Positions 1-64,000 of a stretch of 64,000 nt of DNA are shown piece after piece. The notes under the pieces are model-generated. The model worked only from the letters and a program-made list of their open reading frames with translations, had not been told where the DNA came from and made no database searches. The position numbers and the translations under genes are program-made. The DNA lies in NCBI GenBank assembly GCA_947459215.1, contig CANHCQ010000001.1:1-64000 (forward strand), given 5' to 3'. Position 1 is the first letter of the stretch. Each line of letters starts with the position of its first letter. The DNA is from Phycisphaerales bacterium. Its GTDB lineage: Bacteria > Planctomycetota > Phycisphaerae > Phycisphaerales > UBA1924.

Positions 1-52
1 CCTTGCTGACGTCGATGCCGACAACCGGTGCGGACGAAGGAACCAAAGACAT
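1..52 (-). CDS. IS110-family transposase, N-terminus only (runs off left edge)
   Basis: The minus strand reads from an ATG at 52-50 into a peptide whose visible 17 residues end in VVGIDVSK. This is the usual opening of the IS110 DEDD transposase, where the Asp in GIDVSK is the first acidic catalytic residue of the RuvC-like fold. Only about 4% of a normal 300-400 aa transposase is inside the window, so its integrity cannot be judged. The long upstream non-coding stretch fits an IS110-group element, in which the bridge RNA precedes the transposase gene. The family call rests on one short motif plus the plausible start. Confidence 0.7.
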   Translation of the reverse strand, partial: MSLVPSSAPVVGIDVSK

Positions 53-240
53 GCGGGCCATTCCCTTCCTTGCCGATGCGGACTTGACCGGGCGTGAACG
101 CCCCGCCAGCGGTGCGGGATCGGGCCGACAAAGACCGGGCCGGGATCGAGCTCTCCCACGGCGTGCGACGCCGGAGGACGAAAGATCTCGCGGCCCAGAG
201 GCTGCGCGAGCCGCCAACGACGGCTCATGTTCAGGATACA
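1..240 (-). mobile_element. Partial IS110-family insertion sequence, non-coding end
   Basis: The minus strand at the left edge carries the start of an IS110-type transposase (52 to 1). The stretch upstream of it, 53 to about 240, would be the element's non-coding end. It holds three short hairpins: GGGCG/CGCCC at 90-103, CGGCGT/ACGCCG at 159-173, and a CTCGCG/CGCGAG stem at 187-210 with an inner GCC/GGC pair. In the IS110 group this non-coding end is known to encode the bridge RNA that guides integration. Assigning it here is an inference. The outer boundary near 240 is placed where similarity to a second copy of a palindromic repeat (44731 onward) begins. These elements lack ordinary terminal inverted repeats, so the border is approximate. 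Confidence 0.5.
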
Positions 241-389
241 AGGACGATCTGAGGCAATGCCTCAGATCAGGTGAGGGGATTGCGGGCACCCCGCCGCGGC
301 CGCATCCGAACGCAAAGCGCCCCTCCCCGGTCTCGGCCCTTCAGGGGCCTCGACCACGCCTCCCCGCTGCGCGGGGCGAGGAGGCGCGT
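241..389. repeat. Palindromic repeat family R2, copy 1
   Basis: This stretch begins with a perfect palindrome, GATCTGAGGCA / TGCCTCAGATC, at 246-268. It continues with CAGGTGAGGGG, a CCCCTCCCCGGTCTCG block (319-335) and a CCCCGC hairpin near 362-375. The same blocks in the same order occur at 44731-44870. The palindrome arms differ between copies by paired changes, so the structure is kept. Copy 1 lacks the left-hand hairpin that precedes copy 2 and instead abuts the presumed IS110 end. Confidence 0.8.
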
Positions 390-402
390 GGGGATGAGAC
401 GT

Positions 403-1785
403 TCACGCCGCCGCGGCCGGGAAGAGCCACTTCCAGACGTAGTACACCGGCACGCCCGCGAGCAGCACGCCGATCCACATCAGCGTCGTCTTTGGGTCGG
501 CCTGGATGGAAAGCACCGTCATCGCGACGCTCGCGAGGATGAAGATTGCGGGCACGACCGGATAGCCGGGAACGCGGAAGGGGCGTTCGTGATGCACGTG
601 CTTGGCGCGGAGGACGAAGAGGGAAATCGCGCCCATGCCGTAGAAGATCCACATGGTAAAGACGAACGAGTCGGCGAGGCTCGAAAAATCCTTCAGCAAG
701 GTGACGGCGGTGCAGGAGAGCGCGAGCTGCACCCACAGCGCGACCGCGGGCGTTTCGTACTTGGGGTGGATCTGCCCGAGGAATCGGAACAAAAGCCCGT
801 CACGCGCCTGGGCGAAGGTGACGCGGGCGCCGGTCATGACCGATGCGTGCGATGAGCCGAGTGTCGAGGCGATGATGATGACCGTGACCGCGGTGGCGCC
901 GATCGGTCCGGCGAGCATCTCCAGCAGCAGCGGGGCGACGGTCTTGGTCTGGGACATCGTCTCCATCGGGATGTGCCAGAGGTACACGAAGTTGGCCAGC
1001 ATGTACAGCCCGATCACGCTCAGCGTGCCGAACAGGTAGACCCGGGGCAGGTTCTTCTCGGGGTTCTTCACCTCGCCCGCGATCGCGCCGACGTCCGACC
1101 AGCCGTCATAGGTCCACATGATCGCGGCCATCACCGGCACGATCGCCTCGAACAGCGTCTTGGGCGAGGCAACGCTCTTCAGCCCGCCTGCGCTACCGGC
1201 CGGCAGCGTGGCGGGATCGATCAGCCCGCGGATCGTCGCGTACAGCCCCAGCGCGATCACGCCCAAGATGGCGAAGTACTTGAGGCCCGTCAGCACGATC
1301 GCGAAGCGCGTGCTGCCTTTGACACCAAGCACATTGATGAGCGTCAGGAAGAACAGAGCAACGCAGGTCAGTATCTGCTCGTTCCACGTGAACCCGGTGA
1401 GCTTGTTGAAGTGCTCGGCGAAGATGATCGCGATCCCGCCCGCCGCGGCGGGCTTGGTGATCAGCATGTATGTCCAGCCGAACACAAACGCCGGGCACGG
1501 CCCGAAGCCCTCGCGGAGAAAGACGTAGATGCCGCCGGAGCGGGGGAGCATGGCCGCGAGCTCGGCGAACGTGAGCGCGCCGGCGAGGGCGATCAAGCCC
1601 GCGAGCAGCCAGAGGCCGAGGATGAGGTACGGATCGCCGAGGTTCTGGGCGATGGTGGTGGGGGTGCGGAAGATGCCGCTGCCGATGACGACTCCGACCA
1701 TGACGGCTAGGGCCCCCCAGAGGCCGACCTTGCGGGGGAGGTCAGAGGGGGACGATCCGGGCGCTGAACTAATGTCGGGCTTCAT
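403..1785 (-). CDS. APC-family amino acid permease
   Basis: A 460-residue integral membrane protein of the amino acid-polyamine-organocation superfamily, which imports or exchanges amino acids across the inner membrane. Near the N-terminus is the diagnostic GVVIGSGIFRTP stretch (TM1, unwound substrate-binding segment). About twelve hydrophobic segments follow, including a GGIYVFLREGFG region typical of the LAT/basic amino-acid branch. The reading frame extends 37 codons further upstream, but that part is Arg/Cys-rich and lacks similarity. The ATG at 1785 directly before the short polar leader KPDISSAPGS was therefore preferred. The substrate cannot be read from sequence. It lies downstream of hicBA on the same strand, 49 bp from hicA, and could be cotranscribed. 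No clear Shine-Dalgarno site is seen. Confidence 0.88.
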   Translation of the reverse strand: MKPDISSAPGSSPSDLPRKVGLWGALAVMVGVVIGSGIFRTPTTIAQNLGDPYLILGLWLLAGLIALAGALTFAELAAMLPRSGGIYVFLREGFGPCPAFVFGWTYMLITKPAAAGGIAIIFAEHFNKLTGFTWNEQILTCVALFFLTLINVLGVKGSTRFAIVLTGLKYFAILGVIALGLYATIRGLIDPATLPAGSAGGLKSVASPKTLFEAIVPVMAAIMWTYDGWSDVGAIAGEVKNPEKNLPRVYLFGTLSVIGLYMLANFVYLWHIPMETMSQTKTVAPLLLEMLAGPIGATAVTVIIIASTLGSSHASVMTGARVTFAQARDGLLFRFLGQIHPKYETPAVALWVQLALSCTAVTLLKDFSSLADSFVFTMWIFYGMGAISLFVLRAKHVHHERPFRVPGYPVVPAIFILASVAMTVLSIQADPKTTLMWIGVLLAGVPVYYVWKWLFPAAAA

Positions 1786-1834
1786 GGGAAGGTCCGGTCT
1801 GCGGCAGTGGCACCGTCGTGCGAACGATCGGCGG

Positions 1835-2077
1835 TCATCGGAACAGCGTGTCGAGGAGCGTGTCGCGATCCATCTCGAAGTGTTCGGCAACGTCACGGAG
1901 AATGGCGTTCATGGTGCCGATTTTGATCGGATCGTGGGCTGGAATAGTGGCGTGATGCTCGCCGCGTTGCTGGGTGGTCAGGCGGATGTGGCTGCCGGTT
2001 TGGCGATCGATCTCGTATCCGAGGCGGCGGAGCGCCTTGGCGAGCTCGATGCCGCTGATGTCACGCGGCAGCTTCAC
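1835..2077 (-). CDS. hicA: HicA-type mRNA interferase toxin
   Basis: An 80-residue protein of the HicA/YcfA family, small double-stranded-RNA-binding-fold ribonucleases that cleave mRNA when not bound by HicB. It has the expected layout: an N-terminal helix (SGIELAKALRRLGY), then TGSH with the catalytic His at about residue 30, then an HHATIPAHDPIKIGTMNAIL segment that matches the conserved H-x-x-x-x-P-x-H pattern. The length is normal for the family. Its start overlaps the end of hicB by 4 nt, so the order is antitoxin then toxin with translational coupling. Confidence 0.88.
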   Translation of the reverse strand: MKLPRDISGIELAKALRRLGYEIDRQTGSHIRLTTQQRGEHHATIPAHDPIKIGTMNAILRDVAEHFEMDRDTLLDTLFR

Positions 2078-2286
2078 GCCGCGATGACCTCATCACGCAC
2101 CCAGTGCAAGCGGATCATCTTCGGGCGTTTGGCTTCATCCGGGAAATGACATCGAACCGCGTCCCGAAGAGCGACTTTCAGGGCCTCGATCGAATCGGCC
2201 TGCGTGAAGATGGACTCACCCAAGGCCTTGGCCGTGAAGCCGCCGTCGGGGTCGTCGGAGATCAGAAAGGTGATCTCGGTGCTCAT
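2074..2286 (-). CDS. hicB: HicB-like antitoxin, single-domain form
   Basis: A 70-residue protein with the HicB partial RNase H-like fold: beta strand TEITFLISDD, then DPDGGFTAKALG, then a helix DSIEALKVALRDAVRCHF. It would bind and block the neighbouring HicA. Unlike many HicB proteins it has no C-terminal ribbon-helix-helix or HTH DNA-binding domain, so operon autorepression is not expected from this protein alone. A TATACT box lies 5 nt upstream of the ATG, suggesting a leaderless message. The gene is divergent from the aldehyde dehydrogenase, with about 50 bp between the two starts. Confidence 0.8.
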   Translation of the reverse strand: MSTEITFLISDDPDGGFTAKALGESIFTQADSIEALKVALRDAVRCHFPDEAKRPKMIRLHWVRDEVIAA

Positions 2287-2291
2287 GCCGG

Positions 2292-2297
2292 AGTATA
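2292..2297 (-). promoter_or_regulatory. TATACT box 5 nt before hicB start
   Basis: On the minus strand TATACT is followed by CCGGC and the hicB ATG. The spacing fits a -10 element with transcription starting at or next to the start codon. It belongs to a window-wide set of similarly placed boxes. Confidence 0.55.
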
Positions 2298-2326
2298 TCG
2301 GCGTCCCGGCACAACCCGATTCCCGC

Positions 2327-2332
2327 TAGGCT
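2327..2332 (+). promoter_or_regulatory. TAGGCT box 6 nt before aldehyde dehydrogenase start
   Basis: TAGGCT, then TGCCGC, then ATG at 2339. The arrangement is almost identical to TACGCT-TGCCGC-ATG at 58261-58275, and no Shine-Dalgarno site is present. This is consistent with a leaderless start. Confidence 0.55.
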
Positions 2333-2338
2333 TGCCGC

Positions 2339-3739
2339 ATGCCCGCGGCCCTCGAACGCGCGTTCTCGTTGCAGCCCGAGCTGCGGGATGCCGCCCCGCG
2401 CGCCGCCCTGCTCCGCGCCGTCGCCGCCGCCCTCTCGCTCGCCCGCGACCGCATCATCGCGACGGCCGCTGCCGAGACGTCGCTCACGCCCGACGAGCTC
2501 GCCCCCGAGTTCGCCCGCATGACCCGCACGCTCGAGGTGTTCGCCGGCGTCGTCGAAGACGGCCGCTGGACGCGCGAGTCCCATACGCCCGCCGCGGCCG
2601 ACCCTGCCGACGCGATCGGGCCGAACCACGACCTGCGTTCCCGCCTCGTGCCGCTCCGCGGCGTGGTGGTCGTCTTCGGCGCGAGCAACTTCCCGCTCGC
2701 CTACGGCGTCTGCGGCGGAGATACAGCCTCGGCCCTCGCCGCGGGTTGCCCGGTGGTGGTGAAAGAGCATCCCGCCCACCGCGAGACCGGTCGCCTGATC
2801 GCGGAAATGGCTCGCGTTGCGATCAAGGCCGCGGGATTCGACCCCGACATCCTCGGCTACGTCGAAGACGACGGCGCGAACTCCGCCGAACTCGCCAAGC
2901 AGCTCATCGAGCACCGCGCCACCGCCGCCGTCGGCTTCACCGGGTCGCTCGCGGTCGGCACGCACTTGCATCGGCTCGGAGCCAATCGCCCCCTCGGCCC
3001 GATCCCCATCTTCGCCGAGATGGGCAGCGTCAACCCCAGCGTGATCTTCCCCGCCGCCCTCGCATTACGCGGCGATGCGATCATCGACCAACTCGCCGCG
3101 TCGATCACGCAGCGCTTCGGCCAGCAGTGCACCTGCCCGGGCATCATCTTCCTGCACGGCAACCGCGACGGCCGTCCCTTCGCCGAAAAGCTCGCGGCCA
3201 AGCTCGCCCAGACCCCGCTGCGGCGGATGCTCTCGCCCGCGGTCGCCAGCGGCTTCGATCGCACCGTCGCGACCGTCGCCGCCGCACGAGCGGTTAGCCG
3301 CATCGGCAACCCCGCGCCCGGCGGCCCCGTCCTGCTGCACTGCACCGCCACCAACGCACTCGCCCAGTTCGAGACCGTGCTCGCCACCGAGATGTTCGGC
3401 CCCGGCGTCCTGGTCGTGGACGACGCCGGCCACGACGGCGACGCGATGCAGTTCCCCGGCAGCCTCACCATGTCGATCTGGTTCGACTCCGATTCCCCCG
3501 ACGACGTGGCCGCCGCCCGCCGCTTCCTCGACAGCGGACGCTTCGGTGCCGGCCGCATCATCTTCAACGGCGTCCCGACCGGCGTCCGCGTCTGCGAGTC
3601 CATGACCCATGGCGGCCCTTGGCCCGCTACCAACCGCCCCGATTCCACGGCCGTGGGCCTGCGGGCGATCGAGCGCTGGTGCCGGTGGGTCAGTTGGCAG
3701 AATGCACCCGGCGTGCTCCTTGACGAGTGGAACGGCTAG
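2339..3739 (+). CDS. Aldehyde dehydrogenase, alpha-ketoglutaric semialdehyde (2,5-dioxovalerate) dehydrogenase type
   Basis: A 466-residue NAD(P)-dependent aldehyde dehydrogenase, probably cytosolic. The N-terminal part carries the cofactor-binding stretch VVVFGASNFPLAYGVCGGDT (about residues 112-131) and GCPVVVKEHPAH, both typical of the KGSADH branch that oxidises 2,5-dioxopentanoate to 2-oxoglutarate in sugar-acid or hydroxyproline breakdown. The catalytic Glu lies in FAEMGSVNP and the catalytic Cys in RFGQQCTCPG. The C-terminal VRVCESMTHGGPWPATN is also characteristic. The length is slightly below the usual 500 or so residues. No pathway partners are adjacent, so the physiological substrate is inferred from family resemblance only. 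Confidence 0.85.
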   Translation: MPAALERAFSLQPELRDAAPRAALLRAVAAALSLARDRIIATAAAETSLTPDELAPEFARMTRTLEVFAGVVEDGRWTRESHTPAAADPADAIGPNHDLRSRLVPLRGVVVVFGASNFPLAYGVCGGDTASALAAGCPVVVKEHPAHRETGRLIAEMARVAIKAAGFDPDILGYVEDDGANSAELAKQLIEHRATAAVGFTGSLAVGTHLHRLGANRPLGPIPIFAEMGSVNPSVIFPAALALRGDAIIDQLAASITQRFGQQCTCPGIIFLHGNRDGRPFAEKLAAKLAQTPLRRMLSPAVASGFDRTVATVAAARAVSRIGNPAPGGPVLLHCTATNALAQFETVLATEMFGPGVLVVDDAGHDGDAMQFPGSLTMSIWFDSDSPDDVAAARRFLDSGRFGAGRIIFNGVPTGVRVCESMTHGGPWPATNRPDSTAVGLRAIERWCRWVSWQNAPGVLLDEWNG

Positions 3740-3858
3740 CCGCGCACTTTCTACCGCCCCGGCATTCCTCTCGCCGATACTTCCTCCACTCGCTCCCACG
3801 CGGCCCCGTGCCGCGGGTGGCGGCATGGCCGCGCGCCCGCAATGCGACCGCGCGGCCC

Positions 3859-3922
3859 GTCCCCTGCTCTCCTGTTCTCCTGTTCCTCTCTTTCCCTGTT
3901 CGTTCCCCCCACTTCTCCCCCA
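3859..3922 (+). promoter_or_regulatory. Pyrimidine-rich leader upstream of ftsK
   Basis: Almost pure C/T sequence made of imperfect CTGCTCTCC / CTGTTCTCC units ends 5 nt before the ftsK ATG at 3928. No purine-rich Shine-Dalgarno site is present. The same kind of tract precedes five other genes in the window. It may be a ribosomal protein S1 binding site or a promoter-linked repeat; its role is not known. Confidence 0.5.
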
Positions 3923-3927
3923 AAACC

Positions 3928-7023
<3,096 letters not shown>

Positions 7024-7231
7024 GAAGCCGCATTCTGCCTCGGCGGAATCCCGGAGGCTGTTCTCCCAAGAACAGCGGTAGGGGAACGTGCGGCATCGCT
7101 CCGCGCCGGTTCGCTACAGTCCGCGAGCCGATAGAACCATCGCCGCTGATTGGAGCGTCGGAGTGGAGCCTCCGGCCTCCAGCGTCGAATCGACCCGATC
7201 TCATCCGAGGACTTGCACGAAAGGATTCCCG

Positions 7232-9160
7232 ATGCTTGCTGTCGCCCGCCGCGTTGTGTGTCGCAAACCGTCCCGCATCCTGCGCCTGACGCCGGTCCTC
7301 GCGATGGCGCTCGTCGCGGGCTCGGCCCTCGCGAAGGTTCCCGCCGCCCTCGACCGCGTGCCCAAGAACGCCGTCGCGGTGATCGCCACCGAAAACTTCC
7401 AGCGCACCGTCGACCGCGTGAAGGTCTACGCCGACAAGCTGCAGATCGAGGAGATCGAGGTCTTCGACGGGATAGCGGAAGAGATCGCCAACACACCGGG
7501 CTTCAAGAAAGACGGCTCGGTCGCGCTGGTGCTGCTGCCCGAGCCCAAGGACATGCAGCCCGCCGGCGAAGGCAAGAAGAAGCCCAAGACCGACCCCATG
7601 GAGCGGTCGGTGCTGCTCGCCCAGACCGCTGATTACAAGAAGATGGTGACCGAGATGGGCGGCGATCCCGCCGCCAAGGTGGCGAAGGTCACCGGCATGG
7701 GTGAGAAAGAGATGTACGCCCGCGATATCGGCGGCGGCTGGATCGTGCTCGGCCCGACCGAGTCGCTCGTCGGCTCCTTCGAGCCGGGCGTCAACATGCT
7801 CAACACGCACCAGGAAGCGCTCGGTGTCGTCGGCAACCGCGCCGCGGAGTCGTCTGACTTCCTAGTCATCGCGAACATGGAAGCGCTCGCCGCGGACATC
7901 AACGCCGGCATCGATGAGATGGTGAAGGAAGCAAAGAAGGGCCCGCCGAAGGGCAACCCGATGCTGGCGATGATCTCGCCCGAGGCGATCAAGCAGTTCA
8001 TCGCGCCGCTGGAGACCATCGGCCGCGCGTTCGCCCGCGATGCTCAGACCTGCGTCTTCGGCATCGGCCTCGCCGAGACCGGCCTGACGATCGACCTGGG
8101 TTCATCGTTCAAAGCCAAGAGCGAGATCGCCGGCTTCTTCCAGACCCCCGGCAAGGCCGATGCGACGCTCGCCAGCCTGCCCGGACAGCCCTACCTGTTC
8201 GCGCTGTCGATGGACACCAGCGGCCCCGGCACGCGTCAGATCGCCAAGAACTCGATCGAGATCGTGGACAAGACGATGGCAACCGCCAAGGACGAGATGA
8301 AGCGGATCGCCAAGGAAGACGAGTCCAAGGTCGAAGAGCTCAACCAGTTCATCAAGCAGATCGAGGGCCAGACCGGCGCGATCAAGAACTTCGCCAAGAA
8401 CATCGACAAGATGGACGGCGTCGACATGGTCTGGGGCTTCTCGCCCGCGATGCTCGGCGGAGCAGGCCTCTTCAGCGGCATGACCTATCAGGCCCGGGGC
8501 AGCGACCCCGCGGCCATCAAGGCCATGGTGAAGGAGCAGCTCAGCGGCATGAGCAACATGGCCGGCCCGATGAAGGTCGAGTCGACCTTCACCGACGCCG
8601 CCGCGGAAGTCGGTGGCGTGAAGCTCGACCGCTGGACCATGAAGCCCAAGATGGACCCCAACGACCCCATGGCCGGCCAGATGGCGATGGTCAACATGTT
8701 CGTCTTTGGCGCCACCGGGCAGATGTCCGGCTTCATGGCGACCACCAAGAACTCCGTCATCATGACCTACACGCCCAACACCATGGTGATGCAGAGCGCA
8801 CTCGACGCCGCCAACGGCAAGGGCACGCTCGCCGAGGACAAGACCCTCGCGACGGCAACGGACGCCCTGCCCAAGAACTCGATGATCCGCGGCCTGGTCG
8901 GCACCAAGAGCCTGTTCGACCTCGCGCAGATGGCGATGTCGTTCACCGGTAACCCGGCCCAGCTCAACGTCCCCGAAACCCTTCCTGCAATGGCCTTCGG
9001 TGTCACCGGTGACGGCGGCGGCATGCACATCCGCTTCCACGCGCCCATGAGCGTGATCACCGCCATCAGCGACGCCGCGAAGCAGTTCCAGGGCGGCGGC
9101 GCTGAAGAGGGCGACGGCGAGATGCAGGAAGAGAAGAAGGAAGAAAAGCCCCGCTTCTGA
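7232..9160 (+). CDS. Large secreted protein of unknown function
   Basis: A 642-residue protein that I do not recognise as a characterised family. The ATG at 7232 is preceded by AAGGA at 7221-7225. It begins with a positively charged leader and a hydrophobic stretch, LTPVLAMALVAGSALA, a convincing signal peptide of about 35 residues. The mature part starts KVPAALDRVPKNAVAVIAT and looks like one repeated globular fold. Strand-rich blocks such as GGGWIVLGPTESLVGSF alternate with Met-rich segments, and the protein ends in an acidic/Lys-rich tail (EEGDGEMQEEKKEEK). The overall style resembles planctomycete exported proteins of the DUF3352 type, a comparison made by impression only. It is monocistronic, with a strong terminator 21 bp downstream. 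Confidence 0.8.
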   Translation: MLAVARRVVCRKPSRILRLTPVLAMALVAGSALAKVPAALDRVPKNAVAVIATENFQRTVDRVKVYADKLQIEEIEVFDGIAEEIANTPGFKKDGSVALVLLPEPKDMQPAGEGKKKPKTDPMERSVLLAQTADYKKMVTEMGGDPAAKVAKVTGMGEKEMYARDIGGGWIVLGPTESLVGSFEPGVNMLNTHQEALGVVGNRAAESSDFLVIANMEALAADINAGIDEMVKEAKKGPPKGNPMLAMISPEAIKQFIAPLETIGRAFARDAQTCVFGIGLAETGLTIDLGSSFKAKSEIAGFFQTPGKADATLASLPGQPYLFALSMDTSGPGTRQIAKNSIEIVDKTMATAKDEMKRIAKEDESKVEELNQFIKQIEGQTGAIKNFAKNIDKMDGVDMVWGFSPAMLGGAGLFSGMTYQARGSDPAAIKAMVKEQLSGMSNMAGPMKVESTFTDAAAEVGGVKLDRWTMKPKMDPNDPMAGQMAMVNMFVFGATGQMSGFMATTKNSVIMTYTPNTMVMQSALDAANGKGTLAEDKTLATATDALPKNSMIRGLVGTKSLFDLAQMAMSFTGNPAQLNVPETLPAMAFGVTGDGGGMHIRFHAPMSVITAISDAAKQFQGGGAEEGDGEMQEEKKEEKPRF

Positions 9161-9181
9161 AGCGGCTCGATCACGAACAAC

Positions 9182-9206
9182 AACGGGCGCGTCAGCGCCC
9201 GTTTTT
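9182..9206 (+). terminator. Rho-independent terminator of the 7232-9160 gene
   Basis: A 9-bp stem AACGGGCGC / GCGCCCGTT with a GTCA loop is followed by TTTC. This is the clearest intrinsic terminator in the window. Confidence 0.9.
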
Positions 9207-9216
9207 CATTGGTCGA

Positions 9217-9250
9217 CACCCAAACCCCCAACCCCAAACCCCCAACCCCG
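9217..9250 (+). repeat. C-rich tract of CCCAA-type units
   Basis: Four to five runs of 4-5 C are spaced by AA or AAA. On the minus strand this is a run of GGGG/GGGGG blocks separated by TT or TTT, a pattern able to form a G-quadruplex. It sits between a terminator and a hairpin repeat. Confidence 0.6.
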
Positions 9251-9292
9251 AGCGGCGGGCTTCCGCTCTCGCGGCTGCGGTACGCGACATCG

Positions 9293-9404
9293 GGTGCCAT
9301 CAGTCCGCGGCTGCTCGGAGCCGCGCGACTGATGCGACTGGAACATTGGCATCCATACCCACACCGCATCAGTCGCGCCGCCGAGCCGGCGGACTGATGG
9401 CACC
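9293..9404. repeat. Double hairpin repeat family R3, copy 1
   Basis: Two hairpins face each other in inverted orientation. The first is CATCAGTCCGCGGCT / AGCCGCGCGACTGATG (about 9298-9334), the second CATCAGTCGCGCCGCC / CCGGCGGACTGATG (about 9366-9400). Outer GGTGCC/GGCACC ends close the whole as a 112-bp imperfect palindrome. A single hairpin of the same family lies at 44883-44927. Confidence 0.8.
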
Positions 9405-9434
9405 ATGCGACACCGGATCGTGAGCATCCATCCA

Positions 9435-10754
9435 TCACTTCGGCGGCAGCGGCGTCCCCATCGGGCCGACCGGGTTGGAACCCGGCAGCGCCGGCCCAAC
9501 TTCCGGATTGCTCGGCGCGGGGGCATCGGATGCCAGCAGCTCTTCGAGCTTGGGCGACAATCGCTTGGCGTCGAACTGCGAGATCGCGAAGAGCCAGCCC
9601 TTGCAGCGGGCGTTGATCGCGTCGACTTCCTTCGCAAGTGCCGCCTGCTTGGCCGCGGCCTCGGCCTTGGCACTGTCGTTCTTGCTGTCCGCGGGCGGGA
9701 TCGCATCCGCCGCGGCTTCGGCGCTCACGCTCGCCCACCACTTGGCGTCATGGAAGCCGGTCTTGACCGTCACGACCAGGCCGTCGAAGGTGACGAACTG
9801 TGTGACCGTCGGGTGCGCCTGGTTGTCCCTTTTGCTCGGGTCGGTCTGGGCCTGCACCTGCGGATCGGGCGTGCCGATCACAGTGCCGGTGTCCTTGCGC
9901 ACATCCTCCATCCCGATGTACGCGATCGCTGCGATCACCTGATCCGGTGCTTCGCTCGGCTTGTAGTTCCGACCCTCGGGCTTGCCGACGGCGCCGAACG
10001 CGGCGGAGCCCGCGTCGCTCCGTAGCACCTCCAGATCCGGCTTCGACGCATCCGCGTTCGCGGGCTGCGGTCCGGGCGCCGCGCCGCGGCGAACCGTGGC
10101 GGACTTCAGACGCGTGCGCTCGACTCCAACCACCTTGCGGTCGATCCAGTTCATCGGCTCGGCGTCGAGCCACACCGTGCCCTTGGTGAGCCACGACTGC
10201 GTCTCGCCGGCACGGCGGACGTACTGCCCGCCCGACACCGGACGGCTGAAGTCGCCTTCCGCGGCGGCGCTGTTGCCGACGATCAGCGACCCCAGTGATT
10301 TGCCCGCGGCGTCCTTGAGTTCCACCAACGCGCCGGGGGGTTGGTCCTTCGCTTCCGGTGCACTCGCGGTGCCATCCGGGCTTGGTGCGGGCTTGGGGAT
10401 GACCTTCACGTCCTGCACACCCAACTTCGGGTAGAACTCCGCGGTGCTCGTCTTGGGCTCGACGAACTGCATGTCGCGGAGCCCCAACAGCGCGGTGCGG
10501 ATCTTCTCGGGATCGGCGGGGAAGCCTTCCTTGGAGGGCACGATCCAGCGGCTGCCGTCGCGGGTCACGCTGGCGGTGCCGCTGGAGCGGATTACGGTGA
10601 TCGCGCCGACATCGTTGACGCTCGTCTGCAGCGACGGCAGGGCCGGCCCACCCTCGGTCGTGGCGGCGGGCTTGGACTTCATCGAGACAACGCCAACCGC
10701 GGCGGCGGCGGCGATACCTGTGACGATCAGAAGGGTCTTGAAGCTGCTGCTCAT
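9435..10754 (-). CDS. DUF4340 family protein of a Gld-like ABC export cluster
   Basis: A 439-residue protein with one N-terminal membrane anchor (TLLIVTGIAAAAAVGVVSM) and a large extracytoplasmic part. The stretch VTRDGSRWIVPSKEGFPADPEKIRTALLGLRDMQFVE matches the repeated unit of DUF4340 proteins, which commonly follow GldA/GldF/GldG-like ABC genes. Its role in the complex is unknown; it may bind substrate or act as a periplasmic partner. The C-terminus is Pro/Gly-rich. It is the last gene of the minus-strand cluster and is separated from the GldG-like gene by a 347-bp spacer filled with repeats, so cotranscription is less certain than for the upstream pair. Confidence 0.78.
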   Translation of the reverse strand: MSSSFKTLLIVTGIAAAAAVGVVSMKSKPAATTEGGPALPSLQTSVNDVGAITVIRSSGTASVTRDGSRWIVPSKEGFPADPEKIRTALLGLRDMQFVEPKTSTAEFYPKLGVQDVKVIPKPAPSPDGTASAPEAKDQPPGALVELKDAAGKSLGSLIVGNSAAAEGDFSRPVSGGQYVRRAGETQSWLTKGTVWLDAEPMNWIDRKVVGVERTRLKSATVRRGAAPGPQPANADASKPDLEVLRSDAGSAAFGAVGKPEGRNYKPSEAPDQVIAAIAYIGMEDVRKDTGTVIGTPDPQVQAQTDPSKRDNQAHPTVTQFVTFDGLVVTVKTGFHDAKWWASVSAEAAADAIPPADSKNDSAKAEAAAKQAALAKEVDAINARCKGWLFAISQFDAKRLSPKLEELLASDAPAPSNPEVGPALPGSNPVGPMGTPLPPK

Positions 10755-10788
10755 GGTCGGTACTCGATTCGAAGATTCGATTCAATTC

Positions 10789-11077
10789 ACCACGGAGTTC
10801 ACGGAGGCCACGGAGTGAGACATGTCACGAGGTGCATGGGTGACGGAGCTGCGGACGCCGAGGATGACGAGTCTTCGAGGAAGCCTCGGATGAATCGCGC
10901 CGCACATCGACGTTGCGATTGGACCATCGCCAGCAACCGCTCCGGCCGATCCGAGCCTTCGTCGCCAAGCCTCCTAAGCCTCGGTGTCCTGCGCCCTTCC
11001 TGGCACACCCGGACGCCTTGACTCTTCAAACACCCTCTCTCTTTGTATCTCTCCGTGTTCTCCGTGATCTCCGTGGT
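10789..11077. repeat. Inverted arrays of 9-nt CACGGAG units enclosing an R1 element
   Basis: The left arm at 10789-10815 is three tandem 9-mers (ACCACGGAG, TTCACGGAG, GCCACGGAG). The right arm at 11051-11077 is their reverse complement with four mismatches in 27. The arms enclose a complete R1 element (10854-10989). Only the two linker bases of the 9-mers vary. The structure occupies nearly all of the spacer between the GldG-like and DUF4340 genes. Confidence 0.85.
10854..10989. repeat. R1 inverted-repeat element, copy A
   Basis: Left end GACGCCGAGGATGACGAG..GAAGCCTCGG; right end is the reverse complement type, CCGAGCCTTCGTCGCC...CCTCGGTGTC. It is 136 bp and more diverged than copies B and D, for example CCTAAGCC instead of CGTCAGCC. 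It is nested inside the CACGGAG arms. Confidence 0.85.
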
Positions 11078-11101
11078 AAATGCCTTTCTCACTCCGGGCC
11101 G

Positions 11102-13066
11102 TCAGCCAGCGCTCGCTCTCCGCGCCAGCGCCCGGGCCAGGCCCCACACCAGCGCGATGAGCATCACCGCGACCGGCACGGCCCCGACGTTGATGACCTT
11201 CACCCACGTGCCGAGGCTCTCGACGTCGCGGCGAAGGTTGAACTGCACGTTGCGGAGCTGCTTGCGGGTCTCCACCTGTTCCTCGCGGAACTTGATGATC
11301 TCGGCCTCCTGCTCCTTGGTGAGCACGATGAAGCCGTCTTTGTCGGTGGCGTTGGGGTCTTTCTTCTGAATCTCGGCGATCTTCGCTTCGGTCTCGCTGA
11401 GCTTCTGCTTCAAGCGGTCCTGCTCGGCCCGGAATTTCTGCTCGGCGTCGCGCTGAATCGCCTCGACGCGGGTGAAGGGGCGGAAGAAATCGCCGCGGGC
11501 GCGGACCCCGAGCAGATCGCCCGAGCCCGCGTTGATGTCGAGGCACGTGGTGAGGAAGTCGAGGTTGTCGCCGATCTTCTGGGCGCCGAGGCTGATGCCG
11601 CCGAGCATCTGCTCGCGGGTCCACATGCGGTCGGTGAGCACATCGACGTCGGCGATGATGAGCACGCTGGCTTCCTTCGCGGACTTCTTGAGCGAGTCGG
11701 TCTTGGGCGGCGGGTTCGGCCCGGTGGCGTCGGTTTCCGCGGCGGCGGGATCTCCATTGGGGAACGCGGTGGTGAGCGTGCCGCCGATCCGGGCGGCGAT
11801 CGCGTACTGATTGCCGCTGGGCTGGAAGTTGGCGATGATCGTGGCGGGATCGGTAATGGCGATCAGGGCCGCGGGGTTCAGAAGCTGCGAGTTCGTCGTG
11901 CTCTGGATGATCGGCGTGAATACGACCTGATCGGTGCCCGAAGCGGCCGGCGCGGTTTCGCCTTCCTTCGGCTTGTCGGCCGTCTTCTTGGTGAGGAACC
12001 CTGCGGTGGCGAAGTTCACGGTGTTCACCTTGCCCGTCGCCGGGTCGGTGGCGACCAGGCCGCGCTTATCAACCGTGATCCACGGCGGGAAGATCACCTG
12101 CTGTCCGCGCTGGCCCTGCTGACCGGCGTTGATGCGGATGCCCAGGTCGGCGTCGGCAACGATCGACGCGGTGCTGAACTGCACGCCCCAGGCGTTGAAC
12201 AGGTTCTCGAGGTTCGACGAGCGGTCGGGCGTCTGGCCCTGTGCCGCGGGTTGGGCTTCGTCCTGCTCGAAGATCGGATCGACAAACACGATGGTGCGCC
12301 CGCCCGCGAGCACCCACTGGTCGATCGCGAACTGGTTCTTCGGCGTGAGCTTCTTGGGGTGGACGATGAGCAGCGTCGACGTCTCTGGCGGGATCGCGAT
12401 CGAGTCGCCGGCGAGTGTGCGGACGTCGTAGAGCGACTTGAGCTCCCGCATGATGCCCCAGGGGCGGCGCTGCATCGGGCGGCCCGTCTGCGGGTCCATC
12501 GCGAAGCCACCGTCCATGTTGACGCTCGACAGGATGCTGATGACCGGCTTCTTGGTCATCGAGAGCGACTGGATGAGGCGGGCGACGTCGTACTCGAGGA
12601 AGCGTTCGTTGTTGATGTCAAAGAGCGGGATGGTCTCTTTGCCGCCGATCGTGTTGGTGGCGACGATGCCGAGGTAGATCGTCTCGCCACCGGCGGGGAT
12701 GCCGACCAGCCCGTTCTGCACGGCCTGGTCCTCTTCCTCGCTGAAGGCCTCGGGGTCGATGGTGCGGATCTTGATCTTGCCGTTGGAGGCGCGGGCGAAC
12801 TCGTCGAGCAGGTCGCTGATGCGGCGGGCGATGTTCTCGACCTGCGGGCGGCCGCGGCTGGCTTTCTGCGAGTTGTAGAACGTGATCGTGATCGGCTCGG
12901 GCGGGCTGCTGGCGATCTTCTTCGAGCCCTCGGTGAGGGTGTAGAGCTTGCTGGCGGTCAGGTCGAGCCGCGTCGAGCGGAGCGAGAGGCCCGCGAGCAC
13001 GTTGATCGCGACGAGCAGCACCGCGAGCAGGATCAGCGAGAGAGTGCCGGTGAAGCGAGCGGTCAT
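11102..13066 (-). CDS. GldG-like ABC transporter auxiliary protein
   Basis: A 654-residue protein with a transmembrane helix at each end (LSLILLAVLLVAINVLAG at about 9-26; VPVAVMLIALVWGLARALA near the C-terminus). Between them lies a large extracytoplasmic part with the ABC_transp_aux/GldG layout: LDLTASKLYTLTEGSKKI, ITITFYNSQKASRGRPQVENIA, and later LSMTKKPVISILSSV. A long charged coiled coil (QDRLKQKLSETEAKIAEIQKK and on) precedes the last membrane helix. It works with the permease and ATPase just upstream in export or gliding-type machinery; the substrate is unknown. A C/T-rich tract instead of a Shine-Dalgarno site precedes the ATG. Confidence 0.85.
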   Translation of the reverse strand: MTARFTGTLSLILLAVLLVAINVLAGLSLRSTRLDLTASKLYTLTEGSKKIASSPPEPITITFYNSQKASRGRPQVENIARRISDLLDEFARASNGKIKIRTIDPEAFSEEEDQAVQNGLVGIPAGGETIYLGIVATNTIGGKETIPLFDINNERFLEYDVARLIQSLSMTKKPVISILSSVNMDGGFAMDPQTGRPMQRRPWGIMRELKSLYDVRTLAGDSIAIPPETSTLLIVHPKKLTPKNQFAIDQWVLAGGRTIVFVDPIFEQDEAQPAAQGQTPDRSSNLENLFNAWGVQFSTASIVADADLGIRINAGQQGQRGQQVIFPPWITVDKRGLVATDPATGKVNTVNFATAGFLTKKTADKPKEGETAPAASGTDQVVFTPIIQSTTNSQLLNPAALIAITDPATIIANFQPSGNQYAIAARIGGTLTTAFPNGDPAAAETDATGPNPPPKTDSLKKSAKEASVLIIADVDVLTDRMWTREQMLGGISLGAQKIGDNLDFLTTCLDINAGSGDLLGVRARGDFFRPFTRVEAIQRDAEQKFRAEQDRLKQKLSETEAKIAEIQKKDPNATDKDGFIVLTKEQEAEIIKFREEQVETRKQLRNVQFNLRRDVESLGTWVKVINVGAVPVAVMLIALVWGLARALARRASAG

Positions 13067-13127
13067 GGGGGGTCTCGAAGGAGGACGGCGAGCAGGGGAG
13101 GAGAGGAGCAGGGAAGCAGGGAGAAGT
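13067..13127 (-). promoter_or_regulatory. Pyrimidine-rich leader upstream of the GldG-like gene
   Basis: On the minus strand the tract reads as TCCCTGCTTCCCTGCTCC-type units up to the ATG at 13066. It lies between the permease stop (13137) and the GldG-like start, so it is an intercistronic leader. Confidence 0.45.
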
Positions 13128-13136
13128 CAGAACTGA

Positions 13137-13871
13137 TCAGACGACTTTCTTCATGTTCACGACCACACCGGTGGCGGCGACGAAGACGCCGATGATGGAG
13201 GCGAAGAAGAGCACGTCGCGGGCGTCGAGCATGCCGCGGCTGATGGCCTCGAAGCGGGTCAGGAAGCTGAAGCCGCCCAGCACCTGCACCGCCTGCACCG
13301 GCAGCCAGTCGGCCAAGAAGCCCTGCACCTCACGGATGCCCGCGAGCATGAAGAGCAGGCAGATGACCACCGAGATGATGAAGGCGATGACCTGGCTCTT
13401 GGTGCTGGCGCTGATGCACGAGCCGATGGCGAGGAACGCGCCGGCCATGAGCAGGCTGCCGAGGTACCCGGCGAGGATTACTCCGTTGTCGGGTGAGCCG
13501 AGGTAGTTCGTCGTGATCCATAGCGGGAACGTGAGCGCGAGCGCGATGCCCGCGAACGCCCACGCCGCGAGGAACTTGCCCACGACCGCCGCTGAGAGCG
13601 AAATGGGCAGCGTCAGCAGCAGTTCGATCGTGCCGCTCTTGCGCTCCTCGGCCCACAGTCGCATCGATACCGCGGGGATCAGGAACAGGTACAGCCACGG
13701 GTGGAAGTTGAAGAAGACCACCATGTCGGCCTGGCCGCGCTCGAAGTAAGCTCCGAGGTTGAAAGTGAAGACGCCTGCGAGGAATAGGAAGATGACGATG
13801 AAGACGACCGCGACGGGCGTGGTGAAGTAGCCCGAGAGCTCACGCTTGAAGACGGGGAGAAGGCCTTTCAT
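13137..13871 (-). CDS. ABC-2 type transporter permease (GldF-like)
   Basis: A 244-residue inner-membrane permease with six hydrophobic segments, starting MKGLLPVFKRELSGYFTTPVAVVFIVIFLFLAGVF. The ELxxYFxxPxA pattern is typical of ABC-2 permeases of the GldF/NosY type. The loop RLWAEERKSGTIELLLTLPIS is the conserved coupling region before the third helix. The start codon overlaps the ATPase stop by 4 nt (ATGA), so the two are translationally coupled and form one transporter. Length is normal for GldF. Confidence 0.9.
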   Translation of the reverse strand: MKGLLPVFKRELSGYFTTPVAVVFIVIFLFLAGVFTFNLGAYFERGQADMVVFFNFHPWLYLFLIPAVSMRLWAEERKSGTIELLLTLPISLSAAVVGKFLAAWAFAGIALALTFPLWITTNYLGSPDNGVILAGYLGSLLMAGAFLAIGSCISASTKSQVIAFIISVVICLLFMLAGIREVQGFLADWLPVQAVQVLGGFSFLTRFEAISRGMLDARDVLFFASIIGVFVAATGVVVNMKKVV

Positions 13872-14923
13872 GCCGCACCTCCGACGGGTTCAGCGACTGG
13901 ACCGGTGTTGGCGGCGTCCTTGGTCGTCAGCGTTCGGAAGACATCGTCCAGACGCCCGCCTTCGACGGCGATGGTCTCGATCGACCAGCCCTTGCTCTTG
14001 CACATGCTCGTGACATCGCCGAGCAGCGGACGTCCGCCCTTGGGAACGAGCGTCAGGGTCTGACGCGGACCACCGGGGCCGGCGGGCGAGACCGGCACGT
14101 GCACCACGCCCTTGTCCTCAACCGCAGCAACCCACTTGATGTCGCCCAATTCCTTCGCGACGCTCAGCGGCTCGCCCCCCGCACCAGAGGGCGGGATGAC
14201 CGTGAGCGTGACCGCATTGTGATACTTGCTCATCGCCCGCAGGTCGGCTGGCGTGCCGTCGACGAGCAGCTTGCCCTTGGCGATGATGATCGCGCGGGTG
14301 CAGACGGCCTCGACTTCTTCCAGGATGTGCGTGCTGAGCACCACGGATCGCCCGCTGTTCTGGTGATCGGCGGACGTCGCCAGCGCGCGGATGACGTTGC
14401 GGACCTCGTGCTTCTGATTGGGGTCCAGGCCGTCGGTCGGCTCGTCGAGGATGAGCACCGGCGGATCGTGGAGCATGGACTGAGCGAGTCCGACGCGGCG
14501 CTTGAAACCCTTGGAGAGGGTCTCGATCGGCTGGTGGAGCACGCCGCGGAGTTGCACGCGATCGACGACAGTGTCGATGCGCCGGTGCTTCTCGCGGCCG
14601 CTGAACCCGCGGACCTGGGCGATGAAGTCCAGGAACGAGCGGACGGTCATGTCGGGGTAGTTGGGCGCACCTTCGGGGAGGTACCCGATGGCGGCCTTGA
14701 CACCCACGGGGTCCTCGACGACGTCGCGGCCGCAGACCACCGCGGTGCCGCTGGTCGGGGTGAGGAACCCGGTGACCATCTTCATGGTGGTGGACTTGCC
14801 GGCGCCGTTGGGCCCGAGGAAGCCCAGGACTTCGCCGGGGCCGACTTCAAGGCTGACGTTGTCCACGGCCAGGATGCCTGAGCCGGTTCCGTAACGCTTG
14901 CTGATCTTGCGGATACTGATCAT
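13868..14923 (-). CDS. ABC transporter ATP-binding protein (GldA-like)
   Basis: A 351-residue ATPase that energises the adjacent ABC-2 permease. Visible motifs are Walker A GPNGAGKST (about residue 37), the signature LSKGFKRRVGLAQ, Walker B VLILDEPTDGLDP, and H-loop VLSTHILEEVEAV. A C-terminal extension after residue 230 is typical of drug/Gld-type exporters. The frame is open for another 194 codons upstream, but that part is low-complexity and unlike any protein. MISIRKISKRYG at 14923 is the natural domain start. A near-consensus GACACT box lies 6 nt upstream. It is the first gene of the four-gene cluster. Confidence 0.92.
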   Translation of the reverse strand: MISIRKISKRYGTGSGILAVDNVSLEVGPGEVLGFLGPNGAGKSTTMKMVTGFLTPTSGTAVVCGRDVVEDPVGVKAAIGYLPEGAPNYPDMTVRSFLDFIAQVRGFSGREKHRRIDTVVDRVQLRGVLHQPIETLSKGFKRRVGLAQSMLHDPPVLILDEPTDGLDPNQKHEVRNVIRALATSADHQNSGRSVVLSTHILEEVEAVCTRAIIIAKGKLLVDGTPADLRAMSKYHNAVTLTVIPPSGAGGEPLSVAKELGDIKWVAAVEDKGVVHVPVSPAGPGGPRQTLTLVPKGGRPLLGDVTSMCKSKGWSIETIAVEGGRLDDVFRTLTTKDAANTGPVAEPVGGAA

Positions 14924-15391
14924 GGATGGAGTGTCTGGGGTGAAGTGTCTGGAGGCAGGTCGTCCGAGCGTCCGAGAAAGTGCGTCGATTTTTCGCAGCG
15001 TACTCGATTGAGGCGAGTCGATCGCCGATCCAGTCGCCCCCATCCCCGGCGGGTCCCCCGCCGACGGTACCCGCGGCCAGCCGCCCAAACCCGGCCTGCG
15101 GGCCAACGGGCCCGTGTAGCGATCAGGTGCCCCGCCGGGTTCGCGCCCGGCGCAGGGGATCAGCAGGCCGGGGGTTCGGGGTGGTAGGGGGCGGGTGGGT
15201 GTGGGTGTGGGGGTGGGGAGGGGTGCCGAAAGTGGTGTCGGTTGTCCGGACAGGCCGTACAGGCGGCACAACTTGCCGAATCGCCGGGCTGGTTCGTGAA
15301 TTGGGCGCCGCCCGGGTTGCAGAAGTCGTCGGTGAATTGGTTCTTTGGAGGAGCCATACCCGACGGCAGGGCTTCGCAGAAGGAGTTTCCC
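14924..15391. other. Intergenic region with G-rich tract
   Basis: This 468-bp region divides the divergent ATPase and STAS genes. No gene is supported. A very G-rich stretch on the plus strand at 15168-15225, with repeated GGGTGTGGGTGTGGGGG, could form a G-quadruplex. A box near 14930-14935 (GACACT on the minus strand) may drive the ABC cluster, and AAGGAG at 15380-15385 serves the STAS gene. Confidence 0.6.
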
Positions 15392-16078
15392 ATGAGCCGT
15401 GCGGGTCAGCGATCGACGACCGTTGTTTCGGGGAAGGGCGGACGCCCGGGAGGGATGATGGACATCTTCGCGAACCAGAATCATGAAGATATGGCCGGCT
15501 CGCACGGAAACCTGCAGCCCGGTTCTTCACCCAACGCTTCGGAGCGCAGCGGGCAGAGTGACATGCATGGGGCGCTGGGTCCATCGATGGCCCCGGGTCG
15601 GGCGGCGGCTTCCGGCGATCGGCCTCTTCGCACGGCGGCGCCGCCGCCGGGGCCTTCTTCTTCTGATCGGTATCTGTCCGTTGAGCGGCTCAGCGAGGCT
15701 GCGATCGTGACGCTGCGGGAGCCGAGCCTGCGCGAGACGCACGCCGAGCTACTGCAGCCGGAGCTGATCTCGTTGGCGCGGCTGACCGCCGGCAAAATGG
15801 TGCTCGATCTGTCGCAGGTACGCGATTTCTCGTGCGCCTGGATCAACACCATGATCGCCACCGCCGGGCAATGCAGCCGCATGGGCGGGCGGCTGTGCAT
15901 CTGCGGCTTGTCGAAGGAACTGCACGGATTCCTGAAGGACACGGGCCTGCACCGCACGCTGCAGATCGCCCCCACGCTTCGCGAGGCCCGCGACATCGTC
16001 GCAGGGCGTCACCCGAAGCAGTCGGACACCACCGGGCTGCGGAAGTGGCTGAGCTTCGGGCGGGTTGAGGCGGCGTAG
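15392..16078 (+). CDS. STAS-domain protein with disordered N-terminus
   Basis: A 228-residue protein. Residues 1-100 are Gly/Ser/Pro-rich and probably disordered. Residues about 105-205 form a STAS domain (anti-sigma factor antagonist type): strand EAAIVTLREPSL, helix, LVLDLSQVRDFSCAWINTMIA, CGLSKELHGFLKDTGL. In SpoIIAA-like proteins the loop after the central strand carries a D-S-S-G phospho-acceptor. Here it reads D-F-S-C-A-W, so the second Ser is Cys and classic phospho-control is doubtful. The ATG at 15392 was chosen for its AAGGAG 6 nt upstream. It is monocistronic with its own terminator. A role in partner switching is an inference. Confidence 0.8.
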   Translation: MSRAGQRSTTVVSGKGGRPGGMMDIFANQNHEDMAGSHGNLQPGSSPNASERSGQSDMHGALGPSMAPGRAAASGDRPLRTAAPPPGPSSSDRYLSVERLSEAAIVTLREPSLRETHAELLQPELISLARLTAGKMVLDLSQVRDFSCAWINTMIATAGQCSRMGGRLCICGLSKELHGFLKDTGLHRTLQIAPTLREARDIVAGRHPKQSDTTGLRKWLSFGRVEAA

Positions 16079-16105
16079 CCGAACAGGTTCACGAGCGACC
16101 AGTGG

Positions 16106-16134
16106 GACCGGCCTCCGGCCGGTCTCTTTCTTTT
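16106..16134 (+). terminator. Rho-independent terminator of the STAS gene
   Basis: A perfect 8-bp GACCGGCC / GGCCGGTC stem with a TCC loop (16106-16124) is followed by TCTTTCTTTT. Confidence 0.9.
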
Positions 16135-16185
16135 GGGGAAGATCATCTGCCGCGGGATTGTCCGACGCCCGGCCGGGGGCCGGTC

Positions 16186-17292
16186 CTACTGCTTCTTCCG
16201 CAGCACCGTGTAGTGCGTGAAGATCGTCGCCTTCAGCTCATCCGGCGTGCTTTTCGTGTCGCCGCTGACGAACGGCCAGAGCTTGTGGCAGATCTCGTCG
16301 TCCACCACGTCCCACGCGAGGATCTCGAAGCCGGCTTTCTCGGTGAGGTCTTTCGCGAATGGGAACTCGCCGTCGGCCCAGGGGATGTAGGGCTTGTCGG
16401 CGGGTGCTTGGGCGGGGCAGATGTTGTAGATAATGGCGAGGCCGCCGGGCTTGAGGGCGTCGTGCATGGCCTTCAGGAACGCTGCGTCGTCGACGCCGAG
16501 GTCGATGGTGAAGCGTTTCTCGGTCTCGCGCTTGGGGTGGATGTAGCCGTACTTCAGGGTGTTCTTGCTGAGGAAGATGTCGTACCCGCCGCCGATGGCG
16601 TCAGCGACTTTCTTCTCGGCGGGCCAGCGACCGACGTGAACGTTGACGTTGCCTTCGGCGCCGGTGCCGATCGCCGCGGCGGGGACCTTTCCCTGATCGC
16701 CGGGCTGGGTGTACATCGAAGCCCAGAGCGGCTCGACGTCCACGCCCTGGGCGTCGGCTCCGAGGCTGGCGAGCATGCGCAGGTGGCCGATGGCGGCGTT
16801 GCCGAAGTCGAAGACACGCTTGTCTTTCCAGGAGGTGACGCCGTGCGTGCCGAGGAGGTCGAGCATGCGGGCGTAGGTGAGCGGCGTGCCGTAGCCGGTG
16901 TAGTAGTACATCCGCTCGTCCATGGCCCGGGGCTTGAACTTGGCCTGTTCGTCGGAGGCGAGCTTCTTCCATTCGTCCTCGGAAATGGCGAGGCCGCGCT
17001 CGCGGTCGCGGTAGACAGTGCGGCTCTCCCGCGGCGGCAGCGACTCGGCGGCACGCACGAAGTCGCGCCCCGCGTCGGTCGTCATGAGTGGCAGCACGCT
17101 CTTCGCGGCTTCGCTGATCTCGGCGAGCACCCGAATGTTCTCCGGCGGCTTGGGTGCTTCGGGGGCTTTGGCTGGCGTCGGAGCGGTGGCCGACGCCGGA
17201 GTCGATGTGGGTGCCGACGTGGGTGTCGTCTGGGCCCCGGCGGCCGCCGCGAGAATCAACGCCATCGACAGCGTCAGGATCGGGTTTCGCAT
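16186..17292 (-). CDS. Exported methyltransferase-fold protein
   Basis: A 368-residue protein beginning MRNPILTLSMALILAAAAGAQ, a clear signal peptide, followed by a Thr/Pro/Ala-rich linker (about 22-50). The rest resembles a class I SAM-dependent methyltransferase: KRVFDFGNAAIGHLRMLASLGADAQGVDVEP fits motif I (usual GxGxG degraded to GNAAIG) plus the acidic residue after strand 2. ALKPGGLAIIYNICP is the usual motif around strand 5. Methyltransferases are rarely exported, since SAM is cytoplasmic, so the activity is uncertain. No operon partner is seen; it is divergent from surE. Confidence 0.75.
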   Translation of the reverse strand: MRNPILTLSMALILAAAAGAQTTPTSAPTSTPASATAPTPAKAPEAPKPPENIRVLAEISEAAKSVLPLMTTDAGRDFVRAAESLPPRESRTVYRDRERGLAISEDEWKKLASDEQAKFKPRAMDERMYYYTGYGTPLTYARMLDLLGTHGVTSWKDKRVFDFGNAAIGHLRMLASLGADAQGVDVEPLWASMYTQPGDQGKVPAAAIGTGAEGNVNVHVGRWPAEKKVADAIGGGYDIFLSKNTLKYGYIHPKRETEKRFTIDLGVDDAAFLKAMHDALKPGGLAIIYNICPAQAPADKPYIPWADGEFPFAKDLTEKAGFEILAWDVVDDEICHKLWPFVSGDTKSTPDELKATIFTHYTVLRKKQ

Positions 17293-17384
17293 GACGCTTG
17301 TACCGCGGCACTCGGACCGTCGTTGCAGCCATCGCCCTCCGAAGTGGAAGTCCGTCCGACATGCGAAATCCGACATTGAGCCCA

Positions 17385-17390
17385 TACCCT
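17385..17390 (+). promoter_or_regulatory. TACCCT box 8 nt before surE start
   Basis: TACCCT, then CGTCAGAC, then ATG at 17399. No Shine-Dalgarno site is seen. It fits the leaderless pattern in this window. Confidence 0.45.
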
Positions 17391-17398
17391 CGTCAGAC

Positions 17399-18220
17399 AT
17401 GAAGATCCTGCTCACCAACGACGACGGCATCCGCGCTCCGGGCATCACCCATCTGTACGAGGCTCTCGTGGACACCGAGGGGCGTTTCGGCGGCCCGATG
17501 CTCGGGCCAACGACAGAGGTGGTCACGATCGCGCCGCTCACGGTGCAGTCGGCGACCAGTCACGGCGTGACGTTCCACCAGCCGCTGATGACCACCGAGG
17601 TGCAGGTGAACCCACGCATGGGCGGCACCGCGGTCGATGGTCGTCCGGCCGACTGCGTAAAGCTCGCCGTGTCGAACCTCTGGCCCGAGCGCTTCGGCAA
17701 GGACTCACGCCCCGATGTCATCATCAGCGGCATGAACGCCGGCGCGAACTGCGGCATCAACGTCATCTACAGCGGCACGGTCGCGGCTGCCATCGAGGGC
17801 GCGTTCCTCGGCATCCCCGCGATCGCAGTGTCGCTGCAGCTCGGCAAGGGCCGCGCGCGGTTTGATGTGGCCGCGGCTCGGGCACGCAAGGTGCTGGAGA
17901 TGGTCCTCGCCCGCGGCCTGCCCGAGGCGCACGAGTGTCTCTCGATCAACATCCCGGTGACCGAGACCGGCGGGCCGATGCCGCCGGTGCGGGTGTGTCC
18001 GATGAACACGCACGGGCTGGAAGACAGTTACGAGAAGCGGCAGAACCCGCTGGGCGAGCCGTATTTCTGGGCCACCGGCAGTGGGCTGGGCTTCCGCAGC
18101 TGCGACCCGGGGACCGATGTGGACTTGCTCTTGAAGGGCAACATCACGGTGACTCCACTGATGTACGACCTGACCCGGCGTGAGCACCTGTCGCGCTGGA
18201 CGGAGCGGTTGGGTGGGTGA
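17399..18220 (+). CDS. surE: 5'-nucleotidase/acid phosphatase SurE
   Basis: A 273-residue metal-dependent phosphatase that removes phosphate from nucleoside 5'- and 3'-monophosphates. It begins with the hallmark ILLTNDDGIRAPGI; the adjacent Asp pair binds the metal. Also present are GTAVDGRPADCVKLAV, then SGMNAGANCGINVIYSGTVA and EGAFLGIPAIAVS, all conserved in SurE. It is slightly longer than E. coli SurE (253). The upstream open frame was discarded because MKILLTNDDG is the universal SurE start and a TACCCT box precedes it. It is monocistronic and followed by an R1 repeat. Confidence 0.95.
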   Translation: MKILLTNDDGIRAPGITHLYEALVDTEGRFGGPMLGPTTEVVTIAPLTVQSATSHGVTFHQPLMTTEVQVNPRMGGTAVDGRPADCVKLAVSNLWPERFGKDSRPDVIISGMNAGANCGINVIYSGTVAAAIEGAFLGIPAIAVSLQLGKGRARFDVAAARARKVLEMVLARGLPEAHECLSINIPVTETGGPMPPVRVCPMNTHGLEDSYEKRQNPLGEPYFWATGSGLGFRSCDPGTDVDLLLKGNITVTPLMYDLTRREHLSRWTERLGG

Positions 18221-18228
18221 GCAGCACA

Positions 18229-18363
18229 GACGCCGAGGCTGACGAGTCTTCGAGGAAGCCTCGGAAGAAATGCAACGATCGCGCTCGCGTTGGGTTGTCG
18301 CTCGGACACGCTGGTTCCAGCCGATCCGAGGCTTCCTCGCCAAGCCTCGTCAGCCTCGGCGTC
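18229..18363. repeat. R1 inverted-repeat element, copy B
   Basis: A 135-bp element with near-perfect ends: GACGCCGAGGCTGACGAG at the left and CTCGTCAGCCTCGGCGTC at the right, each followed inward by the GAGGAAGCCTCGG-type second block. It lies between the convergent surE and GNAT genes. Confidence 0.9.
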
Positions 18364-18397
18364 TTCAAGACTTGATACTGGCGTGCCTCGAAGCGAT

Positions 18398-18976
18398 TCA
18401 GTCGAACACAACCGACAGAACGTGCTCGTCGACGTGCACGCCGTTCTTGAGGTAGCGGGCGCGGCGGATGCACTCATCGGTCATGCCGCACTTCTGCAGC
18501 ACGCGGCGTGAGGCTTCGTTGCCGACGAACACGCCCGACTCGAGCCGCTTGGCCTTTAGCGCATCGTGAGCAAACGCGACCACCGCCAGCGCGGCTTCCG
18601 ATGCGTAACCCTTGCCCCAGAACGGCACGCCGATCCAGTAGCCCAGTTCGGCCCGTTTGTGATGGGCGGCACCGACGAGTCCGATCGCGCCGATGAGCGA
18701 GCCCTCGCGGCGGATCGCCCAGTTCATGGTCCAATCGGTGCGCCAGCGCTGCCACTGGGCCGCGTGGGTCGCGATCCATTCGGTGGCGTGTCGAAGTTCG
18801 TACGGATACGGGATCAGGAGCGTGGTGTCGTGCACCCGCTTATCGCCCGCGAGCGACGCGACGGCGGCGGCGTCGGTGGGTTCCATCGCCGAAAGCACCA
18901 ATCGCGGCGTGGTCAGAACCGGACGGCCTTGCGGGTCGTGCGAGAGCGACGAAGGTGGGGAAGTGGGGACTGGCAT
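18398..18976 (-). CDS. GNAT-family N-acetyltransferase (RimJ/RimL type)
   Basis: A 192-residue acetyltransferase that would transfer acetyl from acetyl-CoA to an amine, probably a protein N-terminus or small molecule. It has the RimJ/RimL layout: LTTPRLVLSAMEPTDAAAVASLAGD, then GSLIGAIGLVGAAHHKRAELGYWIGVPFWGKGYASEAA, which holds the acetyl-CoA-binding [RQ]-x-x-G-x-[GA] region as FWGKGYA, and ESGVFVGNEASRRVLQKCGM at the end. The start at 18976 was preferred over one 22 codons upstream because the extension is Pro/Ser-rich and unlike the family. The substrate cannot be told. Confidence 0.88.
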   Translation of the reverse strand: MPVPTSPPSSLSHDPQGRPVLTTPRLVLSAMEPTDAAAVASLAGDKRVHDTTLLIPYPYELRHATEWIATHAAQWQRWRTDWTMNWAIRREGSLIGAIGLVGAAHHKRAELGYWIGVPFWGKGYASEAALAVVAFAHDALKAKRLESGVFVGNEASRRVLQKCGMTDECIRRARYLKNGVHVDEHVLSVVFD

Positions 18977-19065
18977 GACAGCAACCTGAAGGCGAGTCGA
19001 ACGCGATGGGGAGAGAGGCGACGGGCACGCAGGAGTCCGCATCGTGTTCTGTTGACGCGTGCGTT

Positions 19066-19114
19066 GGTTGCAGTCGATCCGAGGCTTCCTCGCGGACTCG
19101 TCAGCCTCGGCGTC
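19066..19114. repeat. R1 half element, copy C
   Basis: Only the right half is present: CGATCCGAGGCTTCCTCG, then CTCGTCAGCCTCGGCGTC. The left end is missing. It lies upstream of the GNAT gene. Confidence 0.8.
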
Positions 19115-19141
19115 CGGCGCTTCGCGCGAGCTTCTGTCGCT

Positions 19142-19372
19142 TCACGCGTCAGGCTTCTTGGTTTCGGGCACGACTTCCATCTCTTCCACGATGGTCCGCC
19201 GCAGCACGACCTTGCCCTGCGGCGTGTCGCGCACTTCTTCCTCGGTGTGCTCGCGAACGATCATCTTGCCTTCGGGCTTCGCCGCCGGCTCGCCGACGGG
19301 CTCCTGCACGCCCTTCCAGATGTGCCCGAAGAACTCACCCAGCGAACGCGAGATGGATTTCTCGGGGGGCAT
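19142..19372 (-). CDS. Small conserved-style hypothetical protein
   Basis: A 76-residue acidic protein that I do not recognise. It starts PPEKSISRSLGEFFGHIWKGVQEPVG and is then very charged: REHTEEEVRDTPQGKVVLRR, followed by TIVEEMEVVPETK. No membrane segment or signal is visible. It lies 92 bp downstream of nuoE on the same strand, and similar small proteins could be cotranscribed with it. A C/T-rich leader directly precedes its ATG. Coding potential is supported by GC bias at third positions and by the matching leader class, not by a recognised family. Confidence 0.6.
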   Translation of the reverse strand: MPPEKSISRSLGEFFGHIWKGVQEPVGEPAAKPEGKMIVREHTEEEVRDTPQGKVVLRRTIVEEMEVVPETKKPDA

Positions 19373-19436
19373 GGGGAGGAAGTGGGGCAGTGGCGGAGTG
19401 GAGCAGTGGAGCAGAGCAGCGGCGGGGGGCGGGGCC
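19373..19436 (-). promoter_or_regulatory. Pyrimidine-rich leader upstream of the 19142-19372 gene
   Basis: On the minus strand this is CTGCTCCACTGCTCCACT-type sequence running straight into the ATG at 19372. It shares the same word with the tracts upstream of rodA (44636-44692) and at the 5' end of rsmG. Confidence 0.45.
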
Positions 19437-19464
19437 TTCTAGGCCCCGGCGTCATAGTCGGCGA

Positions 19465-20004
19465 TCAGTGATGGGCGTGCTTCTTGGCGGCTTCGAGCAA
19501 GCCCGCGATCTGTTCGGGCTTGACGTTCTCGTGCAGGGTCTCGTCGATGAGGATCGCCGGGGCCGTGCCGCAGGAGCCGAGGCACTCGAGCTCGATGAGG
19601 GTGAACTCGTTGTCGGCGGTGGTCTCGCCGACGTCGATGCCGAGGGCGTCCTTGACGGCCTGGGTGATCTTGGGCTGGCCGCAGAACTCGCAGGCGATGC
19701 TGCGGCAGACGCTCACAAGGTGCTTGCCCTTGCGCTTGAGCCAGTATTCCTCATAGAAGCTGGCGGTGTCGATGACGTCGGCGGGCTTGATGTCGAGGAA
19801 CTCGGCGACCTCCATCATCGCGGCGGGCGGGATCCAGCCGTACGTGTGCTGGACCTCGTGCAGCGTGGGCATGAGAGCCCCCATCTTCCGCTCGTAGCGA
19901 GGGACGATGTGCTGGCTGAGGTGCTGACGCATCTGCGGCGTCAGAAACGGCCCCTGGCTGCGGTCAATGGTGGCGGACGCGGAGTTCTTGGTGATCCAGG
20001 ACAT
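19465..20004 (-). CDS. nuoE: NADH-quinone oxidoreductase subunit E (24-kDa, 2Fe-2S)
   Basis: A 179-residue thioredoxin-like 2Fe-2S subunit of the NADH-input module of complex I or a related NAD-reducing enzyme. The four cluster cysteines are visible as CRSIAC (C-x4-C) and CLGSC (C-x3-C). The helical N-terminal part has LHEVQHTYGWIPPAAMMEVAEFL, typical of NuoE. Length is normal (about 160-180). The expected neighbour nuoF is not downstream inside the window; a small hypothetical follows instead, so this copy may stand apart from the main nuo operon. A TATAGT box lies 8 nt before the ATG. Confidence 0.93.
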   Translation of the reverse strand: MSWITKNSASATIDRSQGPFLTPQMRQHLSQHIVPRYERKMGALMPTLHEVQHTYGWIPPAAMMEVAEFLDIKPADVIDTASFYEEYWLKRKGKHLVSVCRSIACEFCGQPKITQAVKDALGIDVGETTADNEFTLIELECLGSCGTAPAILIDETLHENVKPEQIAGLLEAAKKHAHH

Positions 20005-20012
20005 GCGGGCGG

Positions 20013-20018
20013 ACTATA
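20013..20018 (-). promoter_or_regulatory. TATAGT box 8 nt before nuoE start
   Basis: On the minus strand CCTATAGT is followed by eight bases and the ATG. It fits the leaderless set. Confidence 0.5.
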
Positions 20019-20046
20019 GGAAAGTCCGAGGACGCGGAGCCTGCCG

Positions 20047-20172
20047 GACGCCGAGGCTGACGAGTCTTCGAAGAAGCCTCGGATCGTTCGCAGCCGAGGC
20101 GTGGGGATGCCCCGGCGCCTCCGTTGCAGGCGACCCGAGGCTTCCTCGCCAAGCCTCGTCAGCCGCGGCGTC
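20047..20172. repeat. R1 inverted-repeat element, copy D
   Basis: A 126-bp element whose ends GACGCCGAGGCTGACGAG and CTCGTCAGCCGCGGCGTC differ from perfect symmetry by one base. The centre is GC-rich and unrelated to that of the other copies. It lies between nuoE and the M16 gene, both on the minus strand. Confidence 0.9.
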
Positions 20173-20197
20173 TGGCGCGAGCAGAACCCGATCCGGT

Positions 20198-21436
20198 CTA
20201 CATCGGTGGCTTGAGCGCCGCCGGCCCCACGGTCTGGATCGTCACCCGGCCCATGCTCCGCCTGGACAGGTAGTCGTTCACCTGTTCGAGCGTGATCGCG
20301 TCCACGGCCTTGGCCACCTCTTCCAGCGTGCGGCAGCGGCCAAGGCGGAAATAGTCCGACCCGATCGCCGCGGCCCGGGCGCTCGTCGATTCGCCGCTGA
20401 AGACCAGGCTGGTCTTCATGCCGACGACGGCTCGCTGGAACTCCTCCGGGGTGATGCGTCCTTCGGGGGAGTTGATGCGGTGCAGTTCGGCGGTGAGGAC
20501 GTCGAGCGACTGCTGGGCGCGGTCGGGGGAGGTGCCGACGTACGCGATGACGCCGCCGGTGTCGCGGTCGCCGCGGTAGCTGGCGCTGACGCTGTAGCAC
20601 AGGCCGCGTTTCTCGCGCACCTCGCTGAAGAGGCGGCCGGACATGCCGCCGGAGAGGACGTTGACCGCGATCTTCTCGAGCATCGCGTCGGGCGAGGCCT
20701 CGTTGGGTGCGTCGTGGAGCAGGACGATCTGGACCTGGTTGGTCTCGTCCTCCTCGTGGGCGTAGCCGCGGGGCGAGGTCTTGGCGATCGCTGGCTCGGG
20801 AGCGGCACCGGTCCAATCGCCGAGGATGTCGTCGAGTTCCGCGGCCAGTTCGTTGGGATCGACGGCACCGGCGGCGCAAAAGATGGAGCGTGCCGGGTTC
20901 TGGATCGCGGCCCAGCCGCGGACGATCTCGTCGTGGGTGAGCGAGGTGAGCCCGGGCTCATCGCCGTGGCCGCTGCGGTTGAGTGGAGTGGGGTAATGGC
21001 GTTCGCGGGCGGCGAGGACGGCACGCTCCTGCGGGTCGTCGGCGAGCGAGGCGATGGCCTGCAGGCACAGGTCGCGTGCGGGCTCGATCGAATCGGCGTC
21101 GAAGCGGGGAGCGAGGGCCATCTCGGTGAAGAGCGGCAGCACCTCGTGCCTGCGGTTGCCGAGCATTGTTGAGGCGAGGCGGAGGAAGTAGACGCCGTTG
21201 TCCACGATGCGGGAGGCGCCGAGGCGGTCAACGGCATCGGCGTGGGCGCGGGAATCGAGCGAGCGCGTGCCCCGCATCAGCAGCTCGGCCCACATCGCGC
21301 CGCGGCCGAGGCGATTGGCGGGATCGTCAGCGGACGCGCCCGGCACCAGCCACGAGAATGCCAGCGAGCGGACGCTGGGCATGGGCTCAACCAGGAGCGT
21401 GGTGCCGCAGCGGAGTTTGGAGACATGGATGGGCAT
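20198..21436 (-). CDS. M16-family peptidase homologue without the zinc-binding motif
   Basis: A 412-residue protein with the two-lobed M16 (insulinase/processing peptidase) half-barrel. The C-terminal lobe contains SPDAMLEKIAVNVLSGGMSGRLFSEVREKRGLCYSVSA, including the conserved R/Y region. The N-terminal lobe should carry H-x-x-E-H within the usual GLAHFLEHMLFKGT context. Here the aligned segment reads GRGAMWAELLMRGT (about residues 45-57), so both His and the Glu are replaced. It is therefore probably non-catalytic, like the partner subunits of M16 heterodimers. No catalytic partner lies next to it. A TACACT box lies 6 nt before the ATG. Confidence 0.85.
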   Translation of the reverse strand: MPIHVSKLRCGTTLLVEPMPSVRSLAFSWLVPGASADDPANRLGRGAMWAELLMRGTRSLDSRAHADAVDRLGASRIVDNGVYFLRLASTMLGNRRHEVLPLFTEMALAPRFDADSIEPARDLCLQAIASLADDPQERAVLAARERHYPTPLNRSGHGDEPGLTSLTHDEIVRGWAAIQNPARSIFCAAGAVDPNELAAELDDILGDWTGAAPEPAIAKTSPRGYAHEEDETNQVQIVLLHDAPNEASPDAMLEKIAVNVLSGGMSGRLFSEVREKRGLCYSVSASYRGDRDTGGVIAYVGTSPDRAQQSLDVLTAELHRINSPEGRITPEEFQRAVVGMKTSLVFSGESTSARAAAIGSDYFRLGRCRTLEEVAKAVDAITLEQVNDYLSRRSMGRVTIQTVGPAALKPPM

Positions 21437-21442
21437 CGGCGG

Positions 21443-21448
21443 AGTGTA
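21443..21448 (-). promoter_or_regulatory. TACACT box 6 nt before M16-homologue start
   Basis: On the minus strand TACACT-CCGCCG-ATG, with no Shine-Dalgarno site. It fits the leaderless set. Confidence 0.55.
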
Positions 21449-21597
21449 CGGGCCGGATTCTCGGGCGTTTCGGTGCGGCTGCGGCTGGATTCCAAGCCGG
21501 GTGTGCCGCCGGTGCGGGCGGCCAGACGCCCGCGATGACCGATGGTCGCGTCCGCGGTTGACCCGATCGATTCTCGGGCCGATGGACTTGCCGGCGC

Positions 21598-22848
21598 ATG
21601 CTCCGAGTTCCGCTCCAAGACGCTCACGACGGCATGGTGATCGGCCTGCCTGTCCTTCACCCCCGCCGTCCGGAGGTTGTCTTGCTGCGCCCCGGCGTGG
21701 CCCTCGACGCGCACACCATTGGCAAGATGCGGGAGCTCGGGCTTCGTGAAGTGTGGGTGAAGTACCCGCGGCTGGGACACTTGAGCGAGTACGTTTCGCC
21801 CGCGGTTGTGACGGCGTGCTCGGAGCTGGCGGGGCAGGTCGGGCGAGCGCTCGATAGCGTAATGGGATCGGCCCACGCCAAGCTCGACTACGCGGCGTAT
21901 CGGCGTGCGGTGGGCGGGCTGATCGAGAAGTTCTGCGAGCATCCCAAGGCGGCGATCTACGTGAACGAGATCGGCGAGAACGGCTCGGCCGCGCTGCGAC
22001 ACGCGAGCAACGTGTGCCTGCTCAGCGTGCTGATGGGCCTGAAGCTCGATTTCTATCTCGTGCACGAACGCTCGCGACTGTCCGCCGCAAGCGCCCGCGA
22101 TGTGTCGAATCTCGGCGTGGGCGCGATGCTGCACGACATCGGAATGGCGAGGCTTTCCGCGGAGGTGCGGCAGCGCTGGGACGAATCGCAAGACGACAGC
22201 GACCCGGCTTTCCGTGAGCACGTGCAGATCGGTTACAACCTTGTGCACGATCAGGTCGAGCCGTCCGCTTCCGCAGTGGTGCTGCACCACCACCAGCACT
22301 TCGACGGCACGGGCTTTCCATCCAAACCGGACGAAAGCAAGAAGGAAGTCGGGCTGAAGGGGCAGGAGATCCACATCTTTGCGAGGATCGTGGCAGCGGC
22401 CGATCTGTTCTGCCGTATCCGCAACAACGGGCGCGAAGAGGGCGACCCTGCCCTGCCGACGGTGCGGGCGCTGAACATCATCCGTCAGCCCGAGTACGCG
22501 CGTCGCATCGACCCCATGGTGATGCGAGCGCTGTTCAATGTGGTGCCTGCGTACGCCCCGGGCACGATCGTGATGCTCTCCAGCGGGCATCAGTGCGTGG
22601 TGACGCGGTGGAACCACAATCAGCCCTGCCGTCCGATGGTCGAGACACTCGTGCCTCATGGCAAGACGGTCGATCCGGTGGAGTTTGATCTGCGTCAGCG
22701 CAAGGAACTGAGCATCGCACGTGCCGAGGGCTACGCCGTTGGTGCGGACAATTTCGACCTCAAGCCCGGCGTGTACGACCTCAATGCGGGCGCCGACGCT
22801 CTGATCAATCGGGCCGAAGCCATGGCGGAGCGGCGCAAGGCGGGCTGA
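21598..22848 (+). CDS. HD-GYP domain protein, probable cyclic-di-GMP phosphodiesterase
   Basis: A 416-residue protein. The N-terminal about 130 residues form the DUF3391-like region often found before HD-GYP domains (HDGMVIGLPVLHP, then LRPGVALDAHTIGKMRELGLREVWV). The HD-GYP domain follows: RHASNV, MLHDIGM (HD pair), EHVQIGYNLV, then HHHQHFDGTGFP, a variant of HHExxDGxGYP with Gln for Glu and Phe for Tyr. The metal-binding His and Asp residues appear kept, so c-di-GMP hydrolysis is plausible. The GYP change to GFP is common. No membrane segments or receiver domain are seen. It is monocistronic and convergent with the HlyD-like gene. Confidence 0.9.
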   Translation: MLRVPLQDAHDGMVIGLPVLHPRRPEVVLLRPGVALDAHTIGKMRELGLREVWVKYPRLGHLSEYVSPAVVTACSELAGQVGRALDSVMGSAHAKLDYAAYRRAVGGLIEKFCEHPKAAIYVNEIGENGSAALRHASNVCLLSVLMGLKLDFYLVHERSRLSAASARDVSNLGVGAMLHDIGMARLSAEVRQRWDESQDDSDPAFREHVQIGYNLVHDQVEPSASAVVLHHHQHFDGTGFPSKPDESKKEVGLKGQEIHIFARIVAAADLFCRIRNNGREEGDPALPTVRALNIIRQPEYARRIDPMVMRALFNVVPAYAPGTIVMLSSGHQCVVTRWNHNQPCRPMVETLVPHGKTVDPVEFDLRQRKELSIARAEGYAVGADNFDLKPGVYDLNAGADALINRAEAMAERRKAG

Positions 22849-22888
22849 GACGTCGTGGACGCGCGTGGGAGCCGGCGCGGACCTCAAA

Positions 22889-24673
22889 TCACTTCGCGGG
22901 CGTGGCGTCGGTCTTTGGCGTGACGGTGGCGACCGGCTTGGGATCGACCGGCTTGGTCTCGATGATCTTGCTCGCCTCGGTCTCGACCTTGCTGGTGTCG
23001 GGGTTGGCGGCGTCTGCGACCGGAGCCTCCGTCGGCTTGGCCGCGGGCGGCTTAGCACCTGAGGTAGCACCGGAGGTCTTCGGGGGGCCGCCTCGGGGAC
23101 CGCGGCCCCCTGAGACAACGGGGTTGCCCTTCTCGTCGAGCGAATAGCCCGCGAGTTCCAGCCGTGCCTTGTCCCAGGGACCGGCAAGCACTTCCGACGG
23201 CGTGGGGTCGCGGAGCAGCACTGTGCTGCCGGGGGTCACACCCGCGAGCACTTCGGCGTACGTGTCGGAACGCTTGCCGATCCTGATCGGGGTGCGCTCA
23301 TAGCGGCTGCCGCTCTTGGTGTAGGTGAAGCGCACGGGACCGTCGCTGAAGACGCCCTGCACGGGGATCGCGATGGCATCGTCGACGCGACCGAGCGTGA
23401 GGCGTGCCTCGCAACGCATCGAGGGCTTCAACGCCACGATCTCGTCTGCGGCGTCGAGCTTGATCTTGACGGTGTACTCGCGACGATCCGGATCGCGCCA
23501 GCCGCCAGCCTCGGCCAGCACGCCGATCGAATCGACCGTGCCTTGGAACGTCTTTCCGCCGACGGCGTCCACCTTGATCATCGCGGCCATGCCGGGCTTC
23601 ACGTCGCCCGCGAGGCTCTCGTGCACCTGCACGCTGGCGACCATCTCGCTGGTGTCGGGGAGCACGATGAGCAACTCATTGGGATAGACCTGACGCCCGA
23701 TCTGGAGCGGGCCTTCGCCGCCGCCCCACATGTTCCGGCGGATGCTGGTCGCATAGACCACCAAGCCGTCTGAAGGCGCGGTCACAACCGAGGCGTCGAG
23801 CTGCTGCTTCAGTTTCGCGAGCGTGTTCTCGCGAATGGTCAGCTGGGTTCTGCGGTTGTTGCGGCTCGCGGCCTTGCTGGCGAGATCGATCTCGGCGTTC
23901 ATCTTGACCTTGGTCAGCTCGCTGCGGGCCTGATCGAGGTCGCCGTTCTTCTGCTTCTCGTCCTTCGGGAACTGATACTCCTCGTAAACCTTGTCATCCA
24001 GCTGGGCCTTGATCCAGGCGCTCTGAGCCTTGATGTAGTCAAGCTCGTCGCGGTCCAGCTCGTCCTTGGAGAGAAAGCCCTGCTCCTGCAGTTTCTGCGA
24101 GCGGATGAGTTTCTCGGCGAGGCGGTCGAGCTCCAGCTTGCTCTGGGAGAGGGCGAGGCGATTGGCCTCGCGCTTGGTCTTCACTTCGCCTTCGAGCCAT
24201 TGGCTGAGCGAAAGCTCCGCCAGCGTCACCTTCAGGGTCGCGTTACGCAGGTTGTTGGAGTTCTCGTTGACCTGAATGTTGTAGCCGTTCTCCGCGGCGA
24301 TCAGCTCGCTCTTGGAGGTCTCGATCTGCAGCAACTGCTCGTCGTACTGGGTCTGGATCTTGTCGGAGTTGAGGCGGACGAGCACCTCGCCGGCCTTCAC
24401 GCGCGTGCCCTCGGGGATGATCTCCTGCACGACCGTCTGCTGTTCGAGCCGCGAGCGAAGCTCGACCTGCTTCTTGGCCTCGAGTTCGCCGGTGGCGAGG
24501 GTGGTGATATCGAAGCTGGTCTTGAGGACGGTGGCGGTGTCGGCGGTGGCGCGGGTGTCCTGCCCCTCGGTTGGGGCGGGGCGCGTGGCGCGGTAGGTGC
24601 CATAGGTCCCGGCCAGAACGACCAAGAGCCCGATCGCGATCGGCAGCTTGCGGGATCGGCGACGTGGTGGCAT
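22889..24673 (-). CDS. HlyD/RND-type periplasmic adaptor (membrane fusion) protein
   Basis: A 594-residue adaptor that would link an inner-membrane exporter to an outer-membrane channel. It has one N-terminal anchor (LPIAIGLLVVLAGTYGTY) and a lipoyl half (IIPEGTRVKAGEVLVRL). A long coiled-coil hairpin (about 110-270) follows, then the second lipoyl half (TAPSDGLVVYAT) and a beta-barrel (GDVKPGMAAMIKVDAVGGKTFQGTVDSI). The C-terminus is a Lys/Pro/Ala-rich tail of about 70 residues, unusual for the family. GAGGAG lies upstream of the ATG at 24673. The 335 further codons upstream are non-protein-like. No pump or ATPase gene is adjacent. Confidence 0.9.
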   Translation of the reverse strand: MPPRRRSRKLPIAIGLLVVLAGTYGTYRATRPAPTEGQDTRATADTATVLKTSFDITTLATGELEAKKQVELRSRLEQQTVVQEIIPEGTRVKAGEVLVRLNSDKIQTQYDEQLLQIETSKSELIAAENGYNIQVNENSNNLRNATLKVTLAELSLSQWLEGEVKTKREANRLALSQSKLELDRLAEKLIRSQKLQEQGFLSKDELDRDELDYIKAQSAWIKAQLDDKVYEEYQFPKDEKQKNGDLDQARSELTKVKMNAEIDLASKAASRNNRRTQLTIRENTLAKLKQQLDASVVTAPSDGLVVYATSIRRNMWGGGEGPLQIGRQVYPNELLIVLPDTSEMVASVQVHESLAGDVKPGMAAMIKVDAVGGKTFQGTVDSIGVLAEAGGWRDPDRREYTVKIKLDAADEIVALKPSMRCEARLTLGRVDDAIAIPVQGVFSDGPVRFTYTKSGSRYERTPIRIGKRSDTYAEVLAGVTPGSTVLLRDPTPSEVLAGPWDKARLELAGYSLDEKGNPVVSGGRGPRGGPPKTSGATSGAKPPAAKPTEAPVADAANPDTSKVETEASKIIETKPVDPKPVATVTPKTDATPAK

Positions 24674-24958
24674 GGGCGTTCTCCTCAGCTCGGCTGTTCG
24701 CGCTCGGCGCTTGGCCTTTGGATCGACTGTCCGGCGTTCGGTCGGTCTTTCGACCTGCCGCACGCGACCTTTGAATTGTCCTACCGGCTCGGCCGCCCCG
24801 CGTTGAGCGAAGTGCTGCGGCTGTTCCGGACCTCGTTCTGCATCGTCCGATCGCGTGCCGCGGCCGGAGTTGATGGCTCGTATCCTGACAATCGTTCGCC
24901 GGGGCTTCGGCGGCTCGATGTCGGAGCATAGCCGAAACGGCCGGGTGGACCAAGCACT

Positions 24959-25666
24959 ATGACGCCCGAACTCCGTCAGTTCGTCAGAAAAAAGGCCCCG
25001 GATGCCAAGTTGTTGCTGGTGGTCGCGGCGCCGAGCGAGGCGCGGGCGGTCGCGGGCGACCGGGCGTCGGTGCTTCTGCCGTGGGCCCCGATCTCGATCT
25101 CGGACGGGGTGGACCTCATTCTCAGCGGCGTCGGCAAGGCCAACGCCTCGGGCGCGACGGCCGCGGCTCTGGCACGGGGCGTCTACGGCGCGGTCATCAA
25201 CCTCGGCGTCTGCGGCACGCTGCCTGGCTCGCCGGCGGTGATCGGTGATGTCGTGCTCGCGACCCGATCGGTCTTCGCCGACGAAGGTGTGGAGTCCGAG
25301 GCCGGGGCGAAGTGGGAGCCGATGGCCACGCTCGGGTTCCCGACCGCGATCGACGGCGACGGGGTCGTGTGCGACGCGGAGTTGATGCAGTTGCTCCGCC
25401 CGCACGCGGCGCACGCGGGCGTCATCGCGACGGTCTCGACGTGCTCCGGGACCGATGCTCGGGCCGTCGCGGTGGTGAAACGCACGGTAGCGGTAGCGGA
25501 GGCGATGGAGGGAGCGGCGGTGCTGCTGGCTTCGGCGCGGCTGGGCGTGCCGGGCGCGGAACTGCGGGTGGTCAGCAACACGACGGGGGAGCGCGGGAAG
25601 CAGCGGTGGGAGTTGAAGCGGGCACTCGTGATCGTCGGCGAACTCGCCCGGGGCATCGTCGCGTAA
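24959..25666 (+). CDS. mqnB: Futalosine hydrolase
   Basis: A 235-residue enzyme of the nucleoside phosphorylase/hydrolase superfamily that splits futalosine (or its deoxy-amino relative) into dehypoxanthine-futalosine and hypoxanthine in the futalosine route to menaquinone. Signs are LLLVVAAPSEARAV at the N-terminus, VINLGVCGTLPG (base/sugar site), VSTCSGTDARA, and AEAMEGAAVLLAS with the conserved M-E-x-A. The ending LRVVSNTTGER, which replaces the usual LRxISDxA of MTA/SAH nucleosidases, is typical of MqnB. Other mqn genes are not in the window. It is convergent with the ATPase gene, leaving 8 bp between the stops. Confidence 0.88.
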   Translation: MTPELRQFVRKKAPDAKLLLVVAAPSEARAVAGDRASVLLPWAPISISDGVDLILSGVGKANASGATAAALARGVYGAVINLGVCGTLPGSPAVIGDVVLATRSVFADEGVESEAGAKWEPMATLGFPTAIDGDGVVCDAELMQLLRPHAAHAGVIATVSTCSGTDARAVAVVKRTVAVAEAMEGAAVLLASARLGVPGAELRVVSNTTGERGKQRWELKRALVIVGELARGIVA

Positions 25667-25674
25667 GCGATCGC

Positions 25675-27315
25675 TCACGCCGGGCGGATACCCCGGTACA
25701 GCTGCTGCACTCGTTCGGCTTCCTGCTTACGGACCATGTCGAGCACGGCCTTGGGGATCCGCACGTTTTTGTCGTCCCGAGTCACGTTCGAGCAGTGCTC
25801 GGACAAGCAGCGGTACAGAAACTTGAACGCGTCGCGCGGCTGATGCATCTGGTCGAGCGCATCCACCAGGTCGCTCCGCGTCACTTCCTCGCTGAACAAA
25901 TCCAAGAGACTCAGCGGCGTTGCCCCGGGTGCGAGGCACGCGTGGAGCCGGCTTACGCAAAGGTCGTAGAGCATCGCCCCGGTCCACGAGAGGCGATCGA
26001 CCATGTTCTGCTTATCGAGGCGTGCTTCCTGGAAGAACGCGGCGGATTCTTTGTACAACGCGTACCGCAGCTCGACGGGAAGCAGCATCTTCACGCCCAT
26101 GCCGTCTTGCTGCAGGAACTTGTTGTTGAGCATCGGCCACACCACGGCCCGCATGCGGTCGTAGTCGCCGCTGATGAGCGTGGGCTCGTCGACGCGATCC
26201 ACGATGATGACAAGCCCGGTGTACCCAAGGGCCCGCAGGATGGAACGCAACCGCTCCAGCAGGCGGTAGCGAACTTCGTCGGAATCGGTGATGGGGAGGT
26301 TGTCCTCATCACGCAGGATGGGATCGAGCTGACGGAGCGAGCGGGCATAGGACCGGTCGCTGCGGCTGGCACTGCGGAGCTGCTTGCGGACGCGCTTGCC
26401 CAGCAGGTTGAAGGCGATGCGGTCCCACGCGAGCAGTTTGACTAGCGCGATCAGCCACACGGCCAGCAGCGTGAGGAAGGAGTACAGCGCGGGGCCCGGG
26501 CCGATGTTCCAGCCTTCGGGGCCGGGAAGCAGCTTGGCGAGATACACCACCGCGGCGGCCGGGATCCAGCCGAGCCACACCGCCGCGTGCGACAGCACGC
26601 GGCTCCACGGCAGCCACAGTCCCAGCTTGCGTCGGAGCTGCGTGGTGCGAAGATCGGCCTGATCCGGACGGTCGTAGACCGACTGCAACAGCAGCAGATC
26701 GCGGCGACTGCCGGGGTCGAGTTTTTTGATCAGCTTCTTGGCGTCGTCGCTGAGCAGCGGATCGGACGGGTCGGACTTGTTGAGGGCTGAGTCGACAAGC
26801 CGCGGGACGAGCGACGCGAAGATCGCGTCGAGGTGATCGACGAGGCGGATCTTCTGGAAGCTCTCCAGCGGCGTCTTGCCGTTCAGGCGGGCGTGCAGTC
26901 GGTCGAGCACGCCATTGAGATCGTCATAGGGGATGAGCAGCACGCGGCGATCGGCGTGCTGGGTGTTGTGCAGGTCGATCGCGCGGGTCAGCTGCAACCG
27001 GATCGCGGTCTTGCCCGAGCCCTTCTCGCCGAAGACGATGGCGGTGGCCGGGCGGGAGAGATCGCCGAGGATCTTCTCGAAGTCGGAATGGAACGTGCCC
27101 GTCAGTGCGGGAAGCGCGAAGGAGCCGGTGCCGGGTTTGGGGGCGGATGGCGGTTCAGCGCCGGCGGACGAGTCCGCCGGCTTCTGATCGGGGCTCGACG
27201 AACTGGTTCCATTCGCGCCGGTCATCTTCGCGAAGACCGCGTCGTTGCGGGCCTCTTCGCCGCGGAAAGGGTTCTCCGCGAGTCCGAACCGGGATAGGAG
27301 TTCGTTGAGAGTCAT
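25675..27315 (-). CDS. P-loop ATPase with internal membrane hairpin (KAP/ExeA-like)
   Basis: A 546-residue protein. The N-terminus FGLAENPFRG resembles the start of ExeA-like AAA ATPases. A disordered insert (about 35-65) is followed by Walker A GEKGSGKT (96-103), the strand RRVLLIPYDDLN, and a Walker B-like LVIIVDRVDEPTLISG. Between Walker A and B are two hydrophobic segments (WLGWIPAAAVVYLAKLL and ALYSFLTLLAVWLIALVKLLAW), placing the protein in the membrane. That layout recalls KAP NTPases, whose P-loop domain is interrupted by membrane helices. The function is not known; KAP proteins organise membrane complexes and also occur in defence contexts. No obvious partner is encoded beside it. 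Confidence 0.75.
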   Translation of the reverse strand: MTLNELLSRFGLAENPFRGEEARNDAVFAKMTGANGTSSSSPDQKPADSSAGAEPPSAPKPGTGSFALPALTGTFHSDFEKILGDLSRPATAIVFGEKGSGKTAIRLQLTRAIDLHNTQHADRRVLLIPYDDLNGVLDRLHARLNGKTPLESFQKIRLVDHLDAIFASLVPRLVDSALNKSDPSDPLLSDDAKKLIKKLDPGSRRDLLLLQSVYDRPDQADLRTTQLRRKLGLWLPWSRVLSHAAVWLGWIPAAAVVYLAKLLPGPEGWNIGPGPALYSFLTLLAVWLIALVKLLAWDRIAFNLLGKRVRKQLRSASRSDRSYARSLRQLDPILRDEDNLPITDSDEVRYRLLERLRSILRALGYTGLVIIVDRVDEPTLISGDYDRMRAVVWPMLNNKFLQQDGMGVKMLLPVELRYALYKESAAFFQEARLDKQNMVDRLSWTGAMLYDLCVSRLHACLAPGATPLSLLDLFSEEVTRSDLVDALDQMHQPRDAFKFLYRCLSEHCSNVTRDDKNVRIPKAVLDMVRKQEAERVQQLYRGIRPA

Positions 27316-27322
27316 GAGAGGA

Positions 27323-27437
27323 AGGCACTAGGCACTGGGCACTGGGCACTAGGCACTAGGAGATGCTACGAGGCACGGCCTGACGCACGATCATCGAGGT
27401 CTGAACCCTAGTGCCAAGTGCCTAGTGCCCAGTGCCT
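27323..27437. repeat. Inverted arrays of GGCACTRGG-type 8-9-nt units
   Basis: The left arm (27323-27360) is about five tandem AGGCACT/GGGCACT units. The right arm (27406-27437) is the complementary CTAGTGCC / AGTGCCT array. About 45 bp separate them. It lies between the P-loop ATPase and phosphomannomutase genes, both on the minus strand, and its architecture mirrors the CACGGAG arms at 10789-11077. Confidence 0.85.
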
Positions 27438-27447
27438 CAGCCTTTCC

Positions 27448-28884
27448 TCAATGCTCCACCCGATGCCCCAACTTCGGGCTCAATGCGGCAAGCATCTTGT
27501 CGAGCGTCTTCTTGTCCTTGGCTTCGAGGTTCAGACGGAGCAAGGGCTCGGTGTTGCTCTTGCGGATGTTCGCCCACCAGCCGCCGTGGTCGCCCTTGAC
27601 GTTGAAGCAATCCACGGTGACGCCGTCGAGTTCGTCGACCGTGCCGTTCGCGGCCGAGCCCGGACCGTAGAGCTTCTTGATCTCGGCCAGGGCGCCGTCC
27701 TTGTCCTCGATGTTGAAGTTGATCTCACCGGACTGGGCGTAGCGGGCGATGGGTTTGATGAGCTCGCTGAGGCTCTTGTTGGTCTCGGCGAGGATGGTGA
27801 GGATCACGCTCATCGCGATCGCGCCGCTGTCGGCGTTGAAGTTGTCGCGGAAGTAGAAGTGGCCGGAGAGCTCGCCGCCGAAGATCGCGCCGCTGTCGGC
27901 CAGGGCGCCCTTCATGAACACGTGCCCGACGCGCCCACGGATGGGGCGGCCGCCGAGCTTGGTGATGTCCTCGGCCACCGCCTTGGTGGAGCGCAGGTCG
28001 TACGCGATCGCCGCACCCGGCTCCTTGTCGAGGAAGTACTTGGCGAGCAGTGCGGTGAGCACATCGCACCCGACGATGTTGCCCTTCTCATCCACCGCCA
28101 TGCAGCGGTCGGCGTCGCCGTCGTAACAGAAGCCCACGTCGGCCTTGTGCTTCAGCACCGCCTCCTGCGTCCACTTCATGTTGGCGGCCACCAGCGGGTT
28201 GGGCTCGTGCACGAACTGGCCCTTGGTGTTCTCAAAGTGCAGCGGGATGATCTCCAGGCCCGGCGCGGCACCCAGCGGCGACTCCTTGCCGAAGACCTTG
28301 GGAATCATCGTCCCCGCCATGCCGTTGCTGGCGTCGATGACGACCTTCAGCTTGCCCTTGGTGTGCAGGAACGAGCGCACGTGCTTGCAGTACGCGCTCC
28401 AAAGGTCGCGCTGCTCGACGCGGCCGCCCGCGGGCACCATCGTCTGCTTGTCGACCATGGCCGCCTGCTTGCGGATCTCGCCCAGGCCGGTGGCCTCGCC
28501 AACCGGCTTGGCCTTGCGCTTGGAGACCTTGAAGCCGTTGTAGTTCGGCGGGTTGTGGCTGGCGGTCACCATGATGCCGCCGGCGCAGTCCAGGTGGTTA
28601 ACGGCAAAGTAGATCATCGAGGTGTCGCACATGCCGACGTCGATGACATTGCCGCCCTGGTCGGTGATGCCCTTGATGAGAGCCTTGCTGAGTGAGGGCG
28701 AGCTGGTTCGCATGTCGCGGCCGACGACGATGTTCTTCATCATCGGGCTGGTCTCGCCTCCGGCGGCGGCGTCGGAGAGCAGGAACTTGCTCGCGCCGTA
28801 TCCGATCTGCCACGCGAGGTTCTCGTTGAGCAGGTCGGGGTAAGTGCCGCGCACGTCGTAGGCTTTGAAGATCCGTCCGAGCAT
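27448..28884 (-). CDS. Phosphomannomutase/phosphoglucomutase
   Basis: A 478-residue alpha-D-phosphohexomutase that interconverts hexose 1- and 6-phosphates for sugar-nucleotide and polysaccharide synthesis. All four family loops are visible: the phosphoserine loop TASHNP, the metal loop DGDADR, the sugar-binding loop GGELSGH, and the phosphate-binding loop RKSNTEPLLRLN. The start IFKAYDVRGTYP is typical of the AlgC/ManB branch. The ATG at 28884 follows AGGAG, and the longer upstream frame was discarded. It could be cotranscribed with the downstream P-loop ATPase, although a repeat separates them. Substrate preference cannot be read from sequence. Confidence 0.93.
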   Translation of the reverse strand: MLGRIFKAYDVRGTYPDLLNENLAWQIGYGASKFLLSDAAAGGETSPMMKNIVVGRDMRTSSPSLSKALIKGITDQGGNVIDVGMCDTSMIYFAVNHLDCAGGIMVTASHNPPNYNGFKVSKRKAKPVGEATGLGEIRKQAAMVDKQTMVPAGGRVEQRDLWSAYCKHVRSFLHTKGKLKVVIDASNGMAGTMIPKVFGKESPLGAAPGLEIIPLHFENTKGQFVHEPNPLVAANMKWTQEAVLKHKADVGFCYDGDADRCMAVDEKGNIVGCDVLTALLAKYFLDKEPGAAIAYDLRSTKAVAEDITKLGGRPIRGRVGHVFMKGALADSGAIFGGELSGHFYFRDNFNADSGAIAMSVILTILAETNKSLSELIKPIARYAQSGEINFNIEDKDGALAEIKKLYGPGSAANGTVDELDGVTVDCFNVKGDHGGWWANIRKSNTEPLLRLNLEAKDKKTLDKMLAALSPKLGHRVEH

Positions 28885-29075
28885 TCCTGTGAACTCCTGA
28901 AGGCGGCGGCGTCGGGCTGGGAGCCGCCGAGGGACACGCCGCCTGACAATGTCGGGCCGAACAGGCCGACGCGAAGAATAGCCGGAGACGATACCAAGCA
29001 GCGTCCGAACATCGATCGGCCAGCCGTGTTTGTCGATGACTTGCAACGCCAGCGGCGGCAACCGGTAGCGACTTC

Positions 29076-31208
29076 ATGGTGCGACCTTGTTCGTGGGTTG
29101 TGCTGGTGTCGTTGTCGGCCCCGGGCGGGGCGTTCGCGGCCGAACCCCCACGAGCGGAGAAGATTCCGCGCGAGACCGTCGTCCACGGCATCACGCTCCT
29201 GGACGACTACTTCTGGCTTCGCCAGAAGGATGATCCAACACTGGGGCCGAAGATCCTCGACCTGTTGCGGGCGGAGCGGGCGTACTGCGACGCCGCCATG
29301 GCGCACACCCAGCCTCTCCAGGACCGCCTCGCGGCCGAGATGCACGACCGTTTGCAGCCCGGCGATATCAGCGTGCCCGCCCGCAAGGGTGCGTGGCTCT
29401 ACTTCACCCGCTCGGTCGAAGGGCAGCCATTCCAGGTGCATTGCCGCCGACGCGTCCCCGACGGGGGGGAGCAGGTGATCATCGATCCCAACGTTGAAAG
29501 CAAAGGACAAACCGGCTTCGCGCTGGGGACGATCGAGATCTCGCCCGACGCCCGGATCGCCGCCATCCCCATCGATGTCGGGGGCGGCGAGCGCTACACG
29601 GTCCGCTTCCGCGATCTGACAGCCGACGCGTACCTGCCCGTCGAGATCGCCGACACGAACGGGCAGGTGGCGTGGGCCGCCGACAGCGCCACTGTCTTCT
29701 TTGCTCGGGCCGATGCCAAGAACCGGCCGTCGAAAGTGCTCCGTCGATCCATCGTGAGTCCGGACCCGGAGCGTTTGGTGTTCGAGGAACCCGACGAGGC
29801 CTTTCTCGTGGACCTCGCGTCCTCGCGCAGCGGGGCGTTTGTGCTGATCAACAGCGCGGCAAAGGACACGAGTGAATGCCGCGTGATCTCGACTTCGAAC
29901 CCGGAAGTCGAGCCTCGGGTCATCGAGCCGCGTCGCCGGGGCGTCGAATACTCGGTCGACCACCAGGCCGGTGAGTTCGTGATTCTGGTCAACGACACGG
30001 GCGCGAACTTCCGCCTGATCCGGACGCCGCAGGATGCGACGACGAGCTCGAACTGGCGCGAGATCATCGCCCACGATCCGCGGACGCTGCTCGAAAAGGT
30101 CGAGTGCTTCCGCGGGTTTGTCGCGGTGACCGCCCGCACGGGTGGCCTGCCCCGGCTCATGGTGCTGCCGAGCGGTGACGCCAAGAAGCCGCGCCCACCC
30201 TGGGACGTCACCATGTCCGAGCCCTCGTTCACCCTCTGGGGCTCGAAGAACCTCGACTTCGACGCGACAACGTACCGCTTCAACTACACGTCGCCGATCA
30301 CGCCGGTTTCCACGTTCGAGGTTGATGTGGTGACCCACGACAGGAGACTGCTCAAGCAGCAGCAGATCAAGGGTTTTGATCGCGAGCGGTACGCCGTCGA
30401 GGTAGCGCAGGTTCCATCACACGACGGGGCGATCGTGCTGATGACCATCGCCTACCGCAAGGACACCCCGCGGAATGGCACGGCACCCGCGTTGTTCTTT
30501 GGCTACGGCGCGTACGGCGTGCCGGTCTATCCCGCGTTCCGGAACGAGCAGCTCTCGCTGCTCGACCGAGGCTTTGTGCTCGCCGACGCCCACGTTCGGG
30601 GCGGGTCCGACAAAGGTCGCGATTGGTACACCGACGGCAAGCTTCGGCACAAGAAGAACACGTTCTTGGATTTCATCGCCTGCGCCGAGCATCTGGTGGC
30701 GAACAAGTACGCGGCGCCCAAGCGGGTCGCCGCCCACGGCGGATCCGCGGGCGGCACACTGATGGGCGCCGTGGTCACGATGCGACCTGATCTTTTCGGA
30801 GCGATCGTCGCGTACGTTCCGTTCGTGGACGTGGTAAGCACGATGCTCGATACCAGCATCGCCTACACGGTCAATGAGTTCGACGAGTGGGGCAATCCCG
30901 GTGCGAGCAAAGAAGACTTTGAGTACATGCTCTCGTACTCGCCATACGAGAACACACGTCCTGCGGCGTACCCGCCGATTCTCATTCTGGCCGGGTACAA
31001 CGATTCCCGCGTGCCGTATTGGGAGCCGGCCAAGTGGGCGCAGAGGCTCCGCGAGAACAACACCGCAACGACTCCGGTGCTGTTCCGCATCGATGTGGAC
31101 GCGGGTCATTTCGGTGCCGCCGACAAGAACAAAGCGATTCGGGAGGAAGCCTTTGTGAAGGCGTTCCTCCTCGAATCGCTTGGAGTGGAGACAGGTCCGA
31201 GGCCGTAG
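29076..31208 (+). CDS. Secreted prolyl oligopeptidase family protease (oligopeptidase B-like, S9A)
   Basis: A 710-residue serine peptidase. It starts with a short signal peptide (CSWVVLVSLSAPGGAFAA). The N-terminal beta-propeller follows, with the typical opening LLDDYFWLRQKDDPTL and DPNVESKGQTGFALGTIEISPD. The C-terminal alpha/beta-hydrolase domain holds GYGAYGVP and AHVRGGSDKGRDWY. Its triad is Ser in HGGSAGGTL, Asp in AGYNDSRVPY and His in DAGHFGAADK. Length and motifs match oligopeptidase B/PtrB. Export suggests scavenging of short peptides in the periplasm or outside. It is divergent from the phosphomannomutase gene. Confidence 0.93.
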   Translation: MVRPCSWVVLVSLSAPGGAFAAEPPRAEKIPRETVVHGITLLDDYFWLRQKDDPTLGPKILDLLRAERAYCDAAMAHTQPLQDRLAAEMHDRLQPGDISVPARKGAWLYFTRSVEGQPFQVHCRRRVPDGGEQVIIDPNVESKGQTGFALGTIEISPDARIAAIPIDVGGGERYTVRFRDLTADAYLPVEIADTNGQVAWAADSATVFFARADAKNRPSKVLRRSIVSPDPERLVFEEPDEAFLVDLASSRSGAFVLINSAAKDTSECRVISTSNPEVEPRVIEPRRRGVEYSVDHQAGEFVILVNDTGANFRLIRTPQDATTSSNWREIIAHDPRTLLEKVECFRGFVAVTARTGGLPRLMVLPSGDAKKPRPPWDVTMSEPSFTLWGSKNLDFDATTYRFNYTSPITPVSTFEVDVVTHDRRLLKQQQIKGFDRERYAVEVAQVPSHDGAIVLMTIAYRKDTPRNGTAPALFFGYGAYGVPVYPAFRNEQLSLLDRGFVLADAHVRGGSDKGRDWYTDGKLRHKKNTFLDFIACAEHLVANKYAAPKRVAAHGGSAGGTLMGAVVTMRPDLFGAIVAYVPFVDVVSTMLDTSIAYTVNEFDEWGNPGASKEDFEYMLSYSPYENTRPAAYPPILILAGYNDSRVPYWEPAKWAQRLRENNTATTPVLFRIDVDAGHFGAADKNKAIREEAFVKAFLLESLGVETGPRP

Positions 31209-31218
31209 CGCTCCGGCG

Positions 31219-32256
31219 TTACGGGCAGATCAGGTCGTTGTACGCGGCGGCGAAGATCGAGAAATCAGCGTCGTCCACGGTCCCGTCGCGGTTCAGGTCG
31301 GCCGGACAACCAAACGGCATGGTCGGCTCGTCGCACAGCAGCGTGTCGTACGCGAGGGCGAAGCTCGAGAAATCGGCATCGTCGACGAAGGTGTCGCGGT
31401 TGAGGTCGCCGACGCAGGCAACGGTGAAGAGTGTGGCGTAAGTGGCGTAGTCGTACGCGACGAGGCGGTTGAGCGTGCCGTCGAAGATCTGCGAGCGGCC
31501 GGAGAAGTACAGGAACGCGTTGTACGAGCGGCCGCGGGTGAGCGTGCCCGCGGGGACGGCGTGCGCCATGTCGGCAGCGTTGAAGCCGACCGAGTAGACG
31601 ACGCTGCCGGTGAGCGCGTCGTAGATGATCACGAAGTTGATGCCGAAATCCGCCGGCGCGGGTGCGGCCCAGGCGTTGAAGTCGAGCGCGAGGTCGAAGG
31701 CCGCGTTGGCGTTCTGCATCGCGATGATGGTCGCGGGTGTGTACGCGGGGACGCTGTCGGGCCAGTAGGGCTGGGCCTGTCGCGTCACGGTCACCTGCAC
31801 CGGCCCAAGCGTGCCGCCGCTGGCGTTGCACACATAGTCGCCCGCGGGGAACGACGCGAGCAGGCTGGGGTCGTCGAAGAACGGCTGCTGATAGAGGAAC
31901 GAACCGGGGCCGATGCTCGGCATCGGCAGCACGGTCGTGCCGTTGGGCAGTGTGAGCGTGGCGCTGGTGACGTCGCCGGGGTCGGCGGTGAGCCGAGCCG
32001 CTTAGTAATAGGAGTACGGGAATGTCGGTGGCGTGCCCGAGAACTGGTAGTAATAGTGGCTGTAGAAGACGTCAAGCCCGGTGACGGCGGCACGGGCCGA
32101 GGAAACGAGCACGCCCAACACCAGCACGATCCCGACGATCCACCAGTATCGGCGTGAGCGCGACGAGCCCGGTGCGGCCTTGGGCTCACCCTCGTTCTCC
32201 ACAATCGAATCAACCCACGCGCCAGGCAGCCGTTCAATCCGCTTCAGCATGAGCAT
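31219..32256 (-). pseudogene. Dockerin-tailed secreted protein interrupted by an in-frame TAA
   Basis: Two open segments lie in exactly the same frame. 32256-32002 encodes 84 residues with a membrane/export segment (YWWIVGIVLVLGVLVSSARAA), then Tyr-rich sequence, and ends at TAA (32004-32002). 32001-31219 continues without another stop and encodes AARLTADPGDVTSATLTLPN, a beta-rich domain, and a C-terminal pair of EF-hand-like repeats (DLNRDTFVDDADFSSFALAY and DLNRDGTVDDADFSIFAAAY) ending in Cys-Pro. The simplest reading is one gene of 346 codons with a nonsense change at codon 85, directly after a TAT-TAC Tyr pair. A sequencing error is possible. If it is real, the C-terminal part has no good start of its own. 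Confidence 0.75.
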
Positions 32257-32577
32257 GCCCCGAAGAAGCGGCCTCTCGCGTCATTGTCGTCGGGATCGGC
32301 CGGAACGCAAGGGGAAAAGCGAAGATCGTGGTGCGGTGGTTGAGCGGCGTGGCGACTGTTCAGATTGCGCTTGTTCCGACTGTGCCGGTCGAAGCGGCGG
32401 CCCGGCCTTTGGCGGCCGCGGGCGTCGAACCAGTGGTGGGGCACATAGCGATTGTGCGGTCAGGGACGGACTGAGAACCTCTGGGTGTCTCTCGGGCGTG
32501 CGGTGTGTTGAAGTGCGCATCTCTTGCCGTCGATTCCTACGGAGCCGGATGCATCGGCGTGGGAGGGATCGCAGCGC
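32257..32577. other. Intergenic region upstream of the pilus operon
   Basis: These 321 bp lie between the divergent dockerin-tailed gene and pilM. No gene, repeat or terminator is recognised. A GGGAGGG sequence at about 32561-32567 may serve the PilM start at 32578. Confidence 0.5.
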
Positions 32578-33705
32578 ATGTCGCTCGAATTGCTTCGAAA
32601 GCTCAATTCCGTCGGTCTGATGAAGCAGCTCTCGCCGGCTATCGGTGTGGACTTCGGCGTCGGCTCGCTCAAGCTCATCCAAGTCCAGCCGGGTCCGGTG
32701 CCGACGCTCATCGCAATCGCCCAGGTCGACACCCCCGACGAACTGGAAGCCGACCACGCCAAGCGGCTCGAATTCCAGCTTCAGCAGCTCCCCAGACTCA
32801 TCAAAAAGGGCGGCTTCAAGGGCAAACGCGTCGTTGCGTCGCTTCCCTCGTGGCAGCTCTTCTGCAAGCACCTGCAAGTTCAGAAGGTCGACGGCATTCC
32901 GCTGAGCCAGCTCATCGCTGCCGCCGTCGGTCAGCAGTGCGGCGTCGACCCCGCCGCCCTGGTCCTGCGTCACATCGAAGTCCCCGCTGGAGGAGCGAAG
33001 ACCGAGGTGATCGTGAACGCGGCGGCCCGGGCGGCGGTCGAGCACATGGTGCACACGATGCGCAAGGGCGGGCTTGAGCCCGTCGGGATGCACAGCGAGT
33101 TCGCCGCCGCCGAGAAGGCGTTTGAGATTGCCGCGGCCGAAGAGTCCGCTGCGGCGACGCTGTATTTGGACTTCGGTGTTCACACGACCAAGGCGATGAT
33201 CACGCACGCGAAGGACATCGTGTTCGAGCGCGTGATCGAGGTCGGTGGCCGGAGCCTCGACAGGGCTGTTGCCAAGCAACTCCGCTGCCCGCTGGCGGAG
33301 GCACGCCGCGCCCGCCGCAAGCTGCAGGAACTCGGCCCCGCCCAGGCCCCCGCGGGCGAGGGCATGGCGTTCCTGAAGAGTGCGCCGTCGGGCGCCGCCG
33401 ACGGGATCGATCTGCATGAGCCCCTGGAAATCCTCGCCGACGAGATCCGCATGAGCATGCGGTACCACGACGCGATGTTCACGGGCAAGCGGGTGGAGCG
33501 TGCCGTGTTTCTCGGTGGTGAGAGCAAGCACCAGGCCTTCGCGAAGGCGATCGCTCAGTCGGTGGGCATCGCCACCAAGCTCGCCGACCCGCTCGCGAAA
33601 GTCGCCCGCACCGGCAGTGAGCCGGCCCAAGGCGTCGATCTCAAGCAATCCCAACCCGGCTTCGGCGTCGCCCTTGGGCTGTGCCACTGTCCGGCGGACC
33701 TTTGA
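32578..33705 (+). CDS. pilM: Type IV pilus/type II secretion assembly ATPase-fold protein PilM
   Basis: A 375-residue actin-like protein of the PilM/GspL-N family that sits on the cytoplasmic face and binds the PilN N-terminus. It shows AIGVDFGVGSLKLIQV (phosphate-1-type loop), then VVASLPSWQLFCKHLQV, LYLDFGVHTTKAMITHAKDIVFERVIEVGG (phosphate-2), and ERAVFLGGESKHQAF (adenosine site). These four blocks are diagnostic. The start at MSLELLRKL (32578) is preferred over an upstream ATG because the extension is Pro/Asp-rich and unlike PilM. It is the first gene of a five-gene operon. Confidence 0.9.
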   Translation: MSLELLRKLNSVGLMKQLSPAIGVDFGVGSLKLIQVQPGPVPTLIAIAQVDTPDELEADHAKRLEFQLQQLPRLIKKGGFKGKRVVASLPSWQLFCKHLQVQKVDGIPLSQLIAAAVGQQCGVDPAALVLRHIEVPAGGAKTEVIVNAAARAAVEHMVHTMRKGGLEPVGMHSEFAAAEKAFEIAAAEESAAATLYLDFGVHTTKAMITHAKDIVFERVIEVGGRSLDRAVAKQLRCPLAEARRARRKLQELGPAQAPAGEGMAFLKSAPSGAADGIDLHEPLEILADEIRMSMRYHDAMFTGKRVERAVFLGGESKHQAFAKAIAQSVGIATKLADPLAKVARTGSEPAQGVDLKQSQPGFGVALGLCHCPADL

Positions 33706-33774
33706 CAACCGTCTCGCGTGTGTGTTGATTCGAGCTTCCCGACCGCCGTTTCCTGATCGCACCGGAGTCTACGA

Positions 33775-34611
33775 ATGAACCCGTTTCTGAGGCAGAACAA
33801 CGAGGCCGCGGCCGGCGCCAGCTTCCTTCCGCAGGACTATGTCGAGCGGCAGAGCTCGGCTCGCGCCAACGCCATGGCGCTGCTGCTGTTCGCCGTCGTC
33901 ATGGCCGGCGTGATCGCGGCGTTCTTCGTGACCACCCGCCGCTGGGAGTCGGTGCGTGCCCAGCAGAGCCAGGTGAACGAGCTGTACGCGCAGGAAGCCA
34001 AGAAGATCGAGCAGCTGAAGGCTCTCGAGGCTCAGCGTGCGCAGATGCTCGATAAGGCCGAGATCACCACCGCCCTCACCGAGCGCATCCCGCGGAGCAC
34101 GATGCTGGAGCAGATCGTCACCCGCTGCCCGGAGAACTCGATCGCGTTCGTCGAGATGGAGCTGAAGTCCAAACGCATCGACCCCCCGAAGGAAGAGCCC
34201 AAGGGTGACGCCAAGGGCAAGCCCGCGGTGAAGTCGCTGACCGCTGCCAAGAAGGATGACAAGAAGTCCGACTCAAAGCAGCCGGTGCGTGCGCCGCGCT
34301 TCGAGTACACGCTCACGATCAACGGCATCGCCCAGGCGAACACCGACGTGACCGACTTCCTTTCCAAGCTCGGAGAATGCAACCTGCTCGAGCGTCCCGA
34401 TCTGGCGTACATCGATACCACCACAATCGACAAGGCAACATTCCGCAAGTTCCAGATCACCTCGGGCCTGAGTTCGACCGTCGATGTGCGTCTGAACCCC
34501 AACGACACCAAGACCGCCGCAGCCGATGCCAAGTCGGACAGCAAGCCGGACGCGAAGGCGGCGGCCACGCAGACCGGTAAGGCGTCGGCCAGCGCCGACA
34601 AGGGGCAGTAA
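33775..34611 (+). CDS. pilN: PilN-like pilus assembly protein
   Basis: A 278-residue bitopic inner-membrane protein. The N-terminus NPFLRQNNEAAAGASFLPQDY contains the F-L-P-x-x-Y element by which PilN docks to PilM. It is followed by one membrane helix (AMALLLFAVVMAGVIAAFFV, about 36-55), a coiled coil, and a ferredoxin-like fold. That fold is interrupted by a Lys/Asp-rich insert (about 140-175), and the protein ends in an Ala/Lys/Asp-rich tail, making it longer than usual (about 200). It follows pilM by 69 bp and precedes pilO. The call rests on position and layout more than on sequence identity. Confidence 0.82.
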   Translation: MNPFLRQNNEAAAGASFLPQDYVERQSSARANAMALLLFAVVMAGVIAAFFVTTRRWESVRAQQSQVNELYAQEAKKIEQLKALEAQRAQMLDKAEITTALTERIPRSTMLEQIVTRCPENSIAFVEMELKSKRIDPPKEEPKGDAKGKPAVKSLTAAKKDDKKSDSKQPVRAPRFEYTLTINGIAQANTDVTDFLSKLGECNLLERPDLAYIDTTTIDKATFRKFQITSGLSSTVDVRLNPNDTKTAAADAKSDSKPDAKAAATQTGKASASADKGQ

Positions 34612-34654
34612 GTCACGGCCGTTCGGACTGACCACGTTTCTTCTGGAGTCACCC

Positions 34655-35200
34655 ATGCGACTCGGATTCCGCGAACTCTTGTTGTTGCTGATTCTGCTGG
34701 CGGTGCCGCTGAGCAGCTACTGGCTCGTCTTTCGCCCGGTGAACGCCGAGATCGATTCGGCCAAGGCCGAGGTCGAGCTGAAGCGTGATCGGCTGTCCAA
34801 GCTCCGCGATGAGACGGCACGCAACGCCGATCTTGAGAAGGAAAACAAGGACATCGCAGCGAGCATCTCCTCGTTCGAGGCCAAGCTGCCGAGCGCCAAG
34901 GACCTGGACTCGATCGTCCGCCAGGTCTCGGAGCTGGCGATGCTGCAGGGTCTCAGTGCGCCGACGGTCAAGAGCCTGAAGCCGGTGAAGGCAGCGATGT
35001 ACATGGAGCAGCCGCTGGAGATGAGCGTGCAGGGTAACTTCCGTGCCTTCCACGACTTCCTCCGCAAGCTTGAGCGGCTGCCCCGTATCACCAAGATCCC
35101 GGACATGAAGCTGAAGCGTGCCACCGACAAGAACGGGGACATGCAAGCGACGTTCACGCTGAGCATCTACTACGTTGACGAAGGGGTGAAGGGCTCATGA
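34655..35200 (+). CDS. pilO: PilO-like pilus assembly protein
   Basis: A 181-residue bitopic membrane protein that pairs with PilN in the alignment subcomplex. It begins RLGFRELLLLLILLAVPLSSYW (membrane helix), then a coiled coil (PVNAEIDSAKAEVELKRDRL). A small ferredoxin-like domain follows with PLEMSVQGNFRAFHDFLRKLERLPRI, the signature region of the PilO family. The ATG at 34655 was preferred; the frame is open further upstream but overlaps pilN and is Arg-rich. Its stop overlaps the next start by 4 nt. Confidence 0.88.
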   Translation: MRLGFRELLLLLILLAVPLSSYWLVFRPVNAEIDSAKAEVELKRDRLSKLRDETARNADLEKENKDIAASISSFEAKLPSAKDLDSIVRQVSELAMLQGLSAPTVKSLKPVKAAMYMEQPLEMSVQGNFRAFHDFLRKLERLPRITKIPDMKLKRATDKNGDMQATFTLSIYYVDEGVKGS

Positions 35201-35901
35201 ATCCCGCGAACAAGGAACGCCGTCTCCCGGGCGAAGCGCCCGCCGATGCCAACCAGTCGATGCCGGCCGCGTTCGCCGCGGGCCTGCAGGTGGCCGAGGC
35301 CAGCGGCCTGTCGGTGGCGCCGCGCAAGCGATTCAACACGCAGCACGTGATCATCGTGACGACGCTCGCGTTGTCCGCCGGCATGATCTACGGGATGCGC
35401 CGCTACGGCATGCAGTCGGGTCTGAAATTCGACACGACCGAGGTCGCCTACACCCGTGACGACGCGAATCACAGGCGGGCCGCGGAGTTCCAGAAGCTCG
35501 TCGCCCAGATGGGCGCCGCTGACAAGGAACTTCCCTCCGTCGACAAGAACCCCTTCAAGCTCATGGGAGCCGAGGCGGGCGACGCGACGGTGGACGCCGG
35601 TCCGGTCGTCGACGACGCGGCGGAGAAGGCGAAGCGCCTGGCCGCAGAGCGTGAGAAGGCCTTGGAGACCGAACTGACGGAACTCAAGCTCGGCAGCATC
35701 ATGATGGGTCGAGTCCCGCTCGCCCGCATCAACGACGAGCTGGTTCGAGTTGGCGACATGGCGGGCGAGAACTTCAAGATCGTTGCCATCGAGCCGCAGA
35801 CGGTGACGCTCGTCGCCGATGGGAAGAAGTTCACTCTGACGCTCGCCGACGAGCCTCAGCCCAAGGGCAAGGGCCCGAAGGCCAGAGACGGCGCGAAGTG
35901 A
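35197..35901 (+). CDS. PilP/GspC-like linker protein of the pilus operon
   Basis: A 234-residue protein with a cytoplasmic N-terminal stretch of about 48 residues, one membrane helix (VIIVTTLALSAGMIYGM), and a periplasmic part. The last about 70 residues (LKLGSIMMGRVPLARINDELVRVGDMAGENFKIVAIEPQTVTL) form a small beta domain like the HR domain of GspC or the PilP core, which contacts the secretin. It is translationally coupled to pilO (ATGA overlap). Unlike PilP it has no lipoprotein signal, so it is anchored by a helix as in GspC. The assignment comes from position and the C-terminal fold pattern. Confidence 0.75.
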   Translation: MNPANKERRLPGEAPADANQSMPAAFAAGLQVAEASGLSVAPRKRFNTQHVIIVTTLALSAGMIYGMRRYGMQSGLKFDTTEVAYTRDDANHRRAAEFQKLVAQMGAADKELPSVDKNPFKLMGAEAGDATVDAGPVVDDAAEKAKRLAAEREKALETELTELKLGSIMMGRVPLARINDELVRVGDMAGENFKIVAIEPQTVTLVADGKKFTLTLADEPQPKGKGPKARDGAK

Positions 35902-35925
35902 GTTGCAGGCAACGCGGAGCGTGGT

Positions 35926-37992
35926 GTGGCCAAGTACAACATCGATGACATCCTGAGCGAGCTGGGCGTCAAGGGCGGCGCCGATTCCAAGGCGTTTCCC
36001 GGCGGCGAGGACGCGCCGCGCCGTGTCGATGTCGAGTCGCTCGCCGACAAGCCCGCGACGCTTCGGGCGGTCAGCCCAGACTCGCAGGAGCAGGCGCTCA
36101 GCCCAATCCCCGCGGCACCCGCGAATCAGCGGTCGTACAACGAATTGCTTCGCATGAGGGAGGCCGGCGAGGAGCAGACGCTCGCCAAGGGCGACCCGGC
36201 CGTGAAGCAGCACGTCGCCCCGACGCGTTCAAGCGTCGGCAGCGCGATGTCGGAGATCTACCAGCCCGGCCAGGCCGCCGATTCCGGCGATCTCGCCGAG
36301 TACCTCCTCTGCCGGAATCTGGCTCCTGCCGACAAGGTCACGCTGGCGCAGAACGTCATCAAGCAGTCGCCCGGGCGTCGTCTCGCCGACATTCTGATCG
36401 AGCAGGGAATCGACGAGGTGGTGATCCAGGCGGCCGTCGCCACCTTGTCGCGGCTTCCGTTCGAGCGCGTCGATCTCTCCAAGGGGCTCGATGGCGGCTT
36501 CGATGGCAAGCTTCTCTCTGCCCTCACACCCGAGTTCTGCAAGCTGCACGGCGTGCTCCCGATGCGGATGGAGGGCAACCGGGTCGTCATCGGTGTCACC
36601 AAGCCCGATGACGTCTTTGCGATCGATGAGGTCAAGCACCGACTCAAGGTGCCGGGCGTCAAGATCGTCATGATCACCGGCTTCGACCTCCGCGGCGCGA
36701 TGGAGATCGTCGGCGCCGGCAAGGAAGAGTCGAACGTCGATGTCTCCGAACTGCTCGCCGAGGTCGGCGAGGGCGACGTCCAGGTTGAAAAGAAGGAGTC
36801 CTCCGAGGTCAATCTCGAGAAGGAAGCCGCCGAGTCGCCCGTCATCCGCTACGTGAACTACATCATCCAGACCGCCGTGAAGGAAGGCGCGTCGGACATC
36901 CACGTCGAGCCCGCGGAGAAGAAGCTCCGCGTCCGCTTCCGCATCGACGGCGAGCTCTTCGAGATGATGAACCCGCCCGGGGCCATGTCCGCCGCGATCA
37001 CCAGTCGCCTGAAGATCATGGCGAACCTGGACATCTCCGAACGACGCCTGCCCCAGGACGGCCGCATCCGCTGCAACGTCCAGGGCCGCAAGCTCGACCT
37101 CCGCATCTCCACGCTTCCCACCGGCTACGGCGAGAAGACGGTGATGCGTATTCTCGACACCAAGAGCATCAACGTCGATCTCGACAACCTCGGCTTCGAC
37201 AAGGACCACCTCGAAGTCTGGCAGAAGTGCATCGACGCGCCGCACGGCATCGTGCTCGTCACCGGCCCCACCGGCTCGGGTAAGACCACCACGCTCTACG
37301 CCTCGCTCCGCAAGCTCGACAAGAACTCGATGAACATCTCGACCGTCGAGGATCCCATCGAGTATCACCTTGACGGCATCACGCAGACCCAGATGCACGA
37401 GAAGATCGGCATGACCTTCGCCGCGGCTCTCAAGAGCCTGCTGCGTCAGGACCCCGACGTGATCATGCTGGGCGAAATCCGCGACATGGAGACCGCGCAC
37501 ATCGCGGTCCAGGCCGCGCTCACCGGACACCTGGTGCTCAGCACCCTGCACACCAACGACGCGCCGTCATCGATCACGCGCCTTGTGAACATCGGCCTCG
37601 AGCCGTTCCTTGTCGGCGCCGCCGTCAACGGCGTGCTCGCCCAGCGACTCATCCGGCGCCTGTGCGTTCACTGCAAGGCCCAGGAACCGCCGAGCGCGGA
37701 GATGAAAGAGTTCCTCGAGATGCAGGGCCTCCCGACCGAGGAGCTCTGGGTGAACAAGGGCTGCGAGCGCTGCCGCAACACCGGCTTCAGTGGCCGCGTC
37801 GGCATCTATGAACTGTTGACGGTGGACGACCAGCTCCGTGACGTCATCGCGCGCAACCCCAACGTGTCCGAGTTCCGGCGCATGTGCGTCGAGCGTGGCA
37901 TGGTGACGCTGCGCATGGACGGCATCCGCAAGGTCGCCAAGGGCCTGACCACAGTCGCTGAAGTGCTTCGCGTCACGGAAGCGAACGCGTAA
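35926..37992 (+). CDS. pilB: Type II secretion/type IV pilus assembly ATPase (GspE/PilB)
   Basis: A 688-residue hexameric motor that extends the pilus or pseudopilus. It starts with GTG at 35926 (MAKYNIDDILSELG) and a disordered lead. Next is an MshEN/T2SSE-N domain (LADILIEQGIDEVVIQAAVA and PFERVDLSKGLDG). The catalytic part carries ASDIHVEPAEKKLRVRFRIDGEL, Walker A GPTGSGKTT (about residue 447), the Asp box VEDPIEYHLDGITQTQ, Walker B-region DPDVIMLGEIRD, and HLVLSTLHTND. A zinc tetracysteine is formed by CVHC and CERC. It lies 24 bp after the PilP-like gene. PilB and GspE cannot be told apart by sequence alone; pilMNO context suggests pili. Confidence 0.93.
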   Translation: MAKYNIDDILSELGVKGGADSKAFPGGEDAPRRVDVESLADKPATLRAVSPDSQEQALSPIPAAPANQRSYNELLRMREAGEEQTLAKGDPAVKQHVAPTRSSVGSAMSEIYQPGQAADSGDLAEYLLCRNLAPADKVTLAQNVIKQSPGRRLADILIEQGIDEVVIQAAVATLSRLPFERVDLSKGLDGGFDGKLLSALTPEFCKLHGVLPMRMEGNRVVIGVTKPDDVFAIDEVKHRLKVPGVKIVMITGFDLRGAMEIVGAGKEESNVDVSELLAEVGEGDVQVEKKESSEVNLEKEAAESPVIRYVNYIIQTAVKEGASDIHVEPAEKKLRVRFRIDGELFEMMNPPGAMSAAITSRLKIMANLDISERRLPQDGRIRCNVQGRKLDLRISTLPTGYGEKTVMRILDTKSINVDLDNLGFDKDHLEVWQKCIDAPHGIVLVTGPTGSGKTTTLYASLRKLDKNSMNISTVEDPIEYHLDGITQTQMHEKIGMTFAAALKSLLRQDPDVIMLGEIRDMETAHIAVQAALTGHLVLSTLHTNDAPSSITRLVNIGLEPFLVGAAVNGVLAQRLIRRLCVHCKAQEPPSAEMKEFLEMQGLPTEELWVNKGCERCRNTGFSGRVGIYELLTVDDQLRDVIARNPNVSEFRRMCVERGMVTLRMDGIRKVAKGLTTVAEVLRVTEANA

Positions 37993-38016
37993 CCGCCCGC
38001 CGCGACTGGTCCTCTA

Positions 38017-40134
38017 TCACTCCTCGTCCGCACGCAGCTTCGCCACCACCGAGAAGTCCTCGAGTGTGGTCGTGTCCTGCGTGATCTTCTCGACGCCCGC
38101 GGCCACGTCGCGCAGCAGCCGCCGCATGATCTTGCCGCTGCGGGTCTTTGGCAGGCCCTCGGCGAAGCGGATCTGATCCGGCTTGGCGAGAGCGCCGACT
38201 TCCTTCGCGACGTGGGCCGTCAGCTCGGCCCGCAGCGCGTCGTCCGGCTGACGCCCCGGGTTCTTGGTGGCCCATGAGCCCTTCAGCGTCACAAACGCCG
38301 CGATGCCGTTGCCCTTGATCTCGTGGGGCACACCGACCACCGCGGCCTCGGCGACCGCGGGATGGCTCACCAACGCGCTCTCCACTTCCATCGTGCCGAG
38401 CAAGTGGCCGCTGACCTTGATCACGTCGTCGACGCGGCCCTGCACCCAGAAGTAGCCATCCTCATCGCGCCGCGCCCCGTCCGCGCTGAAGTAGTACGGC
38501 GTGCCCGTCTTCGGGTCCTTCAACCGCCCCCAGTAGTTGCTGATGAAGCGCTCGCGATTGCCGTAGACGCCCCGCAGCATCCCCGGCCACGGCTTGCGGA
38601 TGCAGAAGAGCCCGCCCTGATTGGCAGCGATCTCTTCACCCTGCTCGTTCACGATCGCGGCGTCGATCCCCAGCATCGGCAGCGTGCACGAGCCGGGCTT
38701 GGTCGGAGTCGCGCCGGGAAGGGGCGTGACGACATGGCCGCCGGTCTCGGTTTGCCAGTAGGTGTCGACGATCGGGCAGCGCTTGCGGCCGATGTGCTCG
38801 TGGTACCAGATCCACGCCTCGGGGTTGATGGGTTCGCCGACGGTGCCGAGGATGCGGAGCGAGGAGAGGTCGTACTTCTCCGGCCACTCGTTGCCCCACT
38901 TCATGAAGGTGCGGATGGCGGTGGGGGCGGTGTAGAACTGGGTCACGCGGTGGCGCTGGATGATGTCCCAGAAGCGCCCGTTGTCGGGGAAGTTGGGTGC
39001 GCCCTCGAAGAGCAGCGTGGGCACGCGATTCATCAGAAGCCCGTAGAGCACATACGAGTGCCCGGTGATCCAGCCGATGTCGGCGGAGCACCAGAACATC
39101 TGGCTGGTGTCGGGAACGAGGTTGAAGGTCAGCCGCGCGGTGGTGTTCACATAGGTGAGATAGCCGCCGGTCGTGTGCTGGATGCCCTTGGGCTTGCCGG
39201 TTGAGCCGCTGGTGTAGAGCAGGAACAGCATGTCCTCGCTGTCCATCACTTCACACGGACACGCGTCGGAGACTTGGGCCACCAGATCATGCCACCAGTG
39301 GAACTTCGTCGGCGGGTGGATGCTCGTCGCTTTCACGTTCGCCGGCGTCGTGCCGCTCTCGAAGCGAGAGCTCGGCGGCTCGTGCCCGGTGCGCTTCACC
39401 ACCAGCACGTGGTTGATGATGTGCCCGTGGTTGGCGAGCTGGTTGACGGCCTCTTCGACGTTCTTCTGCAGCGGCACGACCTCGCCGCGCCGGTAGCCGC
39501 CGTCGGCGGTGATGATCACGCGGCTGTGGGCATCCATCGCGCGCTCGCTGATGGCGTGGGGCGCGAAGCCGCCGAAGATCACGCTGTGGGCCGCCCCGAT
39601 GCGGGCGCAGGCGAGGATCGCGACCACCAGCTCGGGCACCATGGGCATGTAGATCGTGACGACATCGCCCTTCTTGACGCCCAAGTGCTTGAGCGCGTTG
39701 GCGACGCGGCTGGTCTGCTCTTGCAGCTCGCGGTATGTGACCCGCTTGATCTCGGGTTCCTTGGCGTACTTGCTGTCGGCGGTGGGGTGGCTCGTGCGCG
39801 GCGCCATCGGCTCGCCTTCCCACACCAGCGCGCAGCAGTCGCCGTGGCCGGATTGCACATGCCGATCGACGCAGTTGTAACACGCGTTCAGCTTGCCGTT
39901 GACGAACCACTTGGCATCGGGGGCTTCCCACGAGAGCACATGATCCCAGTGCTGGAACCACGCGAGCTTCTGCGCTTCCTCGGCCCAGAACGCGTCGGGG
40001 TTCTGGATCGACCGGGCGTGGAGTTTCTTGTACTCGTCGAGCGAGCCGATGTGCCACTGGGCGAAGCCCAGGGATTCGGCGCTGACGGGCGGGAAGGTGC
40101 GGGTCTCTTTGAGCAGGGTTTGGACGTTGGACAT
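38017..40134 (-). CDS. acsA: Acetyl-coenzyme A synthetase
   Basis: A 705-residue AMP-forming ligase that activates acetate to acetyl-CoA. Visible are the ACAS N-terminal domain (WFVNGKLNACYNCVDRH), the P-loop-like A3 motif LLYTSGSTGKPKG, A5 DTYWQTETGGH, A7 YYFSADGARRDEDGYFWVQGR, and the A10 motif PKTRSGKIMRRLLR, whose Lys is the usual site of acetylation control. It is about 50 residues longer than E. coli Acs, with an insert near residues 215-245 (HEPPSSRFESGTTPANVKA). The frame is open upstream of 40134, but MSNVQTLLKETR is the natural start. A C/T-rich leader precedes it. Confidence 0.96.
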   Translation of the reverse strand: MSNVQTLLKETRTFPPVSAESLGFAQWHIGSLDEYKKLHARSIQNPDAFWAEEAQKLAWFQHWDHVLSWEAPDAKWFVNGKLNACYNCVDRHVQSGHGDCCALVWEGEPMAPRTSHPTADSKYAKEPEIKRVTYRELQEQTSRVANALKHLGVKKGDVVTIYMPMVPELVVAILACARIGAAHSVIFGGFAPHAISERAMDAHSRVIITADGGYRRGEVVPLQKNVEEAVNQLANHGHIINHVLVVKRTGHEPPSSRFESGTTPANVKATSIHPPTKFHWWHDLVAQVSDACPCEVMDSEDMLFLLYTSGSTGKPKGIQHTTGGYLTYVNTTARLTFNLVPDTSQMFWCSADIGWITGHSYVLYGLLMNRVPTLLFEGAPNFPDNGRFWDIIQRHRVTQFYTAPTAIRTFMKWGNEWPEKYDLSSLRILGTVGEPINPEAWIWYHEHIGRKRCPIVDTYWQTETGGHVVTPLPGATPTKPGSCTLPMLGIDAAIVNEQGEEIAANQGGLFCIRKPWPGMLRGVYGNRERFISNYWGRLKDPKTGTPYYFSADGARRDEDGYFWVQGRVDDVIKVSGHLLGTMEVESALVSHPAVAEAAVVGVPHEIKGNGIAAFVTLKGSWATKNPGRQPDDALRAELTAHVAKEVGALAKPDQIRFAEGLPKTRSGKIMRRLLRDVAAGVEKITQDTTTLEDFSVVAKLRADEE

Positions 40135-40136
40135 AG

Positions 40137-40178
40137 TGAGGAAGGGGAGGAGGGGAGCAGCGGGGAAGGGGGCAGGGA
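40137..40178 (-). promoter_or_regulatory. Pyrimidine-rich leader upstream of acsA
   Basis: On the minus strand it reads CCCCGCTGCTCCCCTCCTCC-type sequence up to 2 nt before the ATG. It belongs to the same class as the tract before ftsK. Confidence 0.45.
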
Positions 40179-40393
40179 TCCGAGCCGGGGGCTTCAGCCC
40201 GCGCGGCAGGGCGTGGGGGCGGACAAAGAGGATCACAGCGTACCAGCCGTCTCGATGGTCGATCAACCGTGTTCTCGGCCCCTCGGGTTCGGCTTTAAGA
40301 CGGGCTTGCCAGATTCCGCGGGTTTTGATGGCAAGGTTCCAGCCGCATCGGGAAAGACTGATGGGGGACCCAGGTCCCCAGGGAGTTGCCGTC

Positions 40394-42352
40394 ATGAAAC
40401 GCACCGTGCTCGTCCGTGCCGCGGGCTTTGCCGCGTCATCGTTGCTTTCGTTCGCTGCCTCGGCCCAGACCATCACCAGCATTGGTGTCCTTCCCGGCGA
40501 CACCATCTCCAAGGCATGGTCCCTCAGCACCAACGGCACCACCGCTGTCGGCGTCAGCCGCACGCCCTCCACCAACGGCACCGCCGTCCGATGGAACTCC
40601 GGCCTGCTCTCCAGCCTCGGCTACCTCGGTGCCGGGACCTACTCAGAGGCCTACGCCGTCACCCCCAACGGGCTCGTCGTCGCCGGCTCCAGTAACGACA
40701 ACGTCAACGGCACACTCGCCTTCAAGTGGTCCAGCCCGGGACCGATGCTCCCGCTCCCCATCGCCCCGTCAATCGTCCAGCAGAACGCCGGCTATGGCCT
40801 CGACGCCACCGGCTCCAGGGTCGTGGGCGTCTACAGCGTCCTCGCTGGGTTCGGGCTCTACTCCCGTGCCGCGCTTTGGACCAGCAGCGGCCTGACAACG
40901 CTTTCGGCTCAGCCCGGTTCCATCGCCTCCGTCGCCGCCAAGATCACACCCGACGGCCAGTACATCGTCGGCGACTTCGGACCCGGCGTCGGGTTCCTCG
41001 GCAACAACTACAACCCCATCGCCCGCGTCTGGACCACGCCGACCACTTGGTTCACCGTCGGCACGCTCCCCGGTGGCACGTGGTCCACGGGCATCGCCAT
41101 CAGCGACAACGGACAGGTCGTTGCCGGTAGCGGCGACAACGGCGTCGCCAGCCAGCGCGCGTATCGCTGGACCGGAGCGGGCATCGAGGACCTCGGCACG
41201 CTGCCCACCACCAACCCGCTGACGGGCTGGTCGCGCACCCACGCCATGACCCCCGATGGCTGGGTCGTCGTCGGCGCGGGCTCGATGGACATGACGCTGT
41301 CGAACCGGGCCGCGATGATCTCCAGCGGCGCGGGGCTGCAGAACTTGAACGACTACCTGCCCGCCGTCGGCGTCGACCTCACCGGCTGGAACCTCTGGGA
41401 GACCACCGGCGTGAGCGCGGACGGCACCGTGCTGGTCGGCAACGGCTCGTACCTCGGACAAGAACGCGGCTGGATCGTGCGCGATATCCCGTCGGTGTGT
41501 GCGCCGAAGATCTACGAAAACTCCTCAGCCCCCGCCGTCTTCTGCGCGGGCGGTTTCGGATTCCTGAGCGTCACCGCGTTGGCGCCGCATCCGTCCGGCG
41601 GCTTGGCGTACCAGTGGTACAAGAAAGTCGGCAAGGTGAACGTTCCGATCTTCGACGGTCCGACCGGCGGCGGATCGGTCATCAGCGGCGCGCAGTCGCC
41701 GTTCATGACGTTCAATCCCGGCTTCCCCGATGTCGCGGGCAACTACTTCTGCATCGTCTACGGCGGGTGCTCCGACGCGGCCACCCCGATCTGGAGCGTG
41801 ACGGTGATCACCTCGGCCCCGTTGCCGGGCCCGGCGCCGTTGCCGTTGTCGATCTGCCAGAACGGAAGCGCGGGCTGGAACGTCACCGGTCTGAACCCCA
41901 GCGCCGGGCCGTTCACGCACCAGTGGTACTTCGAGAGCCCCGTCAACAGCAACAACTGGCTGCCGCTGGTCGACGGACCGACGACGCTTTCCTTCGGCGT
42001 GCCCGGCGGCATCGTCTCCGGCGCGACGACCTCATCTTTCACGATCACCGCGGCACCGGGCAACTCGCTCAAGTCGGCCCACTCCACGCGGTACAAGTGC
42101 CGCGTGTCGAATGTCTGCACCTTCACCGATTCCCCGCCGGGTGTGCTCGGAATCTGCATCGGCGATGCCAACTGCGACGGCGTCGTCGACGATGGCGACT
42201 TCGTGGACTTCGCCTATGCCTACGGCATCTTCGACTGCGAAGACCCCAACATGCCGCCGGGCTGCCCCGCCGACATGAACGGCGACGGCTACGTGGACGA
42301 CGCGGACTTCGTCCTCTTCGCTCAGGCGTACGACAACTTCGCCTGCCCATGA
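40394..42352 (+). CDS. Secreted beta-propeller-like protein with dockerin-like C-terminus
   Basis: A 652-residue exported protein. A signal peptide (AAGFAASSLLSFAASAQ) is followed by about eight repeats (residues 30-370) of the style ISDNGQVVAGSGDNGVASQR, AYRWTGAGIEDLGTLP and TPDGWVVVGAGSM. These are the HAF/autotransporter-like probable extracellular repeats that form a propeller. Then come two Cys-containing Ig-like domains (YQWYKKVGKVNVPIFDGPT and THQWYFESPVNSNNWLPLVD). The last about 62 residues hold two EF-hand-like repeats (DANCDGVVDDGDFVDFAYAY and DMNGDGYVDDADFVLFAQAY) ending in Cys-Pro. GGGAG upstream supports the ATG at 40394. It probably faces the cell surface or is secreted; its function is unknown. 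Confidence 0.88.
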   Translation: MKRTVLVRAAGFAASSLLSFAASAQTITSIGVLPGDTISKAWSLSTNGTTAVGVSRTPSTNGTAVRWNSGLLSSLGYLGAGTYSEAYAVTPNGLVVAGSSNDNVNGTLAFKWSSPGPMLPLPIAPSIVQQNAGYGLDATGSRVVGVYSVLAGFGLYSRAALWTSSGLTTLSAQPGSIASVAAKITPDGQYIVGDFGPGVGFLGNNYNPIARVWTTPTTWFTVGTLPGGTWSTGIAISDNGQVVAGSGDNGVASQRAYRWTGAGIEDLGTLPTTNPLTGWSRTHAMTPDGWVVVGAGSMDMTLSNRAAMISSGAGLQNLNDYLPAVGVDLTGWNLWETTGVSADGTVLVGNGSYLGQERGWIVRDIPSVCAPKIYENSSAPAVFCAGGFGFLSVTALAPHPSGGLAYQWYKKVGKVNVPIFDGPTGGGSVISGAQSPFMTFNPGFPDVAGNYFCIVYGGCSDAATPIWSVTVITSAPLPGPAPLPLSICQNGSAGWNVTGLNPSAGPFTHQWYFESPVNSNNWLPLVDGPTTLSFGVPGGIVSGATTSSFTITAAPGNSLKSAHSTRYKCRVSNVCTFTDSPPGVLGICIGDANCDGVVDDGDFVDFAYAYGIFDCEDPNMPPGCPADMNGDGYVDDADFVLFAQAYDNFACP

Positions 42353-42401
42353 AGACGCAGTCTCGTAGCATCGGTCTTCGAAACCACACGCCCTTGGCTG
42401 C

Positions 42402-43391
42402 TCAACCCTTGGGATTCGCAACCCCGAGCGGCGACCGCGACGGCTCGCCATCGGCCCGGGGATAGTCACGCGGCGTCGCGCTGCGCTTGTCCAGAAGCAC
42501 GATTCGACCCGTGGGCGTTTCCATGGTCCCGGCGTGCACGGCCTTGAGGATGTGCAGCGCCTTCTCCGCCTCGGCCACTTCTTCGTCCGCCTTCTGCCCC
42601 TTGATCAGCGCGACGCGCCCGCCGACCTTCGCGAACGGCACGGTGAGCTCGGCGAGCGTGGCAAGACGCCCGACAGCACGCGCGACGACAAGGTCGTACT
42701 TCTCGCGGTGACCGCCGACGTGGCCGATGCCGCCCTCGGTGGTGCGCACGCCGCGGTCGTGGGCGAGAACTTCCGCGCGCCCGCGAACGACCGTGGCGTT
42801 CCCGAGACCGACCCGGGCGATCACCTGTTCCAGGAAGTCGCACTTCTTCGCCGTCGCATCCATGAGCGCGACCCGATACGCCGGCAGCGCGATCGCAAGC
42901 GGCACGCCCGGCAGCCCGCCGCCGGTGCCCACGTCCACAATCGTCGAACCCTCGGGGAAATCGACGACGGTCGACACAAGCGTCAGCGAGTCGAGAATGT
43001 GCCGCCGCCACGCCTCGTCGCTGTCGCGGATGGCGGTGAGATTCTGCGATTCGTTCGCGTGCATCAGCATCGCGAGGTACAGCCCGAGCTTTTCGATATC
43101 GCCCGGCTCGAACTCAATCCCCAGAGCAGCCGCTTCATCCAGAAACGCCTGCGGCGCCGCGATCGGTCCCAGCGCGGCGGCCGAAATGTCAAGCTTCTCC
43201 CGCGCCGGCACCTGCGGCTTGGCCGGCTTCGGCGGCATCACCGGCCGATCCACCCGCGGCGGACGCGGACGTGGCCCACCGCCATCCCGCGGCGAAGGGG
43301 ATCGCGATCCACGCCCAAAGTTGCCGTTGCCTCTTCTCACTGCTCCACTGCTCCACTGCCCCCCCTGCTCCACTTCATCCTCACTCATCAT
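42402..43391 (-). CDS. rsmG: 16S rRNA (guanine-N7) methyltransferase RsmG
   Basis: A 329-residue enzyme that methylates G527 in 16S rRNA (E. coli numbering). The core begins near FEPGDIEKLGLYLAMLMHANESQNLTAI. It has WRRHILDSLTL, the SAM-binding VDVGTGGGLPGVPLAI, and ARAVGRLATLAELTVPFAKVGGRVALIKG, all diagnostic. The usual length is about 205-240. Here about 60 extra N-terminal residues, rich in Gly, Arg and Pro, come from a purine-rich repeat. Two adjacent ATGs (43391, 43388) overlap the rodA stop, suggesting coupling. If the extension is not translated, the Met at 43238 is the alternative start. Confidence 0.9.
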   Translation of the reverse strand: MMSEDEVEQGGQWSSGAVRRGNGNFGRGSRSPSPRDGGGPRPRPPRVDRPVMPPKPAKPQVPAREKLDISAAALGPIAAPQAFLDEAAALGIEFEPGDIEKLGLYLAMLMHANESQNLTAIRDSDEAWRRHILDSLTLVSTVVDFPEGSTIVDVGTGGGLPGVPLAIALPAYRVALMDATAKKCDFLEQVIARVGLGNATVVRGRAEVLAHDRGVRTTEGGIGHVGGHREKYDLVVARAVGRLATLAELTVPFAKVGGRVALIKGQKADEEVAEAEKALHILKAVHAGTMETPTGRIVLLDKRSATPRDYPRADGEPSRSPLGVANPKG

Positions 43392-44610
43392 CGGAGTACT
43401 CAAAGCTCTTCCGCTGCGGCATCTTCGATTGCCGCACGCTGACCGAGAAGATCAGCCCCACCATCATCCACGAAACGATGAGGCTCGACCCGCCGTACGA
43501 GACGAACGGCAGCGTGATCCCGACGATGGGCGCAATACCGACGTTCATCGCGATGTTGACGATCGCCTGCGTCGCGACGAAGGAGGATAAGCCGACCACG
43601 ATGAGTCGCCCGAAAGGCTCTTTCGCGACCCCGGCGGTCAGCAGCGCGCCAAAGACCCAGAGCGCATAGAGCCCGATGATCGCCGCCCCGCCCAGCAGGC
43701 CGAAGCGATTGACCAGCACCGAGTAGATCATGTCGGTGTGGCGTTCGGGCAGGCGGCTGAAATGCACGAGGGCCCGGCTGCGGTCGTCGTTCATGCCGCC
43801 CGTGCCGCCAGCGCCCACCAGCGATTGCGCAGTGATGGGCTGGAAGTTGATGTCCTGATCGAGCGACTTCTCACCCTTGATCTGGGCGATCAGGCCGTTG
43901 ATGCGGGCCTTCTGGTGGGGCTTGAGCAGCGGGTACGACAGCGGCGCCGCCATCGCAGCCGCGGCGACGATGATGACCAGATGCCGCTTCTTCGCTCCCG
44001 CGGCGAGCAGCATCGCGAAGAGCGCCGGGATCAGCGTCAGCGCGGACCCCAAGTCCGGCTGCAGCGTCATCAGCCCGATCGGAATGAACACGATGATCGC
44101 CGGCGGGATCAACCCGCCCGGCCGCCGATGGTTGCTGCGGAACCGCAGGTAATTCGCCAGCACCAGCACCACCGCGATCTTCGCGAGCTCGGAGGGCTGC
44201 AGGTCAAAGAACCCGAGATTGATCCAACCCCGCGCGCCGTTGCGGGGCCGCACGATCGACTCGGGCACGCCGGGCAACAGCAGGAACACCAGCAAGCCCA
44301 AGACGAAGATCGCGATGCCCAGCGCGACATAACTGAGCCAGCGGTAATCCGGCAACGCGATCAGCACCGCCGCGAACAGCCCGACGCCCAGGAGCTGCAT
44401 CTGCTTGATCGTGACCCGATCCCACTCGGCGAGGTCACTGAAGTTGCGGGCCAGGTCGATGCCGTAGATCCCGAGGATCGAGAGCGCGACAGACGCCAGC
44501 ACGACCAGCCACGCCGGGTTGGTGGGCCGAATGATCGCCCTGATCGCCCGCCAGACGCTGGTGCGTCCGGAAGCCCCGACGAAGATGATGTGATCCAGCG
44601 ACCGAGCCAC
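43381..44610 (-). CDS. rodA: Rod-shape/elongation SEDS glycosyltransferase RodA (FtsW/RodA family)
   Basis: A 409-residue polytopic membrane protein of the SEDS family that polymerises peptidoglycan glycan strands. It has about ten membrane segments and the family blocks RPRNGARGWINLGFFDLQPSELAKIA, LMTLQPDLGSALTLIPALFAML, and the C-terminal GITLPFVSYGGSSLIVSWMMVGLI. The PSELAK and SYGGSS motifs are conserved. It begins with GTG at 44610. RodA rather than FtsW is suggested by the overall layout only. A C/T-rich tract lies upstream. The rsmG start overlaps its 3' end. Its presence implies a peptidoglycan wall. Confidence 0.92.
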   Translation of the reverse strand: MARSLDHIIFVGASGRTSVWRAIRAIIRPTNPAWLVVLASVALSILGIYGIDLARNFSDLAEWDRVTIKQMQLLGVGLFAAVLIALPDYRWLSYVALGIAIFVLGLLVFLLLPGVPESIVRPRNGARGWINLGFFDLQPSELAKIAVVLVLANYLRFRSNHRRPGGLIPPAIIVFIPIGLMTLQPDLGSALTLIPALFAMLLAAGAKKRHLVIIVAAAAMAAPLSYPLLKPHQKARINGLIAQIKGEKSLDQDINFQPITAQSLVGAGGTGGMNDDRSRALVHFSRLPERHTDMIYSVLVNRFGLLGGAAIIGLYALWVFGALLTAGVAKEPFGRLIVVGLSSFVATQAIVNIAMNVGIAPIVGITLPFVSYGGSSLIVSWMMVGLIFSVSVRQSKMPQRKSFEYSDDE

Positions 44611-44635
44611 AGCGGAGAGTATCGGCGAGAGAGGC

Positions 44636-44692
44636 CGTGGGGCAGTGGGGAAGTGGAGGAGTGGGGCAGTGGGGCAGAGGGGAGTGGAGCAG
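44636..44692 (-). promoter_or_regulatory. Pyrimidine-rich leader upstream of rodA
   Basis: On the minus strand it is a run of CTGCTCCACTCCCCT / CTGCCCCACTGCCCCACT units about 25 nt before the GTG start. No Shine-Dalgarno site is visible. Confidence 0.45.
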
Positions 44693-44706
44693 AAAGACCC
44701 GCCGCG

Positions 44707-44870
44707 CCTCCTCTCCCCGCCTGCGGGGAGAGGACGACTTGAGGCAAAGCCTCAAGTCAGGTGAGGGGACTGCGGGTACCTGAACGCTGAGACTCCCAAA
44801 CGCCCAACACCCCTCCCCGGTCTCGCCGCGCACGACCACACGTCCCCGCTGCGCGGCGTCGGGACGCGCG
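44707..44870. repeat. Palindromic repeat family R2, copy 2
   Basis: It opens with a CCTCTCCCCGC / GCGGGGAGAGG hairpin (about 44709-44733). Then come the palindrome GACTTGAGGC-AAA-GCCTCAAGTC (44736-44758), CAGGTGAGGGG, CCCCTCCCCGGTCTCG and a final GTCCCCGCTGCGCGGCGTCGGGAC block. Copy 1 is at 241-389. The rodA-MFS spacer (389 bp) consists mostly of this copy plus an R3 hairpin, and holds no gene. Confidence 0.85.
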
Positions 44871-44882
44871 GGGCTCGCGCCA

Positions 44883-44927
44883 GGTGCCATCAGTCCGCCG
44901 TGGCTCCGCACGGCGCGACTGATGCGG
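44883..44927. repeat. R3 hairpin, copy 2 (single)
   Basis: CATCAGTCCGCCGTG, loop GCTCCG, CACGGCGCGACTGATG. The outer blocks are identical to those at 9293-9404, while the inner stem differs by paired changes (CCGTG/CACGG here, GCGGCT/AGCCGC there). Confidence 0.8.
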
Positions 44928-44999
44928 TCCGAAGCGAAATCTCCCGGCCAGCCTCCGTCGCAGGGCTCGAAGCACCCGCGGACCAACGGCACCGATCGC

Positions 45000-46346
45000 T
45001 CACGTTCCCACCCTCCCCGGCGCCTCCTCCGTATCCCGCTTGAGATGCTTCGCCCCCCAGATCCACAGCACCCCCGACAGCACGATCATCGCGCCCACGA
45101 GCAGGAACCCCAGCGTCATGTCGCCCTTCGGGTTGGTCGCGCTCTTGGTCGCGTCGGTGATCGCCCCGATAATCAGCGGGCTGATCGCGTCGCCCAGCGC
45201 GTGGATGATGAAGATGCACGCCGCGAACGCCGTTGCCCGCACCGACGGGTGCGTCACATTCGCGATGATCGCGTTGGTCGGTCCGGTCGAAAGGAACAGC
45301 AAGAAGATCGCCGCGAAGATCAGCGCGTACGCCCAGGGCAAGGGCACGTACAGCGACGCGATAAAGAACGGGAAGCCCAAGAGCATCCCCACGCCCGAGA
45401 CCAGGAAGTAGGAACCAGAGAACCGCGCCCGCAGCCGGTCGGCGAGCCAGCCGCCCAGCAACGTGGCGGCGAGCCCCGCGACCACCGTGATCCCGCCGAA
45501 GAGCGTGTTCACCGAGGCCAGATGCGCATCGGTCTGCAGCGCCTCGGGCGTCCGGAAGCGGTGGAGGTACGTCGGCATCCAGAACGACATCCCGCCGACC
45601 GCAAACGTGAACGCCGTCATGCCGAGCACGCACAGCACATAACTCGGGATCTTCGCGAGCGACAGGTAGTCAGCAAGCGACGCGTGCCGCACGCCGTTCA
45701 CCCCGTCGGCCCCTCCACGCTTGGGCTCCTTCATGAACAGACACAGCACGCCGAGCAAGATCCCCGGCGGCAGCGTCAGAAAGAACGCGTAGTGCCACGA
45801 GGTGTACTTGATCACCGTCCCGCCGAGCAGATACCCCAGCGCGCTCCCGACCGGAATCGCAACGTAGAACCACGCCAGAATCGCGCCGCGGCGTTCCACC
45901 GGAAAGAGATCCGAGAGCAGCGTCGGAGCGGTCGGCCCGTACGCTGCTTCGCCGATCCCGACGAAGATCCGCATCACCAGCATCGCGATCCACACCGTCG
46001 CCAGGCCCGACCCGCCCGACGCCAGCGACCACAGCAGCACCCCGACCGCCACGATGAGCCATCGCCGCCCCCGGTCCGCCAGCCAGCCAAACAGCGGCGA
46101 CACCACCATGTACGAAACCAGGAACGCCGTCGCCAAGAGCCCCATCTTCGCGGCCGCGTTCGGATCCCCGTTCGGGAAGAACTCGGCCTCGATCTTGGTC
46201 TGCACCGCCGCCAGGACGTAGCGATCGATGTAGTTGAACAGGTTGATCGCCAGAAGCAGGCCCACGGCGAAGCGCGGGCTGCTGCCGAAGCCCTGCGGCA
46301 GGCCGGACGAGGCCGGTGATGGCGATGGAACGGACGGATTCGACAT
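45000..46346 (-). CDS. MFS transporter, spinster-like
   Basis: A 448-residue, 12-helix major facilitator carrier. After a Ser/Pro-rich lead come LLLAINLFNYIDRYVLAAV (TM1 with the D-R-Y typical of spinster-like and sugar-phosphate relatives), SPLFGWLADRGRRW (the MFS loop 2-3 motif GxLaDrxGrr), and RIFVGIGEAAYGPTAPTLLSDLFPVERRG. These blocks match the spinster/GlpT-like group seen widely in bacteria. The substrate is unknown. The ATG at 46346 is preceded by a CATACT box at 7 nt, and the upstream 45 codons are not protein-like. It is divergent from the 46493 gene. Confidence 0.9.
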   Translation of the reverse strand: MSNPSVPSPSPASSGLPQGFGSSPRFAVGLLLAINLFNYIDRYVLAAVQTKIEAEFFPNGDPNAAAKMGLLATAFLVSYMVVSPLFGWLADRGRRWLIVAVGVLLWSLASGGSGLATVWIAMLVMRIFVGIGEAAYGPTAPTLLSDLFPVERRGAILAWFYVAIPVGSALGYLLGGTVIKYTSWHYAFFLTLPPGILLGVLCLFMKEPKRGGADGVNGVRHASLADYLSLAKIPSYVLCVLGMTAFTFAVGGMSFWMPTYLHRFRTPEALQTDAHLASVNTLFGGITVVAGLAATLLGGWLADRLRARFSGSYFLVSGVGMLLGFPFFIASLYVPLPWAYALIFAAIFLLFLSTGPTNAIIANVTHPSVRATAFAACIFIIHALGDAISPLIIGAITDATKSATNPKGDMTLGFLLVGAMIVLSGVLWIWGAKHLKRDTEEAPGRVGT

Positions 46347-46353
46347 GACAAGC

Positions 46354-46359
46354 AGTATG
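46354..46359 (-). promoter_or_regulatory. CATACT box 7 nt before MFS transporter start
   Basis: On the minus strand GCATACT is followed by GCTTGTC and ATG. It is one base off the TANNNT pattern of the other leaderless candidates. Confidence 0.4.
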
Positions 46360-46492
46360 CCCGGTGGCGGCGTGGCGTGCGGACGGTGCTGGAGCGAGGG
46401 TCGAGGTCGGTCGGGGAGCGTCTCGGCAACTGGCTGCCAGAAATGTCGGAAGATGGTGACGGATTGAGGGCAGGTCGGCATCGGGGTGGGCT

Positions 46493-47542
46493 ATGACCAG
46501 CCTCACGGATCATCTGGAGTCGCCCAAGCGGCCTGAAAAGCAGCCTCGTTCCGCAACCCCCGCCATGGCCGCCATCGCGGTTCTGGTCGGCGTTGGCGGG
46601 ATCTCCTGGGCCGGGTACTCGATCTACGGGGCAACCCGCCCGGCGGAGCGGCCCAAGTCGGCAAGCGACGTGGTGCGGGAGGAGCAGCGGGCAAATCGGA
46701 GTTCGCCGGCCGATGCGTTGGCGGCGGCACCGGAAGAGAAAGCTCGGCGGCAGGTCGTGGAACGCGAGGGGCTGCCGGGATCGGACGCCGGTGGACGCAC
46801 GATGCCGATCCCGCCCAAGGACGCGAACTACACGGTCATCGCCAACGCCGACGATGCGAACAAGGCGGTCGCCACGATCGCGACGGCGTTTGGCGAGCAG
46901 GGATCAAGGATCGAGGGCCTGACACAGACGCCGCTGCAGACGAGCGATCAGCTGGCGGAGGCGACCAAGAACTTCCTCGGGCCTTTGGTCGCGGGCGATA
47001 TGGCCGATCAGTCGGACTACCTGGTGAAGAACGGGGCGAAGCCGACGGATGCGCCGCAGCTCAAGCGGCTGCTCGAGGGCGTGGCCAAGGTGCTGCAGTT
47101 CGCTGATCTGGATGTGATCAAGGCGCGGGCTCAGCAGGCGCCGAAGATGCAGGGCGCTGGCGCGGCGATGCTGAAGAACCTGCCGCCGGGTGCGGCGGCG
47201 TTCATGATGAATCAGAACGACAGCGACACCGGCTCGGTCTCGTCCTTGTCGATGCCGCTGGCGGCGCTGCTGCCGGAGGCTTCGAAAGAGGTTGCCGACA
47301 ACGCACCGCGTGTCGAGTTCCTGGTCCCGGCACGGCTCAAGGAACCGTCCCTCGCGGACAAAGGCTTCCAGATCGGCATCATCATGGCGAAGGGGCCGGG
47401 CACACGCTGGGTGCCGGAGATGCTGAGCTTCCACACGACGGACATGGAGACGGTCAAGGCGCTGCAGAAGATCATCGCGCCGCGCCCGTCCAATCCGGGG
47501 ACCGGCGGACCCAAGCCCAGGGAAGCGAGCCAGGGCGGCTGA
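46493..47542 (+). CDS. Membrane-anchored protein of unknown function
   Basis: A 349-residue protein not recognised as a family. A polar N-terminal stretch of about 24 residues is followed by one membrane helix (MAAIAVLVGVGGISWAGYSIYG), so it is anchored with a large C-terminal part outside. That part has a low-complexity Arg/Ala/Glu-rich linker (about 55-100) and a predicted alpha/beta domain with KDANYTVIANADDANKAVATIATAF, then FLVPARLKEPSLADKGFQIGIIM and WVPEMLSFHTTDMETVKAL. The C-terminus is Pro/Gly-rich. It lies 58 bp upstream of the prepilin-like gene on the same strand, so a shared message is likely. Confidence 0.7.
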   Translation: MTSLTDHLESPKRPEKQPRSATPAMAAIAVLVGVGGISWAGYSIYGATRPAERPKSASDVVREEQRANRSSPADALAAAPEEKARRQVVEREGLPGSDAGGRTMPIPPKDANYTVIANADDANKAVATIATAFGEQGSRIEGLTQTPLQTSDQLAEATKNFLGPLVAGDMADQSDYLVKNGAKPTDAPQLKRLLEGVAKVLQFADLDVIKARAQQAPKMQGAGAAMLKNLPPGAAAFMMNQNDSDTGSVSSLSMPLAALLPEASKEVADNAPRVEFLVPARLKEPSLADKGFQIGIIMAKGPGTRWVPEMLSFHTTDMETVKALQKIIAPRPSNPGTGGPKPREASQGG

Positions 47543-47600
47543 TCGGATCATCGGCGGCACGCACGACGCACGTCAGACATCGAGGTTCACGAGACCAGCT

Positions 47601-48389
47601 ATGCGCACCAACACCAACAACCGCGGTTTCTCGCTGATCGAACTGCTCATCGCGATCGGCATCATCGGCATCCTGATCTCGCTGGCGCTGCCGGCGTTGG
47701 GCAAGGCGCGGCTGGCGGCGCGGCAGACCCAGGGGCTGGCGAACATCCGCAGCGTCTCGATTTCGTTCGAGCAGTATGCGGGCCAGTTTCAGAGCTACCC
47801 GTTCATTCAGCCGGGCGCGGAGATCCAGGCGCCCGGAGGCATCAAGCTGCCCGCTCAGCCCGGCTTCATCGGGTGCGAATGGATCCGTCCGGGTGCGTTC
47901 CTGATGAGCAGCGATCCGTTTGACATGGAATGGATGTGGGCGGGCGTGATGGCCAAGTTCATGCCGGTGGAGAGCGCGTACCCGACGTGGGTCTCGCCCG
48001 GCCTGCCGACACGTCTGCCCGAGGGCGACGAGATCGAGGCCCGTGAGCAGATCTCGATCCGCTACACGAACTCGTTTGTCGCGCGGCCCGACCTGTTCAA
48101 GCCCGGAGCCAAGGACGACCTCAAGAACATCGCGCCGGTGCGATCCGGTGAGGTGTTGTACCCCTCGAGCAAGGTGATGCTCTTCGACGCCCACCTCGCG
48201 TACCTCACCAAGCGCCCCAAGATCCGCGACAACCACTACGACGAAGCAACGCCGATGGGTTTCGCCGATGGCCACGCCGAGGCACGCAACCCGCTCAGTG
48301 CGACCGAGGGCATCCCCAACGTCATGCGGAGCAACCGCAACATCCGCCTCCACAGCACGCCCGACGGCGTCCGCGGCAAGGACTTCTGA
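47601..48389 (+). CDS. Prepilin-like protein with DUF1559-type H-x9-DG end
   Basis: A 262-residue pseudopilin-like protein. The type III prepilin signal is NNRGFSLIELLIAIGIIGILISLALPAL, where cleavage after Gly is expected and Glu at +5 is present. The long hydrophobic helix forms the pilus core. The rest carries SVSISFEQYAGQFQSYPFIQPG and, near the end, PMGFADGHAEARN, the DG motif common at the C-terminus of planctomycete DUF1559 proteins. It is probably processed by a prepilin peptidase and used by the same machinery as the pilMNO-pilB operon. No pilin genes sit next to that operon, so this may be one of several substrates. Confidence 0.87.
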   Translation: MRTNTNNRGFSLIELLIAIGIIGILISLALPALGKARLAARQTQGLANIRSVSISFEQYAGQFQSYPFIQPGAEIQAPGGIKLPAQPGFIGCEWIRPGAFLMSSDPFDMEWMWAGVMAKFMPVESAYPTWVSPGLPTRLPEGDEIEAREQISIRYTNSFVARPDLFKPGAKDDLKNIAPVRSGEVLYPSSKVMLFDAHLAYLTKRPKIRDNHYDEATPMGFADGHAEARNPLSATEGIPNVMRSNRNIRLHSTPDGVRGKDF

Positions 48390-48449
48390 TCACCCACGAC
48401 GCTCGCGCCCGTCGCCCCGGCACGCCGATACCACCAACGCCATCCGCAA

Positions 48450-48585
48450 GACGCCGAGGCTGAGAAGGCTCGGCGCCGAAGCCTCGGATGATCTGCAACC
48501 GTCGCGTCGTTCGCCCGTCGCAGCGTGTGAACCCAACGCCCCGGCCAATCCGAGGCTTCCTCGCAGACTCATCAGCCTCGGCGTC
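48450..48585. repeat. R1 inverted-repeat element, copy E
   Basis: A 136-bp element with left end GACGCCGAGGCTGAGAAGGC and right end ACTCATCAGCCTCGGCGTC. The second block GAAGCCTCGG / CCGAGGCTTC is kept. It is placed between the convergent prepilin-like and glycosyltransferase genes. Confidence 0.88.
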
Positions 48586-48620
48586 CACCCAATCGCACGC
48601 CGTGCTGCGTCTCCGCGTCC

Positions 48621-50054
48621 CTACGCCCAGCTCCACCCGCCACCCTGGTGCTGGCTGAAGAGCTGCTGCAACTCAATCCGCGCCATCGACGCGCCGCGCC
48701 GAGCCGCCTCACTCATGCCGGGCTTCAGGGACGTCTTGGCGACCGCGAGCTGAATGGCAGCGTTGTACAGGCGCTCGTCAAATGTCTTCAACGCGGGCGC
48801 ACTCTCCCTCGCCTGCCGCAGCAAGTCTTCGAACAGGCTCACACACCGCTTCGCGTGCACCTCGTACGAAATCTCACGCTCCGCGATGCCGCGGCAATTC
48901 CCCCGCCACGCCTCGCTCGCCCCGCTCTCCAGCAGCGTCGCCAGCGCCCGCGCCAATCCCGCCGTGTCCCCGCGCTCGACGAGCGCCCCGGTGGAACCCT
49001 CGTGCACCATGTCCGGCACACCCCCGACGCGATACGCCACCACCGGCGTGCCCGTCGCGAGCGCCTCCAGCATCGTGTTCGGCAGGTTGTCCTCGTGGCT
49101 GGGAATCAGCATCGCATCACACGCCGCGTAGATCGCCGCGATCTTGGCCTGATCGTGCTGCACGCCCAGGAACCGCACCCGATCGGCCAGCGCCGGATCA
49201 AGCTCGACCGGCTGCCCCATCGCAACAAACCGCACGGTCTTGCCGCCGACCGGCCCAATCGCGCGGGCCGCCGCCACCAGATCATCAAACCCCTTGCGCT
49301 TCTCCGAAAACCGATCCGCCACGAACAGCACGTTCCACGCATCATCACCCAGCTCAATCTCGCGCCGTGCCTCCTCCCGCGGCCGCACGCGATACACCCC
49401 AAGATCCAACGCCGACGGCACATGCTCGTGCCGCCAACCCGCAAACACCGGGCTCGCCTTCGCCATCCCGTGAATCCAGCGGCTCGTTCCGATCACCGTC
49501 CCCTTGCGCCGGGCACCCAGCTCCTTGCGCAGCGCAAGCACCGCCGCCGGAACCCCGACCGGATCGTCCCCGAGCTGCGGGCACCTCGCGCAGTCCCGCA
49601 TGTACCCGTCGCAGCGATCGGAATAGTGACAGCCTCCGGTCAGGAACCACTGATCATGCAGCGTGATCACGACCGGCTTGCCCAGCGCAAAGAGCGCATC
49701 GAGCCCGTCCAGCGACACCAGCCCGCTCGACCACTGCACCTCGATGATGTCCGCATCGCGGACGATGTTCAGGCCATCGGCGCCGCAGTCTGTGAACGGA
49801 AACGTGAACCACGTGTCCGCTCCCGGCGCACGGTTGCGTTCGATCGTCAGCCGATGCAAAAACTCCGCCCGCGGCCCAAGGTGCATCGCCTTCGCATACG
49901 GCGGGGCCGCGTGGATGTGCGGATCATCCGATCGCCGCCACGACACCAGCATCCGATGATCCACGCCCGCCCGACGCATCGCCTCATGATGCCGCTGCGC
50001 GCACCGAGCCGCCCCGCCGGTAATGTCATTGGTGCTCAGTGTGACAACCTTCAT
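48621..50054 (-). CDS. Family 4-type glycosyltransferase
   Basis: A 477-residue GT-B glycosyltransferase that probably adds a sugar during cell-surface polysaccharide or glycoprotein synthesis. The N-terminal half starts MKVVTLSTNDITGGAARCAQRHHEAM. It contains a Cys cluster, HDQWFLTGGCHYSDRC, continuing to CARCP, typical of the WcaC/WcaL-type GT4 group. The C-terminal half has VPSALDLGVYRV and the conserved AACDAMLIPSHEDNLPNTM followed by LEALATGTPVVAYRVGGVPDMV, the E-x7-E nucleotide-sugar site. The start at 50054 is chosen because ten more upstream codons lack similarity. It is divergent from a methyltransferase gene, which may act in the same pathway. Confidence 0.9.
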   Translation of the reverse strand: MKVVTLSTNDITGGAARCAQRHHEAMRRAGVDHRMLVSWRRSDDPHIHAAPPYAKAMHLGPRAEFLHRLTIERNRAPGADTWFTFPFTDCGADGLNIVRDADIIEVQWSSGLVSLDGLDALFALGKPVVITLHDQWFLTGGCHYSDRCDGYMRDCARCPQLGDDPVGVPAAVLALRKELGARRKGTVIGTSRWIHGMAKASPVFAGWRHEHVPSALDLGVYRVRPREEARREIELGDDAWNVLFVADRFSEKRKGFDDLVAAARAIGPVGGKTVRFVAMGQPVELDPALADRVRFLGVQHDQAKIAAIYAACDAMLIPSHEDNLPNTMLEALATGTPVVAYRVGGVPDMVHEGSTGALVERGDTAGLARALATLLESGASEAWRGNCRGIAEREISYEVHAKRCVSLFEDLLRQARESAPALKTFDERLYNAAIQLAVAKTSLKPGMSEAARRGASMARIELQQLFSQHQGGGWSWA

Positions 50055-50140
50055 GCGCCGCGGCTCTCCCTCAACCAACGGCACTCAAGCCGCTCGGTGT
50101 TAGACTGTACGAGACACCTCACAACAACCCGCGCCCCGCA

Positions 50141-50232
50141 TTCCCCTGCCCCCCTGCCCCCCTGCTCCCCTGCTCCCACTCCGTCTCTTCGTCTCTCCGT
50201 CTCTCCGTCTCTCCGTCTCTTCCCCTCCCCCC
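50141..50232 (+). promoter_or_regulatory. Pyrimidine-rich leader upstream of the 50233 methyltransferase
   Basis: This is the longest tract of the class: CCCCCTGCCCCCCTGCTCC-type units, then four CGTCTCTC units, then TTCCCCTCCCCCC directly joined to the ATG. The four CGTCTCTC copies are true tandem repeats and probably vary in number between strains. Confidence 0.55.
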
Positions 50233-51012
50233 ATGCCCCCTCTCCTCCTCAACCTCGGCTGCGGCTCCCGCATCCACCCCGCCTGGCAGAACTTCGATCT
50301 CACGCCCCTCGTCCCCGGCGTGCGCCCGCTCGACATCCGCGCCCCGCTCCCGTTCCCCGATTCCTCCGCCGACGCCGTCTACCACTCCCACGTCCTCGAA
50401 CACCTCGACCCGCACACCGGCGCCCGCTTCGTCCGCGAGTGCCGCCGCATCCTCAAACCCGGCGGCGTCCTCCGCATCGCCGTCCCCGACCTCGAAGCCA
50501 TCTGCCGCGAATACCTCCGCGCCCTCGACGCCGCCGCCGCGGGTGAGGCCAGCGCCGTCGACGACCACGCCTGGATGACCATCGAACTCATCGACCAATG
50601 CACCCGCACCACCCCCGGCGGCGAGATGCTCCGCTGGTGGACCGCACCAAAGGTCGCGTCAGAGGCACTCGTCCGCCGCCGCATGGGCAACGAGTTTGGC
50701 CGCTTCCGCGACTGGTTCGACGCCGAGACCACGCGAGCCGGCGCCCGCCCCCCCTGGGCCGACGCCCCGCCGCAAACGCCGACCATCGAACAAGAAGCCG
50801 CCTTCCGCCGCCAGGGCGAGATCCACCGCTGGATGTACGACCGCATCTCCCTGGCCGCGCTGTTGAGACGCGTGGGCTTCGAAGCCGACCGCATCAATGT
50901 GGTGAGCGCCACCGAATCAGCCATCGACGGCTGGCGAACCTTCGAACTCGACGCCGACGCCGCGGGGAATGTGCACAAGCCGGATTCGGTGTTTGTGGAG
51001 GCGGTTGCATGA
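50233..51012 (+). CDS. SAM-dependent methyltransferase (class I, surface-sugar type)
   Basis: A 259-residue methyltransferase. It starts directly with motif I (PLLLNLGCGSRIHPAWQNFDL), then DIRAPLPFPDSSADAVYHSHVLEHL (Methyltransf_11-type acidic and HxLEH blocks), then ECRRILKPGGVLRIAVPDLE. The wording NLGCGsrxHpgWxNxD is typical of methyltransferases in polysaccharide gene clusters, and its neighbour is a glycosyltransferase. The C-terminal half has RRQGEIHRWMYDRISLAALLRRVGF, matching that group. The substrate is unknown. Confidence 0.88.
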   Translation: MPPLLLNLGCGSRIHPAWQNFDLTPLVPGVRPLDIRAPLPFPDSSADAVYHSHVLEHLDPHTGARFVRECRRILKPGGVLRIAVPDLEAICREYLRALDAAAAGEASAVDDHAWMTIELIDQCTRTTPGGEMLRWWTAPKVASEALVRRRMGNEFGRFRDWFDAETTRAGARPPWADAPPQTPTIEQEAAFRRQGEIHRWMYDRISLAALLRRVGFEADRINVVSATESAIDGWRTFELDADAAGNVHKPDSVFVEAVA

Positions 51013-51129
51013 ACCCGCTTACGTGAACTCGAGCTCGCGGTACCACCCATGCCCAGCGCCACAACCCGTTGCTCCGAACGAGTGGTGCGATTCGCTATCA
51101 AATCACCACCCGCGTCCCGTCCAACGAAA

Positions 51130-51153
51130 GCCCACGGGCCCCAGCCCGTGGGC
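51130..51153. repeat. Perfect hairpin in the 51013-51339 spacer
   Basis: GCCCACGGG, loop CCCCAG, CCCGTGGGC. No T-run follows, so it is not a standard intrinsic terminator. It may still end the methyltransferase message or be a dispersed palindrome. A TCTTTTTTC run occurs later, near 51209, without a stem. Nothing else is recognised in this 327-bp spacer. Confidence 0.6.
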
Positions 51154-51339
51154 TCGTGCCCTCCACCCGCGCACAACTCCGTCGTTGTGCGCTCAAACCT
51201 GACGCTCCCGGATCTTTTTTCTTGCCACGCGAGTCGACACCTTGCTTCATCCCCCCGATCCGTGCGAAACTCTCAGGCATGCAGCCGATCGGACCGTGGC
51301 ACCGCAAGTGAACCGGCGGGAAGCGAGCAAGAGGCAAAT

Positions 51340-52185
51340 GTGGGGGACGCAGTGGGGGACCGCATCGACATCTTCAATCCAACCCCGCCGCAGGCCCAAC
51401 TCCTGCTCGATCTCCTCCAGCGCGCCGACTGCTCGCTCGAGGACATCGCTCAGGCCCTCCGCACTTCCGTCTCCGCGTTGACCGTGTATCTCGCGAGCGA
51501 CGACGCGATCGAGATCTTCGCCCAGGCCGAGCTCGCCAACGCCCGCCGCGGCCGGCTCGCCGCCACCGCCCAGCTCGACAAGTGCGCGCACGCACTGTCC
51601 CTCATCCTCGACGGCTACATCAGCGACACCACCATCGCCGTCCGCCGCGACACCCCCAAGACCCGCCGCGAGGACCTGATCCACCAAGAGTCCGCCCGCC
51701 GCGCCGCCACCCAACTCTTCAAGATCGTCAACTTCACTCCCCGCGTCTTCACGGCTGCTCTGAACTCCCCCTCCCTCGGTGGGGCGAGGGAGGGGGCTAG
51801 GGAGGGGGCGGGGGGTGGGTTCTCGGCATCGGAGCATTCGTCTACGTCACCATGCGCCGCGTCCCCCGCGCGCCTCCTCTCCCCGCACCAGCGGGACGTG
51901 GGGGCAGAGGTGCCCGAGTCCCGACTTGAAGATGGGAGGGCGGTGAGGGGCCGAGACGCAACCGAACTCCAGCCCGCTTCGATCAACGCGCAACCCCATG
52001 CAACTTCCGATGCCTTGAACGCACCCTCCCCGGGTGGGGGGAGGGCTGGGTTCGCCGAAGGACGCATCGTCCCGCAGCCTTCGCTTCCCACCCTCACCAC
52101 ACCAAAGCGACCGCCACAAACGCCAACGGCTTCATCGCGACACACATCCCAGCCCGCGTCACCAGCCGCAACCGTCCCGCCATGA
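51340..52185 (+). CDS. Hypothetical HTH-like protein with repeat-derived C-terminus
   Basis: About 281 residues if read from the GTG at 51340; another GTG at 51352 is equally possible. Residues 1-140 look like a real, mostly helical protein: NPTPPQAQLLLDLLQRADCS, LEDIAQALRTSVSALTVYLA (helix-turn-helix-like), and AELANARRGRLAATAQLDKC, followed by a helix with DLIHQESARRAATQLFKIVNF. This part recalls phage or replication HTH proteins, but no family is recognised. From about residue 142 the frame runs through several palindromic repeats (51767-52045) and becomes Gly/Arg/Ser/Pro-rich. The tail is probably repeat-encoded and may not be functional. The upstream open frame from 51049 is not convincing. 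Confidence 0.55.
   Translation: MGDAVGDRIDIFNPTPPQAQLLLDLLQRADCSLEDIAQALRTSVSALTVYLASDDAIEIFAQAELANARRGRLAATAQLDKCAHALSLILDGYISDTTIAVRRDTPKTRREDLIHQESARRAATQLFKIVNFTPRVFTAALNSPSLGGAREGAREGAGGGFSASEHSSTSPCAASPARLLSPHQRDVGAEVPESRLEDGRAVRGRDATELQPASINAQPHATSDALNAPSPGGGRAGFAEGRIVPQPSLPTLTTPKRPPQTPTASSRHTSQPASPAATVPP
51767..52045. repeat. Cluster of palindromic repeats inside the 51340 reading frame
   Basis: The first is a perfect 12-bp stem, CCCCCTCCCTCG / CGAGGGAGGGGG with loop GTGGGG (51767-51796), followed by tandem AGGGAGGGGGC. The block CGCCTCCTCTCCCCGC near 51871 matches the left hairpin of R2 copy 2. The last is CCCTCCCC / GGGGAGGG at 52024-52045. They add about 100 codons without breaking the frame. 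Confidence 0.8.
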
Positions 52186-52523
52186 GCCCACGCCGCGGCA
52201 CGGTCACGCATGGCAACGCCGCCATCATCACCATCATCGCCGCGATCCCGTCCCACCGTGGTTTCCCACGATGCAAGTATGCCGAGCGAGCGCGCCAATG
52301 GCGCCGGTGGCCGCGCCGCGCCGATGCAGCCCATGCCTGCGTACCGCGCCAACCCGCACACCCGGCGGACACGCTGGCGCTGAATCCGCTTCCCCCGGCA
52401 TCACCCCGGGTTTTGATGCCGAAACACTCCGCAACCGGGATTTCAGTTTGCAGCTACACTCCGCGTGCTGGGCACGGAACGGCCCGCTCTCCGGCGGATG
52501 CCAGAGACAACCCAAGGTATGTC
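52186..52523. other. Intergenic region with weak terminator-like hairpin
   Basis: These 338 bp lie before the barrel gene. A short CCCGG / CCGGG stem followed by TTTT near 52394-52414 could end the preceding message. No other feature is supported. Confidence 0.35.
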
Positions 52524-53507
52524 ATGACTACCTCTGTCCCGAACGGATTCTCGACGCACGCCCGTTTCGCTCTCGTCGCCGCCTGCCTCGCAGTTCACGC
52601 CGCGATCGGAGCTTCGGCTCTCGCTCAAGAGCCCACCACCCGTCCGCGTCAGGACATTCAGGGTGCGGCACCCGGTTTCAAGGAATCCACCAAGCTCAAC
52701 GCTCAGCTCAGCTTCGACGCCAGCTTCCGCTTCCGTGGCGATCTCAAGGACCGCCCGGGTGAAGTCTCGGTCTTCCGCGGCGGCGGCGCACTCACCCTCA
52801 CCGCTCCGGTTCTCGAACGCAACCGCCTCAGCGTCACCATGGGCACCGAGCAGTCGTACTACGACTTCTCCGGCAGCACCGTCTTCATGCCCGGCGGCGG
52901 ACGCCCCTGGCGACACATCCAGTCCTACACCGTCGGCGCCAACTTCTCGACCCAGTGGAGCGAGAAGTTCTCCACCTTCCTGCTCGGCAGCGTTGACTTC
53001 AGCGGCGAAAAGTCCGCGGCCTTCAGCAACGGCTTCACCGGCGGCGGCGGCGGCGGGTTCATCGTCAAGCTCACCGAAACCTTCGACCTCGGCGCCGGCG
53101 TCGTGGTTCGTTCCCGGCTTGGCGGCGGCGTCACCGTCTTCCCCATCGTCGGTATCGACTGGCGCATCACCCCGCAATGGCGTCTCTCCAACGAGAACCA
53201 GCCCGGCCTGTACCTCTCCTACACGCCCAACGAACGCTGGCGTTTCAGCCTCGGCGCCCGCTACGACCGCCGCGAGTTCCGCCTCGAGGACGACAACTTC
53301 GTTCCCAATGGCATCGGCCGCGACGAGCAGGTGCCGGTGACATTCGGCGTCGATTACTCGCCCGAGCCGACGATCACGTTCCAGCTCCGCGTCGGCGCGA
53401 TGGTCTACCAGAACCTGCAGGTTCGCGACCAGAACCGCAACAAGCTCGTGGATACCGGCGTCGATCCCGCCCTCTTCATCAGCGGCGGTTTGGTGCTGCG
53501 GTTCTGA
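52524..53507 (+). CDS. Outer-membrane beta-barrel protein (DUF6268-like)
   Basis: A 327-residue exported protein. The signal peptide spans about residues 1-34 (ARFALVAACLAVHAAIGASALAQ). The mature part alternates short amphipathic strands and turns, for example LSFDASFRFRGDLKDRPGEV, RLSVTMGTEQSYYDFSGS, YLSYTPNERWRFSLGARYDRR, and ends FISGGLVLRF. A terminal Phe after alternating hydrophobic residues is the usual barrel-assembly signal. The pattern resembles DUF6268 barrels; the function is unknown. AAGG precedes the ATG at 52524. Its stop codon directly abuts the pyrE stop on the other strand. Confidence 0.82.
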   Translation: MTTSVPNGFSTHARFALVAACLAVHAAIGASALAQEPTTRPRQDIQGAAPGFKESTKLNAQLSFDASFRFRGDLKDRPGEVSVFRGGGALTLTAPVLERNRLSVTMGTEQSYYDFSGSTVFMPGGGRPWRHIQSYTVGANFSTQWSEKFSTFLLGSVDFSGEKSAAFSNGFTGGGGGGFIVKLTETFDLGAGVVVRSRLGGGVTVFPIVGIDWRITPQWRLSNENQPGLYLSYTPNERWRFSLGARYDRREFRLEDDNFVPNGIGRDEQVPVTFGVDYSPEPTITFQLRVGAMVYQNLQVRDQNRNKLVDTGVDPALFISGGLVLRF

Positions 53508-54050
53508 TCAGGCTACGCCCAGTTCCTTCACGGTGAACAGGCTCTCGAAGATCAGGCCGGCCTTCTCCACGTTCTCGCGTGCGCCTTCCATGCGATCGAT
53601 CGTCGCGATGACGGCGATGACCTTGGCCCCCGACGCCTTCAACGACTCCACGGCCTCGAGCGCCTGACCTCCGGTCGTCGCCACGTCTTCGAGCAGCACG
53701 ACAACATCACCCTTCTCGACCGCACCCTCCAGCTGCTTGGACGTGCCGTAGTCCTTCTTCTGGTTTCGCACAAACAGGCACGGCAGCCCGGTGAACAGGC
53801 TCGCGGCCGTCACAAGCGGAATGCCCCCGAGTTCAGCGCCGGCCAGTCGGGTGATGCCGACGCCGAGCCGTTCCTGAATGGCGTCGAGCCGCTCGGCAAA
53901 GAGCGGCGCGAGCTGGCCGAGCAGTTCTGGCCTCGTGCTGAAAAGGTACTTGTCGAGGTAGTACGTGCTGGTCTTGCCCGAGCGGAGTGTGAACGTGCCG
54001 CGGAGCAGGGCGACCTCGGCGATGGACTTGGCGAGAGCCTCTTTGGACAT
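53508..54050 (-). CDS. pyrE: Orotate phosphoribosyltransferase
   Basis: A 180-residue enzyme that joins orotate to PRPP to make OMP in pyrimidine synthesis. The PRPP-binding loop is VVVLLEDVATTGGQALEAVE, and the N-terminal part has LRGTFTLRSGKTSTYYLDKYLF, where F-x-L-x-S-G-x-x-S-x-x-Y-x-D/N is the family signature. VGITRLAGAELGGIPLVTAAS and FVRNQKKDYG are also conserved. Length is close to normal (about 180-215). The ATG at 54050 was chosen from family alignment and a TACCCT box 7 nt upstream; 48 more open codons are not protein-like. It is divergent from the 54112 gene. Confidence 0.95.
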   Translation of the reverse strand: MSKEALAKSIAEVALLRGTFTLRSGKTSTYYLDKYLFSTRPELLGQLAPLFAERLDAIQERLGVGITRLAGAELGGIPLVTAASLFTGLPCLFVRNQKKDYGTSKQLEGAVEKGDVVVLLEDVATTGGQALEAVESLKASGAKVIAVIATIDRMEGARENVEKAGLIFESLFTVKELGVA

Positions 54051-54057
54051 GCGGCGA

Positions 54058-54063
54058 AGGGTA
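54058..54063 (-). promoter_or_regulatory. TACCCT box 7 nt before pyrE start
   Basis: On the minus strand TACCCT-TCGCCGC-ATG. There is no Shine-Dalgarno site. Confidence 0.5.
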
Positions 54064-54099
54064 GCGTGAAAACCGGTGCTCCTCGCGCCGGGATTTCGA

Positions 54100-54105
54100 T
54101 AAGAT
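54100..54105 (+). promoter_or_regulatory. TAAGAT box 6 nt before the 54112 gene
   Basis: TAAGAT-AATGCC-ATG. It is AT-rich in an otherwise GC-rich region and lies back to back with the pyrE box. Confidence 0.55.
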
Positions 54106-54111
54106 AATGCC

Positions 54112-55104
54112 ATGCCCCGCCGCTCGTCCATTTTGCTCACGCACGCCGCTCTCGTGGCCGGTGCGTTCGGCATCGCCCTGCTGACCGGCGGCACATCGCG
54201 TCCTGATCAGGCAACGATGGCGAGCGTTGCAGGCGATCCCGCGGACGACCCGACCGACACCGATACCGCCACGCCGCTGCCGCCGATCGAGCCCGAGCCC
54301 TGGGCCTTCGACCCCGAGCCGCTCTTGGCCGGACCCGCCGTGGCGGCGGTTTCGACGAAGACTCTGGTCTCAACCGAACTGCGCAACACCATGCGTCGGC
54401 TCGATCGCACGCCGGAGGAAGCCGCGCTCGACGCGCTCAACCTCACGCGCGACGAGCGGGCCGGTGCCGAGGCGGTGCTCGCCCGGCATCAGTCCTGGCT
54501 CGATGAGTGGATGCGCCACGATCTGGAACCGCTCGAGCGATTCCTCGAAGCACGCAACGCCGCCGGCAGCGCGGAAGGCCCGCGTCTTGGTGCGGCGGTC
54601 TTCGAGCAGATCATGGTCGTTCCCGATTCCTCTGTCACTTCCGACAGCCCGCCCCGACATTCGCTGCGCAACGCCGTCGCACAGGCGCTGGAGGAGTCCG
54701 ACCGCACTGAGTTCCTGCGGCTCATTCACCATTACGAGAGCGCTGCCATCGCCGACGAGATCGCCCAGGCGCGCGACCGCAAGCAGACCCTCACCCCCGA
54801 GCTCGCCCTGGTGCGCATCCGCAACGCCGCCGTCGCCAGCGACCTGCGGCGCTCCTTCGAACGTCAGGTCAGCGGCCGCGGCGTGGAGTCCGCCGAGGTG
54901 CTCGAAGCAATCGACCCTTGGCACGAGCAGGACGCCAACGTGCGAAAGCCGCTTGAGCAGCTGCGAGATCGTGCGACCGTGCCCAACGGGCGAGACTGGT
55001 ACGACTCGACGGCCAAGGTGCTGCCGTCGCTTTCCCGCGAGCAGCGTACGACCCTTGCTCGGATGCTGTTCGGAGTCTCGCCGGTCGAAATCGCCGCACC
55101 GTGA
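54112..55104 (+). CDS. Exported helical protein of unknown function
   Basis: A 330-residue protein with an N-terminal signal or anchor (LLTHAALVAGAFGIALLTGG) and a Pro/Asp/Thr-rich linker (about 40-75). The body is mainly helical and charged, with ELRNTMRRLDRTPEEAALDA, LNLTRDERAGAEAVLARHQS and LPSLSREQRTTLARMLFGV. The spacing of the blocks LxLTRDERA and LSREQRTTLA suggests a weak internal repeat like a Spy/LTXXQ-type periplasmic chaperone, a comparison that is only an impression. It is followed 273 bp later by another exported protein. Confidence 0.7.
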   Translation: MPRRSSILLTHAALVAGAFGIALLTGGTSRPDQATMASVAGDPADDPTDTDTATPLPPIEPEPWAFDPEPLLAGPAVAAVSTKTLVSTELRNTMRRLDRTPEEAALDALNLTRDERAGAEAVLARHQSWLDEWMRHDLEPLERFLEARNAAGSAEGPRLGAAVFEQIMVVPDSSVTSDSPPRHSLRNAVAQALEESDRTEFLRLIHHYESAAIADEIAQARDRKQTLTPELALVRIRNAAVASDLRRSFERQVSGRGVESAEVLEAIDPWHEQDANVRKPLEQLRDRATVPNGRDWYDSTAKVLPSLSREQRTTLARMLFGVSPVEIAAP

Positions 55105-55377
55105 ACTTCTCGGGTGTTCGGCGCACTCTATCTGGCCGCGGTGTCGAGGCGCCACGGGGCGTCCGAGAACCAATCGTCGCGGTGGTCCCAACGGATTGTT
55201 CGGCCCTGCGTTCCTGGCGCGGGGCAAGAATCCCGCGTGGTTTGTCGGGTTGGACTGGGAAAGGCCGGGAAGATCGTCGATGACCACGATCTACCGCCGA
55301 GAGAGGCGCGGCGGGTACCGCGCCATTTTGGAAACGACACACACCGGACGTGCTCCGGCGGCCACTGGAGAAATGCA

Positions 55378-56433
55378 ATGAAGATCGGGATGAACGCGAA
55401 ACTCGGAATGCTCGTCGCTGTGGCTGGCCTGGCGCTGTCGAGCCTTGCACAGGTCAATACGCCCCCGGCGCAGAAGCCCGCTCCGTGGCCCAAGGAAACC
55501 CCGCAGGAGCCGGTGACGACCAAGGTCGAGACGATGTCCGCCAAGGAAGCCTTGGAGAAGGGCCTGCTCCAGACCAAGGACGCCAGCAACCCCAACGCTC
55601 CCGCCGCCCAGCCGGCTCAGCCCCAGAAGACCGATCCGGCCGCGCAGGCCGTGACCAAGCAGAACGCGCACTCGTTCTTCAAGGAATGGGAGCGCGACGG
55701 GTCGGGCAATGTCGTCCGCGTCGACCGCCCGCTGCACTGGGCCGCGATCGAGCGCAACACGACCATCACCCCCGACACCCGCAAGAAGATCGACACCTTC
55801 ATCGAGCAGCGTCGCCAGAAGGTCGAGCAGGCCGTTCTCGAGAACATTGCTCAGATCCGCGAGCTCGACAGCGGCGTCGTCGAGACCTTCTCGATGAGCG
55901 ACCGCTCGATGCTCTCGAAGGTCAATGCCGCCGCCAAGCCGTTCATCGGCCTGGGCGCGTTCCCCTCCGAGCTCAAGAAGTCCGACCTGTTCACCGCCAA
56001 CAACATCCAGGTCCACCAGGCGATTGTGGACGATTACCGCCGCCTGCTCATCGACGAGATGAAGCGCAACACGACCAGTGAAGAGGACAAGAAGGCCGTC
56101 GGCGATTTCGTCGCCCGCGGCTTCTGGATCACCATCGCCGACGAGTCCCGCAAGGTGTACTACTGGATGCTCAGCGACAGCGCCGAGACCGCCGCGGACC
56201 GCGTCGGCACCTTCGGCCTCGCCGCCGACACCGAGGCGAAGGTCAAGGACCTGTTCCAGCAGGCCAAGGCCGCCAAGGACGAGGGCGAGCGCGTCGCCAA
56301 GATGCGCGAGGCCGTGGGCAATCTGACGCCCGAGCAGACCAAGATGCTCGTGGAGCCGGTGGTGCGCCAGGCTTCGGGCGCTCAGAAGAGCTCCAGCGCC
56401 GCCGCGCCCACCGCGCCCGCCGACGGTCAGTAA
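55378..56433 (+). CDS. Exported helical protein of unknown function
   Basis: A 351-residue protein. The signal peptide is KLGMLVAVAGLALSSLAQ. Next comes a Pro/Gln/Ala-rich linker (residues 20-100), then a helical domain with WAAIERNTTITPDTRKKIDT, FIEQRRQKVEQAVLENIAQI and ADRVGTFGLAADTEAKVKDL. It ends in an Ala/Pro/Ser-rich tail. GGAG lies 10 nt upstream of the ATG at 55378. It is 43 bp upstream of the TPR-glycosyltransferase gene, so cotranscription is possible. I do not recognise a family; the 54112 product has a similar general plan. Confidence 0.72.
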   Translation: MKIGMNAKLGMLVAVAGLALSSLAQVNTPPAQKPAPWPKETPQEPVTTKVETMSAKEALEKGLLQTKDASNPNAPAAQPAQPQKTDPAAQAVTKQNAHSFFKEWERDGSGNVVRVDRPLHWAAIERNTTITPDTRKKIDTFIEQRRQKVEQAVLENIAQIRELDSGVVETFSMSDRSMLSKVNAAAKPFIGLGAFPSELKKSDLFTANNIQVHQAIVDDYRRLLIDEMKRNTTSEEDKKAVGDFVARGFWITIADESRKVYYWMLSDSAETAADRVGTFGLAADTEAKVKDLFQQAKAAKDEGERVAKMREAVGNLTPEQTKMLVEPVVRQASGAQKSSSAAAPTAPADGQ

Positions 56434-56464
56434 TTGCTCCAACGTCCGGCTCCGCCCGTGTGAA

Positions 56465-56470
56465 CAATCT
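56465..56470 (+). promoter_or_regulatory. CAATCT box 6 nt before the TPR-GT41 gene
   Basis: CAATCT-GAACGG-ATG at 56477. It is one base off TANNNT, at the same spacing as the stronger cases. Confidence 0.35.
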
Positions 56471-56476
56471 GAACGG

Positions 56477-58255
56477 ATGAAGAACCCCGATCAGATGTTC
56501 AAGCAGGCCTACGCCGCTGCCAACCAGGGAAACCTGCAGCTCGCCCTGTTCTTACTGGGCGAGCTGTTTTCTTTCATGCCCCACATGCCCAGGGCTCGCC
56601 ACCTTGCGGCGGCGTGCCACATGCACCGCGGGGACTACGCCAACGCCATCGTGCACGCCAAGCTCGCTGTCGACCTCGAGCCGCGGAACTATTCCTCGCG
56701 CGGGCTCTACGGCATCTGCCTGATGAACACCGGCTCGCCGGAGGAGGGGCTCGCCCAGCTCCGCGTCGCGTGCGAGCATGGTCCGAACGATTCGTTCTCA
56801 TGGAACAATCTCGGCACGGCGCTGAATGACTTCCAGCGCTACGGCGAGGCGATCGAGGTGCTGCGCCGCGCGATCACGCTGCCCCAGGCACCCGCCCAGA
56901 CCGTCCACGGTCTCGCGTGGTCGCTTCTGAACACCGGCCGCTGCGGCGAGGCGCTGGACCTGCTCAAGCAGCACCTTCCCAAGTACCCGACCGATCCGAT
57001 GCTGCTGCGGGACGCGGCGCTTTTTCGTCTCTACAGCGATGCCGCGACGCCGGCCGAGATCGCCGAGGCGCATCGCACGCTCGGCCAGCGCCTCGAGGCC
57101 AACGCGCCCAAGTCGCCGACGCCGACCCATAAACCGACGCCGGCGGACGCCGATCGAACGCTCCGCGTCGGGCTCGTCTCGCCGGATCTCTACGGCCACT
57201 CGGTCAGTCGCTTCATCGAGCCGCTCCTCCACAACGTCGATCGCTCCAAGCTCGCGATCGGCCTCTACGCGTGCCAGGGGTACCGCGATGAGATCTCGGG
57301 CTCGATGGAACAGGCCTCGGCGTTCTGGTTCGACTGCAGCACGCTTTCCGATCCGTTCGTCGCGGCCGAATCGCGCAAGCACGCGGTGGACATTCTGATC
57401 GATCTGTCCGGGCATATGCCATCGTCGCGCGTGGAGCTGCTGGCACACCGGCCGGCGCCGATCACGATGACGTACCTCGGCTACCCGCACTCGACGGGCA
57501 TGTCGCGGGTGGATTACCGCATCGTGGACTCGTACACCGATCCCGTCGGAGCTGCGGATCAGTTCGCCACCGAGAAACTGCTGCGGCTTGATCCGTGCTT
57601 CCTTTGCTTTGGGCCCGCGATCGTGCCGCCGGAAGTGGCGCCGCTGCCGGATGGCGACGACTTCCCGATCTGCTTCGGGAGCTTCAACGCGGTCGCAAAG
57701 TACGCCCCCGAGACGCTCTCGATGTGGGCCGCCATTCTGAAGCAGGTGCCCGGTGCCACGCTGCTGCTCAAGAGCTATTCGCTCGCGGACGCCGGCGCGC
57801 GGACATATCTCAGCGAAGAGTTCGGGAAGCGCGGCGTCGACCCGATGCGCGTCGAGATGATCAGGCAGACGCCGCGGACATTCGATCACCTGTCCGCCTA
57901 TCACCGCGTCCACATCGGGCTGGACTCGTTCCCCTACCACGGCACGACGACCACGTGCGAGGCGATCATGATGGGCGTGCCCGTCGTCACCCGTGTCGGC
58001 GATACCCATCGCGCCCGCGTCAGCGGCTCGCTGCTGACGAGCGTCGGCGTGCCCGAGTTGATCGCCCACGACCACGAGCAGTACGTGAAGATTGCCGTGG
58101 AACTGGCGCGTGACAGGGCAAGGCTGCGCGAGTACCGCGCGACGCTCCGCGACAAGATGGGCCAGTCGCCCCTCACGCAGCCCATGGCTTTCGCCCAGCG
58201 TTTCGAGCAACTGCTCCGCGGCGTGTGGCGCGAGAAGTGTCTCGCCAACGCCTGA
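56477..58255 (+). CDS. TPR-containing O-GlcNAc transferase-like glycosyltransferase (GT41)
   Basis: A 592-residue cytoplasmic protein. Residues 1-210 are TPR units, for example LGELFSFMPHMPRARHLAAA and AIVHAKLAVDLEPRNYSSRG. Residues about 230-590 match the GT41/SPINDLY catalytic region: RVGLVSPDLYGHSVSRFIEPLL with the first catalytic-site His, LIDLSGHMPSSRVELLAHRP, ITMTYLGYPHSTGMSRVDYR, ICFGSFNAVAKYAPETLSMW, and HIGLDSFPYHGTTTTCEAIM with the UDP-contacting residues. It would glycosylate protein Ser/Thr, or sugars on a lipid or protein, from a UDP-sugar. Length and layout are normal for bacterial OGT homologues. Confidence 0.92.
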   Translation: MKNPDQMFKQAYAAANQGNLQLALFLLGELFSFMPHMPRARHLAAACHMHRGDYANAIVHAKLAVDLEPRNYSSRGLYGICLMNTGSPEEGLAQLRVACEHGPNDSFSWNNLGTALNDFQRYGEAIEVLRRAITLPQAPAQTVHGLAWSLLNTGRCGEALDLLKQHLPKYPTDPMLLRDAALFRLYSDAATPAEIAEAHRTLGQRLEANAPKSPTPTHKPTPADADRTLRVGLVSPDLYGHSVSRFIEPLLHNVDRSKLAIGLYACQGYRDEISGSMEQASAFWFDCSTLSDPFVAAESRKHAVDILIDLSGHMPSSRVELLAHRPAPITMTYLGYPHSTGMSRVDYRIVDSYTDPVGAADQFATEKLLRLDPCFLCFGPAIVPPEVAPLPDGDDFPICFGSFNAVAKYAPETLSMWAAILKQVPGATLLLKSYSLADAGARTYLSEEFGKRGVDPMRVEMIRQTPRTFDHLSAYHRVHIGLDSFPYHGTTTTCEAIMMGVPVVTRVGDTHRARVSGSLLTSVGVPELIAHDHEQYVKIAVELARDRARLREYRATLRDKMGQSPLTQPMAFAQRFEQLLRGVWREKCLANA

Positions 58256-58260
58256 CGCGA

Positions 58261-58266
58261 TACGCT
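58261..58266 (+). promoter_or_regulatory. TACGCT box 6 nt before the 58273 gene
   Basis: TACGCT-TGCCGC-ATG, nearly the same 15 bases as before the aldehyde dehydrogenase (TAGGCT-TGCCGC-ATG). It supports the ATG at 58273. Confidence 0.55.
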
Positions 58267-58272
58267 TGCCGC

Positions 58273-59532
58273 ATGGAGGGTCCCATGCGCACGCTCGCCT
58301 GCACGCTGGTTGCTGGTTTCGCTCTTGCCTCACCGCTCTGCTACGCGGCCCACGTCGAAGCCGACCGACCGTCGCTGCTGTCGGTCCGCCCGCTGAAGCA
58401 GGACGTACGCGAGGTTGCACAGAAGGTCGCGACCAGAGCCGTCGCATTCCTCAAGAGCAAGCAGGACGAGAAGACCGGCGGCTGGTCGATCCCGCCCAAG
58501 GGCCCGTCGTTCCCCGCCATTACCGGCCTTGTCGTCCGCGGCATGCTGCAGCAGCCGGGCGTCGATGTGAACGACCCCGCGGTCGCGAGAGGGATTGATT
58601 TCGTCCTCAGCAAGCAGCAGCCCGACGGCGGGATCTACGACCAGATCCTCGCCAGCTACAACACTGCGATCTGCCTGTCGGCCCTCGCCAAGGTTGACAC
58701 GCCCAAGGCCAAGGCCGCGATCCCGCTGGCGCAGGACTTCCTCCGCAAGCTCCAGTACGGCGAGGGCGCGGTTGCCTTTGAGTCGCACAAGGAATCGGCC
58801 GAGGCCGTGGACAAGTCGCACCCGTTCTACGGCGGCGTCGGTTACGGGCGCGGGCAGCGCCCCGATCTTTCCAATCTCAACTGGGTCCTGCAAGGTCTGC
58901 ACGACAGCGGCGTGCCCGGCGATGATGTCGCGTTCCAGCGGGCGATTGTGTTCCTGCAGCGCACGCAGATGATCGAAGAGTTCAAGGGCGTCAAGATCAA
59001 CGACATGGGCTACGCCAAGGGCTCGACCCAGGGCGGGTTCATCTACGCCACCGCCGAGGAAGCGGCCAAGGCCGGCCAGGGCGAGAGCAAGGCTCCGGTG
59101 ATCGAGGAAACCCTGACCGACGGAACGAAGGCCAGCCGCCTCCGGGCCTACGGCAGCATGACCTATGCCGGCTTCAAGAGCTACCTCTATGCCGACCTTT
59201 CCCATGACGATCCACGCGTCCTCGCGGCCCTGGGCTGGATGAAGGAGAACTACACGCTCCGAGAGAACCCCGGCATCGGCATGGAGGGGTACTACTACTA
59301 CCTCGTCACGCTGTCGCGTGCTTTGCAGGCGTTTGGCGAACCGATCCTCGAAGTGCAGGAAGAAACCGGCCGCATGAAGCGCGTGGATTGGCGCGAGGAC
59401 CTGATCAAGACCCTCGCCGAGATGCAGCAGCCCGATGGTTCGTTCAAGAGCGTGAACGACCGCTGGATGGAGAACGACCCTGTGCTCATCACGGCGTACG
59501 GCCTGATCGCGGTTGGCGAGGCCATGCGCTGA
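58273..59532 (+). CDS. Exported protein with prenyltransferase/squalene-cyclase-type repeats
   Basis: A 419-residue protein with a signal peptide (TLACTLVAGFALASPLCYA) and an alpha/alpha-barrel of QW-like repeats: AVAFLKSKQDEKTGGWSIPP, IDFVLSKQQPDGGIYDQIL, TLAEMQQPDGSFKSVNDRWM. The fold is that of squalene cyclases and alpha-2-macroglobulin thioester domains. The acidic DxDD motif of cyclases is not seen, so terpene chemistry is doubtful; such exported planctomycete proteins are usually of unknown role. A second ATG at 58285 has GGAGGG 4 nt upstream and would give MRTLACTL; the TACGCT box favours 58273. It starts 17 bp after the GT41 stop. Confidence 0.85.
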   Translation: MEGPMRTLACTLVAGFALASPLCYAAHVEADRPSLLSVRPLKQDVREVAQKVATRAVAFLKSKQDEKTGGWSIPPKGPSFPAITGLVVRGMLQQPGVDVNDPAVARGIDFVLSKQQPDGGIYDQILASYNTAICLSALAKVDTPKAKAAIPLAQDFLRKLQYGEGAVAFESHKESAEAVDKSHPFYGGVGYGRGQRPDLSNLNWVLQGLHDSGVPGDDVAFQRAIVFLQRTQMIEEFKGVKINDMGYAKGSTQGGFIYATAEEAAKAGQGESKAPVIEETLTDGTKASRLRAYGSMTYAGFKSYLYADLSHDDPRVLAALGWMKENYTLRENPGIGMEGYYYYLVTLSRALQAFGEPILEVQEETGRMKRVDWREDLIKTLAEMQQPDGSFKSVNDRWMENDPVLITAYGLIAVGEAMR

Positions 59533-59602
59533 ACGGAGCTGATCGGCGACGCCCGGAAGCCGCAGATGTCGCGGCTTGGGACGCGCTAAACTCGTTCCCC
59601 TC

Positions 59603-59675
59603 GGGGCGGTAGCTCAGTTGGTAGAGCGCCAGCTTTGCAAGCTGGATGTCGGGAGTTCGAATCTCCTCCGCTCCA
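59603..59675 (+). tRNA. tRNA-Ala(UGC)
   Basis: A complete cloverleaf. The acceptor stem GGGGCGG / CCGCTCC contains a G3-U70 pair, the identity mark of tRNA-Ala. The D-arm has AGCTCAGTTGGTAGAGC, the anticodon stem CCAGC/GCTGG encloses TTTGCAA (anticodon TGC), and the T-arm has GGAGTTCGAATCTCC. The discriminator base is A, and CCA is not encoded. Confidence 0.98.
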
Positions 59676-59696
59676 TTGTGTCTGGAGGGTGGCCGG

Positions 59697-60122
59697 GTGA
59701 ATGGAACCACGGCGAAGTGCCCAGCGTGCGGCTATCCCGCCGTTCGGGACGGGCGCACGACCTGTCCGGAATGCGGCTTGGACTTCGACCCGACCCGGCT
59801 GCCGCATCGAAGGCGCCCAATCGCTGTTTGGCTCCTTTATACCGTGGCGAGCGCGTTGGTCACCACGATCGGATACAGCATCGTCGCATTGACGGTGATT
59901 CGCGACATCGAGGATCTGTTCGTCGCACAGGTCTTTGGCGCGGTTCTTATCTCGATCTTTCAGGCGATCGTGCTCTGCACGACGGTGCTGCGGCCCGGAT
60001 TGACCGCCGAACGCTTTATCGTGGTGCTGGCCACTCACATCGGGCTGATGATTGTCTTGATCCCGCTTGTGCAGGCGCTGGTGTTCGTCTTCGTCTTGGC
60101 GGCGTGGGCGATGGGCTGGTAA
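59697..60122 (+). CDS. Zinc-ribbon membrane protein of unknown function
   Basis: A 141-residue protein starting with GTG at 59697, preceded by GGAGGG 7 nt upstream. Residues 8-30 hold CPACG and CPECG, a rubredoxin-type zinc ribbon (KCPACGYPAVRDGRTTCPEC). Then come three membrane helices: PIAVWLLYTVASALVTTIGY, AVLISIFQAIVLCTTVL and IGLMIVLIPLVQALVFVFVL. This is a common plan among planctomycete small membrane proteins of unknown role. It begins 21 bp after the tRNA. The frame is open into the tRNA, but that part is the tRNA itself. Confidence 0.82.
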   Translation: MNGTTAKCPACGYPAVRDGRTTCPECGLDFDPTRLPHRRRPIAVWLLYTVASALVTTIGYSIVALTVIRDIEDLFVAQVFGAVLISIFQAIVLCTTVLRPGLTAERFIVVLATHIGLMIVLIPLVQALVFVFVLAAWAMGW

Positions 60123-60720
60123 CGCCGCATTGACCCTCGTCGTCGTGCTCTTTGCGGCCGAAGGAGGATGGACCAACCCGGAATCATCGTCGCCAAAAGA
60201 CACCAAGGCGACGCCTGAAGAGTGAAGGCGTCGCCTTGGTGTTGGCCCGTCCACCGCATCCTGTGGCCTGACCCCGAACCGGAGCCGGCCGAAATCTCGG
60301 AGTTCCCCTTCACGGGGCACCCGAGGCACCCGGGGCGCCCCCTCCTTCAAGCCGTGCGACGATGAATCGCGAGCCGGCTTGTGGTCGCCCCGAGAGAAAC
60401 CCGCATGGGACTGAATGAGACCGGATGGCCCCAAGTTTCCCCTGGCTTGACCCGACCGCCGACCGCCTGAGCGGTGCTGGGACGGTCGGGCTGTGAGACT
60501 CCGCGCCGCACGAGCTCGTCTTGGAAATCGCGATGCCGGACTGTGCGAACGCGTGTCGTCACGCTCGCCGGATCCTCCACGTTTCGACGAGGCTGTACCG
60601 TCCCCTAAAATGAAAACGGACGGCTTACCGGTCGCGCCACCGAGATTTTGGACATTCCCCGAACTTTCGGCGATACGCCCGCGAACCGCGTCCAAGCCTT
60701 GGTCACAGATCGACGGCGGG
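60123..60720. other. Long intergenic region upstream of the sigma factor
   Basis: This 598-bp region has no supported gene. It contains one very strong hairpin, 60201-60216 paired perfectly with 60226-60241 (CACCAAGGCGACGCCT, 9-nt loop). A TCTTTT run follows only on the minus strand, while on the plus strand the stem is followed by TTGGCC. The rest is GC-rich, with short inverted repeats such as GACCGCC and GGCACCC, and may hold the sigma-operon promoter. Confidence 0.6.
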
Positions 60721-61275
60721 ATGTTCATGAAGCCCAGCAAGCCCGCAGAACAAACCCACGAAGACCTCGTTGCGGCGAAGTTGATCGACGAGATCTACGA
60801 GCGGTTGCGGGGGTATGCCGCTCTGTGCGTGCGCAATGGGCGGTCGGATCAGACTCCGACCTCGATTGTGCACGACGCGATCATCCGGCTCGGAAGCGAC
60901 CGCCGGTTTGAAGGTCCGGAGCATCTCTTCGCCTGTGCGGCGGTCGCGATCCGGCATGCGCTGGTAGATCGCGCGCGGCGGCGCAGCACCCTCAAGCGTG
61001 GCGGCGGCTGGAGTCAGGAGGTTCTGGACGAGATCGCGCAGGTCGACCCGCAGGTTGATGCGGCGATCCTTGAGCTCGACGGAGCACTCGAGCAGCTCGC
61101 GAACGTCGATCAGCGTGCTGCCCGGGTGGTGGAGCTGCGGTTCTTCGGTGGCCTGACTGTTGAAGACGTTGCGGAGCAGCTGGACATCTCGCGGAAGACG
61201 GCGTGCGAGGACTGGGCCTTTGCGCGGGCGTGGCTTTCGCGTCGGCTCGGCGCCGCGTCGGAGGGCGGCGCGTGA
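60721..61275 (+). CDS. ECF-type RNA polymerase sigma factor (TIGR02999-like)
   Basis: A 184-residue sigma-70 family factor. The region-2 part has LIDEIYERLRGYAALCVRNG, PTSIVHDAIIRLGSD and FACAAVAIRHALVDRARRRS, all typical of the planctomycete ECF group that sits beside Ser/Thr kinases. Region 4 follows: VDQRAARVVELRFFGGLTVE, DVAEQLDISRKTACEDWAFA. The ATG at 60721 is followed by KPSKPAEQ. The frame is open upstream, but there the residues are not conserved-looking. It overlaps the kinase gene by 4 nt, so the kinase probably controls or is controlled with it. Confidence 0.9.
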   Translation: MFMKPSKPAEQTHEDLVAAKLIDEIYERLRGYAALCVRNGRSDQTPTSIVHDAIIRLGSDRRFEGPEHLFACAAVAIRHALVDRARRRSTLKRGGGWSQEVLDEIAQVDPQVDAAILELDGALEQLANVDQRAARVVELRFFGGLTVEDVAEQLDISRKTACEDWAFARAWLSRRLGAASEGGA

Positions 61276-63968
61276 ACACCGATGCGCGATTCCAGCGAGT
61301 GAAGGAGATTTTCCTCGCTGCGATCGAGGCGCCGGACGCCGAGCGAGCTCGAGTGGTGTCGGAGGCGGCGGCGGACGATCCGGCACTTGTCGTGGATGTC
61401 ATGGCGTTGCTGGATCATCATGCGCGCCCTTCGCCCTTGCTCTGCGAAGCTCCGGCGAGCGTGATCGAGGCGAAGACTCCGAGCGACGGGCTGCCGCTGT
61501 CGATGGGCCGGTACGTGCTCGAGCGGCTGCTGGGCGAGGGTGCGACGGGTCGAGTCTTCGCCGCGGTGCAGAAAAGACCGCGCCGAGCGGTTGCCATCAA
61601 ACTCCTGCGTCCGGGGCTCCAGTCGCACGCACGCACGACGGAGCGGTTCCTGCGTGAGGCCGAGCTGCTCGCAAAGCTCGATCACCCCGGGATCGCGCGG
61701 GTGTTTGAGTCCGGCGTCGCCACGCTGCCCTGGGGGCCGCAGGCGTTTATCTCCATGGAGCTCATCGAGGGGCTGCCGCTCACTCAGTTCGCGGCACGGC
61801 ACAAGCTGTCTATTCCGGCCAGGCTGGAACTGCTCGCCAAGGTGTGTGACGCCGTTGAGTATTCCCACGAGCACGGCGTGATCCACCGAGACCTGAAGCC
61901 ATCGAATGTTCTCGTGCTGCCGGATGGGCAGCCGCGAGTGCTGGACTTCGGCGTCGCGCACGCGATCTTCGACGAGACGGGCACGCAGCCGACGCTGGGC
62001 GGAGATGTGGTCGGCACGCTTGCGTACATGTGTCCTGAGTATGCGATGGGCAACGATCAGGGCGCCTCGTCTTGCGATGTGTATTCGCTCGGCGTGATGG
62101 CGTATGAGTTGATCTGCGGGGTTCGCCCGCTTGTTACCGAGGGAAAGCGATTGTGGGACGCGATGCGGGCGGTGCGGGAGCACCGCTTTGCGTCCTTGCG
62201 ACAGCGGATGCCGCACTGCGATGCCGATTTGGATCTGGTTGTCGATACGGCTCTGCGCGCCGATCCTCGGGAGCGATATCGCTCTGCCGGCGCATTCGCG
62301 GCGGACCTTCGCCGGGTGATTGAGAATCGGCCGGTCTCCGTGCGGCGGCCGACACCCTGGTACAGGCTCTGCCGGCTGGTTCGTCGGACGCCGAGGAAGT
62401 CGATCGTCTCGGGTGTCTTGATTGCGCTGGTGGTTGCCGCGGGTGGCGTGAGCGTGCGTCAATGGATGCTCACCAGACGATCGCTTCAGGAAATGAAGCT
62501 GACGCTCGACTATGGGAGCATGTTGCCGAAGCACCGTCCCGGTGTCACTCCGGCGGACGCGACGGCGGAAGCACTGTCGATGGTCAGCGCTCGGGCGGCG
62601 GCGGAGCTTGCGGCGCATCCGGCCGTCGAGGCCAGTGTGCAGTATCGCGTCGGTCTGGAGTATCTCGGCTCTCTTGGGCGATTCGCCGAGGCCGAGCGGA
62701 CGCTTCAGCGTGCGAACGAGCTGAGCGCGTCGGATGGCTTGGACGACGGGCTCGCGGAAGATGTCGTGCTGGGGTTGGCGGCTCTGACGGCATGGCGCGA
62801 CAACTCGCATGTATCGGAGGAGGTGTTGCGCCGCCTGATCGCTGAACTCGGGAGCAGTGGGGAAGAGCCGCTCAAGCTGTACAACGCGCGTCGGCAGCTC
62901 GCCTGGCATCTCTCGGCTCGCGGGCTTTCGGATGAGCTGACGGCTCAGCTGGGCGAGTTGACGACACTCGGCGAGCGGATTCGAGGCTCGGGTCTGCCCT
63001 TGGCGGCATTCGAGCGGTCCTGTATTTGGGCGTCGGCGTTGTATCACGCCGGTCACGTCGCTGAGGCGGAACGCTCGATGCCGCCGCTCGAAGAGATCCG
63101 GGCGGGTCTTGCGAGCGCGCCGTGGCACGCCGTGTACCGGACCGCCGGTCATCTTGCCGCATTTGTACAGACTGCGCTGGGTCAGACCGAGACTGCGCAG
63201 GATCTTCTCTCGCGCGTGCTGCAGGCGTCACTCTCTGAGCAGGGCCCCAAGTCCTTTGAAGTGATTGTGGCTCGCAGTCGGCTCGCGGGGCTGCTGTGGC
63301 TGAACAGCGAATTCGCTGCGGCTGAGCGAGAGTTCGCCGAGATCGCGGCCTCGACCGGGGCGGACGGCCTGAACGATCCGGTGCTGCGCGGCAATGCGCT
63401 CAACAGCCGCGGGGTGTGCCTGCGCGATCTCGGAAGGCTTGAAGATGCGGAATCGGCCCTGCACGAAGCGCTCGCAATTCGCTTGAGCACCGGAGGGCCG
63501 GATAGCACGGTGGTGGCCGACACGCGGCTGAATCTTGCCACGCTGCATCTTCGCAACGGTCGCGGCATGGAGGCACTTGCCTGCATCGAGGACGCGGCGC
63601 GAATCCGGCAGCTTCGCGGCCAGTGGACGCCGCCGCGTGCGTCGGAGATCACGGCGATGATGGGGCGTGCGAAGATGGCGATCAACGGCGCTGCCGCGGG
63701 CATTGAAGATCTGCAGCGAGCCTGGCAGATCCGTTGGGATGTCGAGCTGCTGACGAACTGGCAGACCAACGTTGCCGTCGATGGCATTCTCGACGCTCTT
63801 CTTGCCATGGGCCGGTCGGAGGAGGCACAGCGCATCGCCGATCAGGAGTATGCCAAGCTCGTCGAGATCGCCGGTCGCGACAACGCCGCAACGAAGCGGG
63901 CGGCGGAGAGGCGGGCGATGGTGGAGCAGCGGTCGGGCCAGGCTCGGCCCGCATCTGGCGGCGGGTGA
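61272..63968 (+). CDS. Ser/Thr protein kinase with membrane helix and TPR-type C-terminus
   Basis: An 898-residue protein starting with GTG at 61272 inside the sigma-factor stop (GTGA overlap). Residues about 80-350 form a PknB-like kinase: Gly loop GEGATGRV (88-95), catalytic Lys in AVAIKLL (110), HRDLKPSN (205-212), DFG (225-227), and CPE in place of APE. One membrane helix (IVSGVLIALVVAAGGVSV, about 380) follows. The outer part of about 500 residues is helical with TPR-like units, for example LNSRGVCLRDLGRLEDAESA and TRLNLATLHLRNGRGMEALA. Key catalytic residues are present. In this arrangement the kinase is thought to signal to the sigma factor; that is family knowledge plus inference. Confidence 0.93.
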   Translation: MNTDARFQRVKEIFLAAIEAPDAERARVVSEAAADDPALVVDVMALLDHHARPSPLLCEAPASVIEAKTPSDGLPLSMGRYVLERLLGEGATGRVFAAVQKRPRRAVAIKLLRPGLQSHARTTERFLREAELLAKLDHPGIARVFESGVATLPWGPQAFISMELIEGLPLTQFAARHKLSIPARLELLAKVCDAVEYSHEHGVIHRDLKPSNVLVLPDGQPRVLDFGVAHAIFDETGTQPTLGGDVVGTLAYMCPEYAMGNDQGASSCDVYSLGVMAYELICGVRPLVTEGKRLWDAMRAVREHRFASLRQRMPHCDADLDLVVDTALRADPRERYRSAGAFAADLRRVIENRPVSVRRPTPWYRLCRLVRRTPRKSIVSGVLIALVVAAGGVSVRQWMLTRRSLQEMKLTLDYGSMLPKHRPGVTPADATAEALSMVSARAAAELAAHPAVEASVQYRVGLEYLGSLGRFAEAERTLQRANELSASDGLDDGLAEDVVLGLAALTAWRDNSHVSEEVLRRLIAELGSSGEEPLKLYNARRQLAWHLSARGLSDELTAQLGELTTLGERIRGSGLPLAAFERSCIWASALYHAGHVAEAERSMPPLEEIRAGLASAPWHAVYRTAGHLAAFVQTALGQTETAQDLLSRVLQASLSEQGPKSFEVIVARSRLAGLLWLNSEFAAAEREFAEIAASTGADGLNDPVLRGNALNSRGVCLRDLGRLEDAESALHEALAIRLSTGGPDSTVVADTRLNLATLHLRNGRGMEALACIEDAARIRQLRGQWTPPRASEITAMMGRAKMAINGAAAGIEDLQRAWQIRWDVELLTNWQTNVAVDGILDALLAMGRSEEAQRIADQEYAKLVEIAGRDNAATKRAAERRAMVEQRSGQARPASGGG

Positions 63969-64000
63969 GCCAGCGCGCCGGGAGGTTGCGGTGAGGTCCG

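Follow-up and report, generated by a model that had tools for sequence, protein, structure and literature searches.

An IS110-group element with a probable bridge RNA, inserted in the R2 palindromic repeat of a Phycisphaerales bacterium

The element end at the start of the contig

The window, i.e., the whole 64,000-nucleotide stretch analyzed here, consists of bases 1-64000 of contig C1 from a 47-contig draft genome of a Phycisphaerales bacterium. The contig opens inside an insertion sequence of the IS110 group, and positions 1-242 represent the left end (LE) of this element, with all of its features on the minus strand. The start of an IS110-type recombinase gene occupies positions 1-52; translation from 52 to 2 gives 17 codons (MSLVPSSAPVVGIDVSK), and the remainder lies off the contig. 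Upstream of the start codon, LE comprises 188 non-coding nucleotides (53-240), and the region assigned to a bridge RNA covers positions 45-240. The right donor CTTGTAT (236-242), which is kept in nearly all relatives, includes the CT core dinucleotide (241-242) common to LE, the right end (RE) and the target. A putative −10 box, TATCCT (233-238), belongs to a promoter split across the RE-LE junction, with the −35 hexamer TTGATT located in RE at 17-bp spacing.

The core dinucleotide is also the boundary between the element and a copy of the R2 repeat. Homology to other R2 copies shows that positions 243-393 (plus strand) are the remainder of a copy split by the element, and a complete, unoccupied copy is present at 44707-44870 (plus strand), whose minus strand carries the target word TCGTCCTCTCCC without mismatch at 44726-44737. 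A first reading of the letters alone (hereafter, the sequence-only reading) had proposed that the element meets the first R2 copy exactly where the homology begins and that this copy lacks the left hairpin. Both proposals are borne out: the junction falls at 241-242, and the hairpin is intact in the second copy at about 44710-44733.

The architecture of the element is that of the IS110 group, which combines a long non-coding left end with a short right end; RE measures only about 20 nt from the stop codon to the core. In the IS1111 arrangement, the long non-coding stretch follows the transposase gene, whereas the long end of this element lies upstream. Subterminal inverted repeats of 7-17 bp, another IS1111 trait, were not evident by eye when LE (TGTATCCTGAACATG) was compared with RE (TTCTCAAGACAGTCG).

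Recombinases of the IS110 group are of the DEDD (RuvC-like) type and carry the domains PF01548 and PF02371. The assembled recombinase of the element is limited to 17 N-terminal and 40 C-terminal residues, both matching the IS110 type. A search of the genome for PF01548 gave no match; the interior of the recombinase is absent, and only C-terminal fragments occur at contig ends. Repeats that are nearly identical would be predicted to leave such a gap in a draft assembly, and it takes in the catalytic residues of the element. Among the relatives, the closest one whose gene is intact, L042 (4365-5330), encodes a protein of 321 amino acids that carries PF01548 and PF02371 and matches the IS621 and ISCro4 proteins of known structure. 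The transposase start that the sequence-only reading had placed at 52-1 is confirmed. We infer that an IS110-type recombinase gene fills the unassembled interior between the two ends.

Six copies at the same base of R2

The genome has six copies of LE (on C1, C5, C33 and C34, and at both ends of C26). Each lies at the end of a contig, and the base at which it joins R2 never varies. Six copies of the recombinase C-terminus, RLVAAGKPKKLALIATLRKLLVTLNAILRTNQPWRTARAA followed by the stop codon, are likewise present, one at the start of each of the contigs C6, C2, C13, C9, C19 and C31. Behind each come the right end TCTCAAGACAGTCG-CT and, next to it, the R2 hairpin half CTCCCCGCNNGCGGGGAGAGGAG. Synteny with G138, a genome of the same genus with about 90% identity, allowed all six left and right ends to be paired by their flanks: C1-C6, C34-C31, C5-C13, C26 end-C9, C33-C2, and C26 start-C19, the last of which relies on a weak 47-base match together with the alignment of the joined flanks. 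Thus, the missing half of the first R2 copy, which had been predicted to lie on the far side of the element, is present on C6, and all twelve ends are located in R2. Insertion of the element explains the breaks of the draft assembly at these twelve contig ends beside R2 repeats.

When the flanks are joined at the CT core, a full R2 is restored in each of the six pairs, with TCGTC-CT-CTCCC around the shared core. The core is present at both ends of all six copies, with no further target duplication. The insertion point is the foot of the 5' arm of the R2 hairpin (C-CT|CTCCCC), leaving an 8-bp stem. The earlier suggestion that the element entered an R2 hairpin is therefore correct as regards the repeat but has to be refined as regards the break itself, which is at the foot of this arm.

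An unoccupied counterpart, which the sequence-only reading had suggested comparing in a relative, was found at the C26-C9 locus, where G138 aligns without a break over ~1.3 kb through an intact R2 (TCGTCCTCTCCCCGCAAGCGGGGAGAGG). At the other five of the six orthologous loci, R2 is absent from G138 (L178, L195, L196, L198 and L199, compared with the loci of the genome under study), which implies that R2 itself comes and goes; the repeat may be able to move or be readily lost. At these five loci, the presence of R2 and the insertion of the element are inseparable in time. This would agree with a joint spread of the two, in which R2 is part of the element or the copies arose by recombination between repeats, with no choice of site by a guide. 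Such an explanation is nevertheless highly improbable. It is largely refuted by the intact, element-free R2 of G138 at the sixth locus, and the R2 sequences around the six copies differ from one another. Furthermore, at least 29 R2 target sites carry no element: the 12-base target word TCGTCCTCTCCC is found perfectly matched and unoccupied at 29 places in the genome, compared with none for a reversed-pattern control. The fit between guide and target described below also extends to relatives that are inserted outside R2.

Several features of R2 itself were observed at and around these loci. At the C34-C31 locus, G138 lacks a unit of ~200 bp and has 17 bp in its place. The two genes that flank R2 and the element in the genome under study are separated in G138 by another palindromic repeat, also distinct in sequence and rich in G+C (L178, 2625-2773). 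Outside the window, this genome has two Y1-type (PF01797) transposase genes (G000:C1:65497-65832 and C1:259819-260163). The PF01797 family includes REP-associated transposases, and R2-like pieces lie within ~1.4 kb of the first gene. Mobilization of R2 by these transposases is not claimed, as no complete R2 directly adjoins either gene.

Structure and guides of the predicted bridge RNA

A covariance model (R1) was derived from the left ends of 23 relatives, with those of the window, L042 and L043 excluded, and it contains at least one double compensatory change in 15 of 23 pairs. The model matched the window at 45-203 on the minus strand with 50.3 bits and an E value of 3e-11. The next match in the 64 kb (6243-6346, minus strand, 13.2 bits) had an E value of 0.05 and is probably due to chance. 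The folding energy of the single sequence was no better than that of dinucleotide shuffles (z −0.43) and was not used as evidence; hairpins alone are thus weak evidence, and it is the comparative evidence that lifts the case above chance. A search of the left-end region against Rfam returned nothing above threshold. No match was obtained in a plasmid collection (blastn) or in viral contigs (exact target-loop pattern).

In the predicted RNA, a 5' stem-loop (GAGCCGTCGTTGGCGGCTC, 208-226) precedes the target loop, which in turn precedes the donor loop. The target-loop stem is formed by GGGCCGCGAGATC (184-196) and GATCCCGGCCC (137-147), which pair in the covariance model, and it encloses the left target guide (LTG; UUUCGUCCU, 175-183), an apical stem-loop (159-174) and the right target guide (RTG; GGGAGAG, 151-157). 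The donor-loop stem is formed by GGCCCGATCCC (116-126) and GGGAATGGCC (56-65), again according to the covariance model, and it encloses the left donor guide (LDG) position (106-114), an apical stem (GGGCGTTCACGCCC, 90-103) and the right donor guide AU-CG-GCAAG (69-77), which is split as in IS621. Of the three hairpins listed by the sequence-only reading, the one at 90-103 is the apical stem of the donor loop and the one at 159-173 that of the target loop. The hairpin at 187-210 has no place in the conserved fold: 184-196 pairs with 137-147 in the target-loop stem, and 208-226 forms the separate 5' stem-loop. The ends of the relatives are recognizable by the same signals, namely, CTTGTAT before the gene, the left donor ACAGTYG or variants after it, and CT cores. 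Their left ends share the order target guide, apical stem, CCGU-N5-AG (containing RTG), own left donor copy and GCAAGG.

LTG (183-175) matches AGTCGTC-CT at 7 of 9 positions, with UCGUCCU corresponding to the left target of R2 and the core, while RTG (157-151) is complementary to CT-CTCCC at all 7 positions. Together, the two guides cover an unbroken 12-base stretch of R2, TCGTC-CT-CTCCC, matching it on both strands. Along with the covariance match, this fit upholds the earlier proposal of a bridge RNA upstream of the transposase gene. In a permutation test over 39 elements, the fit of guides to their own targets or donors far exceeded that of permuted guides, with z values of 14.4 for RTG (27 perfect), 7.5 for LTG and 9.3 for LDG and none of 50,000 permutations scoring as well; these values treat related elements as independent, a minor caveat given the size of the effect. 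The test, an anchored scan, is conservative because a few anchors are wrong (RTG of L093, L102 and L127).

The position of the insertions leaves room for a different kind of recognition, in which the protein would read the hairpin or cruciform shape of the R2 palindrome and the guide match would be secondary. In R2, the insertions do lie at a hairpin foot, and the relatives L130, L131 and L102 are located beside palindromes. Yet most relatives insert away from strong palindromes, with a stem of at least 7 at the right flank in 5 of 40 cases (3.5% in control windows), and the guide fit is strong throughout. Recognition by shape is accordingly very unlikely. The difference from the control is modest, and no general palindrome enrichment at the targets of this clade is claimed.

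Our preferred reading, to which we assign a probability of about 0.95, is that the left end encodes a bridge RNA that guides an IS621-type IS110 element into R2 at the shared CT core. It is based on what can be read at the nucleotide level, namely, the junctions, the confinement of all six copies to R2, the empty site, the guide fit across relatives and the conserved RNA structure.

The donor side of the window copy is unusual. The right donor guide fits the joined ends of the element, as does LDG in the C5 and C26 copies (CACAGTCGCC), whereas LDG of the window copy (CACCGCTGG) does not and has the lowest donor-guide score of the 39 elements. The window copy may have been crippled, its LDG having lost the donor match by a change consistent with the loss of AGT from ACAGTCGC; it would then be mobile only if another copy supplied the bridge RNA. 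This has slightly less than an even chance. The paired right end on C6 keeps the donor ACAGTCG-CT while the guide is read as CACCGCTGG in place of CACAGTCGCC, and the IS621 bridge RNA works in trans. On the other hand, bases 1-111 are unique to the tip of C1 and start exactly where this tip departs from the other copies. A window copy unable to direct its own excision and a chimeric origin of contig bases 1-111 are about equally possible.

Proposed insertion route and relation to known elements

We infer transcription, circle formation and catalysis as the steps that would lead to the observed insertions. The element would circularize to give an RE-LE junction of the expected sequence GACAGTCG-CT-TGTATCC, and the joined ends would form a promoter driving the bridge RNA from the left end. 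Joining RE and LE in silico gives TTGATT-17 bp-TATCCT, and most of 43 junctions have conserved a TTGAC-like hexamer at this same 17-bp distance from TAT. The first internal loop would use UUUCGUCCU and GGGAGAG to pair with TCGTC-CT-CTCCC, on both strands, at the base of the R2 hairpin; the second would pair with the joined ends of the element itself. The recombinase would then exchange strands at the CT core, so that R2 is split with no loss of target and a 2-bp core is left at each end.

To date, bridge or seek RNAs have been reported to explain the site choice of IS110 elements (PMC11208160, PMC11187229), and the RE-LE junction of IS621 has been reported to carry a natural promoter (PMC11208160). 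IS621 of E. coli (PMC11208160, PMC11208158) shares with the present element the CT core, the right donor CTTGTAT, the split right donor guide AU-NN-GCAAG, a bridge RNA in the left end with the target loop before the donor loop, the split junction promoter and a REP-type palindromic target. In addition, the recombinase of L042, a relative, matches the solved IS621 protein. The two elements differ in target, left donor, the length of RTG (7 nt in the window element versus 4), host and recombinase, which is only distantly related. All copies of ISPpu9 (7/7), ISPpu10 (7/7), ISPa11 (6/6) and ISRm19 (4/4) are reported to be located in REPs (PMC1525189); these elements resemble the present one in that all or nearly all copies lie at one spot of a dispersed palindromic repeat, although hosts and repeats are different. 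Thus, REP-targeting IS110 elements are already known (IS621, ISPpu9/10, ISPa11), and what is new is the host group, with bridge-RNA-guided, REP-targeting transposition extended to Phycisphaerales, and the matched rewriting of the guides.

Similar sites are used by other IS110 relatives. L131, L102, L163 and L130 are also inserted at CTCTCCC- or TCTCCC-type sites, several of them at the foot of a hairpin. L130, from Rhizobium sp. FY34, has the same RTG (GGGAG-AG) and lies at the base of a CTCTCCCCG...CGGGGAGAG hairpin, but its left target and left guide are unlike those of the window element, and its recombinase is 52% identical to that of L042. The right guide shared at CTCTCCC by the window element, L130 and L163 is suggestive of convergence, the cases being few.

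The Phycisphaerales sisters L042 and L043, which are relatives at the family level, have matches in public contigs, namely, L087 (VGXM01000010.1) and L085 (JADYYE010000080.1). Their left ends are 75-76% identical to that of the window, and they have the same right donor TGTATC, left donor ACAGTCG and RNA layout, with unchanged donor guides. In contrast, their target guides are C-rich, their insertions are in C-runs, and the left core is CC instead of CT. Guides and sites differ in a matched fashion, indicating that target loop and target changed together, a natural guide rewrite between left ends of ~76% identity. A broader view is tentatively put forward: among close relatives, natural rewriting would affect the target loops and spare the donor side, and elements from distant phyla (Phycisphaerales, L130 of Rhizobium and L163 of Zipacnadia) would independently use the same RTG at CTCTCCC sites, two of the three at the foot of a CTCTCCCC hairpin, so that repeats of this kind would repeatedly serve as safe places to land. 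Pairs of guide and target in which the right guide measures 7 nt form a ready set for tests of programmable recombinases. In L042 (~4148) and L043 (~3827), the left cores read CC-TGTATC and the right cores CT, so that either the core itself varies or a single base of the C-run target has changed.
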